DNA of 64,000 nucleotides, taken from assembly GCF_964355755.1 (NCBI RefSeq), contig NC_092675.1:19048912-19112911 (forward strand), read 5' to 3'. The notes under the pieces are model-generated. The model saw only the letters and a list, made by a program, of their open reading frames with translations, did not search any database and was not told where the DNA came from. The DNA comes from Antedon mediterranea. Its lineage: Eukaryota > Echinodermata > Crinoidea > Comatulida > Antedonidae. This document shows positions 1-64,000 of the stretch, one piece after another. A program made the position numbers and the translations under genes. The stretch's first letter is position 1. Each line of letters opens with the position of its first letter.

Positions 1-417
1 CCAAAATTTAATGGAATGGTCCTTGACCACATATCTATCTGTATATTCATAGACCAATGTATCATGTGGCGGGACACTAAAAAATATGTGTACTATAGCC
101 GGCCTGGTGAATAAATTCGTCCACGTTCAATCCGTCGTGCAAATAGAGAGTGTACGGTGGAATGTTTGTTTGTGTAAATAAATCACTTACCAACTCAATT
201 TTCAAACAAGATGAGATTTTTATAGTTAAAATACTACAAAAACATATCAACAATCCCTTCCCATGTGTGCTCCGAACATGTGTGTTTACTGTTTGGCCTC
301 CCTTACCAAAGCAGAATGCTTAAATAGCCTTCGCTAACCATTCGCTAGGCATTCGAATGCTAATTTACAGGTAATTTTTAGAATTTAGGCATTCATGGTT
401 AAAACCACTTAAATGGA
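1..417. other. No gene seen; interspersed sequence
   Basis: There is no supportable coding region. The last ~120 bases are rich in short gcattc/gaatgc words that lead into the minisatellite which follows. Confidence 0.5.
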
Positions 418-489
418 ATGCTAAGAAAAGTTTCCAAGCATCCTTTAGGAATGCTTACAAGAGTCAATAAGCATTCAGAAGCTATCCCG

Positions 490-712
490 AATGGTAGTGT
501 GAATGCTAAGAGATCATTGCAAGCATTCGGTGGAGATATTCTGAATGGTAGTGTGAATGCTAAAAACATTGGTAGCATTCAGGAAGATATTTTAAATGGT
601 AGTGTGAATGCTAAAAACATTGGTAGCATTCAGGAAGATATTTTAAATGGTAGTGTGGATGCTAAGATCATTGGTAGCATTCAGGAAGAGATTTTAAATG
701 GTAAACAGGGAA
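490..712 (+). repeat. 51-bp minisatellite
   Basis: The word aatggtagtgtgaatgct recurs at about 490, 544, 595, 646 and (partly) 697, giving a period of 54 then 51, 51 and 51. Because 51 is a multiple of three, a 100-residue frame (418-720) stays open and reads a 17-residue repeat with the core GSVNAKNIGSIQEDILN. It starts with no recognisable domain and no splice context, so I treat it as a tandem repeat rather than a gene. Confidence 0.8.
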
Positions 713-1140
713 ATAATTGAATGCTCAACCAATCAGATCAATCCTCAAAAACTGCCAAAAAACAACAACCAATTCAAATTCAAGAGACCAATGACTAGAG
801 AAAGGCTGAGTTGAGTGAGGAGGCCTATTATAGACCGCAGCCTTCCTTCTTTTTACACCCTGCTGGCAACCCTACACAGATTTTGCTGATATAAAAGGTA
901 TTGTAACTAGTATCTATACCTGCTCTTTTATCATTCTGTATTTAGCTACTAACTAGCTAGGCCTAATAATAGTAGGAAGTTGAGTTCAGCAGAAAGGGAC
1001 CAGGGCTAGGCTACAGTAGATAGTGAGTGGTTTGGGAGAATTCAGTGGTGGTACCTATAAATTGGATCCCCTAAGTCACTCCCTGGTTATATTGTGTAGC
1101 TAGGCCTAGGCTAGTTATATTAAAATCTAGCTAACCACAT

Positions 1141-3045
1141 CAACAAACAACGAAACCGATGAATGATTGTCGATTACTGATGTGTATGTGTGGTGCGCGC
1201 TTTTAAATTCGTATTGAATATATCGTGCCTCCTCTTCCTCCTACCCGGCTTAATTTGCGTATGGTTTTTGAATGATGATCATGAAACACACAAACGGGTG
1301 TAATTCCATCGTTAGTTACTTTAGTGTTACAATAAAACCGTCTCGGCAATATGATGGAAATAAGCGTCACTGTCGGTAAATGTATACACCGGTCCCAAAG
1401 AGTCAGGGTCAATTACTTTTTTTAAGAAATACGTTTAATGTGTATTATTATTATTATTATAGTTTAAAATATTAAGCGTATTTTATAAATTTCATCTCCA
1501 TCGATTCTACCATCACATTTTAAAATCAAAGTGCTAGGTTTTAAATTCTATCTAGGTTTCTCTCTCTCCCTCTCCTTCTCTCCTTATTAATTTGGATTCG
1601 ACTATGTAGAAACGGAATTTAATTTCCAAATTAAAACACTGCATTGTAACAATATTATAATCGGTCTGCTTTGCTTTTATCGATGATTACAATAGAAATA
1701 AGGGTAGGGCGTGTGTCTGTATAACCGTCGGTCAGTGTACACACCAGGTCACAAAGCTTTAAAGAAATATTTTTAATTGTTATTCCGAATATGTGTGTTA
1801 GAGTAATTCGTTTTGATATATAATCATTTGGTATACTAATAATTTCAACCAGCTGCCTCTACGCGCCTAGTCCGATAAATCCAATCCTAGATTTACCGAT
1901 ATTGCGCCCCCTATATAGTTTTTGATAAATTACTAATAATGTTATGGTATCGATAGATTGTAAGCCAGCTGAATGGTTAGTTCTTGAGTCTCGTAATGTA
2001 ACGCTGTAGCATTAGGCTAGGGTTCGAGAATTGATTTGATATACACACACATATATATATATATATATATTTAATATTTGTTTTACTCACCATCTTCTTT
2101 ATTGACCATAGTTAAGGTTAACTACACGCGATTTGTCAACAAACAACGAAACCGATGAATGATTGTCGATTACTGATGTGTATGTGTGGTGCGCGCTTTT
2201 AAATTCGTATTGAATATATCGTGCCTCCTCTTCCTCATACCCGGCTTAATTTGCGTATGGTTTTTGAATGATGATCATGAAACACACAAACGGGTGTAAT
2301 TCCATCGTTAGTTACTTTAGTGTTACAATAAAACCGTCTCGGCAATATGATGGAAATAAGCGTCACTGTCGGTAAATGTATACACCGGTCCCAAAGAGTC
2401 AGGGTCAATTACTTTTTTTAAGAAATATGTTTAATGTGTATTATTATTATTATTATTCTAGTTTAAAATATTAAGCGTATTTTATAAATTTCATCTCCAT
2501 CGATTCTACCATCACATTTTAAAATCAAAGTGCTATGTTTTAAATTCTATCTAGGTTTCTCTCTCTCTCTCTCCCTCTCCTTCTCTCCTTATTAATTTGG
2601 ATTCGACTATGTAGAAACGGAATTTAATTTCCAAATTAAAACACTGCATTGTAACAATATTATAATCGGTCTGCTTTGCTTTTATCGATGATTACAATAG
2701 AAATAAGGGAAGGGCGTGTGTCTGTATAACCGTCGGTCAGTGTACACACCAGGTCACAAAGCTTTAAAGAAATATTTGTAATTGTTATTCCGAATATGTG
2801 TGTTAGAGTAATTCGTTTTGATTAATAATCATTTGGTATACTGTACTAATAATTTCAACCAGCTGCCTCTACGCGCCTAGTCATAAATCCAATCCTAGAT
2901 TTACCAATATTGCGCCCCTATATAGTTTTTGATAAATTACTAATAATGTTATGGTATCGATAGATTGTAAGCCAGCTGAATGGTTAGTTCTTAAGTCTCG
3001 TAATGTAACGCTGTAGCATTAGGCTAGGGTTCGAGAATTGATTTG

Positions 3046-3128
<83 letters not shown>

Positions 3129-4857
3129 TATTTGTTTTACTCACCATCTTCTTTATTGACCATAGTTAAGGTTAACTACACGCGATTTGTCAACAAACAA
3201 CGAAACCGATGAATGATTGTCGATTACTGATGTGTATGTGTGGTGCGCGCTTTTAAATTCGTATTGAATATATCGTGCCTCCTCTTCCTCCTACCCGGCT
3301 TAATTTGCGTATGGTTTTTGAATGATGATCATGAAACACACAAACGGGTGTAATTCCATCGTTAGTTACTTTAGTGTTACAATAAAACCGTCTCGGCAAT
3401 ATGATGGAAATAAGCGTCACTGTCGGTAAATGTATACACCGGTCCCAAAGAGTCAGGGTCAATTACTTTTTTTAAGAAATATGTTTAATGTGTATTATTA
3501 TTATTATTATTATAGTTTAAAATATTAAGCGTATTTTATAAATTTCATCTCCATCGATTCTACCATCACATTTTAAAATCAAAGTGCTATGTTTTAAATT
3601 CTATCTAGGTTTCTCTCTCTCTCTCTCTCCCTCTCCTTCTCTCCTTATTAATTTGGATTCGACTATGTAGAAACGGAATTTAATTTCCAAATTAAAACAC
3701 TGCATTGTAACAATATTATAATCGGTCTGCTTTGCTTTTATCGATGATTACAATAGAAATAAGGGTAGGGCGTGTGTCTGTATCACCGCCGGTCAGTGTA
3801 CACACCAGGTCACAAAGCTTTAAAGAAATATTTTTAATTGTTATTCCGAATATGTGTGTTAGAGTAATTCGTTTCGATATATAATCATTTGGTATACTAA
3901 CAATTTGAATCAGCTGCCTCTATAAAGGGTCATTTCATACATCTAACGAATGCAAACGGGTACCAGTTTTTTGTTTGTTCTAAAGAATTATCGATGACAG
4001 ATGACCAAGTTGAATACGTTTTCAATAAGAGACATGCATTGCCCTCCTTGGTGCGGGTGTATTGAAGAATAGTTTAGTCATAAAACTGTTAAAAGGTCAT
4101 TTCATACATCGAACGAATTCAATTGTCTTAAACGGCAAGTTAGATATTATAACGCGCCTATAATGCGTACCTTTGCCACTCGGTATTGAATTATGTTTAA
4201 CCATCATCATAAATTTTCTAACATTATACAGTAACATCTAAATGAACATTCTAGAATGTGTTTAGATTTTAAGAAACCGTGTATAATAATTATTATAAGA
4301 ACAATCAGAAACATTCCAAAAGTATCTATTATTTTTGTTCTAAAGAATTATCGATGATAGATGACCAAGTTGAATGCGTTTACAATAAGAGACATGCACT
4401 GTCCTCCTTTGTGCTGGGTGTATTGAAGAATAGTTTTGTCATAAAACTGTTAAAGGGTCATTTCATACATCGAACGAATGCAATTGTCTTAAACTACACC
4501 AGGTCACAAAGCTTTAAAGAAATATTTTTAATTGTTATCCCGAATATGTGTGATAGAGTGATTCGTTTCGATATATAATCATCTTGGTATACTAACAATT
4601 TGAACCAGCTGCCTCTACGCGCCTAGTCGTAAATCCAATCCTAGATTCTATATTTACCGATATTGCGCCCCTATAGTTTTTGATAAATTACTAATACTGT
4701 TATGGTATCGGTAGATTGTAAGCCAGCGGAATGGTTAGTTCTTGAGTCTCGTTATGTAACGCTGTAGCATTAGGCTAGGGTTCGAGAATTGATTTGATAC
4801 ATTTATATATATATTTTTAATATTTGTTTTACTCACCATCTTCTTTATTGACCATCA
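1141..4857 (+). repeat. ~1-kb unit in three direct tandem copies
   Basis: Copies begin at the same word (caacaaacaacgaaaccgat) at 1141, 2137 and 3191, so the periods are 996 and 1054. Each copy has, in order, a conserved ~300-bp block, an (ATT)n run, a (CT)n run, a block ending in a tRNA B-box-like ggttcgaga, and an (AT)n microsatellite. The AT run is short in copy 1, about 75 bp in copy 2 (3050-3125) and short in copy 3. Most length difference between copies is microsatellite. Identity looks well above 95% over the blocks compared. No ORF longer than 69 codons is present and no known RNA gene was recognised. Confidence 0.9.
3930..4500 (+). repeat. Internal duplication in the third 1-kb copy
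   Basis: A ~190-bp block (gaattatcgatgacagatga... to ...catcgaacgaat) occurs at about 3985-4120 and again at 4345-4480. It lies inside the third copy and is absent from copies 1 and 2. The conserved unit resumes at 4498 with the block 'accaggtcacaaagctttaa'. This marks an insertion or duplication that happened after the array formed. Confidence 0.75.
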
Positions 4858-4859
4858 TC

Positions 4860-5356
4860 TTTTCTCATCATTTTCTTAGAGGAATATTTTTTTTATATTT
4901 TTTTTTTGTTTTTTTTAAATGAAAATATAACTTCAAGTCAATGATAACAGCGCGCTTCATTGTTAAGCATTCAGGAAGACCATCATGATAACAGCGCGGC
5001 GCTTTATCGGAAAATTTTTCCTAGAATCGGTAGTATACATTTTTATTTTATTCGATGAGAAGTGTATAATAATTACGCGATTTTATTTCTTTCAGTAAAC
5101 ATACTATCTGTACATAATCATTATAAAGTGCGCGTTTATCAATGGTATTCTGGCATGTGTAATGATTAAAACAGAGAACGAGACGGCTAAATTTCATTCG
5201 TTTTATTGGCAACACACACACACACAAAATATATATAAAAAAAACCACATGTATACAATGTAATTTATATAAGACCATAAACATAATTATGAATGCACGG
5301 GGGTATGGTATGAAATCATTTTTTTTTTAATATATACATATTTACATATTATTAGT
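4860..5356. other. AT-rich spacer, no gene seen
   Basis: Contains poly-T stretches and a short (CA)n run near 5213-5226. The open frames are short and have no homology that I recognise. Confidence 0.5.
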
Positions 5357-6551
5357 TCATAACGTTTGTTTTGAGCACGTACACGGTGAAAGTTTCTTTT
5401 CACCAGTCTTGTAAACCAGTGGTCTGAATGCGTGCAGTTTGTCCTTTTCTATAATTGCATCTTCTACCAGTCTTATATGGCGTAAATAAGTGTCCACGTC
5501 GTGTCCAAATCGTTCTCTCAGTTTAATCTCCGTACCATCGGACAACATTCTAATCCACGCTTTTCGTCGTTGAACGTGCGACGGTTCGGCTGTCAAGAAA
5601 TTGCGGTTCTTCTAACTTGAATCTTAATCTATCACGATCTACTACCTCCGTTGTTGGATTTCGAAGCGTTTGTGTCAGATACGGATTTTTACACTTGTGT
5701 ACCGGTAGACTACCGCCGTTCTTTTCGGCCAATTGCTGAATGTCTAACGTCTGAAACACATCTCTTGTACTACGATCCACGTACATGATGGTTTTACGTT
5801 CAGTCATATTTTTAAACACGCACTTTTCCAATACACTCTTGATCATCGATTCGCCGGCTTTCACTTTGTAATGCTTACACGCGTCTTCCAATGAATTCAA
5901 CGTCAACAGATTTACGTGAAAGAATACGTTCGGTGGTGGTGTTTCCCAGATGATCGAAGAAGAATTGATCAAGTGTCTCAAGTCGGTTGTTAGCAAATTC
6001 ACACCGTTTCTCAGCTCATCCGCCTCGAACTCGTCATTTACCAGAACGCGTATTCGATTACCTCGGCACGCGTTTTTATCTTCGAGGACAACCTTTGTGC
6101 ACAATTCGAGTATTTTTTTCAAGCGTCTATGTTGTGGCAAAAAGACGCTAACGTGTACCATAAAGGCTCGAGCGTTCGACGTTTCCAATACCAATCTGCA
6201 CGTGTGATCGTTGTTCATCACCGGCGGTGGCATCGGTAGTCTATATCTGCTACCGTCATATGATCTGCATTTCAACACCCTTAAACTGTCGGCAATCTCT
6301 TTCACGTCAACACCGACCGCAATTGATCCGTTTTCGTCGCAGTCTCCAGTCACACACGATTGGATTGTGAGTTTCCTAACGTACGCCAGTCGGGTCTCGT
6401 GAAAATCTAAATTTATTTTTATCCAGTATCTTTCTTCGTTGATAAACTTTTTCGGCACCGATCCTAGATAATTGATGCTGGATTTGGGCGGGGGGTGCCA
6501 AGTGTCCAACGTCCGGTATGGCGGCCATCTTGATTTCAAAATGGCCACCAT
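5357..6551 (-). pseudogene. Unrecognised protein, frameshifted and truncated
   Basis: A minus-strand frame runs from 6551 to 5550 (333 codons). It is continued in another frame from about 5590 to 5357 (79 codons). The switch point is near 5585-5596, where the first frame ends in unrelated residues and the second continues plausibly. The first ~22 codons, including the apparent start, lie inside the inverted repeat of the neighbouring foldback element. The true N-terminus has therefore been lost or lies elsewhere. The remaining ~390 residues are acidic/basic mixed, with a PMPPP stretch, many charged residues and a cysteine pair (CTC) near the end. No signal peptide or membrane segment is evident. 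I do not recognise the family. It could be a domesticated or decayed protein from a large DNA mobile element, but that is only inference. Base composition is clearly more GC-rich than the flanks, which supports a real former coding sequence. Confidence 0.5.
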
Positions 6552-8936
6552 AAAAACAAAAAATTTTCATATCTTGGCAACTATACACATTAGAGACTTA
6601 ATTCTGGTCTCAAATTGTTCACAAACTATATATTTCTATTTGCTCTAATGAAAAGTTTCGACCGGAAATGACGTTTCTTACAGTTTGACCTTTGACCTCG
6701 TATTTGTATATCTCTGTAACTACTGGTCATTTTCAATCGATTTTGGTGTCATTTTGTTCAGAATAAATACATTTATATTTGTAGTAATGAAACATTTTCA
6801 CATAAAATGACCGGAAATACAATTTATGACCTTTGACATTAATTTATTGATTTTTATTATGTGAATATACTGTAGGTGGTTTTTGTTGGTTTAAAGTGCA
6901 CCTAATTTTGAACTTTAACCTGATAGGCGTAATTATATTAAATGATTAATGGACTTAAATTGTATATAGTACATAAAATTGGTAAACATTGTGCTTGGTG
7001 GTACCATTAGTTCAATGATGTTGGCACCTTCTGATTCGCTAAAAGTTTTAATAGTTTGACAGAGGAAATAACATACATGTTATTGAATACCGTAAAACCT
7101 CGAAAAGGTGATAGTATAAGCTTCTTTTCGAGACAGACTGTATTTGATTGTCAAATGAATATAGTATGATGATCGTGTTTATATCAATATATTATTAATG
7201 ATCTTACAAAGTAAGCCACAGTTATTCTACAATTTATTGTTTTCCAAGGGGTAGGCCTATTTTGATTGCATCTTATTTTTGTATGCTTCCTCGGTTAATA
7301 TGGTCCTAACCCTCCTTCTTTGTCTGTAGATGATCTTATACCCCATTCTTTGTCTGTGGATGGTCTTTACCCGCTTCTGTGTCTGTTGATGGTATTATTA
7401 CACCCCTTTCTTTATGTGTGGATGGTCTTACACCCATTTCTTTGTCTGTAGATGGTCTTACACCCCTTCTTTGTCTGTGGATGGTCTTACACCCCTTTCT
7501 TTTTTTGTGGACGGTTTTATACCCCTTCTGTGCCTGTGGGTGATCTTATACCCCCTTCTTTGTCTGTTGATGGTATTACACCCCTTTCTTTGTCCGTTGA
7601 TGGTATTACACCCCTTTTTTGTATGTGGATGGTCTTATACACCCCTTTGTGTATGGATGGTCTTGCACTCCTTTAATTTGTCTGTGGATGGTCTTACACC
7701 CCCTTCTTTGTCTGTGGATGGTCTTATTTCTTTGTCTGTGGATGGTCTTATACCCCCTTCTTTGTGTGTGGATGGTCTTACACCCCCTTCTTTGTCTGTG
7801 GATGGTCTTACACCCCCTTTTTTGTCTGTGGATGGTCTTATACCCTCTTCTTTGTATGTGGATGGTCTTACACCCCCTTCTTTGTCTGTGGATGGTCTTA
7901 TTTCTTTGTCTGTGGATGGTCTTATTTCTTTGTCTGTGGATGGTCTTATACCTCCTTCTTTGTGTGTGGATGGTCTTACACCCCCTTCTTTGTCTGTGGA
8001 TGGTCTTATACCCTCTTCTTTGTATGTGGATGGTCTTACAACCCCTTCTTTGTCTGTGAATGATCTTACACCCCCTTCTTTGTCTGTGGATGGTCTTACA
8101 CCCCCTTCTTTGTCTGACCCCCTAATTTGATTGATTAAATTAGACATTGTTTCTTGTATGATTAGGAAACCAAGACCTTTAAAGTGAAAGTCCACAGGTG
8201 GATGCCTAAACAGGTCTTGTACAGAACAGTATATTGTAGGTATATTGAGATGTCTTTTACGAATTGATTTAGTTCAGATTTTGCTAAAAAATCAATGACT
8301 AGAGAAAATCGAGGAAAAGGATTCAGATGAAAGGTTTAACAGCAAAGGCCCATTACCATAAAAATGGAGTACATTTTTTTAGATGCAACGAAAAAACGAT
8401 TGACACATCACAGTTTAGCAAACATGTCGGCATAGATGAGCTCAGTGATCTGTCATACTTTATGCCTATCCTATCACATCAAAAGTTAAAAATTCAGAAT
8501 AATAATTCCGTGTCATTTATTTCGGTAAAAAAATTAGGTGCATTTATACCAATTTAACCACATACAGTATGTTCACAAAATTATATATGTCAAAGGTTAT
8601 AAATTGTATTTCCAGTCATCTTATGTGAAAATGTTTCATTACTACAAATATAAATGTCTTTATTTTGAAAAAAATGACACATAAACCGATTGAAAATGAT
8701 CAGTAGTTACTGAGATATACAGATAAGAGGTCAAAGGTCAAACTGGAAGAAACGTCATTTCCGGTAATTTTTGGACGAAACTTTTCATTAGAGCAAATAG
8801 AAATATGTGGTTTGTGAACAATTTAACACCAGAATCAAGTCTCTACTGTTTATAGTTGCCAAGATATGAACACTTTTTTTTTATGGTGGCCATTTTGAAA
8901 TCAAGATGGCCGCCATACCGGACGTTGGCACCCCCC
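6487..8936. mobile_element. Foldback element with ~345-bp inverted repeats
   Basis: The left arm is about 6487-6835 and the right arm about 8588-8936. They are inverted copies of each other at roughly 85% identity by eye, with matching ends (ggggggtgcc... / ...ggcacccccc). Shared landmarks include 'atggcggccatcttgattt', 'gacgtttctta', 'tttgacctttgacctc' and 'tgaaacattttcacat'. Between the arms lie about 400 bp of unique DNA, a large 30-bp minisatellite and ~450 bp more. No transposase was found, so it would be non-autonomous. I could not fix a target-site duplication. Confidence 0.8.
7290..8127. repeat. 30-bp minisatellite inside the foldback element
   Basis: About 27 units of a 30-bp repeat with the core tctgtggatggtcttacacc. 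The units are degenerate at the left end and nearly identical from 7680 to 8127. Shortened units (~21 bp, lacking the cacccccc part) occur at about 7715-7740 and 7890-7940. Length changes are multiples of three. A minus-strand frame (8195-7635, 186 codons) therefore reads a 10-residue repeat GGVRPSTDKE without a stop, and plus-strand frames also stay open. There is no domain outside the repeat, so coding is doubtful. Confidence 0.9.
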
Positions 8937-9040
8937 GATATTTTGAATCTATATACATCAAAGACACTTTGTGGAAACTTTCATGCTTTGGTAATAAAGT
9001 GCACATCTTGGCTATTTTTATGGCGTTAACTGCTCTACTA

Positions 9041-11457
9041 AGTATAATCCCACCGAGTGACTTCCAGGAGCAATCCGCCGTTTTCTCACAAATACAGTAC
9101 CAAATTTCACTATAATATTTAAAATCGTAATTGAGTTACACTCAGATTTAAAAAGATGAGGGCTGAGTAAACGGGATCAGCGGTCCTACTCTAACTTATA
9201 CTGGACTATTAAGGAGGTCCCCTAGTATAATCCCACCAAGTGACTCCCAGGATCGGAGCAATCCGCCATTTTCTCACAAATACAGTATCAAATTTCACTA
9301 TAATATTAAAGATCGTAATTGAGTTACACTCAGATTTAAAAGATGAGGGCTGAGTAAACAGGGCCAGCGGTCCTACTCTAACTTATACTGGACGACTAAG
9401 GAGGTACCCTAGTATAATCCCACCAAGTGACTCCCAGGAGCAATCCGCCATTTTCTCACAAATACAGTATCAAATTTCACTATATAAAAAATCGTAATTG
9501 AGTTACACTCAGATTTAAAAGATGAGGGCTGAGTAAACGGGACCAGCGGTCCTACTCTAACTTATACTGGACGATTAAGGAGGTCCCCTAGTATAATCCC
9601 ACCAAGTGACTCCCAGGAGCAATCCGCCATTTTCTCACAAATACAGTATCAAATTTCACTATAATATTAAAGATCGTAATTGAGTTACACTCAGATTTAA
9701 AAGATGAGGGCTGAGTAAACAGGACCAGTGGTCCTACTCTAACTTATACTGGACAACTAAGGAGGTACCCTAGTATAATCCCACCGAGTGACTTCCAGGA
9801 GCAATCCGCCGTTTTCTCACAAATACAGTACCAAATTTCACTATAATATTAAAAATCGTAATTGAGTAAAAACTCAGATTTAAAAGATGAGGGCTGAGTA
9901 AACAGGACCAGTGGTCCTACTCTAACTTATACTGGACGACTAAGGAGGTACCCTAGTATAATCCCACCAAGTGATTCCCAGGTGCAATCCGCCATTTTCT
10001 CACAAATACAGTATCAAATTTCACTATATAAAAAATCGTAATTGAGTTACACTCAGATTTAAAAGATGAGGGCTGAGTAAACGGGACCAGCGGTCCTACT
10101 CTAACTTATACTGGACTATTAAGGAGGTCCCCTAGTATAATCCCACCAAGTGACTCCCAGGAGCAATCCGCCATTTTCTCACAAATACAGTATCAAATTT
10201 CACTATAATATTAAAGATCGTAATTGAGTTACACTCAGATTTAAAAGATGAGGGCTGAGTAAACAGGGCCAGCGGTCCTACTCTAACTTATACTGGACGA
10301 CTAAGGAGGTACCCTAGTATAATCCCACCAAGTGATTCCCAGGTGCAATCCGCCATTTTCTCACAAATACAGTATCAAATTTCACTATATAAAAATCGTA
10401 ATTGAGTTACACTCAGATTTAAAAGATGAGGGCTGAGTAAACGGGACCAGCGGTCCTACTCTAACTTTTACTGGACTATTAAGGAGGTCCCCTAGTATAA
10501 TCCCACCAAGTGACTCCCAGGAGCAATCCGCCATTTTCTCACAAATACAGTATTAAATTTCACTATAATATTAAAGATCGTAATTGAGTTACACTCAGAT
10601 TTAAAAGATGAGGGCTGAGTAAACAGGGCCAGCGGTCCTACTCTAACTTATACTGGACGACTAAGGAGGTACCCTAGTATAATCCAACCAAGTGACTCCC
10701 AGGAGCAATCCGCCATTTTCTCACAAATACAGTATCAAATTTCACTATAATATTAAAAATCGTAATTGAGTTACACTCAGATTTAAAAGATGAGGGCTGA
10801 GTAAACAGGACCAGCGGTCCTACTCTAACTTATACTGGACGACTAAGGAGGTACCCAAGTATAATCCCACCAAGTGACTCCGAGGAGCAATCCGCCATTT
10901 TCTTACAAATACAGTATCAAATTTCACTATAATATTAAAATCGTAATTGAGTTACACTCAGATTTAAAAGATGAGGGCTGAGTAAACAGGACCAGTGGTC
11001 CTACTCTAACTTATACTGGACGACTAAGGAGGTACCCTAGTATAATCCCACCAAGTGACTTCCAGGAGCAATCCGCCATTTTCTCACAAATACAATATCA
11101 AATTTCACTATAATATTAAAAATCGTAATTGAGTTACACTCAGATTTAAAAGATGAGGGCTGAGTAAACGGGACCAGTGGTCCCACCCTAAATTATACTG
11201 GACGACTAAGGAGGTACCCTAGTTTAATCCCACCAAGTGACTCCCAGGAGCAATCCGCCATTTTCTCACAAATACAGTATCAAATTTCACTATAATATTA
11301 AAAATCGTAATTGAGTTACACTCAGATTTAAAAGATGAGGGCTGAGTAAACAGGACCAGCGGTTCTACTCTAACTTATACTTGACGATTAAGGAGGTCCC
11401 CTAGTATAATCCCACCAAGTGACTCCCAGGAGCAATCCGCCATTTTCTCACAAATAT
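9041..11457 (+). repeat. ~182-bp satellite array, 13 full copies plus a partial
   Basis: Units start with agtataatcccacc at 9041, 9224, 9411, 9590, 9772, 9955, 10134, 10315, 10494, 10675, 10858, 11039, 11221 and 11403 (last one partial). Unit length is 179-187 bp. Two unit types alternate in the middle of the array. One ends in ggactattaaggaggtcc and the other in ggacgactaaggaggtacc. The dimers 9955-10314 and 10315-10674 are each 360 bp and share private variants such as gtgattcccaggtgc, so the array has higher-order structure. No gene lies in it. Confidence 0.95.
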
Positions 11458-11790
11458 TGAATTTCTAATACTGTACTATAAAAACCTTAAGCAATACTGA
11501 AAATGTGAAAAATACACAAACGGCGTTTCATACTTATTGTCGGCTGGAAAAAATAAAAGTGGGCTGGCTTATTGTCGGCTGGCTTATTGTCGGCTAGCTT
11601 GACACAAGCTGTGTTTTTCACGTATAATAAACAACAACATAAATAAACAACACATCCGCATGCCACCTTGACCTTTGTTGTTGTTGTGGACTTCGAGCGA
11701 ATCATCAACGTCCTCGCGACGACGCGAGTCAGCAGCTGCTGCTGAACTGAGGATCGAGGGGGGGAGAGAGAGAGAGAAGAAGGCAGCGCC

Positions 11791-14700
11791 ATGGATAGCA
11801 ACATGGCTGATAGCACGAGTGCTAGCGAGATTGAAAGTGATACAGATAGTATTAAAATGACACCATCTTCGTCTAAAAGAAAGGAAGAATTGTGCAATAG
11901 GATTAAATCACTGGAACAAGAAAACACAGTGTTGAAAATCGAGGTGGAAACGTACAAATTAAAGTGCAAATCTCTGCAGGCCGATAACAAAGAGTTGAAG
12001 AAAGCGAGCGTGAACATTGTACGTATGGGCTCTCAGTGCCTTTTTAATGAGATAAAAGTATAACCTTGTTGGGCCTAGGGATATGGCTAGGCCCACGTCT
12101 GATTTTATATTTAATATAGGACATCATAATATGTATTTATATTTAATCGAATCGGTTCTGATAAATTAAAGTGTTAATATGTTATGGTGATTTTGTAAAA
12201 ATGCGGTCGACAATTCAGGACTTTCTTTGCTGATTCTCTGTATTTGTGTAGGCCTCTAGTAGGCCTAGTAGGCTATTCATTTTCAATTGTAAATTGTTTG
12301 TAGGTAGGTGCTAACTTAGCTCTAGCCTAGTAATGTGTGTGTTTTTGTATGAATAAAGATTTCTTTTATATAGGCCGGATGTTATAAATGAAATAATATT
12401 TTAAATTTGTTTCACAGCAAGTACAGGCAGAACAAGAGGAAGAATTTATTAGCAATACACTATTGAAGAAAATTCAAGTTCTGAAAAAAGAGAAAGAAAA
12501 GCTAGCTGTTAATTATGAACAAGAAGAAGAGTTTCTTACTAACGATCTTTCACGGAAACTTACTCAGGTATTACAATTTATAAACTACTGTATATATGTA
12601 CGTAATACAATACCTATTGTACTGTAGACACTTTTGCCAAATGTTTTCACTTTTATTCATTCATTCAACATTTATTTATGAAACAGTTCAAGAAATAAAA
12701 AAAGCATACATTTACAATAACTTAAATGGTAACATTAAATAATAACTGTTTTTGATGATTTTCTGATGATTAATTCAACAAACGAGACAACTACAGTAGG
12801 CTTGGTCTAACTATAGCTTGGGTACGTTGTTGCCTACAAACTAGAATACGGTACCGCCTACATACTAGAGAATGTTTCCGCCTACAAAATCGAGTATGAA
12901 TAATATCAAACATGGTGTTGTTGTGTAACCCGCTACATTATATTTTATTCATAAACCCTAAATAATGACTCAATTTACTGTAATATTGGCAATCATAATG
13001 TAATATACTGTAAGAAGTGTTTAAAATGTTGACTAATTAGTGGTTGCTTATAATTTTCCATTTATAAGGCATTTATTTAAACATACAATCACACATTCAT
13101 CAAACAATCTATTGTATAGTAAGAAGTATTAAATTTCAGATGAAAATTATTTCAATATACAATATGTTTCTTTTCAAATACCATCATCATCAGTTCATAA
13201 GCCCACTTGTGCAACATCTGCTGCATGCAATGTTCACATAATCACATTATGCCAAGGAAACCATCAGATTTTAGTCAATATATATTAACTTATAGTAAGT
13301 TGGTATACAGTAGATAAAAGGTGCTTTTATTACACCTTATGGATGTACAGTATGTACATCTCCGATCAGCGTTCATTTATTTCTAAAGAACGACCCTAGA
13401 ATATGTTGTAACTATACCTACTACCTATACTACTATTTTAATACCTTGCTATATTACCACCCACATGATTGAAGACCCATTTTTCTGCATACATGGCTAC
13501 TTTAAATTTCATTAATATACTCTCCCTGTGTTTTCACACTTGTCTTAATATGATGGTGTCTAATTATCAGCATCATGGAAAAAGCAGTGCGAGATGAAAA
13601 TTGATTATTTTCATTTTATTGATTAGCAGTTTCCGTCGACAATCTACTGTAGTGGAGAAGGGATGTTTCAAATTAATAAGATTTGAATTTAGTAATATAA
13701 TCCAATTATTAGAATTTATTCGCTACTGAAATAAATGAAATTAGTTACAGGTTAATAACTTGTATACTGTAGTGTACTGTAGTACAGATTATGTTAAAAA
13801 AACATATAAAAACTGATTCATAATGAGAGACAAGCCATGATTGAATGTTTCGATCATTATTTGATCATCATCATAGATCGTTACAATTACTAGTATGCCA
13901 ATCTTTTATTAAACTGTGCATTCAAATATTTATAATAACTGTTTTACGTTAAAAATCATTAATAAGATTAATTAAGTATGTTCAGTGTAGATTCATTTTA
14001 AAGATATTTATGAACTGTATAGGGGAAAAAACAAAAATAACCAATGTTTGAAAAAATTAAGAAATAACAAAATGGTCAAGCCACACAGATACTATTAAGA
14101 TACTAAAGATGAATACACTAGGTAATGTACTGTAGTACTGAGTAAAGACTCAAAATGGCTCAGCTGTCTTCCTGGAGACAGCCTGTTTAAAATTTTATTT
14201 AATGAAAATAAATTAGCATCTCAGTCATTAGTGATGTACAGTAGCCATACTGTATTTAATGTTCCATATTATTCTGTGTATTATTTTTATTAGTTAAAAT
14301 GAACAGTTTATTAATTTTGTTGTGTTGTACAAGGGTATTTTTTTATTATTATTTTTTTATTTCAGCTCCGTCAAGAGAAAGCTCAGTTGGAGCAGACATT
14401 AGAGCAGGAACAGGAATATCAAGTGAATAAATTGATGAGAAAGATTGATAAATTAGAGAATGAAACTGGCTCTAAGCAAAGAAAACTGGAAGAGGTATTG
14501 TTAGAATTTACTGTAGAACTCCTCCCTTGAGACACCCTATTACTGTATAAGGGTGTGGAGGGCGAGTGTGATCCCAAATATGGTAGTAATATATCACATT
14601 CATGTAAAGTTTGATAGTGTAGACAGAGCTTACGGTACAATATGAACATATTTTAATTGTCTTTCTTATACAGTACATGTAAAATAATGTTGATAACCAA

Positions 14701-17700
14701 CTAATTTCTCTTTTTCATTAATAAAGCTTCGTCGAGAGAAAGTAGATCTGGAGAATGCACTAGAACAGGAACAAGAAGCTCTAGTAAACAGACTCTGGAA
14801 AAGGATGGATCGACTAGAAGCTGAAAAAAGGTTAGAAGATGATCTCATGTTATGTAGTGTGAAAAATAAGGTTACTCCAACTTCAGCTCCATCGAGACCA
14901 CTGAATATAGTAGAATGGAACCTTTCTTATTTGTTTGAATAGGAAAAACAAAATCACTTTACACTTACATACACTATTGTACAGTATAACACTGGTGGGG
15001 GTACCTACTGTATAGTAAAGACATAATTCAATTTTAATTGCTATAAATTGAGAATTTATTTACTTATTAACTAGCCCAAGGGAGAGTTGGTACCTCTTTG
15101 TTTATATTTTAATACAGTAAATAAACGAATCTATCTAATTATTGCTTATTATTTAGAATTTTGCAAGAAAAATTAGATGAACCAGTATCAGCTCCACCAT
15201 CTCCCCGGGAAATTAAGAACGGGGACACGACCCAGATTCTTAGTATTCATGTTCAGACGCTACGCCAGGAAGTGTTGAGGCTACGTCGACAACTTCATAT
15301 GACACAAATGGAAAGTAAGTTTTGACATTTGTTTTATTTCATTTAAATATAGACTGTAATGTAAATCAAATGTGTAAAAAAAAAAACTGACTTTGAATAC
15401 CAGATTTGTACACTGGACCTCCAGTTTTAAGTCCTTATCCGAGAAGACTTGTTCTACCACCAAAACAATGGTCGAAGAATGTCTTGAACCTGTGTCGATT
15501 GTATGCTATGGTTTGGTATAACTGTACTTTAGTTCATTTTCCAAAATGTTTACTTATAGAATCTGAACAAATGGCCCAGTTGATGCAAGAGGAGAAAGGC
15601 GTCAAAGAAGAAAATATTCGGTTGCAACGGAGACTCCTTCTGGAACAGGAGCGCCGTGAAGCATTAAGTCGTCACCTGTCAGAGAGTGAGTCTAGTTTGG
15701 AGATGGATGATGAACGGCACTTCAACGAGATGACAGCGCATGGTCTCCGTCCAAGAACCATCTCTAGTCCCATACCTTATTCACCTAATGCAAACAGACC
15801 AACATCACCTGGTAAGGCATTTTCCAAACTAGAACAGTAACCTAGTTAACTTTTTTCTAGCATATTAGACACACAAGACGTTGTCCTGTTAAAGTAAGCC
15901 TGGTACAGAGAATTATTGTCGAATCCCTAGCCCAGTGTGCACAGACAACACATGTTGCCTAGCCCATAAATATCTTAAAATGAAAATATTTTCCTCTTTT
16001 ATTTAGCAATGCATGCCTTTTCACCGCCCTCTCCAGCCAGTAGAAGTACCCCAGCCTCGGCTGGTACCCCATCTCCAATGTCATTTGGAACATCTCCACC
16101 TGTTAGTCACCTGGTAAGTTTGACATGCAAATTCTTTATTATTAATAATAACATTATTTTCTTTTTCTTGTATCTTTAATAAGTCATCATAAAATTGATT
16201 GATTGTTTGACAGTTACTGTACAATCTTAATTCATTTCTGAATAATTGTGTCATTGAATAAATGTATTAAAGACAGGTAGCAATTTTAATAGAGAAAACG
16301 GTTTCTGACAGCTAAAATGTTTATTAGTTATCCGCATTCAGCGGATAACTCCTTGTAACTGTCCTGTTTCATCATCTTTTTTTTTTTCTGTATTCTTCTT
16401 TCTTTCTGTCATTTTTGTGTCTCGCGTAACTCAAAAACGTGTAAACATAACATTTCATAACTTTGTCAACATGTGGGCATTTACGTGAAATTGTGCACCT
16501 CCTATTTTGAATGACCTCAGAGTTGCGCAACATGACTTACGCGCGTTTTTACGAATTTCGCGTATTTAACATAGATCGAAAACCATATAACAATTTATTA
16601 TGAAACTTAACAAAAGTTTAAGTTATATCTTGCGCTAACTGACTATGGGGAAAAAATGGCATGTTTCACACGAAGTTACGCGTGCACGCGCGTTTAAAAT
16701 TTCAAAATGCGAAAAATCAATTTCTAATCAACTTTCTACGCATTTCATGTCATTTTGAGCATGTCAAAAATTCCCACGCGCGCGCATTTTTTTACGCGCA
16801 TGGTGCGAACGTAGCGTTGAAAACAATTTTTTTTGCGTGATTTATGTTTTTTCAGCCTTTTCTAGTAATTTTACCAACTTTTAAACAATTTCGACTTAAA
16901 ATTACGTCATACGGGCACGTTGAATTGAATAATTTACGTGCGTTTTTGATGAAAAAGTTCAAAAATTCGTCAAAATTATGCCTTTTTTTAAACAGTCATA
17001 GATTCTAAACAACGAGGTGAACTTTTTTTTAATTACATATTCTGGAAGTTGATGAGTTGTAGATATCGGATCATGAAACAATATGGCTAACCGGACATTG
17101 TGACGTCATCGTATGGCCACACGAATGTAAAATATAAGATTTTTGTCTCTTTTGTTATTGCTCATCATATTCAATGGAGCGCATCACGCCTATCTGTATT
17201 CCGTTTTCTCCGAGATTTTAATATTGTCTAGGTCAATCAACTATCTTACGCATTAATTAAAAATATTTTAATTTTGTTGACGTCATCATGCCTAAAAATT
17301 ATAATTAACAGGGTCATTAATTTCATCTTTACAGTAAATTTTAATCTGTTATAGCTCGTAAGAACAAAAAGTGATAATTTTGATTAAAACGTTTTCTGGA
17401 AGCTATTGGACTGTAGATACGAATTAATGTGAACATTTTGCCAATCGGATGTTGTGAAGTCATCATATGGCCAGTTGATTAAAAAAAGTCGTATTTTCAT
17501 ATTTTGCGTCATGGTTCATCACATTTAAACGAGCACGCATCCATATTCTACGTATTCAAATTTCTTCTACACGTTAATGTGTTGTTGGTGAGATAATGTC
17601 CTTCCGAAATTGCTATCTTAGTGTTTAATTTTAATACCGTCGCCATGTTAAAAATTGGAATAAACGGTTGGTCCCGTAATTTCACCTATTCTACACTGTA

Positions 17701-18452
17701 TGTAATATGTATACAGATTATACTGTATATACTATATGACACAAAATAGACAGAATTCAGCACTAACAATATATGATATTCTTCAGTTCAGGTCATAATG
17801 CCATAATCTTTTTCTGTGTGCAATATTCCAACGTATGACGTGCACGTGGCGTTTCTCGTGCGGATAACTAACTCGTCAAAGTGACGAGTTTCATGTCTAG
17901 TTAATATTTATCTTACTACTGTTTACGGTAAAATAGAATGCACTATACGATTTACATTGGCGTGTCCTTAATTCATTTACTAAATAAATCACTGAATAAG
18001 ATATAACTAAATACAAATGTCCTTTAATATTTCATTACAGTAAAACTTTTTATATTTTATTGTATGTAATGTTCTCTGTTTTGTATATTTTACAATAAAA
18101 ATGTTGTGATTTTCCATTGATGTTTCCAATATTTAATAAATTCTAAAATTCAATGTTATCTATATTTGCTATTTATTTTCCATTGATGTTTCCAATATTT
18201 AATAAATTCCAAAATCCAATGTTATCTATATTTGCTAGCGATTTTCCATTGATGTTTCCAATATTTAATAAATTCCAAAATTCAATTTGATCTATCCTTT
18301 TGTAGAGACACAGCACAGAGCGGCTATTGATTTTCCATTGATGTTTCCAATATTTAACAAATTCAGTTTGATCTATTCTTTTGTAGAGACACAGAGCAGC
18401 TAGTACCACACCAGAGAGGTTTGTTAAGCCACAGGCACCACCTCAATCTTAG
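11791..18452 (+). CDS. CCDC6: CCDC6 homologue, coiled-coil protein, 8 exons
   Basis: Coding exons: 11791-12018, 12418-12567, 14366-14494, 14727-14830, 15157-15314, 15560-15811, 16007-16113 and 18387-18452. Total is 1194 nt, or 397 residues plus TAG. All junctions are GT-AG and the phases join cleanly. The product closely matches vertebrate CCDC6 (H4/PTC1; the human protein is 474 aa). It has an acidic/Ser N-terminus ([15 protein letters not shown]) and a long heptad coiled coil from about residue 30 to 300, including [26 protein letters not shown] and [20 protein letters not shown]. The conserved [15 protein letters not shown] stretch follows, then a Pro/Ser-rich tail. In mammals CCDC6 is an ATM-responsive scaffold in the DNA-damage checkpoint; a similar role here is inferred. 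The first ATG has a strong context (gcgccatgg). An in-frame second ATG at 11803 matches the vertebrate start better. The C-terminus is shorter than in vertebrates, and the last exon codes for only 21 residues. Confidence 0.96.
12568..14365. other. CCDC6 intron 2, unremarkable
   Basis: 1.8-kb AT-rich intron. Near 12820-12900 there are three short related words (cctacaaactagaatacgg-like) spaced about 30-40 bp apart. Nothing else was recognised. Confidence 0.5.
14566..14629 (-). repeat. Half copy of the TTAA MITE, in CCDC6 intron 3
   Basis: Carries the terminal word gatagtgtagacagagct and the internal ccaaatatggtagt typical of the family found complete at 24576 and 61163. Only one end is preserved. 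Confidence 0.6.
15405..15500 (-). repeat. SINE fragment in CCDC6 intron 5
   Basis: The stretch gtacactggacctccagt... gttctaccaccaaaacaatgg matches the body of the SINE at 44200-44355 at about 80% by eye. The tRNA-like head is missing. It ends about 60 bp before the 3' splice site at 15560, and it creates an open frame across the intron that is not coding. Confidence 0.65.
16326..17890. mobile_element. Repeat family with a hairpin at each end, copy 1 (CCDC6 intron 7)
   Basis: Begins with a 10-bp-arm hairpin (agttatccgc/gcggataact, 16326-16350). It ends with a second hairpin (aactcgtca/tgacgagtt, 17870-17890) preceded by another gcggataact. The interior is rich in cgcgcg-like words (acgcgcgt, cacgcgcgcgc). 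No ORF was found. Related copies are at 34680-35882 and 39160-40170, with a fragment near 19905. Superfamily is uncertain. Confidence 0.6.
18108..18386 (+). repeat. Tandem ~65-90-bp repeat that duplicates a splice acceptor
   Basis: The word attttccattgatgtttcc recurs at about 18109, 18176, 18241 and 18330. The last unit carries a copy of the CCDC6 final-exon acceptor. 'cttttgtag|agacacag' occurs at 18297-18313 and again at the true exon (18379-18394). Use of the upstream acceptor would read about 11 codons, then a stop. Confidence 0.8.
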
Positions 18453-19904
18453 CAGAAGAGACGTCTGGTTGATGCTCAACCATATAAGCATGCTATACAG
18501 TTGTTATGAATCCAGAAACCCGGAGGATAGCACAACTGTACAAAGGTGGTGTTGTAACATGCTACATATATGTTAAATTATGACGCATATTTGTTTGATG
18601 TTGGCATCACGGATGCGTAGGTCAACTCGTAGGTTAACGGAGGAAGATTTATAGCGGGAGAAGTTGCCGTGAGAATGCTTGAATACACTTGTGCTGAAGC
18701 TTTAGAAACAAAAGCCTGTTTTTCTGTCAAATTTAATACAAGCCATTAAAAGAAGAATAATAATTGTTTTAAAATAAACTATAAAATCGGATCAATTTTT
18801 TGAAAATATAGCTATATTGTTAGAGCTTATAGGATTTAAACCTAGAACAAAATATCAAAGTTATTAATTTATAATTTTAATTTCAAATTGAGAAATGAAG
18901 CCTAACATACCCATGGTATTCCATATCCTTTTTTAAATTATTATTCTATTCTATGTCACCAAAAACAATTAGTTTTACTTTTACAAGATACAAATTTCAC
19001 ACAATGGAGTGGATTTTTGTAGCCCAACATATCTTTTAGACTTATATGTTTTTACTGACAGGCATAGAGATTTAGTGAGTATTGAATAACCTTTGAAACA
19101 TGTTGCTATCTATCTATTACTAACAATTAATACTTAAATGTGCTATTTTCTTATAGTTTTATTTGGGTGTTAAATTAATTTAATACCATGCTTCATAATA
19201 CAGTTGAACCCCTAGTAGGACATCCTATTAAGAGGACACTGCCTTGAAATAAACACGGGCAGTATATACTACAGCTTACCACTATACAGGGGACACACCT
19301 ATTAAAGGACACTTTGTTAGGTCGTGAAAGCATCTCCTTAATAGTTTTTGTATTTTACAGAAAACCTTTTCTTTCAGCATTCATCTCCTAACAAGTAGTA
19401 TAGAAATTGCTTATGCATTACATAACAAATGTAATATCCGTAAGCAATGATTCTACGTACAGAATAATGGCAACGGTAGATTAAACACATTTATGAGGCT
19501 TTATGCTTCAACTCAATATTTTTCAAGTTTAAATTTCAATTTCATTGGTGCTAAAACAAACGTTACATTACTGTCAAGTCAGTATCTATTCAAAATTCGC
19601 TATCATTTTGGTTAAACAAATGCTGAAAGAAAGCTTTTTACAGTCTGGAAAATGTATAAAATATTAGTACATCTGGTGCTGTTTTAATACAACATTTGTT
19701 ATTCAGTAGTTATCGTGAGACATTTCTAGTCCAAAGGATAAACTATTGTATGCAGTAAACGGTTGTGTTGCTTTTCTCATTATGGCCAGTTTAGAATTTT
19801 TTCTGTCAAATTTATTTATATAATTTATTCATATAAAATATGAACAACAGTGATATACAGGAAATTAATTAAATCAATTGTGAAGATGAGGAAATCTGTG
19901 AGGA

Positions 19905-20100
19905 TAATTAGTTATCCGCACCTTGGCAGATAACTTCTTGTGATTGTTGGGATATTTTTTCATTATCTTATTTGTTATTCTTCTTTCCACGATTTTTGTG
20001 CGCATAATATCCCCTACTGCTTGTAAACACAACTTTGTAAAAAGATTGACTTTGGAGTGTAGATGTGCAGCCAAGCTTTTCGACGATGTGGGAGCTGTGT
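19905..20100 (+). repeat. Fragment of the hairpin-ended repeat family
   Basis: Starts with ttagttatccgcaccttggcagataact, an imperfect copy of the 16326 hairpin. The following stretch (ttcttgtgattgttgg ... cttctttcc) resembles that copy. The far end is unclear. Confidence 0.5.
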
Positions 20101-21157
20101 TGTATAAGTTACATGCATGAATTTCTATAACTCATCATAAATTTAGAACCAACAAATATTCTTTTATGAAACTTAATGAAATTATAATTCATATCATGCG
20201 TCAACTTTCTATGTGGTAATAAAACAAGTGTAAATGTTGCTTTTGTAACTCCCCTCTGAATGTTTACAAATGAATAGCATACAGGGTGTTACAGTACTAA
20301 GCTAATAATGTGTAACCTTAATTTTACCATGGTCAGTTTTTATAGGCATAGCAAACAAAAATATGTTGGCAATTTTTAATATAAAATTTGTACTAAAAAT
20401 TTAGTAGTTGTTTTGCACAAAGTATTTCGCACGAGTGATAATGTTTTGCTACATTTTATTAATTTGATAGAATTTCACTGCAATGTGTATTGTATTGCCC
20501 CTTTCGTATGGCCAGTACTGACATGACATTGAAATCAACACCTATATACCAAAAAAAATGTTTGGTAACCAGTGCATATATTAGCGTTTTCTTTCATGTT
20601 TCTAACCGTGGGTGTTGCTCACAATTGTTCAAACTTGTGTTAACTCCAAAGTTCTGGTTTTCTTTGTGTGAAAGGAACACAAGTTTTGTATTTAGCAATA
20701 GCAAATAGTTGTGGATATTGTAGAGTTAACAGTGCTTTAAATGTATAAATTATAAATAAGATATAAAGAGTTCTATACTGCAGAAAAAGTGGTACTATAA
20801 AAAAGAAACATTGTATAGATGAAGTTAATTTTTTGTTGTAAATTTATATTTTTTTAATTCTTAAGAAAGTTCATATAATAATTTTATTCTGATGCATCAG
20901 ATACACTTGGAATTATTTCCTATTTTTGCATAATGCACACATATCAAGTTGTGAAACAACTTGCAGTACAGTTAATACTACTTGTACAGTACTTATAAGT
21001 GCATTATTACTGTTTAATATTTGTTTACCATTTTATTTGTTTTACTGAATCTGTCGAAATCATTTTACTGTATCATGCTTGGCTATGGTAATAAACATTC
21101 ATGTCTGAACCTTTTTTTCAATCGTTCTTGTGCTTAAGTTTGATTTCACACAAAACA

Positions 21158-21240
21158 AGCACACAGTGCTTTAGATTGGTTTTACACAATGTAAGCACAC
21201 AGTGCTTAAGATTGGTTTTACACAATGCAAGCACACGGCA
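21158..21240 (+). repeat. Short tandem repeat, about 3 copies of ~37 bp
   Basis: The words aagcacacagtgcttaagat and ttggttttacacaatg alternate three times. Confidence 0.7.
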
Positions 21241-21655
21241 AGTAATTTGGTCAATGTCATGGATCATCCAAATCACTTGCGGTGACCATTATTTTTTCAC
21301 AAAGATCTGAACAGTAAGTTTCATCTATTTATACCCATACCATCTGCTGCAACTAGTTAATTTAGTAACATTAGCATGTTTGTGGTTAGAATTAAGAGGC
21401 AAGAAACAAGTTGTAAGTGATTTGATTCGAATTTGTGTACAGATCAGTTCGAAAGAAACTCGCATCTAGTTCTAATGAAAGCATACAAGGGTATTTAGTA
21501 AAAGTGGGTACATAATAATTTGAATGAAACCAATGCAATACAAATAATTTAAAGTACTATAACATATTTATTCTATATAACAATATTTACAGTTAAAACA
21601 ACGTTTCACTAGAAAATAACTTTGTCTATGTCTATAGATTTTGTTAATTGTCTAG

Positions 21656-21858
21656 GGTCCTGGGAGAGCAATTTTGTACTGAAGGGTCCTGGGAGAGCAA
21701 TCTTGTACTGAAGGGTCCTGGGAGAGCAATCTTGTACTGAAGGGTCCTGGGAGAGCAATCTTGTACTGAAGGGTCCTGGGAGAGCAATCTTGTACTGAAT
21801 GGTCCTGGGAGAGCAATCTTGTACTGAAGGGTCCTGGGAGAGCAATCTTGTACTGAAG
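21656..21858 (-). repeat. 29-bp minisatellite, 7 copies
   Basis: Units start at 21656, 21685, 21714, 21743, 21772, 21801 and 21830, each ggtcctgggagagcaatctt plus nine bases. Copies are almost identical. Because 29 is not a multiple of three, the minus-strand open frame (21845-21609) reads all three phases in turn, so it is unlikely to be coding. It sits between the convergent CCDC6 and PPM1K genes, 165 bp from the PPM1K stop codon, possibly in its 3' UTR. Confidence 0.9.
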
Positions 21859-22022
21859 ATCAGTACACAGTTTATGAAAATAAATAAATATACCAGAAAA
21901 CTAAAATATAGTGGATTGTCTTACAGAAATAATTGTACATTTGCAAATACATCTGTATTCGCGGTTGGCACAAGCAAATATTTATATATCAATATGGTGT
22001 ACATTTCAATACTGATGATGTG

Positions 22023-25000
22023 TTAACAATTTGACCTCCCTCTCCATCTTAAACTGTACAGAGAATTAGGATTAAGGTATTCTTGATTTCCCCATTGTCC
22101 AAGTGGTATCACCATGGCACTGGCATTGTCATCGCTCCCAAACTGCATAGCCTGATCCACTATAAAACGGGCCGCTTCTCGTGGATCGTCAACGCGGTTA
22201 ATGGCGTCGCAGATCTCTTGATCCGTCATCACAAAATGAACACCATCAGTAGTGAATATCAGGAAACCGTCTTTGCTGTGTTTTATCTAAAAGAAAAACA
22301 TTACTTATTAAAAAAGGTATTTAGATATTCATGTATGACATATAAAGCCTACACTATCAACTTTATGTGACAACAAAATATGATGTGCCCATATATGGAC
22401 ATGATGATGTCATATCACTACCATATTTGGGAACATCATATTTGGGCACATCACACTTTTTTTGTTTTATAGTGTAGACAGAGTTTTAATCATGCCAGAG
22501 AAAATGAATAGCATCTGCACATTCCAGGTACAGTACCATAGAGATATTATCATACAGATATTGCCTGCTTAGAGGTGAAATATATGATTTGACATCCCCG
22601 AGGGAATGTCAAATCTTTTTTTTTTACCGATATAAAAGGCGATATCTGTTTACGTTCACATATTTAACCTTTCATCCTTCACCTCGTGCCATTATTTGTA
22701 CCATTACACTCATAAACATTCATTATTTGTTTTATATAACACCTAAATAAATTCCTGTCATTTGAATCAAATAAGGTAGCCCGGGCCTAGCCAAGTCTTA
22801 ATACATTTCATTCACATTGATTAAAAACAGTAACATTTGGTTTTTAATAATTTTATATTAAATGTTATATTTATATGGATTTCATAAACACACCTACTTT
22901 TGTGTTAATTATGTCAACAAACGACCAAATAATCCTAGGCCTAGCAAGGCTAAAACGCGTAGGCTAGGCCTAGCTTAATACTATCATGGCCTAGGCTAGA
23001 CTTCTCTAGTCTAGCTTGGCTGAAAGGTAAAACTTCGACAGACAATTGGAACTTATCTAGGCTAATTATGGTTTTTCCACGTCTTGTAGTGATGTCCCCA
23101 TTAATTAATCAAAATCCTAAAAACGATCTAAAGCTAATTTAAACGCCTTTTTGAATGAAATTAGTACATATTATGTCCAAATCGTACACAAATATCTGCT
23201 GCTGTTGCATATCTCGTGGTGGTGTTTACAAATGAAACTGAGACCAGACGACAGGTGGCGCTGTTGTATTTCACAGTACAGAGCCATATCATTGTGTAAT
23301 AGATTTTTTTTCATCCGCGAGGCGTTTTTTTTTTCGTACACAAAAATGTTTCAAAAAGTACTATTAAACAATCGTTTAATAGTGCGTACTATTGCACGCC
23401 ATGTGACCCACAATCGTCCAATCAAATGACAGGAATTTATTTAGGTGTTATATAAAGTTCAATATAATATCTCTATGACAGTACTGTACAAGTTTTAAAT
23501 CTACCTGTTACTAGGGAGGTTTCGCAACCTTACAAATACGATAACGAAAACGGATTCGTCATACATTTGTGAAACTTTTGAGCTGATCCCTATTTCATAT
23601 TCGTAAAGCGTATTCGTGTTGACGAATATCACCAGTCATATTCGTAACTACAAAACGAGTATAGTTTTTGATCTATTTTGCACATTTTGCATTTGAATTA
23701 GGAATGATTCATGATTATAATATAATTATAGATTTATTGAAAGTAATTTACTAAAGTAATTTACTAAAATGCCAGGTCAATTTAGATAAATAGCAGTTTT
23801 TAAAGTCCTCACTCGCTTTGATGTTACGCTAGGCCTAGGCAGCCAAGCACCAAGCAACACGTACCTGCGCTTCGCTCAAATTTACCTCAGTCATATTTTG
23901 GACGCGCCTCGATATTTCGTTGCCATGCGAAACAGATTTTTTTATGGCTTACGAAAACGAATACGTGTGCGTGACGTATCCGTTTTCGTATTTGTAAGAT
24001 TGCGAAACCTCTCTACTTACTTCAACTGATTTTGTTTGTGGTGCAGCAGTCACTCCATATCTCTTTAACTCTGTATCTCCAATACTACGACTCATTGATA
24101 ATACACCATTTACAAGTGGTCTACCAATGCTGTCACAGCTGAAATAAAAAATACAAATTGTGAGTAAATGGCAGAGCGGTTAAGCCGAGGATTTCCATAG
24201 TACAGCCGACTAGCTCTCATACGACTGACCTGTTGATGGAACAATCTTTCTTTGATAAGGAGACAATAAAGGGCCAATGCCAACAATGTGTGAATGAGCC
24301 CTCGGAGTATGTTTTGAACTATTTTATCCATAAAAATACTACACTATGTTGATATAAAGTTTGCTTTACTGTACATCACGTATATACAGTAGAGTTTCTC
24401 GACGTTTCGATCAATAAACTTCGTCAAGAGGACGATCAAAGTATATTTTCAGAACTATATATACATGGTGTACCGCAAACTTTATTTTCACATATTAATT
24501 TTGCCATGCAAACCTTCAAACTATATAATACTACAATACACATACAGTGTAGTACCCAACCTTTCACTTCATTAAGCTCTGTCTACACCATCAAACTTTA
24601 TATGACAAAAAAGTGTGTATCCAAATATGGTAGTGATATGCTTAAATATGGTAGTGTTATGACATCATCATGTTCATATATGGGCATGTCACATTTTTTT
24701 GTCACATAAAGTTTGATAGTGTAGACAAGGCTTTAGATTAGTAATCCACAATACCCTAGCATACCCTGTTGATGGATAAGCCTTATAATACCTGATGAAT
24801 CCACCAGCCTTTTTAATTCTCTCCTGTTCAGCAGGAACTTCTGGTTCATGATCTCGACTCAAGCGTATTGCTTTTCCTTTTCGGCATAAAGTTAAACGTG
24901 TGTCACCAACATGGCTTAACACCAACTCATTTCCATTGCGTAACAAACAAACAGTGGCGGTCGTACCTGAGTTTGATAAAGGATCTAAAAACACACAAAA

Positions 25001-25817
25001 ATAAATTAAAATTTGGATGGAATTAATCAAAGAAAATCCTACCATGGGGTTTACATTTAAATCTTTTTAACATTTGGAGAAATTTTCATGCAATCAAAAT
25101 CCACTCAATTTTGCTCCTGTAATAATGAGCCAATCAGGCACTAACTTAACCCATTTTTATGTCGGAAGTGGGTGGAGATTACACTATAACTTTAACCATG
25201 CAAAAATAGCTTCTTTTTTAAAAAATGTACTGTAATAGTATAATAGATAGATAGATAAGTATAATCAGTTACATAAGGATATGGACTTAGGTGTGAACCA
25301 GAACAAAATTCTGTTAAAAATACTAACTTCCACTTTCAAGTATTAGATATCTCATAAACTTATTATTGAGGTCGATAAATGCGTTCTGTAAAACAATTTG
25401 GAGGTCATCTTCACGCGATATCCAGTATGATATATGATGTTCTAAATGTTTTTGAGTATAATCTGCAGCTAACCCACCACCATGTCCGTCAAATATCCCA
25501 AAATACAACAGGTTTGGCTGAAGTTCATGAATACGAATTCGGTCTTCATTGACACTTTTTCTTCCGGTTAATGATGCATGACCAACCATTTCAAGTGAAA
25601 TCTTTGGGATAGGTATTCCATGTTTAATACTCTGCTGTAACAGTATTGGTTCTTCAATCCTGTTTTCCCACACACCAAAGTTTTTTTGATTAATACAGTG
25701 ACTTGGTTCCTGATTTGGTTCACGGGACCAAAACGTTTCTTCGGACGAGACGAATCTTGCTGTAAGTTTTGAGATATTTCTGTAGGTTGGTGATCTCCTC
25801 GAAATAAAACGAAGCAT
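22023..25817 (-). CDS. PPM1K: PPM1K homologue, mitochondrial PP2C phosphatase, 4 exons
   Basis: Minus-strand exons: 25817-25328, 24984-24792, 24138-24021 and 22286-22023. Total is 1065 nt, or 354 residues plus TAA (human 372). All junctions are GT-AG and in phase. The N-terminus ([20 protein letters not shown]) is basic, Ser/Thr-rich and fits a mitochondrial presequence. [14 protein letters not shown] followed by IPIPKISLE (about 47-76) is the PPM1K signature. PP2C metal-binding and catalytic motifs are all present: NEDR 90-93, DGHGG 110-114, SGTTAT 169-174, GDTR 190-193, SRSIGD 244-249, TTDG 279-282 and DDN 319-321. In mammals this enzyme dephosphorylates and activates branched-chain 2-oxoacid dehydrogenase in the mitochondrial matrix. 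The same role is inferred. The start was chosen because it gives the presequence and nothing upstream extends it. Introns carry several MITEs, one of which abuts the exon 3 donor. Confidence 0.96.
22345..22485. mobile_element. TTAA-family MITE in PPM1K intron 3
   Basis: Diverged ends cctacactatcaac / atagtgtagacagagt, with internal gatgtgcccatatatgg and catatttgggcacatcacac. It belongs to the family seen intact at 61163 and 61291. Confidence 0.75.
22528..23489. mobile_element. Inverted-repeat element with a disrupted left arm
   Basis: The inner arms 22732-22765 and 23422-23455 are perfect 34-bp inverted copies. The outer pieces (22528-22550 and 23463-23489: gtacagtac, catagagatattat) also match in inverse orientation. 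On the left these two pieces are separated by ~180 bp that is absent on the right, so something inserted into the left arm. That insert has its own hairpin (gatttgacat/atgtcaaatc). It lies in PPM1K intron 3 and no ORF was recognised. Confidence 0.75.
23514..24013. mobile_element. 500-bp MITE with TA duplication, touching a splice donor
   Basis: Ends are gggaggtttcgcaacctt... and ...gattgcgaaacctctc, with tacaaatacg/cgtatttgta and aacgaaaacgga/tccgttttcgt in inverted arrangement. It is flanked by TA (23512-23513 and 24014-24015). A half copy lies at 46056-46146. The element's right edge is 8 bp from the end of PPM1K exon 3 (24021). Confidence 0.85.
24576..24731. mobile_element. TTAA-family MITE in PPM1K intron 2
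   Basis: Ends gctctgtctacaccatcaaa / tttgatagtgtagacaaggc, with TTAA at the left flank. The inside has two inverted words around ccaaatatggtagt. Confidence 0.8.
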
Positions 25818-25898
25818 TTTGTGAACTTGTCTTGCTCAGTTAAAATTCTAAATTAGAGAGAGTTGAAACATAGAGATACAGTATTATATATTTCATTA

Positions 25899-26236
25899 TG
25901 CACTTATCAATTGTATGACCCACTATACGACCCCCGGGAGAGGTGCGTCATTTGTCCGATGTGCGTCATACTTTTGAATACCATGACGCACCCGTGCGTC
26001 AAAAAGGTGACTTACCTTTAGGTGACCATGACGCACCCATTTTGACGCACTGTGACCATGTTGTTTATGATATGGTGGGTGGTAAAGTGACGGACATTGA
26101 CACACCTTGTTCATTGATGTGACGTACCATCTAGGTTTTTTGACGCACCCCTGCGTCAGTAATTATTTGTAAATGACGCACCCATGACGCACCTCTCCCG
26201 GGGGTCGTATAGTGAGTCATACAATTGACAAGTGCA
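25899..26236. mobile_element. 338-bp MITE upstream of PPM1K, TTA duplications
   Basis: Near-perfect terminal inverted repeats of about 50 bp. The left end reads tgcacttatcaattgtatga and the right end is its inverse with one change. Both then share ctatacgacccccgggagag and ggtgcgtcat. TTA flanks both ends (25896-25898, 26237-26239). The interior is full of the word tgacgcac in both orientations. A 3-bp TTA duplication fits PIF/Harbinger-type elements. It begins about 80 bp upstream of the PPM1K start codon. Confidence 0.85.
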
Positions 26237-26310
26237 TTATTAATAATGGTTGAAACAATTCAATTGTGGTTTTTGTGCACTGTATAAATTATGTATTTTT
26301 TACTTATAGG

Positions 26311-27017
26311 TGTTAACTTTGAATAGTATAATGTCGCCCTCTATTTCATGTTTGGTGAGCAAGAGGTGACTTTTCTCCTAGTAAGGTCAGATTGCCATAG
26401 TAACGGGCAGATTGTCTCAGAGTTGTTCTTTGGGATAGTTCATAGCCTAGATAAATACACTAATAGTCAAAAATATGTACTGTAATCTATAGGTTCTGGT
26501 GAAGAAACAGATGTAAGTTTATGATGCTTTATATTTAGATAATATAATCTTTTGTATCATTTAACTGTAGCCTACTAGATAATTACAAATTACTGACTCA
26601 ATTATACTATAATCTAGGCCTAGGCCTACTGTTAAATTGAAGTAATGGTAATACAGTAATGATTAATCGATCATTTTCTATAAATCTAGTTTAATATGAT
26701 TGTTGAGCTATTTAGCTTAGATGTTCCAATTGTTATACAGTACCAATTGATTATTTAATTACAATGACGGCTTTGATTATCCATTAATTTACAGTTTAAA
26801 CCGTTCGATCTATCGTTCGTTCCACTGCTGTGTGTTCGTTCAACATCTATTCATTGTGTGCTCAACCAATTGTTCGACCATTCAACCAATCGTTTTACCA
26901 ATTTGTCAAATCGTTCGTTTCATTGCCGTGTTGAATAAACATTATTTATGTCTATACCTTTGTGAACGCGTTTAATTCGTTTTGACTCCCAGAACCGCAC
27001 GTGACGTCAAGGTTACA
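26311..27017 (+). repeat. Left LTR of the BEL/Pao element
   Basis: 707 bp, TG...CA ends. It contains a possible polyadenylation signal aataaa at about 26934, and near the 3' end the palindromic cacgtgacgtcaagg. It has 5 bp (cagta) that the right LTR lacks. Confidence 0.95.
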
Positions 27018-27060
27018 TAAGTTTAAAATCAATCTTCTACTGCAATAATCTATCTCTAAG

Positions 27061-30000
27061 ATGTTTGACGTTGAACCAAGTGATTCAGTGAGTTGCGTAA
27101 GCTCCAAACGCTCATCATCGAGCAGCAGATCTAGGATCCGGGTTAAGGCTGAAGCTGCAGCATTAAGGGAACGAGCTGCCAGACAGAAAGAAATGCATGA
27201 CTTGGAAATGCAGGAATTGGTGCTCAAACAAAAGAAGGCGGATGTGGAATTGCAAATTGAAATCGGGGCAATTGAAGCTGCCGACAAAGTTTACAACGAA
27301 GCTGAACAGGACGAGGATGAGGCAGTAGATCGTGAACTCGAAGATCTCTCTCTACCAAAGCTTCAAATTGAAACAACCACTCCCAAACTTCCATCAGGAA
27401 ATCTGCCCGACCAACGATTTGCTCCTGATTATCGAGCAGATTATGTTCCAAAGGAGGAGACAGAACTGTTAGGGAATCCTATGCTGTGGCAGCCTACACC
27501 TCAACCAGCAGTGTTCCAACCATTTAATCTGGATGCTCCTGTATTCCACCAACACAAGCAGATCGATGCCATAGATAGACTGGCATCCACAATGATGAGA
27601 GCACAAGATAAGCAAAATGAAGCATTGAGACAGATCGTCCAACAACAGCAACAAAGTGTTACTGCGCTTACCTTGCCTAACCCGTCAATGAAGTTATACA
27701 GTGGCAATCCTGCTGAATACTGCGAGTTTGTCACTTCATTCAAACATCTTGTTGAGAACAAAACTGTGAGCCAGAGTGCAAGACTGCACTACTTGGTACA
27801 GTACACGACTGGGGCTGTACAAGAGTTGATGAGAAGCTGTCTATCGATGAGTGATGATAAAGGATATGTTGAGGCGAGACGCTTGCTAAAGGAAAGATAT
27901 GGACAAGCATACAAGATAGCTGCTGCCCACGTTCAACTCTTGCTGGATTGGCCGATTATCAAAGTCGAGGATGGCATAGCTCTACAACGCTTCTCTACTC
28001 AACTAACAAGCTGTGCAAATACACTTCAGGAAATTGGATACCTTAGCAAGCTAGATAATCCAGACAATCTTCGGAAAATCATTGAACTCCTTCCGTATCG
28101 ACTAAGGCTAAGATGGCGGGAAGTGGTTGACACTATCATCGTAAAGGAAAAGAGAGATGTAAACATTAAGGATATTACCAAGTTTGTCACCGATAAGGCT
28201 AGGGTAGCAACTCATCCAGTCTTTGGTAAAATAGAGCCAGTGAAGTCTACCAATTCTCCAAATTCGGATAAATTATCGACCAACCACAAATCTAGCAGTT
28301 ATGCCGTTCACAATTCTCAGTCAAACACACCTGTAACATCACAACCAACGTGTCCGCTATGCTGTGAGGACCATTGGCTCTCCAGATGTGAGCAGTTCCG
28401 ACGGAAGTCACTCAACGACCGATGGAAATGTGTAAATGACAAGAAAATCTGTATCAACTGTCTTACAGTTGGACATTTTGTGAAAGATTGTCAAAAGCAA
28501 AGTTTCTGCAAAATATCCGGATGCACGAAGAAACACTCAACATATTTACATCCCAAAGGTGAGACTGCAAGTAATGCTGGTACTGTTGCTGTACAACCAG
28601 TTCAGACATCTCCAGCAACCTTCAGTGGTGAACAGGTCAACATGTCGGCATCGAGAAGCACATCAACCGTTACTGGTCTTGCTGCCGTACCTGTGAGAGT
28701 CAAGGCTCCAGGAAGTGCCAAGCTTGTAGAAACCTATGCATTTCTTGATAGTGGATCCAACACAACTTTCTGCACCACTGGTCTACTAAAGCAATTAGGG
28801 ATATCATCGAATACTGTAGACTTATCATTGACAACCATGAACGGAGTAAATAGACCAATCCAGTGTGAACTTACAAAGTTGGAGATTTTGGATTTAAATC
28901 ATGGACATTCCGTCTTACTTCCAAACGTCTATTCAGTGCAAACCCTACCAATTTCTACCGATACGATCGCTACTCCAGATGACATCAACAAATGGCCTCA
29001 CCTAGCTGGGATTAAAGTAGATAAAATAAATGCAGATATTGGTATTCTCATTGGAAGTGATGTGCCAGAATTGCTACAACCGCTGGAAGTACGCGAATGC
29101 CACGATGGTGGTCCATTTGCCACTAGAACAATATTTGGCTGGGTTGTCAACGGCCCATTGGGAAGGAAGAACTCTGGATCAACACACTGCGCTAACTACA
29201 TTGATTCACATGAAGAGTTGTCAACACAGTTCAAGGACTACTGTAATCTAGAATTCAATGACAGCCTGTACAACCCGAAGGCTGCGATGTCGCAAAATGA
29301 CAAACAGGCATTGCGAATTATGGAAAAAAGCGCTGTTTTGAAAGATGGACATTATGAGATTGCGTTACCATGGAAGTCTTATCCACCAAATCTGAAGACC
29401 AACAAAATACAAGCTGAACGCAGACTTCAGTCCCTCAAACGACGTCTAGACAATGATCCAATTGTATTTGAGAAATATCGCATGTTCATGAACGACTTGG
29501 TAAGAAAGGGCTATGCTGATAAGGTGGAAGTTAATGGTTCGGTACCTGAAGGATGGTACTTACCACATCACCCAGTATTTCATCCTCAAAAACCTGACAA
29601 GGTACGTGTTGTTTTTGACTGTTCGGCGAGATATGGAGGCACATCATTAAACGACCAGCTTCTACAGGGGCCGGACCTTACTAACACACTAGTCGGGGTA
29701 CTAACCCGTTTCCGGCGAGAACAAATCGCTTTCATGGCGGACATTGAATCGATGTATTACCAGGTACGAGTACGAAAAAATGATTCAGACTACCTTAAAT
29801 ACCTCTGGTGGCCAGATGGCAATACCGAGAAGCAGCCTGAAGAGTACAAGATGATGGTTCATCTGTTTGGGGGTGTGTCATCTCCCAGCTGCGCCAACTA
29901 TGCACTAAAACGTAATGCAGAAGACAACCGAGATGACTTTGATGCAGAGACAATCAAAACAGCGAAGGAAAGCTTTTATGTGGATGATTGTCTTCATTCT

Positions 30001-32697
30001 GTAAAGACAGAGCCAGAAGCCAAACAACTGATCAAACAACTTCAGGAACTACTAAACCAGGGCGGGTTCCGTCTGACAAAGTGGACGTCAAATTCAATAA
30101 ATGTTATTGAATCAGTTCCGGATGCCGAAAGGGCAAAATCGGTGAAGGACTTGGATCTGAACTTTGGTGGCATGATGTTAACTGAACGAGCATTAGGTGT
30201 CAAATGGAGCCTGTCAACTGACACATTTGGTTATAGTATCAACAAGAAAGAACGTCCAGCGACAAGACGTGGAATGTTATCAATAACAAGTTCGGTGTAC
30301 GATCCACTTGGATTTGTCGGTCCATGCATCTTGCCTGCAAAGGCCATTCAACAAGAACTGTGCCAAAAGGGTTTAGGATGGGATGACAAGATTCCAGATG
30401 CTTGCAAAGCAAGGTGGGAGGATTGGCTCCAGGATCTTCCTAAGCTGGAGCAGTTCAGCATTCCAAGATGCTTCAAGCCTCTAAACTTTGAAAATGTAGT
30501 TAAACGAGAACTACATCACTTCTCAGATGCTTCAAGTCATGGATATGGTGCAGTATCTTATCTTCGACAAATCAATGTAAATGGAGACATCAGTTGTGCT
30601 ATTGTGATGGCAAAATCCAGGTTAGCTCCTCTCAAGACGATGACTATACCAAGAATGGAGTTATCGGCAGCTGTTGTTTCCACACGATTAGACAAAATGA
30701 TTAAACAAGAACTGCAAACACCTATTGATAGTTGTACGTTTTGGACGGATAGCACATGTGTTCTACGCTATTTAGAAAACAAGGAAACACGATTTCAGAC
30801 GTTTGTAGCTAATCGAGTCACAACCATACTTGATCAAAGTGACGCAAGTCAATGGAGATTTGTGGATGGGTTACACAACCCTGCAGATGAAGCATCAAGA
30901 GGTATGACAGTAAATGAATTACTGATCAATCAACGTTGGAAGGAAGGTCCAGAATTCCTAAAGCAACCTGAGAGGACATGGCCACAAAGACCAGCAAACA
31001 TGGGTGAAATCCCACAAGATGACCCAGAGGTAAAGGCAAAATCCACAGTCTGTGCTACTGGTATAAATGTAATTGACTCGATTTCATCAGTCATTAACTA
31101 CTACTCATCATGGGAGAAGTTGAAGAAGTCGTTTGCATGGATTTTGAGGTACAAAGAAAAGTTACGAGAAGTGGTTCGCAGGCGTAAGGCTGGAGACGAT
31201 GTTTCATTTAATAGAAATGACACAGTTGATCCAATCAATGTTTTGGAGATGAAAGGTGCTGAAATTGCTATCACGAAGCATGTACAGAAATGCTTTGAAG
31301 ACGAGCAAGTTTGCCTGAAGCATGTAAGCCTATCTCAACCCTGCAATACCAAAAAGCAACGAGCACTACCAAAATCCAGCAAGATCTACAAACTCGATCC
31401 CATCTTAAGTGAGGGAGTGATCAGAGTAGGGGGCCGTCTTCAAAATTCACCTATCAACGGTGACATGAAACATCAGATAATCCTACCAAAGAATCACCAC
31501 ATAGTGAAGCTCATTACTACATACTATCACCATTTATCAGGACACAGTGGACTAGAATACACACTGTCCCTAGTTCGACAGAAGTTCTGGCCGATTGATG
31601 CACGTACTGCAGTGAAGAAAGTTCTAAACGAGTGTTTCAGCTGTAAGAGACGCCAATCATCAGTTGGGAAACAAAAAATGGCTTCACTTCCGCAAGACCG
31701 AGTAACACCTTCGAAGCCACCGTTCACGTACGTTGGTGTTGACTGCTTCGGCCCATTCGAAGTAAAAAGGGGGAGGTCAAATGTGAAGAGATATGGTGTC
31801 CTTTTCACATGTCTCACTGTACGAGCAATCCACATCGAAGTTTCAAACTCACTTGACACGGAGTCATTCATGAATGCTATGAGAAGATTCATAGCACGAA
31901 GAGGACAGCCAGAAGAGATTCGATCAGATAATGGAGGAAACTTCAAAAAGGGAGAGAAGGAACTGAATAAAGCAATTAAAGAGTGGAATCAAGGACAAAT
32001 CCATGAATTCTTGTTGCAACGAAATGTGAAATGGTTATTCAATCCACCAATGGGATCTCATCATGGAGGAGTATGGGAGCGCTGTATTCGGACAGTGAGG
32101 AAAGTCATGATGGCTGTGCTGAAACAACAAGTGCTTGATGATGAAGGCCTAAACACTTTAATGTGTGAAGCAGAGGCTATTGTTAATGGTCGGCCGATTA
32201 CTAAGATATCGGATGACCCTCGTGACATGACGCCTTTAACTCCGAATCATTTACTGCTGTTGCGAGGAGGGAACAGCTTACCTCCTGGTAACTTTTCAAA
32301 GGAGGATATTTATCGTCGACGATGGAAACAAGTACAGTACTTATCAAATGTGTTCTGGCGACGATGGGTACGGGAGTATTTACCATCACTGCAACAAAGA
32401 CAAAAATGGAATGTGCAAAAGAGAAACTTTGCTGTAGACGATGTTGTGCTTGTTCTTGACGAAAACACACCACGAAGTTCATGGCCATTGGGAAGAGTTC
32501 TTGAAGTGTACAGCAACCAAAAGGATGGACTTGTACGGTCAGTGAAAGTAAAGACAAACACATCAACGCTTGTGAGACCAATTGACAAACTGGTCCTTCT
32601 TGAGAATGCGAAATATGAACTTTTGAACATTACAGATTGTTCTTCTGCGTTTTATAAGATCCAATTTTGGAATTTATCTTTTCCTTATAAATTTTAA
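27061..32697 (+). CDS. BEL/Pao Gag-Pol polyprotein, intact
   Basis: Single frame of 1878 codons, carrying all functions needed for reverse transcription and integration. It opens with a charged Gag (~1-400) with a DUF1759-like region. Cys/His knuckles follow (CPLCCEDHWLSRC ~430; CINCLTVGHFVKDC ~463). The aspartic protease has LDSGSNTTF (~562). The reverse transcriptase has FDCSARY, FMADIESMY and catalytic FYVDDC (~973). The RNase H-like part has HFSDASSHGYG (~1151) and WTDSTCVLR (~1227). The integrase has an HHCC zinc finger (HHLSGHSG ~1491, CFSCKRR) and the D-D-E core: GVDCFGPF ~1559, SDNGGNF ~1621 and HHGGVWER ~1667. A DUF5641-like C-terminus ends the protein. No stop or frameshift was found, and the length is usual for the superfamily. 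It is probably expressed from the left LTR. The start is the first ATG, 44 bp after the LTR. Confidence 0.97.
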   Translation: MFDVEPSDSVSCVSSKRSSSSSRSRIRVKAEAAALRERAARQKEMHDLEMQELVLKQKKADVELQIEIGAIEAADKVYNEAEQDEDEAVDRELEDLSLPKLQIETTTPKLPSGNLPDQRFAPDYRADYVPKEETELLGNPMLWQPTPQPAVFQPFNLDAPVFHQHKQIDAIDRLASTMMRAQDKQNEALRQIVQQQQQSVTALTLPNPSMKLYSGNPAEYCEFVTSFKHLVENKTVSQSARLHYLVQYTTGAVQELMRSCLSMSDDKGYVEARRLLKERYGQAYKIAAAHVQLLLDWPIIKVEDGIALQRFSTQLTSCANTLQEIGYLSKLDNPDNLRKIIELLPYRLRLRWREVVDTIIVKEKRDVNIKDITKFVTDKARVATHPVFGKIEPVKSTNSPNSDKLSTNHKSSSYAVHNSQSNTPVTSQPTCPLCCEDHWLSRCEQFRRKSLNDRWKCVNDKKICINCLTVGHFVKDCQKQSFCKISGCTKKHSTYLHPKGETASNAGTVAVQPVQTSPATFSGEQVNMSASRSTSTVTGLAAVPVRVKAPGSAKLVETYAFLDSGSNTTFCTTGLLKQLGISSNTVDLSLTTMNGVNRPIQCELTKLEILDLNHGHSVLLPNVYSVQTLPISTDTIATPDDINKWPHLAGIKVDKINADIGILIGSDVPELLQPLEVRECHDGGPFATRTIFGWVVNGPLGRKNSGSTHCANYIDSHEELSTQFKDYCNLEFNDSLYNPKAAMSQNDKQALRIMEKSAVLKDGHYEIALPWKSYPPNLKTNKIQAERRLQSLKRRLDNDPIVFEKYRMFMNDLVRKGYADKVEVNGSVPEGWYLPHHPVFHPQKPDKVRVVFDCSARYGGTSLNDQLLQGPDLTNTLVGVLTRFRREQIAFMADIESMYYQVRVRKNDSDYLKYLWWPDGNTEKQPEEYKMMVHLFGGVSSPSCANYALKRNAEDNRDDFDAETIKTAKESFYVDDCLHSVKTEPEAKQLIKQLQELLNQGGFRLTKWTSNSINVIESVPDAERAKSVKDLDLNFGGMMLTERALGVKWSLSTDTFGYSINKKERPATRRGMLSITSSVYDPLGFVGPCILPAKAIQQELCQKGLGWDDKIPDACKARWEDWLQDLPKLEQFSIPRCFKPLNFENVVKRELHHFSDASSHGYGAVSYLRQINVNGDISCAIVMAKSRLAPLKTMTIPRMELSAAVVSTRLDKMIKQELQTPIDSCTFWTDSTCVLRYLENKETRFQTFVANRVTTILDQSDASQWRFVDGLHNPADEASRGMTVNELLINQRWKEGPEFLKQPERTWPQRPANMGEIPQDDPEVKAKSTVCATGINVIDSISSVINYYSSWEKLKKSFAWILRYKEKLREVVRRRKAGDDVSFNRNDTVDPINVLEMKGAEIAITKHVQKCFEDEQVCLKHVSLSQPCNTKKQRALPKSSKIYKLDPILSEGVIRVGGRLQNSPINGDMKHQIILPKNHHIVKLITTYYHHLSGHSGLEYTLSLVRQKFWPIDARTAVKKVLNECFSCKRRQSSVGKQKMASLPQDRVTPSKPPFTYVGVDCFGPFEVKRGRSNVKRYGVLFTCLTVRAIHIEVSNSLDTESFMNAMRRFIARRGQPEEIRSDNGGNFKKGEKELNKAIKEWNQGQIHEFLLQRNVKWLFNPPMGSHHGGVWERCIRTVRKVMMAVLKQQVLDDEGLNTLMCEAEAIVNGRPITKISDDPRDMTPLTPNHLLLLRGGNSLPPGNFSKEDIYRRRWKQVQYLSNVFWRRWVREYLPSLQQRQKWNVQKRNFAVDDVVLVLDENTPRSSWPLGRVLEVYSNQKDGLVRSVKVKTNTSTLVRPIDKLVLLENAKYELLNITDCSSAFYKIQFWNLSFPYKF

Positions 32698-32770
32698 CAA
32701 TGTTAGGTTTTTGTTGACATGTTTATTTTTATGTAAAGGCTATCCATACGGTGCCTTTAAGGGGCCGGAA

Positions 32771-33472
32771 TGTTAACTTTGAATAGTATAATGTCGCCCT
32801 CTATTTCATGTTTGGTGAGCAAGAGGTGACTTTTCTCCTAGTAAGGTCAGATTGCCATAGTAACGGGCAGATTGTCTCAGAGTTGTTCTTTGGGATAGTT
32901 CATAGCCTAGATAAATACACTAATAGTCAAAAATATGTACTGTAATCTATAGGTTCTGGTGAAGAAACAGATGTAAGTTTATGATGCTTTATATTTAGAT
33001 AATATAATCTTTTGTATCATTTAACTGTAGCCTACTAGATAATTACAAATTACTGACTCAATTATACTATAATCTAGGCCTAGGCCTACTGTTAAATTGA
33101 AGTAATGGTAATACAGTAATGATTAATCGATCATTTTCTATAAATCTAGTTTAATATGATTGTTGAGCTATTTAGCTTAGATGTTCCAATTGTTATACCA
33201 ATTGATTATTTAATTACAATGACGGCTTTGATTATCCATTAATTTACAGTTTAAACCGTTCGATCTATTGTTCGTTCCACTGCTGTGTGTTCGTTCAACA
33301 TCTATTCATTGTGTGCTCAACCAATTGTTCGACCATTCAACCAATCGTTTTACCAATTTGTCAAATCGTTCGTTTCATTGCCGTGTTGAATAAACATTAT
33401 TTATATCTATACCTTTGTGAACGCGTTTAATTCGTTTTGACTCCCAGAACCGCACGTGACGTCAAGGTTACA
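32771..33472 (+). repeat. Right LTR of the BEL/Pao element
   Basis: 702 bp, collinear with the left LTR. It differs by loss of 5 bp (after gttata), a C/T change (ctatTgttcg) and a G/A change (tttatAtct). The polyadenylation-type aataaa is conserved at about 33390. Confidence 0.95.
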
Positions 33473-33477
33473 ATAGG

Positions 33478-34679
33478 TGGGCCATTTGTATGCATAATGA
33501 CAGGTTTAGCCGCTGTTAAGTTGAGGCACTGTGTGTGTGGAACCGGGACAAGATCTTTATTAAATAATTATTACAACACAACAGGATATGCGGTTTCCCC
33601 ACCACCCAGACCCAAACAGCTGATCGTCCACACTGCGCAGTCAGAGAGAGGAGACTGTACAGCATGCACTGTCGTCATGTCTTATTAAATTAGGGCCTAC
33701 TTAGTCCTAGCTAGAGCTTTTAGGCATCTAGGTAGTCCTTCCTACTAGGCCCTAGTACTAGACCTAGGCCTAGGCCCTAGCCGCCTATTTCTATTATTAT
33801 ATATTTTCTAGCCTATCCAGCAGGGCCACCAGACCGTGTCAGTGTGTGTGATATCCTCTACCAAGCCTAAACTAATAAAAGCAGAGGCCTAGCCTAGCTA
33901 GCCGCCTACATATAGGATTAGGCAATATATTACCAAAATAATTGAAAAACACTTGCTTTGTATTCTGATTAAATGTAAAAGCATGTCAAAATTTTCCATT
34001 GCCTCCTCTCCGATCCCTTCAATAATTCTCTCCTCTTCTTTTTTTTCTTTTGTGACTAGTTGTTTTTAAAGAGCGCCACCAACTTGTATAAAGGCAAAAA
34101 CAAAACGTAAATCTGCTGTGGTTTTCGAATCACAGATTTAATATAGTGTTTTCGATCCCATAGGCCTATATTAAATGCTTCATTTGAAAAAAAAACATTT
34201 TGGAGATTTTATTTTTCTGATCTGTGGGTGATAGTTGAAATTACTTTGTAAACACTATTCTTTTTTACTCAAAATTGTAATAGGCCTAGAGAGGCATTAA
34301 ATTAAATAATCATATGAAAAATAAAGTAATTAACATTTTGTCACAGCAAAAACATTTTATCCGAAAATAAACTTTTATTTTATTTAATTTTCGCTGTACC
34401 TACAATATAATACTATTGTATATTATTGTGTTTGTTTGTTTGTTTGTAGTGTGACATTTAATTGACTTGAACCCAGGGCGATTGTTAGCCAAACCACCAA
34501 GCATGCACCAAAGCCACAACTTCATAATGTAGCCTGTATTGTCCCCAAAAAACATGAAAACTGAACTTTAATAACAGACTTTCAGTATTTTATTTTGCAG
34601 TTTTAAAAGTTATTCCCTTCCTTATAAATACAAACAAAACAAAATAATGATTTCACTTATATTATAAAAGGTGGTTAAT
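33478..34679. other. Intergenic, no gene seen
   Basis: Begins with a slightly GC-richer 200 bp downstream of the retrotransposon, then runs of 'taggcctagg'-type words and AT-rich DNA. An 83-codon frame at 33437-33688 starts in the LTR and has no recognisable content. Confidence 0.5.
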
Positions 34680-35882
34680 TAGATTATATGCATTCAATTA
34701 TCTTGAAAAATCAGTTTCATCCAGCTAAGTCAATTTTTCAGCAGAGTATATACCTTATGGCCAGGAATCGATGTGGTTATGTTTTCACGGTGCGCAATAA
34801 AAAAATATGCGGTCTACGCACGATTTAACGAAATCACGTTTGTAATCATATTATCTTCATGAAGCATGAATCACAATTAAACAAAATTTGGTACTCATAC
34901 ATTTCAGGTCATATTTCATCATAATGGCAATACAAGTACGCGCACTTAAAATTTTCGATGAAATTAGAGTAGGCCTACGTTTCAGGATTGCCATGAGTGC
35001 GCAGATTTTTGCACGCGCACTGCGCATTAAACGGTAATATGCACTCTTTTTGACTGTTTTACAACCTTTCTTTAATAATATCATCATATTTGAGTTACTT
35101 TTCAATTCGAAATTGCGTTATACGAGCACGTCAAAAGTGACAGGCTACGCACGTGTAAGTTAACAAAATAGTGAAAATATGTTAAATTTTAAAATTAATA
35201 TAGATCGTTAGAATGCTCGGGACACCTATTTTGCAATTCAAGTGATGTATCATATGTGATGATTACTGCCTTTCCGCTGAAAAGTCTGCCGACATTTCTG
35301 CCTGGCTGCTCCGTAAATCTCTTTTATCATATGTATGATTTATTATAAAATTAAGAGAACAAAAGGTGATTAAGTCATCATTAATTGCATATTCAATTTA
35401 ATAAAATTAATTTTGACAATCAAACTAAAACAATCTCTACTAAAGTGGTTACTGTAAATACAAGGAGGAATCTTTCTTCAACTTTTAGTCAGCTGTGTAT
35501 GGCTGGGTGGTCTGTGCTCGTCAAGGTACGAGGTCGAGTCTCAATTGGGAAACAAAAAGAAATAAGATCTTTTTTTTCCGTATTATTTGTTCAATTTTAT
35601 TCCTTAGTGTATAGATTATACACATGATTTATAATTAAATTTAGATAAAAAGTAACTTATGTCTTTATTATTATGTAACAAATGTGGTTTATGATATTAT
35701 ACACAGATGGATCTTTGATCGGATTGTGATACCGGCTATTGTATTTGCGTTAGCAAGATCCTATCATATAATATAAATAAACAAAGATTCCGACAAAATC
35801 AATCAATCAATATATCTTTTAAAAATCAATTATCTTTATTTAAATCAATGTATGTAACCTATAATTCGTCATAGTGACGAAT
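34680..35882. mobile_element. Hairpin-ended repeat family, copy 2
   Basis: Ends in the hairpin attcgtca/tgacgaat (35864-35882), like copy 1 at 17870. The block ggaatcgatgtggttatgtt... acgcacgatt... is shared with the copy at 39160, as is ttatacgagcacgtcaaaag further in. It holds a SINE-like piece (ggctgggtggtctgtgctcg ... ggtcgagtctc, 35498-35550). Confidence 0.65.
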
Positions 35883-35889
35883 AAAATCT

Positions 35890-37010
35890 TACTTAAACTT
35901 ACTTATAATTCCTACCTGTACTCCTGATCTTTATATCATATTAATTTAATGTTGTCATGCAATCCTTCAAACAATATATAAAACGTACTTTTTATATATA
36001 TTTTCACACTCAATAAGTGGTCTACATCCGTGACAGCACAAATGTGTGGTATATAGTGTGCGATTGTACTATGGTACAAGATGCATGATGCTGTTAGCCA
36101 TCTTGGTACCAGTTTGGCTACCAATGATGTTGACACCAGTCTACCACGATGAGGTAGCATCTCCGACTTCAGACTGGGATGTTTTTTTTTGTTTTTTGTT
36201 TTTTGTTTTTTGTTTTTTTTAAATTCCTTATCGAGCTAAAACTTATATTAACTTAAATAAGTGAAGATTATTGAGTAAATTACTTATTTTAACTATTTAC
36301 TATACAATAATATAGGCCTAAAACCTATTATATACGAAATTCATAATGAAAAATATTTTAATAATTACAATATTATTTTTGGGGGGTTTTTTTTTTTAAA
36401 TTATTTCTTACTAACTAAATCAACTTACGATAACATTTTTTTAATTAAAATTTATTATTAAAATATAAACTCGTAAAAAAATTAAACCAAAAACTTATAT
36501 CAATTAAATATTATTAACAATTTTTTGGAAAACTAAGTAAATAATGTTGTTTTTGTTTTTTCCTTTTTTTTTTGTATTGCTTACTATCTAAAAACTTACA
36601 TTAGCATAATAACGGGAAGTTTAATTACTGAAACAAATTACTTTATTTTAATCATTATTATCAATAATCTATTTTTAATTTATTATTGGTATTATTAATA
36701 TCCTCATTAGAGCTTTTTTTTATCATTATAATGTAACAATAGCATATTGTTTTTAATCCACATTACTTATCATTATTACTGTTTTTCTAAGTACAAGTGC
36801 TGCAGTAATCTACATTTTTAAAACGTTATTTTATATATTTATTACCTTAGTACTTAGATATTGCACATCTTAGAAAATCTATTTAGTTTAACTTTTCTTT
36901 AATCAATTTAATCGTCTTAACATTCCTGTAACTATATTCTAGATCTAATCCCTTAAACTGTTTTTTTAATGATGGTTACTTAAATTATGTTTGAAATTAT
37001 CTTAATTTGT
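35890..37010. other. AT-rich spacer with homopolymer runs
   Basis: No gene. The ~40-bp stretch at 36145-36190 (gaggtagcatctccgacttc, then agactgggatg and poly-T) recurs inverted inside the MITE at 48957-49076. Several poly-T or g/t-rich tracts occur at 36181-36220, 36379-36400 and 36545-36575. Confidence 0.5.
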
Positions 37011-37879
37011 TTAAGAACTATCGTCATTATTCTCAAAATAGAATGAGTCTTGTAATTCAAATTTCTCAAGAATTGCGTTAATTATTAAGTAAGCTATTGC
37101 TGATGGCTTTACTGTTGTAAGAGATATTTTATTTGTAATCAAATATTTGACAGATTCGTGTCTCACTCTTTCTATTCTACGTTTGTTGTTGTTGGTTGTA
37201 GCTTTACTGATAGCAATATCGCAATAAATGTGAACAAAATCAAGACAAGTGACACTATTGATATTAAAGTTTACTATCTGTAGTATTTTAAATTCTATTT
37301 GGGCATTTTTTTTAGGATTAAAGAAGCCAAGATTCCGGAGGCAGTCACAAGCATAAGGGATGATGTGTTTAGATTGGTATCGTTCAGCACATTTCAATGC
37401 AAGGCAAAATGATGCAATTGCATATTCTTCGAGATCTTCAAGTTGAAATGCTGTGTAATCAGAGATTAGTACATTTTCTATAATTGTAAGGCTACGATGA
37501 ACAATATCATAATCGATCATGTATTCATAACGTATGAGTTCAGATCGAATATTACATAAAAATTCTACCATATGATCTTTAACTGATTGTGATTCAAAAT
37601 GTGCCCATGGATTTTCAGATATTTTTTCACGATTAATTAATGAATTAAAATATTCTTTATTAGATTCAAGTTCCAAATTTTCATTTGAAATGTCGTTAGA
37701 ATTGCTATCATCACTACCTGGAAAATGAAACAAAACATCACCATGTCCTACTACTACAACAGTGCTACTATTAGTACTACTAGACTTTTCTCCTATGCTG
37801 CTACTGCCACTGTTGTTGCTACTAACACTAACTACTCTCACCACTATTGCTACTAGTGCTATTGGGCATAGTGCTGCAG

Positions 37880-37936
<57 letters not shown>

Positions 37937-38686
37937 TCACTATCACTGTCAATACTAATAATGATGTCACTATCACTACTCCTATCTCTACTTATTATAA
38001 TAGGCATATCATTTGTATTTGGAGACATTTGATCTTCACTAGGCCAACTACTATCACTATCACTGTCAATACCAATAATGATGTCACTATCACTACTCCT
38101 ATCACTACTTATTATGATAGGCATATCATTTGTATTTTGAGACATTTGATCTTCACTAGGCCAACTACTACTATCACTATCACTGTCAATACTAATAATG
38201 ATGTCACTATCACTACTCCTATCACTACGTACTATGATAGGCATATCATTTGTTTTATGGAGACAACATTTGATCTTCACTAGGCCAACAACTACTATCA
38301 CTATCACTGCTGCTACTAATAATGATGTCACTATCACTACTTATATCACTACTTATTATGATAGGCATATCATTTGTATTTGAAGACAACATTTGGTCGT
38401 CACTAGTAGGCCTATTTAATTCATGATTAAAATGACAATAATTGATATCAGCTGATTTGTTTTCCGATTTTATAAGTTTATCTAATTCGTGTAAATTACA
38501 AGTTGGGTTAACATTAGCGTTTCTTCTGACATAAGGACGCGCCCTGTTTCTAGGCCTAGACCTTCTATTATTCCTCACCTGGAGGAACCTAGCGTACTTA
38601 GCGGCGGGATACTCATTTGGTCTCACCGCATTCTGGGCTTCTTCTAAAGAAGCATTATATCTTCTTTTAAATATCAACTTTGCCAT
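37011..38686 (-). CDS. Cyclin-box-like protein, 2 exons, frameshifted
   Basis: Exon 2 (37717-37011, 234 codons plus stop) starts after tttccag. It encodes a region that reads like a cyclin N-terminal box: MVEFLCNIRSELIRYEYMID, LEEYAIASFCLALKCAERY (compare the usual LASKYEE position) and KILQIVNFNINSVTCLDFVH (compare the LxFxLxxPTPLDFL end of the box). Exon 1 (38686-37842) opens with MAKLIFKRRYNASLEEAQ and a basic Arg-rich stretch. It then has four ~40-residue repeats with the core NTNDMPIIIS + SDSDIIIS, and a poly-Ser run. The donor g|gtgaga at 37842-37840 joins exon 2 in phase. The third repeat seen along the + strand (second in the protein) is 124 bp instead of a multiple of three. A 1-base insertion near 38253 makes a stop at 38255, so as written the gene is broken. 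It may be a pseudogene, an assembly error in a repeat, or an unseen splice. The cyclin class is not determinable by eye. Confidence 0.62.
37861..38395 (-). repeat. ~120-bp coding minisatellite plus TAC/AGT trinucleotide run
   Basis: ggcatatcat recurs at 38003, 38120, 38240 and 38364, giving periods 117, 120 and 124. A (CTA)n run at about 37876-37934 encodes poly-Ser on the minus strand. Length variation in this array is the cause of the frameshift in the cyclin-like gene. Confidence 0.9.
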
Positions 38687-39159
38687 AGCAGATGATGTAA
38701 GTATAGCAAACGTAATAGGAAATAGATGTATAGTATTTCCAAACTGAATTGCACGGTAAAAGCGGTTTTATTTCGTTTTACATCGATTCGGATTGAAAGA
38801 ATTTTTCATTCTGACTTAAATTTGGAATAGTCGTTAGTTATTTTCGAATATTTGATGACGTAACAATGGTTGCGCTGTTCTATTGTAAGCGCGGTGAGCG
38901 CACTAACTAGCCAATTGAATACCACTATTGTTACTAATACTGCTCTTGGAAACTATACTCTCTTAAATGCGCGCGCACTACACAGCGTCATCTCTCTGTA
39001 TACATCAAAGATTTTATATAGTTGTCGGCGGCTTTATCTCACTGGTATACATCTGTTAATTAGAAAGAGCGCGTTCTTTAGACTGGACGACAAACCAACA
39101 TTTTTCTTTAAATAAAAACCAATGGTTCAACATTGGTTCATGTTGCTATATTATTATTA
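38687..39159. other. Upstream flank of the cyclin-like gene
   Basis: About 470 bp with no gene. It probably contains the promoter of the minus-strand gene, but no TATA or Inr element could be assigned. Confidence 0.4.
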
Positions 39160-40170
39160 GGTTATATGCATTATCATGCATATAACCTTTGATTCTGTCA
39201 GAATCTTAGTTTATTTATTCTTTCCTTAGCACTATTTTGTCCGTCAATTATCTTGATATCAGTTTCATCTAGCTAAGTGAATTATTATGGCAAGGAATCG
39301 ATGTGGTTATGTTTTCACGGTGCGCAATCAAAAATTACGCGGTCTACGCACGATTCAACGAATCACGTTTGTAATCATAATCTTAACAACAAGCATGAAT
39401 CACAATTAAACAAAATTTGGTACTCACACATTTTAGGTCATAGTTCATCATATATGGCAACAATTACGTGTGTAGCGCATATAACGCATGCGTATATGCG
39501 CGCTTAAAATTTTCAAAATTGTCAACATTTATTTTCGAAGAAATTAGAGTACGTTTCAGACAATTTTAAGCCTTTAAAAAATTGCCATGAGTGCGCCGAT
39601 TTGTTCACGCACACTGCGCGGTAAACGTTAATATGCATTCTTTTTGCCCGATTTCTGTTTCACAACCTTCTTTAATAATATCATCATATTTGATTCATCT
39701 TGAAATTGCGTTATACGAGCACGTCAAAAGTGACAGGCCAGCTACGCACGGTGAAAATATGCTAAATTTTAAAATTAATAAGCCTATAGGCCTACTAATA
39801 GATCGTCAGAATGCTCGGGACACCTATTTTGCCTTTCATTTTTTTAAAAGTGTACCACCGGTATGTAATATGTATGATTTATTATTAAGAGAACAAAAGT
39901 TGATTAAGTCATCATTAATTGTGCATATTCAATTTAAAAAAATTAATTTCGACAATCAAACAAACTATGACATTTTCTTGGGCCGAAATAACAAACGTAA
40001 TATTAACTTTATTCAGTAAAAATGATATACTTTGACAGTGCGTCAAATTTTCAAATCTTTTAAGTTGTCATGATAGTAAAACATTATAATTCATGCGGTA
40101 TGCAATAACTGTACCTGCACCAAAGTGGAACTGCATAGTAAATACACAGTTTCTTCAACTTTAAGTCTGT
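39160..40170. mobile_element. Hairpin-ended repeat family, copy 3
   Basis: Starts with a strong hairpin (ggttatatgca/tgcatataacc, 39160-39188). It shares long blocks with copy 2, such as tcacaattaaacaaaatttg, cagaatgctcgggacaccta and gattaagtcatcattaatt. The 3' hairpin was not found, so this end is truncated or diverged. Confidence 0.6.
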
Positions 40171-41726
40171 GCTCGTATCTATCTATTTTCTTTTTTTGAT
40201 CCAATTTGTTGTCAAAATAAATAACTATTATTACTTTATGTGACACTAAAATATGACATTTATAGAAAAGAAAATAATTTTTTCTTTAGGTTTTGATTTT
40301 AAATTTATAATTATATAATTTTAAAAGGCTGCCTGTTGACGCTTTGCAGCGTTCAGGTAGTATGTGTTGACGGATATTGCGTCGTGTTATTGGTCACTGA
40401 GCCTGATTAAATTGTTGATGTGAGTACTACAAACAATATTTTGTTTTGCAAGGTTTTGTTTTGATAGTTTAAAAGCAATTACATACTAGTAATTAAATAG
40501 ATTAGTGCTTTGAAAAGATGTGTTATAATACTATACTGACGAATAGTTGATTTAAAAGCTAGATTAACACGCATAAACCATAGTCCTACTAAGGATTTTC
40601 AGGCCGAGAGTTCGTAATTTTAAGCCTTCTGCACACACGCCGTCGGCAGGTTATCCATGCATGACATTGAGAGATTTCCTGTTGTTGCTTCTTCTTGTCA
40701 AGCCTAGAGGAGGCCTAGCCTTCACTTTAGTTACATGTACGTACGCGGTGTTTCGAAAACAGAGACCTCGAAAAAAGGGGGACCCAATTAAGGCTCATGA
40801 TACCCCTCTCTTTTCGAGTGTCACTTTAAATAATGTGTATTAATATCCCGAGTTCGAGGATACACCTTCGTCCTTACCTTATTTATATGAATATGATGAG
40901 TTCATTTTTTTTAATAAAGAAATAATATAATACATAATAATATTATAAATATTATAATACGCATCACTTTCTTTCATCATGGAGGTATGAAATTAGATTT
41001 TATCATTTATTTTATACCTCCATGCTTTCATGTTATATTTAAATTTTTTTTATATAATCAAAATGATACTAGCCTAGTGCGTATTTTTAGACTAGCTATG
41101 TCTATCTACAGTAGTTTTTACAAAAAAAACATATCAATTCTCAATTCCTTTTCCATCAATTTTTATTTATTTATGATGCATTCCATATAATAATAATAAT
41201 AAGATTTATATGGCGCACATATCCACAAAAATGCTCAAGGCGCTTGTGAAAAACCATGAAAAAACATAAAAATATAAACCTTGAAACCAAAATATAGTAT
41301 TTTTTTGTTAATGAGAATATAACTAGCCATATCTTAGAAATAAAATAAAATACAAGAGTTAAATAAATGTATGGCCAATGTTACGGTAATTATGAAAGTC
41401 TAACAAATTTCTAAGACTGTACAATATTTTAATGTTTATTATGAAAATTGTATGCGTCGCAGAAAGGACAGTAAATGGACATGACTTTTAAGAAGGTTTA
41501 CGTATTGTAATATTCTCCTCATTTAGAAGAGATTTTAAAATTTGTTTTGTATTATTATGTTACAGATAGTTGTTTTAGATGACTGAATAATTATAGAATT
41601 TTAACTGCAAATTAATTAAATAAATAATAAAACTAACTATTAAATGTTGTGGACGAGACAATTATGAAATTTGAAACGTAAATAGGAAATTTAATAAACA
41701 AAATATGTGTTATAAAATTCTTGACT
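40171..41726. other. Intergenic, no gene seen
   Basis: AT-rich DNA. A small GC-richer patch at 40600-40860 has no recognisable exon. Confidence 0.45.
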
Positions 41727-42010
41727 ATAGAGTTCTGCGGTGCTGACATCACGATGATAGGTGGCGCTGCATGGTTTGCTAGCCAACCAAAAAATGCGTT
41801 TAACCTGCCTGAATGACTCCTAGTTATAAAAACATTAACTAAAATTTCAAAAGATCATTAAATATCTGTTTTTAATACGGTAATCTATTTATTCTTCAAC
41901 TACAGTTTAAGTTTAAACAAAAAAAAGTTAAGATACATAATTTGATAGAAACACAAATCTATAGTGGTTATCGCCATCTACCGTTGTGACGTCACACCGC
42001 AGAACTCTAT
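41727..42010. mobile_element. 284-bp MITE
   Basis: Inverted ends atagagttctgcggtg... / ...caccgcagaactctat. Subterminal gacatcacg / cgttgtgacgtcac and taggtggcg / cgccatcta also match. No coding capacity. Confidence 0.8.
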
Positions 42011-42029
42011 GTACTATAGGGACATAGAG

Positions 42030-42450
42030 TAACTATATCTGGCAAAAAAATGTTTAAAAGATTCATTCAAATATCTTGGAGTTGTGTTTGATTCTCAATT
42101 AACATGGTCAGAATGAAACGAATTGGTGTTATCCGACGTGTAAAGTACTAAATACCAGGAAATACTCTCAAAATGTTAGCTAATGCTTTAGTAATACAAT
42201 ACCTTATTTTAATTACTGTGACTGTGTTTGGTCAAATTGTAATGCAAATCTTGCAAACTCTCTCCAAATACTGTTAAACAGACTTGGAAGAATTTGACTT
42301 TCCACAGATATTAAAACACCAGTTAAGATATTTTTAAGTTCTTTGGGGTGGTGTACACTTAGTGATAATTGGGAAGGACAATTACTTATAATGTTATTCA
42401 AGTGTCTAAATGATCATGCTCCATGCTACTTATTAAACAAATTTTGAATG
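42030..42450 (+). pseudogene. Non-LTR retrotransposon (LINE) 3' reverse-transcriptase remnant
   Basis: Broken frames give residues typical of the region after the RT core of jockey/CR1-like elements: FKYLGVVFDSQLTW, then ILVITVTVF..NCNANLANSLQ, LLNRLGRI and a CLNDHAPCYLLNKF tail. Stops and shifts are present, so it is inactive. Confidence 0.65.
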
Positions 42451-43010
42451 TTTTAAATTAATGCTTTAATCCCTTTTTTTCACTTGTGCTCCATTTTTTT
42501 TCTAACCCTAACCCACTAAAAGGAATATAAAACAATTGAGTAAAAATATTAATAACACTGTTTGTTAGACAGCATTTTATTGTAATTGTTTCCTTTAACT
42601 ATAAATTATAGAAAAGAAACAATAGTTGCTACGGTATAAATAGATGAACATATGCTAAAACACCTGTCTAATACAGTCAAGAGGGTGTTTTTAAATACTT
42701 TCATTTAATAAACCAAATAAATATTAAATACCTGGCAATACCTAAAGTATAGTTCATGTTTAACAAAAATAATGATTTCACTTTTATAAAAACACAAAAT
42801 TGTTTTTTTGTAAAATCAATGCTGATAAACAATTGTTATATGTAAACAAATAATTTTTTTTTTTGATCCAATTTTTTGTCGTAAAAAATAAAGATTATTA
42901 CTTTATGTAACATTAAAATGGCATATTCGACAACAACAAATGAGACAAATTTGTTTTTTTAAATTATGTTCAGGTCAAACAAACAGATGTCAAGTATGTA
43001 AATTGCAGAG

Positions 43011-45778
43011 ATGGTCATTAGTGTTGATGGCCAAGATAATTTGGTTGTTGTCACGGCAACGTCATTAACAACTGCTGTCATTTTCGTAGTAATGATTCTA
43101 AGCTGTGTCACTTGCAAATGCTGGTAAATATCTCTATATTATTATTTATTCTTAAAAATATTAATAATTATTTATTAAGCGCATCAATAAATAAGTAATA
43201 ATACAGCCTGGACAAATCCTGATAATATACTAATTAGAAAAAAAATGACATTACTTTCAAATATGTTTTTTAAAAAAATGAGATTACTTGTTCAAATATG
43301 TTAAAAATGTATTATACCTTGTATTTAAAAAGCATGTTTGCTTTTTGTTTGAGGAAAAAATGGTACCCAATCAAATCATTTTTTTGTTGTATTAAACCTT
43401 AATTGATAGAGGGTGACCCTAAACAGCATATGCTGCCCTCTTGATGAGTGACAGTGGTTGTGTGTATACTAGTACAACGGGGTAACCTCCTACTTGTTTC
43501 GAAAGATGTTCTTTAAAGTGAACATGAGCCAGATGTTAGACTTTCAATCAATCAAAATCAACATTTATTTCCAAAATGGTGGCGTCACCAAAAAAGCAAA
43601 GCTTGTGTCAGGGACGCCCAAACAAACCAATCAAAAGCAAACAAAACATATAAATAAGACATAGAAATGAAAATAACAATAAAACGTAAAGCGGTACATT
43701 TCAATTGTAGTATAAATCATATTAAATACATTTTCAATATTTCTAAAGGTAAATATATTAACAAGAAACATGGCAGCTAAGTATTGTTTGATAATAAATA
43801 ATATTTTGCCGTTTTTAAAAAATTATTTACATTATGTATATTTTGTAACGAATGAGGCAAAACATTCCAAAGTTTTGCACCAGAGTATCTAATACTTTGG
43901 TGAAATATTGTAGTCCTGTGTTTTGGGAGATGAATATAAGAGGATGACCTAGTGTCGTAGTTATAGAAAGTAACATTAAATTTAAACATATCGTAAAATC
44001 TATGAGGATAATTATGATTAATACAGTTATGAACTTGCTCCAAGTCTGTATTATTGTCTTTTTTTGTCATTCCACACGTCGTCGTTTTGATTTTTGTCTG
44101 AAAATACACTCAAGTAATACACGTATGAAATGCCATATGTGCAAAAATATTTATATTTTAACTAATATTAAGACAAAACTCCGTCTGGAGCCCAGACTAG
44201 CCAGGTGTGTGTGTACACTGGACCTATGGTTTATAGTCCTTATCGTGGAAAAACTTGTTCTACCACCAGAACCATGGAGTGAGTGAGGCTCGAACCCTTG
44301 CCGATATTAATATGGCAAGGTATTATGTTCCACTGTCTTAACCGCTTGTCCACTCACGTAATGTATATTCTTGTATTGCATGTATAAAGTGTTGTATTGC
44401 AGTACTTAATTATTTTCAAGATTTGTTATGAAATATAATTCATTGGTATTTATTCATTAAAAAAAAAGATAAAAACATTGCAGGCCGGAAAAATGCTAAA
44501 TTTTATTTCAATTTACAAAATATGTATAAAATTGGTTAAAATTACTTTTAAAAATTTAAAAGAATTACTGCTATGTGTCATAAAAAACAAATTGAACTAC
44601 ATTAAAATGCAAAATTATATTAAAATGCAAAATTACAAGGATGACAATTGTAAACAAATACTGTATTTATCTCTTTTCTTCCAGGAGGCGGTTTACAAAA
44701 AAAGATGTAGTTGATGATGAGGATAGTCCTGATGAAGTTTATACAAACCCTTCATTTGATGACGCACCTCAGAAAACTACTGTAGAGGTGATGTACAATA
44801 TAAGTATAGTTACAATTAGAAGAGTAACATATGTGTTGCAAATGCCTATGTTTCATATCAAATTAATAATATGAATTTAAAACACAAGTGACAATATTAA
44901 TATATATCTGTATGGGAAAATAGTATGTTTATTACATTCATTTCGTAACATAACATATGTTTTTTTTAATATGTATATAGAGTACAATAGTTTCTATCTA
45001 ATCTATGCTGCTTTTGGGATGTTAAATTCTTGTCTATTATGTTAAGAAATGTCAGCGTTCAATTTTAATTCTGCCTTTAAATGATCAAAATATGGGCCAG
45101 CTACCAACCACCAGTTACTGTATCCGCTCTATAAAATACAGCTTTCCGTGAAGCCTGGAAGCTGCTCTATCTGACATCAGAGGTTTGGGTCTGCTGTTTT
45201 GACCTCATTCAACTTTGACTCACTTTCTCCATGTCTTCTTCTTCATGTTTTCTTCATTTTTTCAGACAAAGAGGAAAAAGTTGGGTTCTTCTGTTGTTAC
45301 AAATTCACCGATCAATTCAATTGAACCATACCAAGAAATAGCAGAAGGAGTAGTGTTACAGAATAGGTTTACAAATGAAAAGAAAGAAAACTTGCAACAA
45401 CTTAATGAATTTAATTCAAAAAATGGAGATGTAAAATCAAGTAAATCTCCTGACGATAAACCGGATACGGAAAGAGTTAGTCAGAGTGAGCATTCATATT
45501 CATCTAATACGCCGACTATTCCTGCAGATGCTGTGTCAAACTCAAGCACCATCATTGTTAGTGTGGAGGTGCATTGTACAAACGTTGAAAACGGCAAGCT
45601 TGGTGTATCTGGAAACATTAGTAACTCGCCGAAACAAAATAGCATTTTAGAAAACCCAAGAGGTGTCGACGACAATGATAGGAATGGAATAGCAGTTCAT
45701 ATCAACCCATTTGCAGTAGAACGACTAGAAGAAAATATGAGAAAGGATAAAAATTCTGGCATGAGCATTGCATTATAA
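43011..45778 (+). CDS. Small single-pass membrane protein, 3 exons
   Basis: Exons 43011-43123, 44685-44787 and 45266-45778. Total is 729 nt, or 242 residues plus TAA. Splice sites are good (ctg|gtaaat, ttccag|g, gag|gtgatg, tttcag|aca) and phases close. Residues ~11-33 (LVVVTATSLTTAVIFVVMIL) form one hydrophobic span that may be a signal anchor. CKCWRRRFTKK follows as a basic juxtamembrane stop. The rest is a long, polar, low-complexity cytoplasmic tail. It has an acidic DDEDSPDEVYTNPSFDD patch with a possible tyrosine motif, then many Ser/Asn/Lys residues. I do not recognise the family. The acceptor-like tgcag just before the ATG (43001-43009) means upstream exons are possible, so it might be the C-terminal part of a larger receptor. 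Confidence 0.7.
43777..44109 (-). pseudogene. LINE 3'-end fragment in the membrane-protein gene
   Basis: A 110-codon minus-strand frame ends with YDTRSSSYIHLPKHRTTIFH then QSIRYSGAKLWNVLP and NNFLKTAKYYLL. This is the pattern at the C-terminus of many jockey/CR1-type reverse transcriptases. It lies in intron 1 of the gene at 43011-45778, in the opposite orientation. Confidence 0.75.
44200..44355 (-). repeat. tRNA-derived SINE
   Basis: On the minus strand it begins with gtgagtggacaagcggttaa (A-box-like). A B-box ggttcgagcctc follows, then a body ending in the block that also occurs at 15405-15500. The tRNA cloverleaf does not close (T-stem and acceptor out of register), so this is a SINE head, not a tRNA gene. 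Confidence 0.7.
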
Positions 45779-46055
45779 AATATTGAATGTCTTACCACTG
45801 CAACTGTCTATTCTATTCTACAACTTGTTCAATTTCTTGTATACTGCCATTATTATACCGGTATAAATACAGTATATATATATTTGCTTGAAGATGCTAA
45901 AAGCTGTACAGTATACTCAACAATCCCACCAACTCTCTCCCCTATTCCCTCAAATTAGTGACATTTTGTATAATTAAAAATTCATAAAACTGACCAACTC
46001 TTTAGCCGGTCATCACAGGGATCAATGAATGTTCAATTTGACCATTTGATTCTAG

Positions 46056-46146
46056 GGAAGAGTGAAATGGGGATCAGCTCAAAAGTTTCACAAATGTGTG
46101 ACGTATCCGTTTTCGTTATTGTATTCGTAAGGTTGCGAAACCTCCC
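46056..46146. repeat. Half copy of the 500-bp TA MITE
   Basis: gatcagctcaaaagtttcac, gtgacgtatccgttttcgtt and ggttgcgaaacctccc match the element at 23514-24013. Only one terminal repeat is complete. Confidence 0.75.
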
Positions 46147-46836
46147 TATTAGTATAAAATAGCTGAGATGCTAACAGGGACCGAACACAATGCAAAGCTT
46201 ACCTCTGTAACAGTGTTTTTATGTGCTGTACTTGTACTGTATATAGAAATATTGATTAAACAATGATTACTGGTAATTATGTATAAATGAAGACTTTTTG
46301 ACATAAAATCATGCACGTAAAATTAATCAAATTAAAAGAATATGCAGTTTGTTTTACAGACATTGTGTGCAAGTTGGGTGTATGTAGTTATGTGTATGAA
46401 GGAATAAAATAATTTTGTATTTGATTATTTTTTCATTATTACTGATTTTAATTTGATTGTTGTTAATATTTATGTTGTATTAATTTATGTAAACATATTT
46501 AAAATGTTAATATTTATAATTGAAAAGAATGAACTTAAAATCCAAAATATGAAAAGTATTATTTAAAAAAGGGTTTATTTTAGTATCATTTGGCTAATTG
46601 AAAATAATGTATTTAAATTTAATAAACTGTATCAAATATGTAAAAGGAGAAATATTCTATATATAATTACTCGTAATAGTATTAATTACTTGATTTTAAT
46701 TGTATTTAAGTTCAATTCAGTATTTAAATTATTTATATAATATCTTTAGTAATCGTTAATCGTCTCTAGTAAATTATTTGATTTATGATTTACTGTAAAA
46801 AATGATTAAACATATGAATTTAACTAATTAACACAT

Positions 46837-47015
46837 GTTAAGGGCCTTTAACACCCGCTCAGGTTCTGGTGCAGTCCCAATGTTTGTTTTCATGACACAC
46901 CACATTATGCACATAGCGTGTGGCACGTCACGAAAACAAAAAGTCACTAATGCTGAGTATGACATGAACTTAAACTTGAGTCGGACCAGAGCAGGTGTGA
47001 AAGACCCTCATATGG
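46837..47015. repeat. Imperfect inverted repeat, MITE-like
   Basis: gggcctttaacacccgctca with ggttctggt pairs imperfectly with ccagagcaggtgtgaaagac. The interior has a second palindromic part (gttttcatgacac / gtcacgaaaac). The 74-codon frame across it is not a gene. Confidence 0.6.
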
Positions 47016-48956
47016 CACCAGAAATATTCATTTGGATATATGTTCAAATTAAAGATTAGTTTAAAGGTTGTAAATTCTATAAGGTACATTTAAATATTAT
47101 ACTGTACACCATAATTATATATTCATTGGATTTACAGGCCTGTACACTTAGTCGTAAATGGATTAGTGAGAGGAGTGTCTTTTTAATGAAATAAAATCAA
47201 ATTGTATAAGCATAAAGTATTGTCATATCGTGCCATATTTGAATATGGCATATCAATTGTATAGGCTTATTGTATTGTCACATTTCTCAATTTGAATATG
47301 TACTCTAACACTTTATACTAACTGGTGCTATTAGTATTAAAATCAGCAATCAATGTCATTGTTATTACTGTACTAAAAAGCATTTTTCATTAGGAAATCA
47401 AAAGCTGGAGATAAGGTAAAACACGCTTATGATAAAATTCCAAAGTTGCTTTCAGATCAGAATGTTATTTTACAGAGTAATTGTGAATTATGACCCAATG
47501 GCATGGCATATCATTTTTTTCTGAGGTAAAGAACGTCCTAATTATGGCAAGGCTGCTACCCATAAATAGAGGGTTTCCTATAACTTGTAGGATGTTAAGC
47601 GTACACCTATAAATACTAATGTATATGTCAATGATTTAAAAATGCACATAACATGTGCCTTATTAATAATTTGGTTTGGGTACAATTCATCTTTAAAAGT
47701 TCTTTTTGGATAATTTTTGAATTTATTTTTATGTTACATTTGTTTTCAGAAGAGTATTGAAAGGTAACATTCTTGTTTATCGACCATTGTATTATAAATG
47801 TCGCCATGCAAAGTAATAATGTATAGTAATAATATTATAATCAGATAGTTTTTTTTATATATATATAATAATTAATAAAGCCTGGTTATATATATTTTTT
47901 TCTATAAATAATACATTATTGATTTGGCTGTTGCTACTTTATTTTTTAAATTACAAAAAGCTTAGTTGGTGCTAAATAAAGGGCAAAAGCTACCATTCTA
48001 AAAAAACTATGCAAATATATGTACATTGTATTAATTGTATAAAATATATACAAAATGTAAAATCTTTTGGTGCAAAGTAAGTTTGAAGATCGTTTTTTAA
48101 ACAGGTATTATTACAGAGGAACATCACTTAGACACCTACAGTATGACGGCTGATTAAGTGAATACATTACCGTAGTGAATTTGTCATACATGTATGATGT
48201 AGTCAACTCTCCTAATACAACTCTCTCTCTGAAAACCAAAAACTCTTTCAAAACTAGACTGTTTTTGTATTGAGGGCAAAAAGGTCCCAATTCTAAAACA
48301 CAATTAGTCCAGATATATTGGCCAGCCAGAGGGAGAGATAACTGTATCATATTCCCTTCCAATAAAAAGATCTAAGAATGCATATATTTTTTTGTAAGAT
48401 GAAAAAAAAATGTGGGTTTTTTGGTCAAACCAAAATGTAGTAAAAGATGAAAGGGATTTTTAAAAATTATGTCTTAAATATATATATTGTAGTAGTATAT
48501 TTATAGAGTTTATAGAATATAGTTTGTACTGTACAACCTGCAATCCAATGTATTAAATTGTATTTTGGACAAACTCTACTTGCTCTGATGAATGAGACAT
48601 AACACATTACTCCTTTTCAGACAACCATCTTGTATCATGTTCGGTGCCTAGTAACTTTGTAAAATATTAAGCCTTTACATGAATGGTTTGGGTTGATGAT
48701 GAATGTATTGTTAAATGGTATGGATTGAGGACTTTTGGCAGACTTGGCTTGCCATACTCTGGCCTTTTTTTCCCTGGTACTATACTTTTTCTGTTATTAT
48801 GTAATAATTTTCTTATAATGTGAATATTGGGACACAAAATGGTACGCTTCAAACAATAATTGACTGTTCTCAGGGCTTCTTGCTTTAAATTAATAAAAAG
48901 AAATTGGACACAAAAGAGTGTAATTGTTGATTCTTTGAATGATTACCTAGTGTTAA

Positions 48957-49076
48957 GCTTTGTCTACACTATTAAACAAAAAAAAAACATCCCAGTCTGA
49001 AGTCGGAGATGCTACCTCATCATGTGCCCATATGGACATGTCATATCACTACTATATTTGATAGTGTAGACAGAGC
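48957..49076. mobile_element. TTAA-family MITE with an inner insertion
   Basis: Ends gctttgtctacactatt / gatagtgtagacagagc, with ttaa at the left flank. A ~42-bp foreign stretch (aacatcccagtctgaagtc ... ctacctcatc) sits inside and is shared, inverted, with 36145-36190. Confidence 0.7.
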
Positions 49077-50386
49077 TTTACTCATAACTCATACACAAGA
49101 CACCAAATTAAGCTTAATACCCCATGTAGGGGGTCTGACTAGGTTTTTAATAATAATCATCTTAAATACACAAAATGATAAATCAATCTTGACTCATTAA
49201 ACATATAAACAAATTCTTTGATATTTCCGATTATTTAAAAAAAAAAAACACTGATTTTCCAGTTAATAAAATAACGATTTAAATCTTAAAACTTGCCCTA
49301 AACTCTTGATTCTAAATGTTGATTAGAATAACAAAGTCTAAAATCTGAATATTAAACACTATTTCCTTTACATAAAGATCTAATTTAAGCAGTAAACTCA
49401 ATTACTGTATGTTTTATAATGAAGTATATTGTAAAATTCTCAAACAAACTTATCACCCTAAACTACTATCTATATTACAGTTTCTTTTTAACAGAATATT
49501 TTTTCTACAAATAAATGTGATGCAAACGGGTTGATTATATTTATGAGATGATCTATACAAAACACAACAGACAAGTTAGAAGAATTTCATAATTGAACAC
49601 AAACAGTGCTTACAGCAAAACTTAAATATAAGTTCAGGTTAATACTTTTTAACTATAAAAAATGAATATCAAAAAGCACAATAAAGAAACGTTTAAGACT
49701 AGATAAAGAGTCTTCATCTTTTAGGCATTACATCCCTTCATAAAAAATGTGAAATAAACTATTAGTATGATCATGTACGACATTTTCTAATTTAGCTTCA
49801 CAGCTGCAACCTCTCCACTATTTCTTTTTGAACAAACATGCTTTTTAAAATCATTTTAGTTTAATATCTCTGCAAAATACATGTTAGCAGATGCATTAGT
49901 ATAATTTGTGCAATTTGCAACTTTACTTGGTAATTTAGTTGGTAAATCGCCAAAACTAAAAATGTACACAGAGGTTTTAAGTCTTTGATTATTATCAATT
50001 ATGATTAGGCAGCTGACTCATTTAATTAACACCTATACTATTTTTCTTTAAGAATAAAAAAATTAAAGTCATGTCAATACACTACCATACCAGTGATAAA
50101 TCAGTTATCAACATCACGTTTAATAATGTTATTATAGTAGTTAGGCCAGCATTTCTTGAGCTTTTATGTTGCTACAGGACCATTGACTCCTCCCCTCCTG
50201 CGGTTCACTAAGTAAGTGCCCACAACAGAACAAGCAGAGCCTAGCACTTAAAAGGCTCTCGATCACCAGTTATTTATACACATCTTGGTCGGTTGCTGGT
50301 ATCGTATCTTGGATAGGTTTGTTATTCCAGTTTGTTTTATCCAATCCACTCCGTTTTTTTAATCGTCCCTCGTTCTTCAGATCTGA

Positions 50387-53300
50387 TCATACAGAGTACT
50401 TGTGTTTCGCCATCGATCCTGTTTTCACTTTAGTATCTGCATGGGACTAAAGAAGAAGATAATTGTGTTTTATATCATGAAATTCAAATACAGTAAATTC
50501 ATCTCAGTATGTAATTGCAGTGTAAAAGTAGGAACAAATTTGAGAACTTATCTATCCTTTTGGGCGAGTGAAATTGCTTTTAAACACACTATGGTATAAA
50601 CAATAACAGTAAAACAGATCTTATCACATTAACTATGTGATAGGACTATTTTTTTATATTTTGTTTTTATCTTACCTCAAATCCAATTATTGCTCTTGGT
50701 GGTAAGTTAAGTCTACTTTTAAATTTCCGTCTAAAAGAAAAAAATTATATTTAATATTATTAATTGGTGATTATTTCAATTTGAAAGGCTAAGTCATTGT
50801 AAATTGTTTTCCCCTTTCATATTTGGCATATTTTCCTATGACTCAATTACAGCCAAAGGCAATTACAATTGACTTTTGTTCAATGATGCAATGAACCAAC
50901 ACCTATTGAAGATCAGCTGGAGGCACTAGAGAGTAGAGAGGAGGTAAATAATGAACTTACCCGACAGCCATTACGCTTTCCTCATTTTGTGAACCAGTCC
51001 ATATTGCTATCTTATATGCCTTGGGTCGTATATTAATAACACAACCGTTCACGTAATCACCTTGGTCTTCAAATGCTTCACCAACTAAGCACAATAACTA
51101 AAAACAGATAAAACAAAAAAGTATTACTATTACAGTAGAGGCCCAATTAAGGGAACACATTAATAGGAGTGTACCTTTGATATGGGGTATCCATAGTCTC
51201 AAAAACCCAAGCCTCACGTATTGACTGACTCCACTCTAGATGTTTGCGCTACATCAGCCACAATCAGAATATCCTTTATAAATGTAACGATCTATATAAT
51301 TTTGACGATGAAAAAAAAATATATCTCATATCTCCCCCTTCATTACGTAGATGTCACAATGATCTTATTTTTCTTTTTAAATGTCTTCATTCAATTTTTG
51401 ACTGCAACTTTATCTCCAATTTTCGGTATTCGTGTTCCCACCCATAATTTAAGAAACAACAATATCCTTTGTGTTCCCTTTAGTAGAGTCAATGTTCTTA
51501 AAAATGGTTACATCAGTAGGTTAAGTTTATGTTATAATAGTTCAGTCCAGGCCCATCCCTATATCGACATTTTAAATTCAAATCTTTATCTGTTTCGTCG
51601 TAATTTAATTGTTTCTGAGTTGTTGTAATTGTCTTTGTATCTGTTAAACCAAGCTGTAAGTGGCGGATTTGTTTCTGCTGTAATTGTTTCTGGTTTTAAA
51701 AATAAAATAAAATTTACAAAAATAAAAATATATTTCCATTTCACTTACCGTTTCTAGCCATAACTTATCTATATCAGAATTACGATTTCTTTTGTCAAAA
51801 TTCACAAGCCACCTTCCACCTGCTTTGTTTTGATCATCTTCCCACATTGGTTTCACTCCATCCTTTATTGAGAAGACAAAGAAAAAATATGCTAAAATAT
51901 ATGTCATGGGGGCATAGGGAATCACCACAGCACCATGATGCTTAAAACCCACACTAAACTTGTCACATAATGATGTGCTTTGTAGAAATAGTAGATGTAT
52001 TTGTTTTGCCCAAAGTTGTGAGTTTATGCTCAAAATGACAGGTACTGTATAGCGCCTCCTTGGTGCAAAACAACATCATTACCAACCACTATGCAAATTA
52101 GGACTATCATAAAACTTTCATGATCTTTTAAATGTTGTAGTTCAAATGCAAAAGAGTGTCATAGTTTACCTTGAATAATGAATAGTCACATCCTGTTACA
52201 AGTTTACTTGCAAGTTGTATATGATTGTATACCCTGTAATAAATAATATATGAAACTTGATTATTATACTGACATGTTAATCATGATTGTTACTGTATAG
52301 TTTCACACATGTATGCACAATATATTTAAAAATACTGTATAGCATGCTTTTTTACATCAAATTATGAAAGACATAAACGCTGCCTTCAGCTGTGGGTTTG
52401 ATCAATGAAATTATTCTCTACAGAAGGAGGTTTGATTTTGAACAGAATATTATTTGAAAACACCTTAATAATTTAGGGTTTTATAGCCTATAAACAATAT
52501 ATCATTAATCACAGTAAGATGTGCAGAGCAGTTAGTTCAGTCAAAAACATAATTAGTTAGAATAGAACAAAACCTTTACTGATACAATGTACAATGAAAC
52601 ATGCTATGAATCATGCAATGCTTCAAGTGACTTACGCCCAGAAGTCTTCAACCGTATCAAAGGTTGTTACAACTCTAAGATTATCAGCCCATGATTTTGT
52701 CTTGTCGTTTTTGAAGAACCATAGGGCCCATTTGTTTTCTAAAGGATGTTTGATTGCATGATCAGGGGTGACATCAATTTCTTGTTTAATCACTTCTTTT
52801 CCTTCTTTTGTTTCAGGAACCTCCTCTGCTTCATCCTTCTCCTTTATAAAAAAAAAAATATATAGTAAAAAATGACTGTCATCAGGGCTCGATTTAGTGC
52901 TAGCCCGGCGTACAATGGCTAGTAAAAACAGCTCCGGGCTACCTAAAGTATCTTCCTTTAAGCCCGGATGGCTAGTAGGTTGTGGGAACTCGAAATTGGG
53001 ACGAAATGACCTCATAAAAATAACTCCAGCATAAAAGACATGTCTTGGCAACATCAGCAAAAAAAAATCACTCGCGCGCTGCTGCTGGGGCCATAACAAG
53101 TGATGATGTAGGCGGAGCCTCTCATAATCAAACAAATTTCCCGAATTATGATTGGCCATTTATGTTTTTGTCACCCAGGTTATTGTGAAGTAGGCGGAGC
53201 TTCATTATCAGGTCAAACATGTCACAAAAATATGACCATAAATAACGAACTGTGATTGGCCAAATGTAGTAGAATTTTGCCAATGTTAAAAATAACTTGT

Positions 53301-54777
53301 CCAGTCTTGTCAGGCCAGGCCTGGTTGTCACAGACCAAAGCTAGTAGGGATATTTTGTAGGGCCGGGTGGCTGGCTCTATCCCTGTAGGTAGGCCATGGA
53401 GGCCATATTTTATAATATGCGTAGGAGGCCTAGATAGAACCAAAAGCCATCGTTTGGCATCGTGATGGCTGCTCAGCAGCTAGCTAGGCCTAGCTAGATA
53501 CTACCTAGGCTAGGGCCTAGTACCATTTTGGTACAGTAGGCCAGGGTGCTCCAATGCGATCTAGGCTAGGCTAGGCCTAGTAGGTAGGTCTATCCTAGCT
53601 ACCCTACTATAATAATAGGCTCTAGGCCTAGGCCTCTAGCCTAAGGTAGACAGAATCTAATTAGTTTTCTTGGCTAGGTTGAAGCCCAACAACAAAAAGA
53701 CCTCAATAAATCGATTCTGTGAATATGTTGAGCATGAAATAGACTATGCGTCGCAACGCAAAGTTAATTTTTATAATGTGAACCGGGATGTGAACAATAA
53801 AGAAATACAATTTTGTGTAATTTTTCATGTAATAATAGTTTAATACAGTTTGTATGTAAATGTGTAGCAATTCTCGAGCGTTTAGATTAGTGCGCCCTCT
53901 ATTGTACAAAATGCCTGAATTCATTTATATGGCGGCCCTGCTATCACGGTGCGATAATAAGAGTGGGCTAGTAAAATAATGTATGGGCTAGTGAAATCTA
54001 CAGTGAACTAGCCCAGTGGGCTAGCAATATGAAAAAGATAAATCGAGCCCTGGTCATATGTGTTATCAATTTCTGTATTTAAGATACCCTGTGGCTTTAA
54101 AATATAGTAATAGTTTTAATGGGAATTTTCCAATACTAAAGTTTTGACGATTTTTCCTAGCACATAAGACAATCTGGCCCTTAAAAACTGGACCCATTTT
54201 GTCTTTCTGGTCATAGGTCCGATCATTTGTTGCTCTGGTACACTACTGTGTAGTAGGCTAGATAAGAGATGTGTTATTATTATATTAAATATAGAAATAA
54301 AAATAAAATAAAAAATCAATATAAAATTTCTTAAAAAATTGTAAAAATGTACAACTCTTTATTTCTAAATAAAAATGGCATGCTTTTATTTATAAATTAG
54401 GTGCAGGATGCGATACCTAGTACATTAATCAGATATCTACATACATACAAACAATACAAAAACAAGAAAGTTGTTAGGCATAGTACTGCGTGGCAAAGTG
54501 TCTCTCTTGTCATACACACGCCACACACAGCACAGGTAGGATACTGCCTTCCCTCTCTCTGAAATGATGGACTCGATCTTCCTGATTTCTCGATGTTTAA
54601 ATTATCAGATTACTCTGACAAATCAACACAAAATTACGTAATTTTATTATACAAAAATGCTTTAATAAATGATTTATTATATTATATGCTTAATAATAAA
54701 AAAGTGAATTATTTTGCTTTTATAATCGACTTGATAATTACCTCTTTACGTATTTTGGTAACTTCTCCAGATGCCAT
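50387..54777 (-). CDS. EIF4E: Translation initiation factor 4E, 7 exons
   Basis: Minus-strand exons: 54777-54742, 52841-52636, 52233-52170, 51862-51749, 51097-50961, 50730-50676 and 50446-50387. Total is 672 nt, or 223 residues plus TGA (human 217). All junctions are GT-AG and in phase. The protein binds the mRNA 5' cap and, with eIF4G, recruits ribosomes in the cytoplasm. Cap-stacking residues are present: W63 (human W56) and W109-E110 (human W102-E103). W80, the eIF4G-side tryptophan (human W73) in TVEDFW, is present too. HPLENKWALWFFKND, PMWEDDQNKAGGRW and the end SHADTKVKTGSMAKHKYSV match class I eIF4E. The first exon has only 12 codons. Intron 1 (1.9 kb) holds a hAT-like element and intron 4 holds a LINE fragment. 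Confidence 0.97.
51160..51640 (+). pseudogene. LINE 3'-end fragment in EIF4E intron 4
   Basis: Two overlapping frames, shifted near 51430, give the usual jockey/CR1 tail: LRRCHNDLIFLFKCLHSIFD, then VPTHNLRNNNILCVPFSRVN, KNGYISRLSLCYN and LFRRNLIVSELL. The frameshift shows it is dead. It is antisense to EIF4E. Confidence 0.75.
52883..54052. mobile_element. ~1.17-kb hAT-like element in EIF4E intron 1
   Basis: Ends cagggctcgattta... / ...aaatcgagccctg, with subterminal ctagccc / gggctag words. The 5-bp duplication gtcat is present at 52878-52882 and 54053-54057. Ends starting CAGGG with a 5-bp duplication resemble a hAT subgroup. No transposase domain was recognised. The middle (53440-53640) is dense in 'ctaggcctag' words. 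Confidence 0.75.
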
Positions 54778-55053
54778 GTTCGATGAATGAGCAATGTTCC
54801 GATACCACGTGACACCGGTCAATAGCCTCTTATTTCCAGATGTATCATAAATCCCAGTAACACAAATGTTTGTTGCTGTACTTGGTAAAGTATTAAAAAC
54901 AGCAAGTTACTAAAATATATTTTTTATAACACACTGCAATACATCATCGTAGTTTTTATTGTTTAAAAATATCTACATTCCTTGTCTCATAATCTCCCAA
55001 ATTACAAACGTCTGGAGATCTTACAAAGGTCAGGGGTGAGATGACTACCACAA
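54778..55053. promoter_or_regulatory. Divergent EIF4E-DCTN4 promoter region
   Basis: Only 276 bp separate the two start codons, which point away from each other, so both 5' UTRs and promoters must share this interval (or use upstream non-coding exons). No TATA box is evident. The word cacgtg-like 'ccacgtgac' at 54806-54814 is a candidate E-box/USF-type site. Confidence 0.65.
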
Positions 55054-58000
55054 ATGAAAAAGATGGCAGACTTGCAGCAATATGAAAAGGTTCAAATCTT
55101 ATGTTCTTGCGGTATTCGTTCACCTATCACAAAACTTTACTTCTGCAAACATTGTATGAAACTAAGATGCAAACGATGTGTATCGCACGAGGTACTGTAT
55201 TTCATTATTTTATTAATGTACAGCGAGTATGCATCCGATTCTTGCTAGACTAGCCAGCCGTTACTTTTTTTAGCCAGTTTGTGACTGCTGAGTCAAGTGA
55301 GCCGGCAGCAGCAGCAGGAGCACAGGACAGTGAGGGTGGAACCGGTTGTGGGCGTGGCAATTTTCCACTGCTCTTCTCTGTCTGTGTTGTCTGCTCTAGC
55401 AGGTCATAGAATAATTCATCACTATATAATATAGGCCTAAATCTGAAATAAATTAGACAAAGACCAAGCTAATTTTTTTAATAAAATAAACTTTGTGTAG
55501 CCTAACTAGAGGCTAGGCCTACTACTAGCCTTAGTTAGGTAGGCTAGGCCTAGTATAGTATTAGTACACTACTATCCTGGCTATGTAGGCCTAGCCTACT
55601 GACACTATCTGTATTTATTTTCAGCATTACACTATTTTATTTTATTTTTTAGGGCTAGAGTAAATGTCAAATTATTTTGTGGCATTTTTCCAATCATAAT
55701 TTAAAAAATTTAATAATAAATATAGGCTATAATTTAGTATAATTATTATTTTTCATTTACATTTTTGACAATGATAAAGAGATGAGTAAAAAAAAATTAA
55801 AGACACCTTCCCTACAATTTGTGACGTTTTGTAAAAATAATACATATATATTACTTTAAAAACATTAAACCAGGTCATTCCTTGTCTTAAATGTACGTTT
55901 TATGGTAAATTATAATAAAAAGTGAGAAACAATGCACTACCCAAGTAGCTCGCGGTGACTGACCTCTCGTGGTCTCTAGGCTTAGTTTTGTAGGCCTAAC
56001 TGGTAAACATCGGTAACGTACGAACATCGTACGCTAGCTATATACCTAGCCTGACGTTGTATAGTTGCTGCATTAATTGTCTTTCTATTTTTGCCAGACT
56101 CCGTTAATACAAATTGGGGAAAACCCGGTATTTTCGCTGAAAAGTTAGGAGTCTTCCATTTATTTTGGCCTCACGATCAATCGAAAAGTGGGTGAATTAC
56201 AGAAGAAAAACGTAAAAGTTATAAGCTGCTTCTATATGGTAAGCATATGAGTAGGTCTGGTTATAAAGACACTGTACAAATTGTTTCTGATTTCTTTCAG
56301 GTCGATTCTCATTTTTGCCCAAATTGTCTTGAGAACATGCCATCTGCAGAGGCGAAGTTGAAGAAGAATAGGTTTGTTATATTCATAACTTTATATATTA
56401 ATATTAGATAGTTTATTTAATTTTTGGAACAGCCATCAAGCCAACATCGGGTACAACTCCAAACCTAGAACTAATAAATGATCTGTGAATAAATACAATG
56501 ATACACCTGGTGGCTACCAATTCCACTGACTTTTGGTGTACATACCTGATTACCACCTACAGGTAATTAGGATGTGCTGATGCTCATCAGCCCAAAAAAT
56601 TGTAGGCCTATATTAAAATAATACACCTAAATAAACTTTGGATTTGCATATATACCACCTAATTAGGATGTACTGATGCTCTTGGAAATATTTGCCCAAA
56701 AAATTGTAGGCCTATATTAAAATAATACATCTAAATTAACTTTGGATTTGCATATATTTACCATACCAGGTGCGCAAACTGCTTCGATTGTCCAAGCTGT
56801 TCTCATACACTGTCAACACGAGCGACCAGCGTTGCACAACCTGATGTTGAGGATCAAAAGAAGAGTACCACGAGAAAAGTATACTACTTGGCGTGTGGAT
56901 TCTGCCGATGGAGCTCTCGAGATATTGGAATGAAAGATAAGCAAGCAGGTAATATATGTTATAATTTTGATTTAATGTACAAAAACAAAGATTTGTAAAC
57001 TAAACTCATGTCATTTTCTTTATCTAATTAGCTAGTGGGCAGTGGGATGAAAAGGAGAATGCAAACACCACAAGGGTAAGTATTGTATAGTGCTTTTTTA
57101 GCTTGTTGATACTCGGCTACCAATCCCAGGATCCTGGGTTCAAATCCTGTCAGACGCCAATAAAGACTTTTGTAGAGCATCATGTGTATTAATGTTTGTT
57201 TTGTGAACAGGGTTGCCACCTTTAAGAATGAACTCACTTATGGCTACCCTTGCTATGTGCTCAGCTACCCTTGCTATGTGCTCAGCTACCCTTGCTATGT
57301 GCTCAGCTACCCTTGCTATGTGCTCAGCTACCCTAGCTATGTGCTCAGCTACCCTTGCTATGTGCTCAGCTACCCTTGCTATGTGCTCAGCTACCCTTGC
57401 AATGTGCTCAGCTACACTTGCTATGTGCTCAGCTACCCTAGCTATGTGCTCAGCTACCCTTGCTATGTGCTCAGCTACCCTTGCTATGTGCTCAGCTACC
57501 CTTGCAATGTGCTCAGCTACACTTGCTATGTGCTCAGCTACCCTTGCTATGTGCTCAGCTACCCTTGCTATGTGCTCAGCTACCCTTGCTATGTGCTCAG
57601 CTACCCTTGCTATGTGCTCAGCTACCCTTGCAATGTGCTCAGCTACCCTTGCTATGTGCTCAGCTACCCTTGCTATGTGCTCAGCTACCCTTGCTATGTG
57701 CTCAGCTACCCTTGCTATGTGCTTAAATGAAAATACAATAGAACAACAGCTAAACAATTATGTATACCATTCTCCCAATAATGAGCATTAGTATGAATTT
57801 TATTATTTATCAATATTTTATTTTTTTTTGTACCTATTTTGGATAATAATAATTAATATTTCCTCATCAGATTTCTGACCTGTTGGAATACTACAGACAG
57901 CTGTCTATCCGTGAAAAACAAGAACGTGAACGAAAAAGATTTACACGGCGACGTACTTATTTTAGTATGCCAGACAAGTCAGCAAGCAGTCGTACATCTC

Positions 58001-61000
58001 GTAGGAGTAGTGCTTTAATGAGTGCACTTGCTTCGTAAGTAACTAACAATGTAGCTATAACATTCATAAAATTATCTGCTACAGTAGAGGTCCTATTAAC
58101 AGGACACCTTCTGGACCCAACATGTGTCCCCTGAATAGGGTTGATAATAGTGTTAAAACATATATTTCCCCTAATAAGTGTCTCCTTAAAGCCTGGTTTC
58201 CATAAAATTGCTACACCGTGTCGCCAACTGCTGTCGCCGACAGAGCGTAGCGATTCTATGGAAACGCTAGAATTTATCGGGGATCTAGTACGCGAGCGCT
58301 AAAGATTCTTTGGTACACTCGTATACGATTCATCGCCGACAAAATCGGCAAGGTTGAACATGGTTGAACTTTGCCGATTTGTCTGCGATGAATCGGGGAG
58401 ACCTCTCCGATGCGCGTCGGCGACATCTGCGCGTGTAGCGATTTCAATGGAAACGGTGTAGCGATTTTATGGAAACCAGGCTTAATAGGAGTGTCCCAAA
58501 GGAGGGGTTTTACTGTATCCTAGATTTAATTTGTAGTAACAATACTAGATTAGAATAACTTACAAAACTTATTTTTTTAGGCTTAAAACAATTGAAAACA
58601 ATGAAAAAGAGATAGCAGTTGAAGAAGTCGAGGCATCAGAAGAAGTTGAACCTTTACCTGCTAAATTTTACACTCAAGCAGTCGTTCTTGAAAAAGGTAA
58701 TCGCATTTCACAAGCAAAATTATTAATATTGTTTTGCCTCATTAACAATTGTACATTATATATTGACACAATTATATTGTACTTTTGTCTGATATATACC
58801 GTAGTTCCTCGGGTATAATCCCACCTCGGGTATAATCCCACCTCCGACTTTACGATTACCTTCGCACGCAAGCATATCCCCGGGCAAAGTCCCAGTGTAT
58901 AATTTAACATTAGGCCAGAGGTGGACCTAGGCCTACTGTAGCTAGCTAGGCCGACGTCAATGTCTCACCATAAAAATAGAGTAATTTCTCTGAATTTGGC
59001 TGACTTAAAACTCATCAAACATTGTTAAGTTGAATACAACCTTAAGGCTAGCATGCTCCGATCGTCACGTTCTGTACATCCTTTCGCCGTCGTGTACATT
59101 CTTTCTTGTTTACACTACTGTGCATGCTTGATTACCGTAAAAAAAACACCGCCCTCTATACCAACCGGCTTGTGCAGTAGAGTTTGTGTCACATGCAACA
59201 ACATGCGATTTACACAGAGAGCTCGAGCGTGTGGGTGAACGTGGAGAACTCGTATGATCGAGTTCATGTCGATTTAGGAAGCTAGACCTAGATCACATTT
59301 TAGGGTATTTTTTAAGTAGAAATCTCGGGGAAAATCTATACGGTAGGCATAGCACAGGTAAGACCAATTAGGCCGCCTAGGCCTAGATGGCCTGGCCGTC
59401 TAGTTGCTAGGCCTACATCGGAATACTGTATAGCTTTTAGATAGCAAAATCGTAGACAGAAGAAATATCGTCATTTTCAGTTCATGCAGCGGGAAATCCC
59501 CGGGTATAGTCCCACCTCCCAAATTCGGGCAAATTTCACGTACAAGGGGGGTAGGATTATACCCGGGGAACTACGGTAATGCCTTTTTAACGTTTTATGC
59601 TCTGTATTTGTGAAGGATACTGCTTCTTCTAAATAAAACTACATAGTTTATGGATAGGTAAATAAATAGATGATTAAAATTTTAAAATTTGTTTTTATAG
59701 TGGCAGCCATTGAACAGCGTCATATGCAACCAGAGTTTAGTTGCTCAAACATCAATGAACTGTTTCCACGCCACAAACATCTTCTAATTAAAAGGTCACA
59801 GAGATGCCGGGTATGTTTCTTCTTCTTAATTTATTAATAATATTAATGTACAGTAAATATAATTACACACTGCATTGCATGAATTCCTATTGTGTGATAT
59901 GAACCCTCATGATTATACAGTGAACCCCTAATATGAAGACACCACCAGGACCCAATAAAGTGTCCCTTAATAGAGGTGTGTCCCCAGAATAGGGGTGTAT
60001 CCCCTGAATAGGGGTGTATCCCCTGAATAGGTTGGTTGGTTTGTAGCTTCAAAACCTGTGTTTCCCTAATCAGGATGTCCCAAAAGATATGTTTGATGTC
60101 TATCTTTTGTATATAAATAAACATTATGCAAATTATACAAAACTTTTTGACGCTTGCAATTTACAGGAGGCATTTATTATCACGTTAATATTTTATTTTG
60201 ATTTTAGGAATGTGAACACAACCTAAGTAAACCAGAGTTCAATCCCTCTTCCATTAAGTTTAAATTACAGTTAATTGCTCTGTAAGTATAATTCCCTTTT
60301 CTTGTAGTCACTCAGTGAATACTTTCTCCAGTTTAGCATAGCAAAAAGCTCTTCAAAACAACCTTATTGCTACACAATTTTATAAATGTGTAGCAAAAAT
60401 GGTCAATACAAAAACTATGTTTCTGGACTAAAAAATCAGTTTGATTAGCAATATTGCTAAACAACATTTTTAAATGAAATTTTTCCCTGTCACTGTATGT
60501 AAAATAAAATAATAAATGAAGAATTGCTGAATATATATATAAGAATATTTCTGCCGTACCATGCCAAGGGTGGTAAATCAAATTTGAATAATACCATGCT
60601 AGTCTCAGTGGTCTAATGTTTGACATCTGCAAATCAGGCAGAAGATTCTGAGTTTGAATCTCAGTTGGAGTGGCTTTTTCTCATTCCCACTGATTTATTC
60701 TTTATCATTTTTAAATTAATTAATTAAATTATTTAATCACAGTTTAGAATTAAAATTTAAAATACATGTTGGCCAAGAATCATTTTAAATTTTTAATCAA
60801 TGTTGTCTACACACAAACAGGATACTAGTAAATATAAGAAAAGTATATAAAAGTAGACAGGCTTAAGGCCAGTAGATTAACACTATTACACTAATATTTT
60901 ATTCAGACATTATTTACCTGATGTTCGCATATTTCTTGTGCCCAATCTACAATTTGAGCGCGAGAGTCATGTGACACTATTGTTTGTGAATCCAATGGAG

Positions 61001-62628
61001 TACACGACTAACATCAAGTTAGAAGCAATTGAGCCTGAAAACAGCCCATTAGCCAACTCTAAGGTGAGATTGTTCATCATTCATGGTCAGCTTCTAGGTA
61101 GCTAAACTTTATGCTTTTGGCTTCCTGTTAATGAATATACAGTATAACTTTCAAAGCTTTAAGCACTGTCTACACTATCAAACTAGTTTGACAAAAAAAA
61201 TGTGATGTGGCCATTTTTGGCATATCACTACCATATTTGGGCACATCACACTTTTTTGTAAACTAGTTTGATAGTGTAGACAGAGCTTAAAGCTCTGTCT
61301 ACACTATCAATTTTATTTGAAATTAAAAATGTGCCCATATATGGACATGACAATGTCATATCATTACCATATTTGGGCACATCACACTTTTTTTTGTCAA
61401 ACTAGTTTGATAATGTAGACAGAGCTTAACTGACTGTTTTTATTGTTTAGATTGTTGTTCCTGAGGAGGAGCTCATTTTGGCTGCTAAAGATGATACAGC
61501 AGAGTTTGATGACCAACCACAAGATGGAACACAATTTGAAGATAAACCAGAGTAAGTTGGTCTATACATAGGTCTATCCACAAAATATTCATGTATCCTT
61601 TAATTGAATTTTTAAATGATTTTGCACTAAAGTTCTTATAGTCAACTAAATTATCTGTATGTTTCTGTGAATTTACAATTCTATTATATCGTTAATATAT
61701 AATTTTCCTCTTCAATAAGGCGTGGTTCCCACTAGAGACACAACGGAAGGACGTACGCACAACGCAAGTTAGTTGACCAATGACAATCCACTGTTAGAAT
61801 AATCAATCGCTTGTGATTGGTCAAAATCACTTGCGTAGCGTTACGCCCTTGAGTTGTGTCACTATTGGGAACCAAACTTTAAAGACCAATTATGGTTTTG
61901 TAGTTGACTTATTTGTATCTTTAATGAAACTCATGAAAGCTTTAAGGCACATGAAGATCTTGTAGTTAGAGGGAAGACACTTTTATCATCTACATTTCTT
62001 TTTCAGGATTGTGCAGTTTCGTCGTGCTCACAAGCTGGGTATTCTAGTTAAAGTGACACCTCTTACGTCTACTAATGATGTAATAGTAAGTACGACGTTG
62101 TGTACTAACATGTTAAGAAGATTTACTAGCTACAGTATCAACAGTCTGCATTAACAGTGACTAAATGCTAAACTCAATACAGTGGATGTAATTTTTGTGT
62201 GATATATGATGACTGTATTGATCGATCTTATACCTGCATCTGTACTAACCAAACAAAAAAACCAAACCAAAAATATTATAATATAAATATTAATTACTGA
62301 TGTAATCTGTGGTCTCATATACAGGTATATACAAATCTTGTTTCTTGAGACAATTTTTAAATTGTATGTATTTCAAATTAATTAATATTCAGTTTATCAC
62401 CAGGTGGTTTAGAATTTATTCTGTGCTTGTTAATTGATATATAAAAATGAAATATGATATTGCCATAAATCATGTTTGAATGGTATTTGTATTTCATAGG
62501 TGTCTTTCATATTGAGATATGTCTTCAAGAATATTTCCACTCCATTGCGTAATACTGAAGAGAAGCTGCCTGAAATCTCCTGGCTACAAAATGAAGTTAC
62601 AATCAATCTAGGTACGCTCAGTCAATAA
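55054..62628 (+). CDS. DCTN4: Dynactin subunit 4 (p62), 12 exons
   Basis: Exons 55054-55191, 56301-56371, 56770-56948, 57032-57075, 57871-58034, 58581-58696, 59701-59810, 60208-60281, 60907-61063, 61451-61551, 62007-62085 and 62500-62628. Total is 1362 nt, or 453 residues plus TAA (human 460). Junctions are GT-AG and phases close. The protein belongs to the pointed-end complex of dynactin, the dynein activator. It has the N-terminal zinc-binding Cys cluster: C17/C19, C31/C34, C39/C42, C52/C55, C71/C74, C77/C80 and C112/C115. [20 protein letters not shown] and [16 protein letters not shown] are near-identical to the vertebrate protein. [20 protein letters not shown] and the end TINLGTLSQ also match. 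An in-frame ATG at 55063 (MADLQQ) may be the real start. Introns hold a 21-bp minisatellite and several MITEs. Confidence 0.97.
56566..56755 (+). repeat. Direct ~95-bp duplication in DCTN4 intron 2
   Basis: The block attaggatgt(g/a)ctgatgctc ... aaaaaattgtaggcctatat ... ctttggatttgcatata occurs twice in tandem (about 56566-56660 and 56661-56755). The second copy ends 14 bp before the exon 3 acceptor. Confidence 0.8.
57239..57722 (+). repeat. 21-bp minisatellite, ~23 copies, DCTN4 intron 4
   Basis: Unit ctcagctacccttgctatgtg, with rare variants (ctagct, cttgcaatg, acttgct). Because 21 is 3x7, all three plus frames and one minus frame stay open (for example 192 and 205 codons). They read heptapeptides such as [14 protein letters not shown] or EHIARVA. 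These are repeat artefacts. Confidence 0.95.
58083..58513. mobile_element. Mariner-like MITE split by another MITE
   Basis: The left piece (tacagtagaggtcctattaa... ctaataagtgtctcct) and right piece (taggagtgtcccaaaggagg... ttttactgta) are the two ends of one element. Related bits lie at 19205-19345, 51133-51180 and 59920-60090. The element at 58190-58482 sits between the pieces. Confidence 0.7.
58190..58482. mobile_element. 293-bp nested MITE, TAA duplication
   Basis: Ends agcctggtttccataaaatt / ttttatggaaaccaggct are inverted. TAA flanks both (58187-58189, 58483-58485). Subterminal gctacaccgt / acggtgtagc also pairs. The 3-bp TAA duplication fits PIF/Harbinger-type elements. Confidence 0.85.
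58799..59566. mobile_element. 768-bp element with TA duplication, DCTN4 intron 6
   Basis: Ends ccgtagttcctcgggtataa / ttatacccggggaactacgg, with a second copy of the subterminal word (gggtataatcccacct) at the left and gggtatagtcccacctc near the right. TA flanks it at 58797-58798 and 59567-59568. No transposase. Confidence 0.85.
61163..61425. mobile_element. Two adjacent TTAA-family MITEs sharing a TTAA
   Basis: Copy 1 is 61163-61286 and copy 2 is 61291-61425. TTAA occurs at 61159-61162, 61287-61290 and 61426-61429. Each has ends like gctctgtctacactatc and an internal catatttgggcacatcacac. They are in DCTN4 intron 9, ending 26 bp before the exon 10 acceptor. Confidence 0.9.
61723..61874. mobile_element. 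152-bp MITE in DCTN4 intron 10
   Basis: Ends tggttcccactagagacaca / tgtgtcactattgggaacca are inverted. The subterminal gcacaacgcaagt / acttgcgtagcg and the centre gaccaatgacaatcc / gtgattggtc also pair. Confidence 0.8.
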
Positions 62629-64000
62629 TAGCATTTCATATGGACATTTTAAATTTGATTTTTTAAATGTTATCATTTTCTATGTTCCAAATACCAAGAA
62701 AACCAGTATCTGTATTTGATTGATAATTATCATATTGTCAATAAAACCTTGGTCGTACATTGGAAATTCAATAGACGGTCTGCAGCCATGTAATTTAAGA
62801 AATACCACCATACATACACAATATCAGGCCAGGATAGTCATTATGGTGCACATGGAGAGAAACCTAAAAGGAAATAATGATTTTCCTAAATGAATCTGTA
62901 AAAGTAATCATGTATATAAAGTGTCATTTCAATCCATTGTATGGCTGAAGAGCCATGCATTATTATATGTAAAAAGTACACAATTACACTAGTAGTATAG
63001 TATCATATTATATCCGATTATATTGGTGCAATATTTTGAAGACATTGAGTCAGTCCGGAATAATGGCTGACAATGTTTGTTATTTAATTTTGGTTCACTT
63101 TTACTTCATGTTTGTATTTATTTTTAGATGCTCCTTGGTGGGGTATTTTTTATTCAGTTAACCAAGTAGTGTTCTTGCTAGAATCTAGAGCTAAGGTGAT
63201 CCAAACCAGACCCTTTTCATAGTAAATTGTATCGTAATCAATGTAGTCAAAGTTATGTGATTCTCTTTATTGGTGCTTCACCTTCCTATGAGTATGTTCA
63301 GATCCATGGAGTTATGCTTTCATATCTCAAGCAATGTCATATTATAATTAATGTAGTAACAGTAAAGTATTCAGATTTGCCTACCTAACGCTTTGGTTAC
63401 AAGCTGAATTGTCACCGATTTGTGTGAACATCTGGTATGCAGGAGTAAATTTGATTGGTTAGAGGTCAAAATCGTTGATGCATGACTTTCGTATCGTAAG
63501 CGGAGTTCACTAATCCTGTACTTTGAGCTGTCGTAACAAACAAAAGATCAGTGTAGTACAAGGTGGCTTCCACTAACCTTTTCCTGGTTCAGACATATGG
63601 AGTTGTACGCTGCGTACAATACGAAAGCATAACTCCGTAGGTCTGAACAGGCCCTTAGTCTTGTGTTCAGTTTTGTTGTTCGATTTGATTTGTTGGGAAA
63701 GACCTCTCTAATCAGTGCTCTGTGATATCCATCCTGTAATTGCTGTTAGACTACAATTGTTTGCTGATTTTAAGATTATGTTTTTAATTAACCATTTTGT
63801 TGATTGTTGCCAATTTATGAAATAGATACATACATACATTATGTATTCCATAAAATATCTGTTTAAAATCATAATTGTAATGCAACGCTTTGAAGTATGC
63901 TTTGCTTATACTCCTAGTCTCCTGGGTTTGATTCCTGTTCAAGTACTAGGATTTTTCTCTTTGCCAAAATATAAGTTTAGTTCACATTCTCAAACTCGCT
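62629..64000. other. DCTN4 3' flank, no further gene
   Basis: Contains an inverted-repeat element at 63296-63648 (gttcagatccatggagttat / ataactccgtaggtctgaac). A tRNA B-box-like SINE piece lies near 63900-63960 (cctgggtttgattcctgttc). Nothing coding was recognised to the window end. Confidence 0.55.

What the first reader, a model, noticed from the sequence alone, without database searches (positions are those of the whole stretch)
37011..38686. Cyclin-box-like protein fused to an expanding Ser/Asp repeat domain, with a frameshift inside the repeat
Exon 2 reads like a cyclin box. Exon 1 is a basic N-terminus followed by four ~40-residue acidic repeats and poly-Ser. I know of no described cyclin with this layout. 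One repeat is 124 bp rather than 3n, so the gene as written is broken. This could be a recent loss, an allele-specific change or an assembly slip. If the frame is intact in other individuals, it would be an unusual and fast-evolving cyclin-like gene.
Basis: partly seen in the sequence, partly recalled or inferred. Interest (0 to 1): 0.7.

Follow-up and report, generated by a model that had tools for sequence, protein, structure and literature searches.

The report
Broken copy of ribozyme-tailed cyclin-like gene
The window holds one broken copy of a dispersed, intron-free animal gene that encodes a divergent cyclin-like protein and is followed by a strongly conserved RNA that looks like a self-cutting ribozyme; intact copies sit elsewhere in the same genome, apparently spread between rolling-circle transposons.

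Summary
The locus is one of at least 18 places in this 354-Mb genome matching its cyclin-like part. Nine keep one uninterrupted single-exon frame, 367-617 aa; the window copy changes frame inside its repeats. The C-terminal domain is a divergent cyclin box: Cyclin_N matches 9 of 10 members, best E 1.9e-4, with displayed scores below Pfam's cut-off. Two further features matter more. (1) A ~96-nt downstream element matches an HDV-like ribozyme model end to end (E about 0.003, below the gathering score). It is 87-97% identical between diverged copies whose flanks look random. It lies downstream, on the same strand, at 17 of 18 cyclin loci, and also recurs near an unrelated gene family on C5. (2) Seven of 7 young copies, on seven contigs, carry a repeat on both sides whose ends resemble Helentron-type unit ends; 0 of 3 old copies do. 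Best reading: a selectively kept, Helentron-dispersed gene with a 3' ribozyme. Self-cleavage, expression, kinase binding and mobility are untested.

The parts
38255..38686 (-). first open frame of the broken gene: ATG, conserved basic N-terminus (MAKLIFKRR...), first repeat unit; stop at 38255-38257
   Evidence: same N-terminus in nine intact copies
37828..38340 (-). second open frame, carries the further repeat units and the poly-Ser tract
37927..38388 (-). array of four Ser/Asp repeat units (period about 117 bp)
   Evidence: 0-4 units in other copies
37011..37991 (-). third open frame; its end, 37014-37718, is the cyclin-like domain with conserved lead-in; stop 37011-37013
   Evidence: Cyclin_N match in relatives corresponds to about 37257-37523 (my conversion)
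36082..36177 (-). HDV-like ribozyme-like element; predicted cut just 5' of it, 833 nt after the stop codon
   Evidence: RF02682, 27.2 bits, E 0.0032; constrained island; 31 places in the genome
39154..40170 (-). upstream flanking repeat R1, ending in its 3' hairpin; its 5' part is missing here
34678..35889 (-). downstream flanking repeat R2, from its 5' end to a 3' end lacking the full hairpin

Best explanation
The locus is a decayed copy of a gene cassette found in at least 18 places. An intact cassette is a single-exon gene for a protein with a conserved basic N-terminus, an unstable Ser/Asp linker and a divergent cyclin box. Its 3' region carries an HDV-like ribozyme. Inferred working: the ribozyme cuts the transcript just 5' of its first helix, 0.4-1.1 kb after the stop codon, and so sets or limits the 3' end of the message; the protein binds a CDK-type kinase through the cyclin box. 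Inferred spread: an older gene lineage on C3 and C7 came to lie between two non-autonomous Helentron elements (R), and Helentron machinery copied the composite to other contigs by end bypass. Shown by sequence: copy number, intact frames, dN/dS below 1 among intact copies, the constrained ribozyme-like island, its association with the gene, the flanking repeats and the likeness of their ends to Helentron-type ends. Inferred: cleavage, kinase binding, mobility.
For: 26 rows in 18 places for the cyclin-like part; nine uninterrupted frames; dN/dS 0.18-0.52 among the nine intact copies against 0.28-0.90 for the window copy. Cyclin_N in 9 of 10 members and in 4 of 4 full-length proteins; profile comparison with cyclin B in a register that pairs the invariant Lys and Glu, E 2.6e-4. 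RF02682 is the best RNA family in 3 of 3 copies tested; GGCTAAC kept in 19 of 20 copies; island 87-97% identical between near-random flanks; downstream and same strand at 17 of 18 cyclin loci. R matches on both sides in 7 of 7 young copies, 0 of 3 old ones; R ends resemble the unit ends of a tandem array downstream of a long Helitron_like_N frame.
Against: Displayed Cyclin_N scores are below the curated cut-off, in one protein another family (SOG2) scored better, profile probability is only 42%, PDB sequence searches gave nothing and the structure model was poor. RF02682 scores 26-27 bits against a gathering score of 44; a whole-genome search with that family returned one sub-threshold place (E 1.9) and rang, also below cut-off, in 6 of 14 bacterial and archaeal control genomes; pair counts show no covariation beyond shuffles. 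Polyadenylation signals lie upstream of the element in nine of nine cyclin copies, so it may lie beyond the message. Left ends of the young copies vary inside R1, and no R-like 5' end was found in the upstream pieces of two long Helitron frames.
Confidence: 0.6

Rival explanations
1. Ordinary duplicated or retroposed host gene family. The R repeats are common neighbours that were carried along, and the conserved element is a ribozyme or other 3' RNA that does not take part in spreading.
For: Copies are intronless in all nine intact cases; R-type sequence is common in the genome (1015 first-look candidates, 40 scored); left ends vary.
Against: R lies at corresponding positions on both sides in 7 of 7 young copies on seven contigs, and no homology between these copies was seen beyond R in the 10-16 kb compared, apart from short repeats.
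Confidence: 0.27
2. The conserved element is not an HDV-like ribozyme but another structured 3' element, for example a protein-binding or localisation signal shared by two gene families.
For: Sub-threshold Rfam scores, control genomes ring below cut-off, no covariation, no cleavage data.
Against: Best family in 3 of 3 copies, full-length model match with the P1-P3 order, L3-like loop and a J4/2 cytosine; the helix order was written down before the Rfam test (note).
Confidence: 0.15
3. The C-terminal domain is not a cyclin box but an unrelated helical domain; the likeness is chance.
For: Sub-threshold scores, no PDB sequence hit, low-confidence model without cyclin matches among the 50 rows shown.
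Against: Cyclin_N is the family matched by most members (9 of 10); the Lys and Glu columns are invariant and in register.
Confidence: 0.12

Closest known systems
Cyclins (Pfam PF00134; cyclin A/B)
   Same: Cyclin_N match over its C-terminal two thirds; Lys and Glu that contact the kinase in cyclin A (residue roles recalled) are invariant here
   Different: Below curated cut-offs; no MRAIL-type patch seen by eye; second fold short; single-exon, multi-copy, with an unstable Ser/Asp linker
HDV-like ribozymes (RF02682; those of R2 and L1Tc retroelements and of the CPEB3 intron, PMC8256844 passages)
   Same: P1, P2, P3, P4 order, loop and J4/2 cytosine match end to end
   Different: Lies downstream of a protein-coding gene in sense orientation rather than at a retroelement 5' end or in an intron; shared by two unrelated gene families; activity untested
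Non-autonomous Helentrons (DINE-1/HINE; PMC4067079 passages)
   Same: R has palindromic ends, a 3' hairpin and many solo copies; its ends resemble unit ends near this genome's long Helitron_like_N frames
   Different: Here a whole gene with dN/dS below 1 lies between two of them; transposition is not shown

Membership tests
Cyclin (PF00134) | Pfam Cyclin_N at or above the curated cut-off (23 bits) | tested here: not met
   Displayed scores 16.2-20 bits; 9 of 10 members match at E <= 1, best 1.9e-4
Cyclin (PF00134) | CDK-contacting Lys and Glu in the first fold (roles recalled) | tested here: met
   K109 and E142 invariant in 10 of 10 and in register with cyclin B
Cyclin (PF00134) | cyclin fold in three dimensions | tested here: inconclusive
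   Single-sequence model all-helical, mean pLDDT 47; Foldseek uninformative
Cyclin (PF00134) | binds and activates a CDK | not testable with these tools
   needs expression
HDV-like ribozyme | nested double pseudoknot with P1-P4 | tested here: inconclusive
   97.8% of cells paired against 25.5-60% when slid, but no covariation beyond shuffles
HDV-like ribozyme | cytosine at the start of J4/2 (PMC10879173 passages) | tested here: met
   GGCTAAC in 19 of 20 copies; the exception is L038:5433-5555
HDV-like ribozyme | Rfam gathering score | tested here: not met
   26.0-27.2 bits against 44; gathering scan of the window found nothing
HDV-like ribozyme | self-cleavage 5' of P1 | not testable with these tools
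   needs RNA
Non-autonomous Helentron (R repeat) | 5' and 3' palindromes and ends shared with an autonomous element | tested here: met
   R ends ACTAGATTT...CGTCACTA and TGACA...hairpin resemble unit ends in L050/L051; that these units belong to the long frame upstream is inferred
Non-autonomous Helentron (R repeat) | gene cassette moves as R-gene-R with ends at R termini | tested here: inconclusive
   R on both sides in 7 of 7 young copies but left ends vary; exact terminus motifs upstream in 4 of 7 and downstream in 4 of 7

The most novel reading that the evidence does not exclude
A class of animal gene cassettes in which a self-cleaving HDV-like ribozyme is a standard, selectively kept 3' module, shared by at least two unrelated genes (the cyclin-like one, and one on C5 with repeated KRVCF...DTPELP motifs). 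It would form message 3' ends by self-cutting, in most young cyclin copies leaving a genome-encoded A-rich end, and let cell-cycle-type genes travel between Helentron elements.
Probability: 0.25. Interest if true: 0.88.

Novelty: new variant of a known kind. Interest (0 to 1): 0.62.

Why it matters
HDV-like ribozymes of animals are described mainly at retroelement 5' ends and in the CPEB3 intron (PMC8256844, passages). A near-invariant one kept downstream of two unrelated multi-copy genes would point to a direct part in making messages, testable with a 100-nt RNA. A cyclin-like gene kept intact in dispersed copies between Helentron repeats would be a mobile cell-cycle gene whose benefit, to host or to element, can be asked.

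Tried and rejected
Two exons: rejected, nine copies read through. R as LTRs of a retrotransposon: considered because R lies in direct orientation on both sides; set aside because R has palindromic ends and occurs alone. R as arms of an inverted-repeat transposon: inverted pairs exist (L021, L022), but five of seven solo copies are 1.44-1.48 kb with the same two ends. Viral origin: no relative of the protein and no exact ribozyme core in viral contigs. SUMO-interaction reading of the DMPIIISSD repeats: in the script four of nine proteins (L002, L003, L004, L010) were read out of frame and so not scored; of five scored, one (L005) exceeded its shuffles and four had no motif; not claimed. Species: not identified (no COX1 match in the assembly).

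Full report
What was checked. On the minus strand the window carries a frame from ATG 38686, a tandem array at 37927-38388 and a cyclin-like part that ends with the stop at 37011-37013; the coding sense uses three frames in turn. The window is C6:19048912-19112911 of a 354-Mb genome in 18 contigs.

It is a family. The cyclin-like part gave 26 rows (all 26 first-look candidates scored), which I group into 18 places on C1, C3, C4, C5, C6, C7 and C10; the tool calls such counts lower bounds. I read ten of these as loci. Nine (L002-L010) have one frame from a shared MAK start to the end, 367-617 aa, without an intron; the tenth is the window. The other eight were not translated in full; their rows show stops, partial matches or pieces in different frames. 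Repeat units number 4 in the window and 2, 4, 3, 1, 0, 0, 0, 0, 0 in L002-L010; the longest Ser run ranges from 2 to 64. The repeat thus belongs to the young copies and is unstable, while N-terminus and cyclin-like domain are kept.

Selection. Nei-Gojobori comparison of the C-terminal part gives dN/dS 0.18-0.33 among the young intact copies L002-L005 and 0.18-0.52 among all nine intact copies; the window copy gives 0.28-0.90, and 0.90 with L004, its closest by dS. This fits constraint on intact copies and decay of the window copy. It is a simple pairwise method and I computed no significance.

Cyclin or not. The window protein alone has no Cyclin_N hit. Of ten members scanned nine match Cyclin_N, best E 1.9e-4; the member displayed scores 20 bits against a cut-off of 23. 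Four of four full-length proteins match at E 0.002-0.009, again below cut-off; in L007 another family, SOG2, scored better, on the Ser-rich part. Profile comparison with four cyclin B-type sequences (three of this genome, one human) gives E 2.6e-4 but a probability of 42%, in a register that pairs the invariant K109 and E142 with the cyclin Lys and Glu (their kinase-contact role is recalled). PDB sequence searches found nothing. The single-sequence model is all-helical with mean pLDDT 47, and its Foldseek list shows no cyclin in the 50 rows displayed. I call it cyclin-like, not a certified member.

The downstream element. A search with 35900-37100 showed a stretch of about 110 bp that recurs more widely than its surroundings. 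Reading it by hand suggested the helix order of an HDV-like ribozyme (note). Rfam then gave RF02682 as best family in the three copies tested: window E 0.0032, L019 0.0029, L036 0.0038, each over the whole model but at 26-27 bits against a gathering score of 44. A whole-genome search with that family returned one place, E 1.9, near the C10 copy; only 62 of 8,699 candidates were scored, and 6 of 14 control genomes also rang below cut-off, so this search adds little. From 19 sources I extracted 20 copies (17 sources gave one or two; L015 and L039 did not fit the pattern); 19 of 20 keep GGCTAAC. Over seven diverged copies, 21 pairs, the element is 87-97% identical; the stretch 160-60 nt upstream is 53-66%, and the 100 nt downstream 53-62% in 20 pairs and 74% in one (L035 with L036); shuffled downstream sequence gives 57-61%. 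The 45 nt directly upstream were left out of that comparison; they are partly shared between old cyclin copies and the C5 family. Coding dS between L001-L005 and L006-L010 is 0.28-0.65. Pair counts on 19 copies (the one without GGCTAAC left out): 97.8% of cells paired against 25.5-60% for slid partners, but no covariation beyond shuffles, because P1 and P2 hardly vary.

Where it occurs. A 111-bp query gives 32 rows, which I group into 31 places. Eighteen lie downstream and on the same strand at 17 of the 18 cyclin loci (C10 has a partial and a full one; the exception is C3:8243767); nine lie on C5; three on C7 have no cyclin match, and the 3' regions of L038 and L039, which hold them, resemble that of L018; one is half a copy in this window. 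On C5 the element follows, in L020, L034, L035 and L036, sequence of another multi-copy family with repeats such as KRVCFNIHDTPELPSIDEMLDADRS and no convincing Pfam match; in L037 I saw only the 3' part, and the remaining C5 places were not read. The predicted cut lies 406-1116 nt after the stop in nine cyclin copies; most young copies have an A-rich stretch right before it, L019 and the C5 copies do not. AATAAA or ATTAAA occurs between stop and element in nine of nine cyclin copies; of seven C5 elements read, three have none in the 700 nt upstream.

How it spread. A repeat R, 1.44-1.48 kb in five of seven solo copies read, matches on both sides of the gene in 7 of 7 young copies (window, L011-L016; the left match of L014 is only about 115 bp) and not around 3 of 3 old copies (L017-L019). 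Exact terminus motifs were found upstream in 4 of 7 (window, L013, L014, L015) and downstream in 4 of 7 (window, L011, L012, L013). Both R ends resemble the unit ends of a tandem array in L050, which lies downstream of a long Helitron_like_N frame, and R also matches L050/L051 internally (71-75% over 113-129 bp; 79% over 43 bp at the 3' end). Helitron_like_N gives 87 rows in the genome, about forty with open frames of 2,800-3,200 aa. That L050's array belongs to the frame upstream is inferred, and the upstream pieces L052 and L053 showed no R-like 5' end. Thomas et al. 2014 (PMC4067079, passages) describe non-autonomous Helentrons of this build and suggest end bypass or composite transposition for linked gene duplications. 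Against a simple version, the left ends of young copies vary within R1.

Literature. Searches (listings only) for HDV-like ribozymes with retrotransposon and UTR, with Helitron, with sea urchin or drz, for self-cleaving ribozymes with 3' UTR and retrogenes, for cyclin with Helitron gene capture, for Helentron with tandem or gene capture and for intronless multicopy cyclins listed no title or abstract that describes this arrangement. PMC8256844 and PMC10879173 were read in passages. The library lacks most subscription papers, so this is weak evidence of novelty.

Verdict. The given locus is a broken copy, but it points to something unusual: a dispersed, selectively kept cyclin-like gene with a near-invariant HDV-like element downstream, an element shared with an unrelated gene family, in a setting of Helentron-like repeats.

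Noticed in passing
L020, L034, L035, L036 (C5): A second multi-copy family with repeats like KRVCFNIHDTPELPSIDEMLDADRS (KRVCF recalls PP1-binding RVxF motifs, from memory) also precedes the ribozyme-like element.
   Followed up: partly
window 48952-49081: Half of the ribozyme-like element (48974-49024, 96% over 51 bp) lies between 25-nt inverted repeats, like a small inverted-repeat transposon that took up a piece of it.
   Followed up: partly
genome-wide; L050: 87 Helitron_like_N rows, about forty with open frames of 2,800-3,200 aa; L050 holds a tandem array of similar units: apparently a young and abundant Helentron-type family.
   Followed up: partly
window 27049-32697 (+): An uninterrupted 1,882-aa frame that reads like a retrotransposon polyprotein (BEL/Pao-like by eye, from memory; not tested).
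   Followed up: no
window 9041-11456; L019 6507-9999: A 182-bp tandem array in the window and an array of similar period beside the old cyclin copy in L019; whether they are the same satellite was not tested.
   Followed up: no
window 57243-57723: A 21-bp tandem array that stays open in several frames.
   Followed up: no
L014 7140-8369 (-), L039 829-2684 (-): Reverse-transcriptase-like frames (by eye) inserted near or within cyclin cassettes or their remnants.
   Followed up: no
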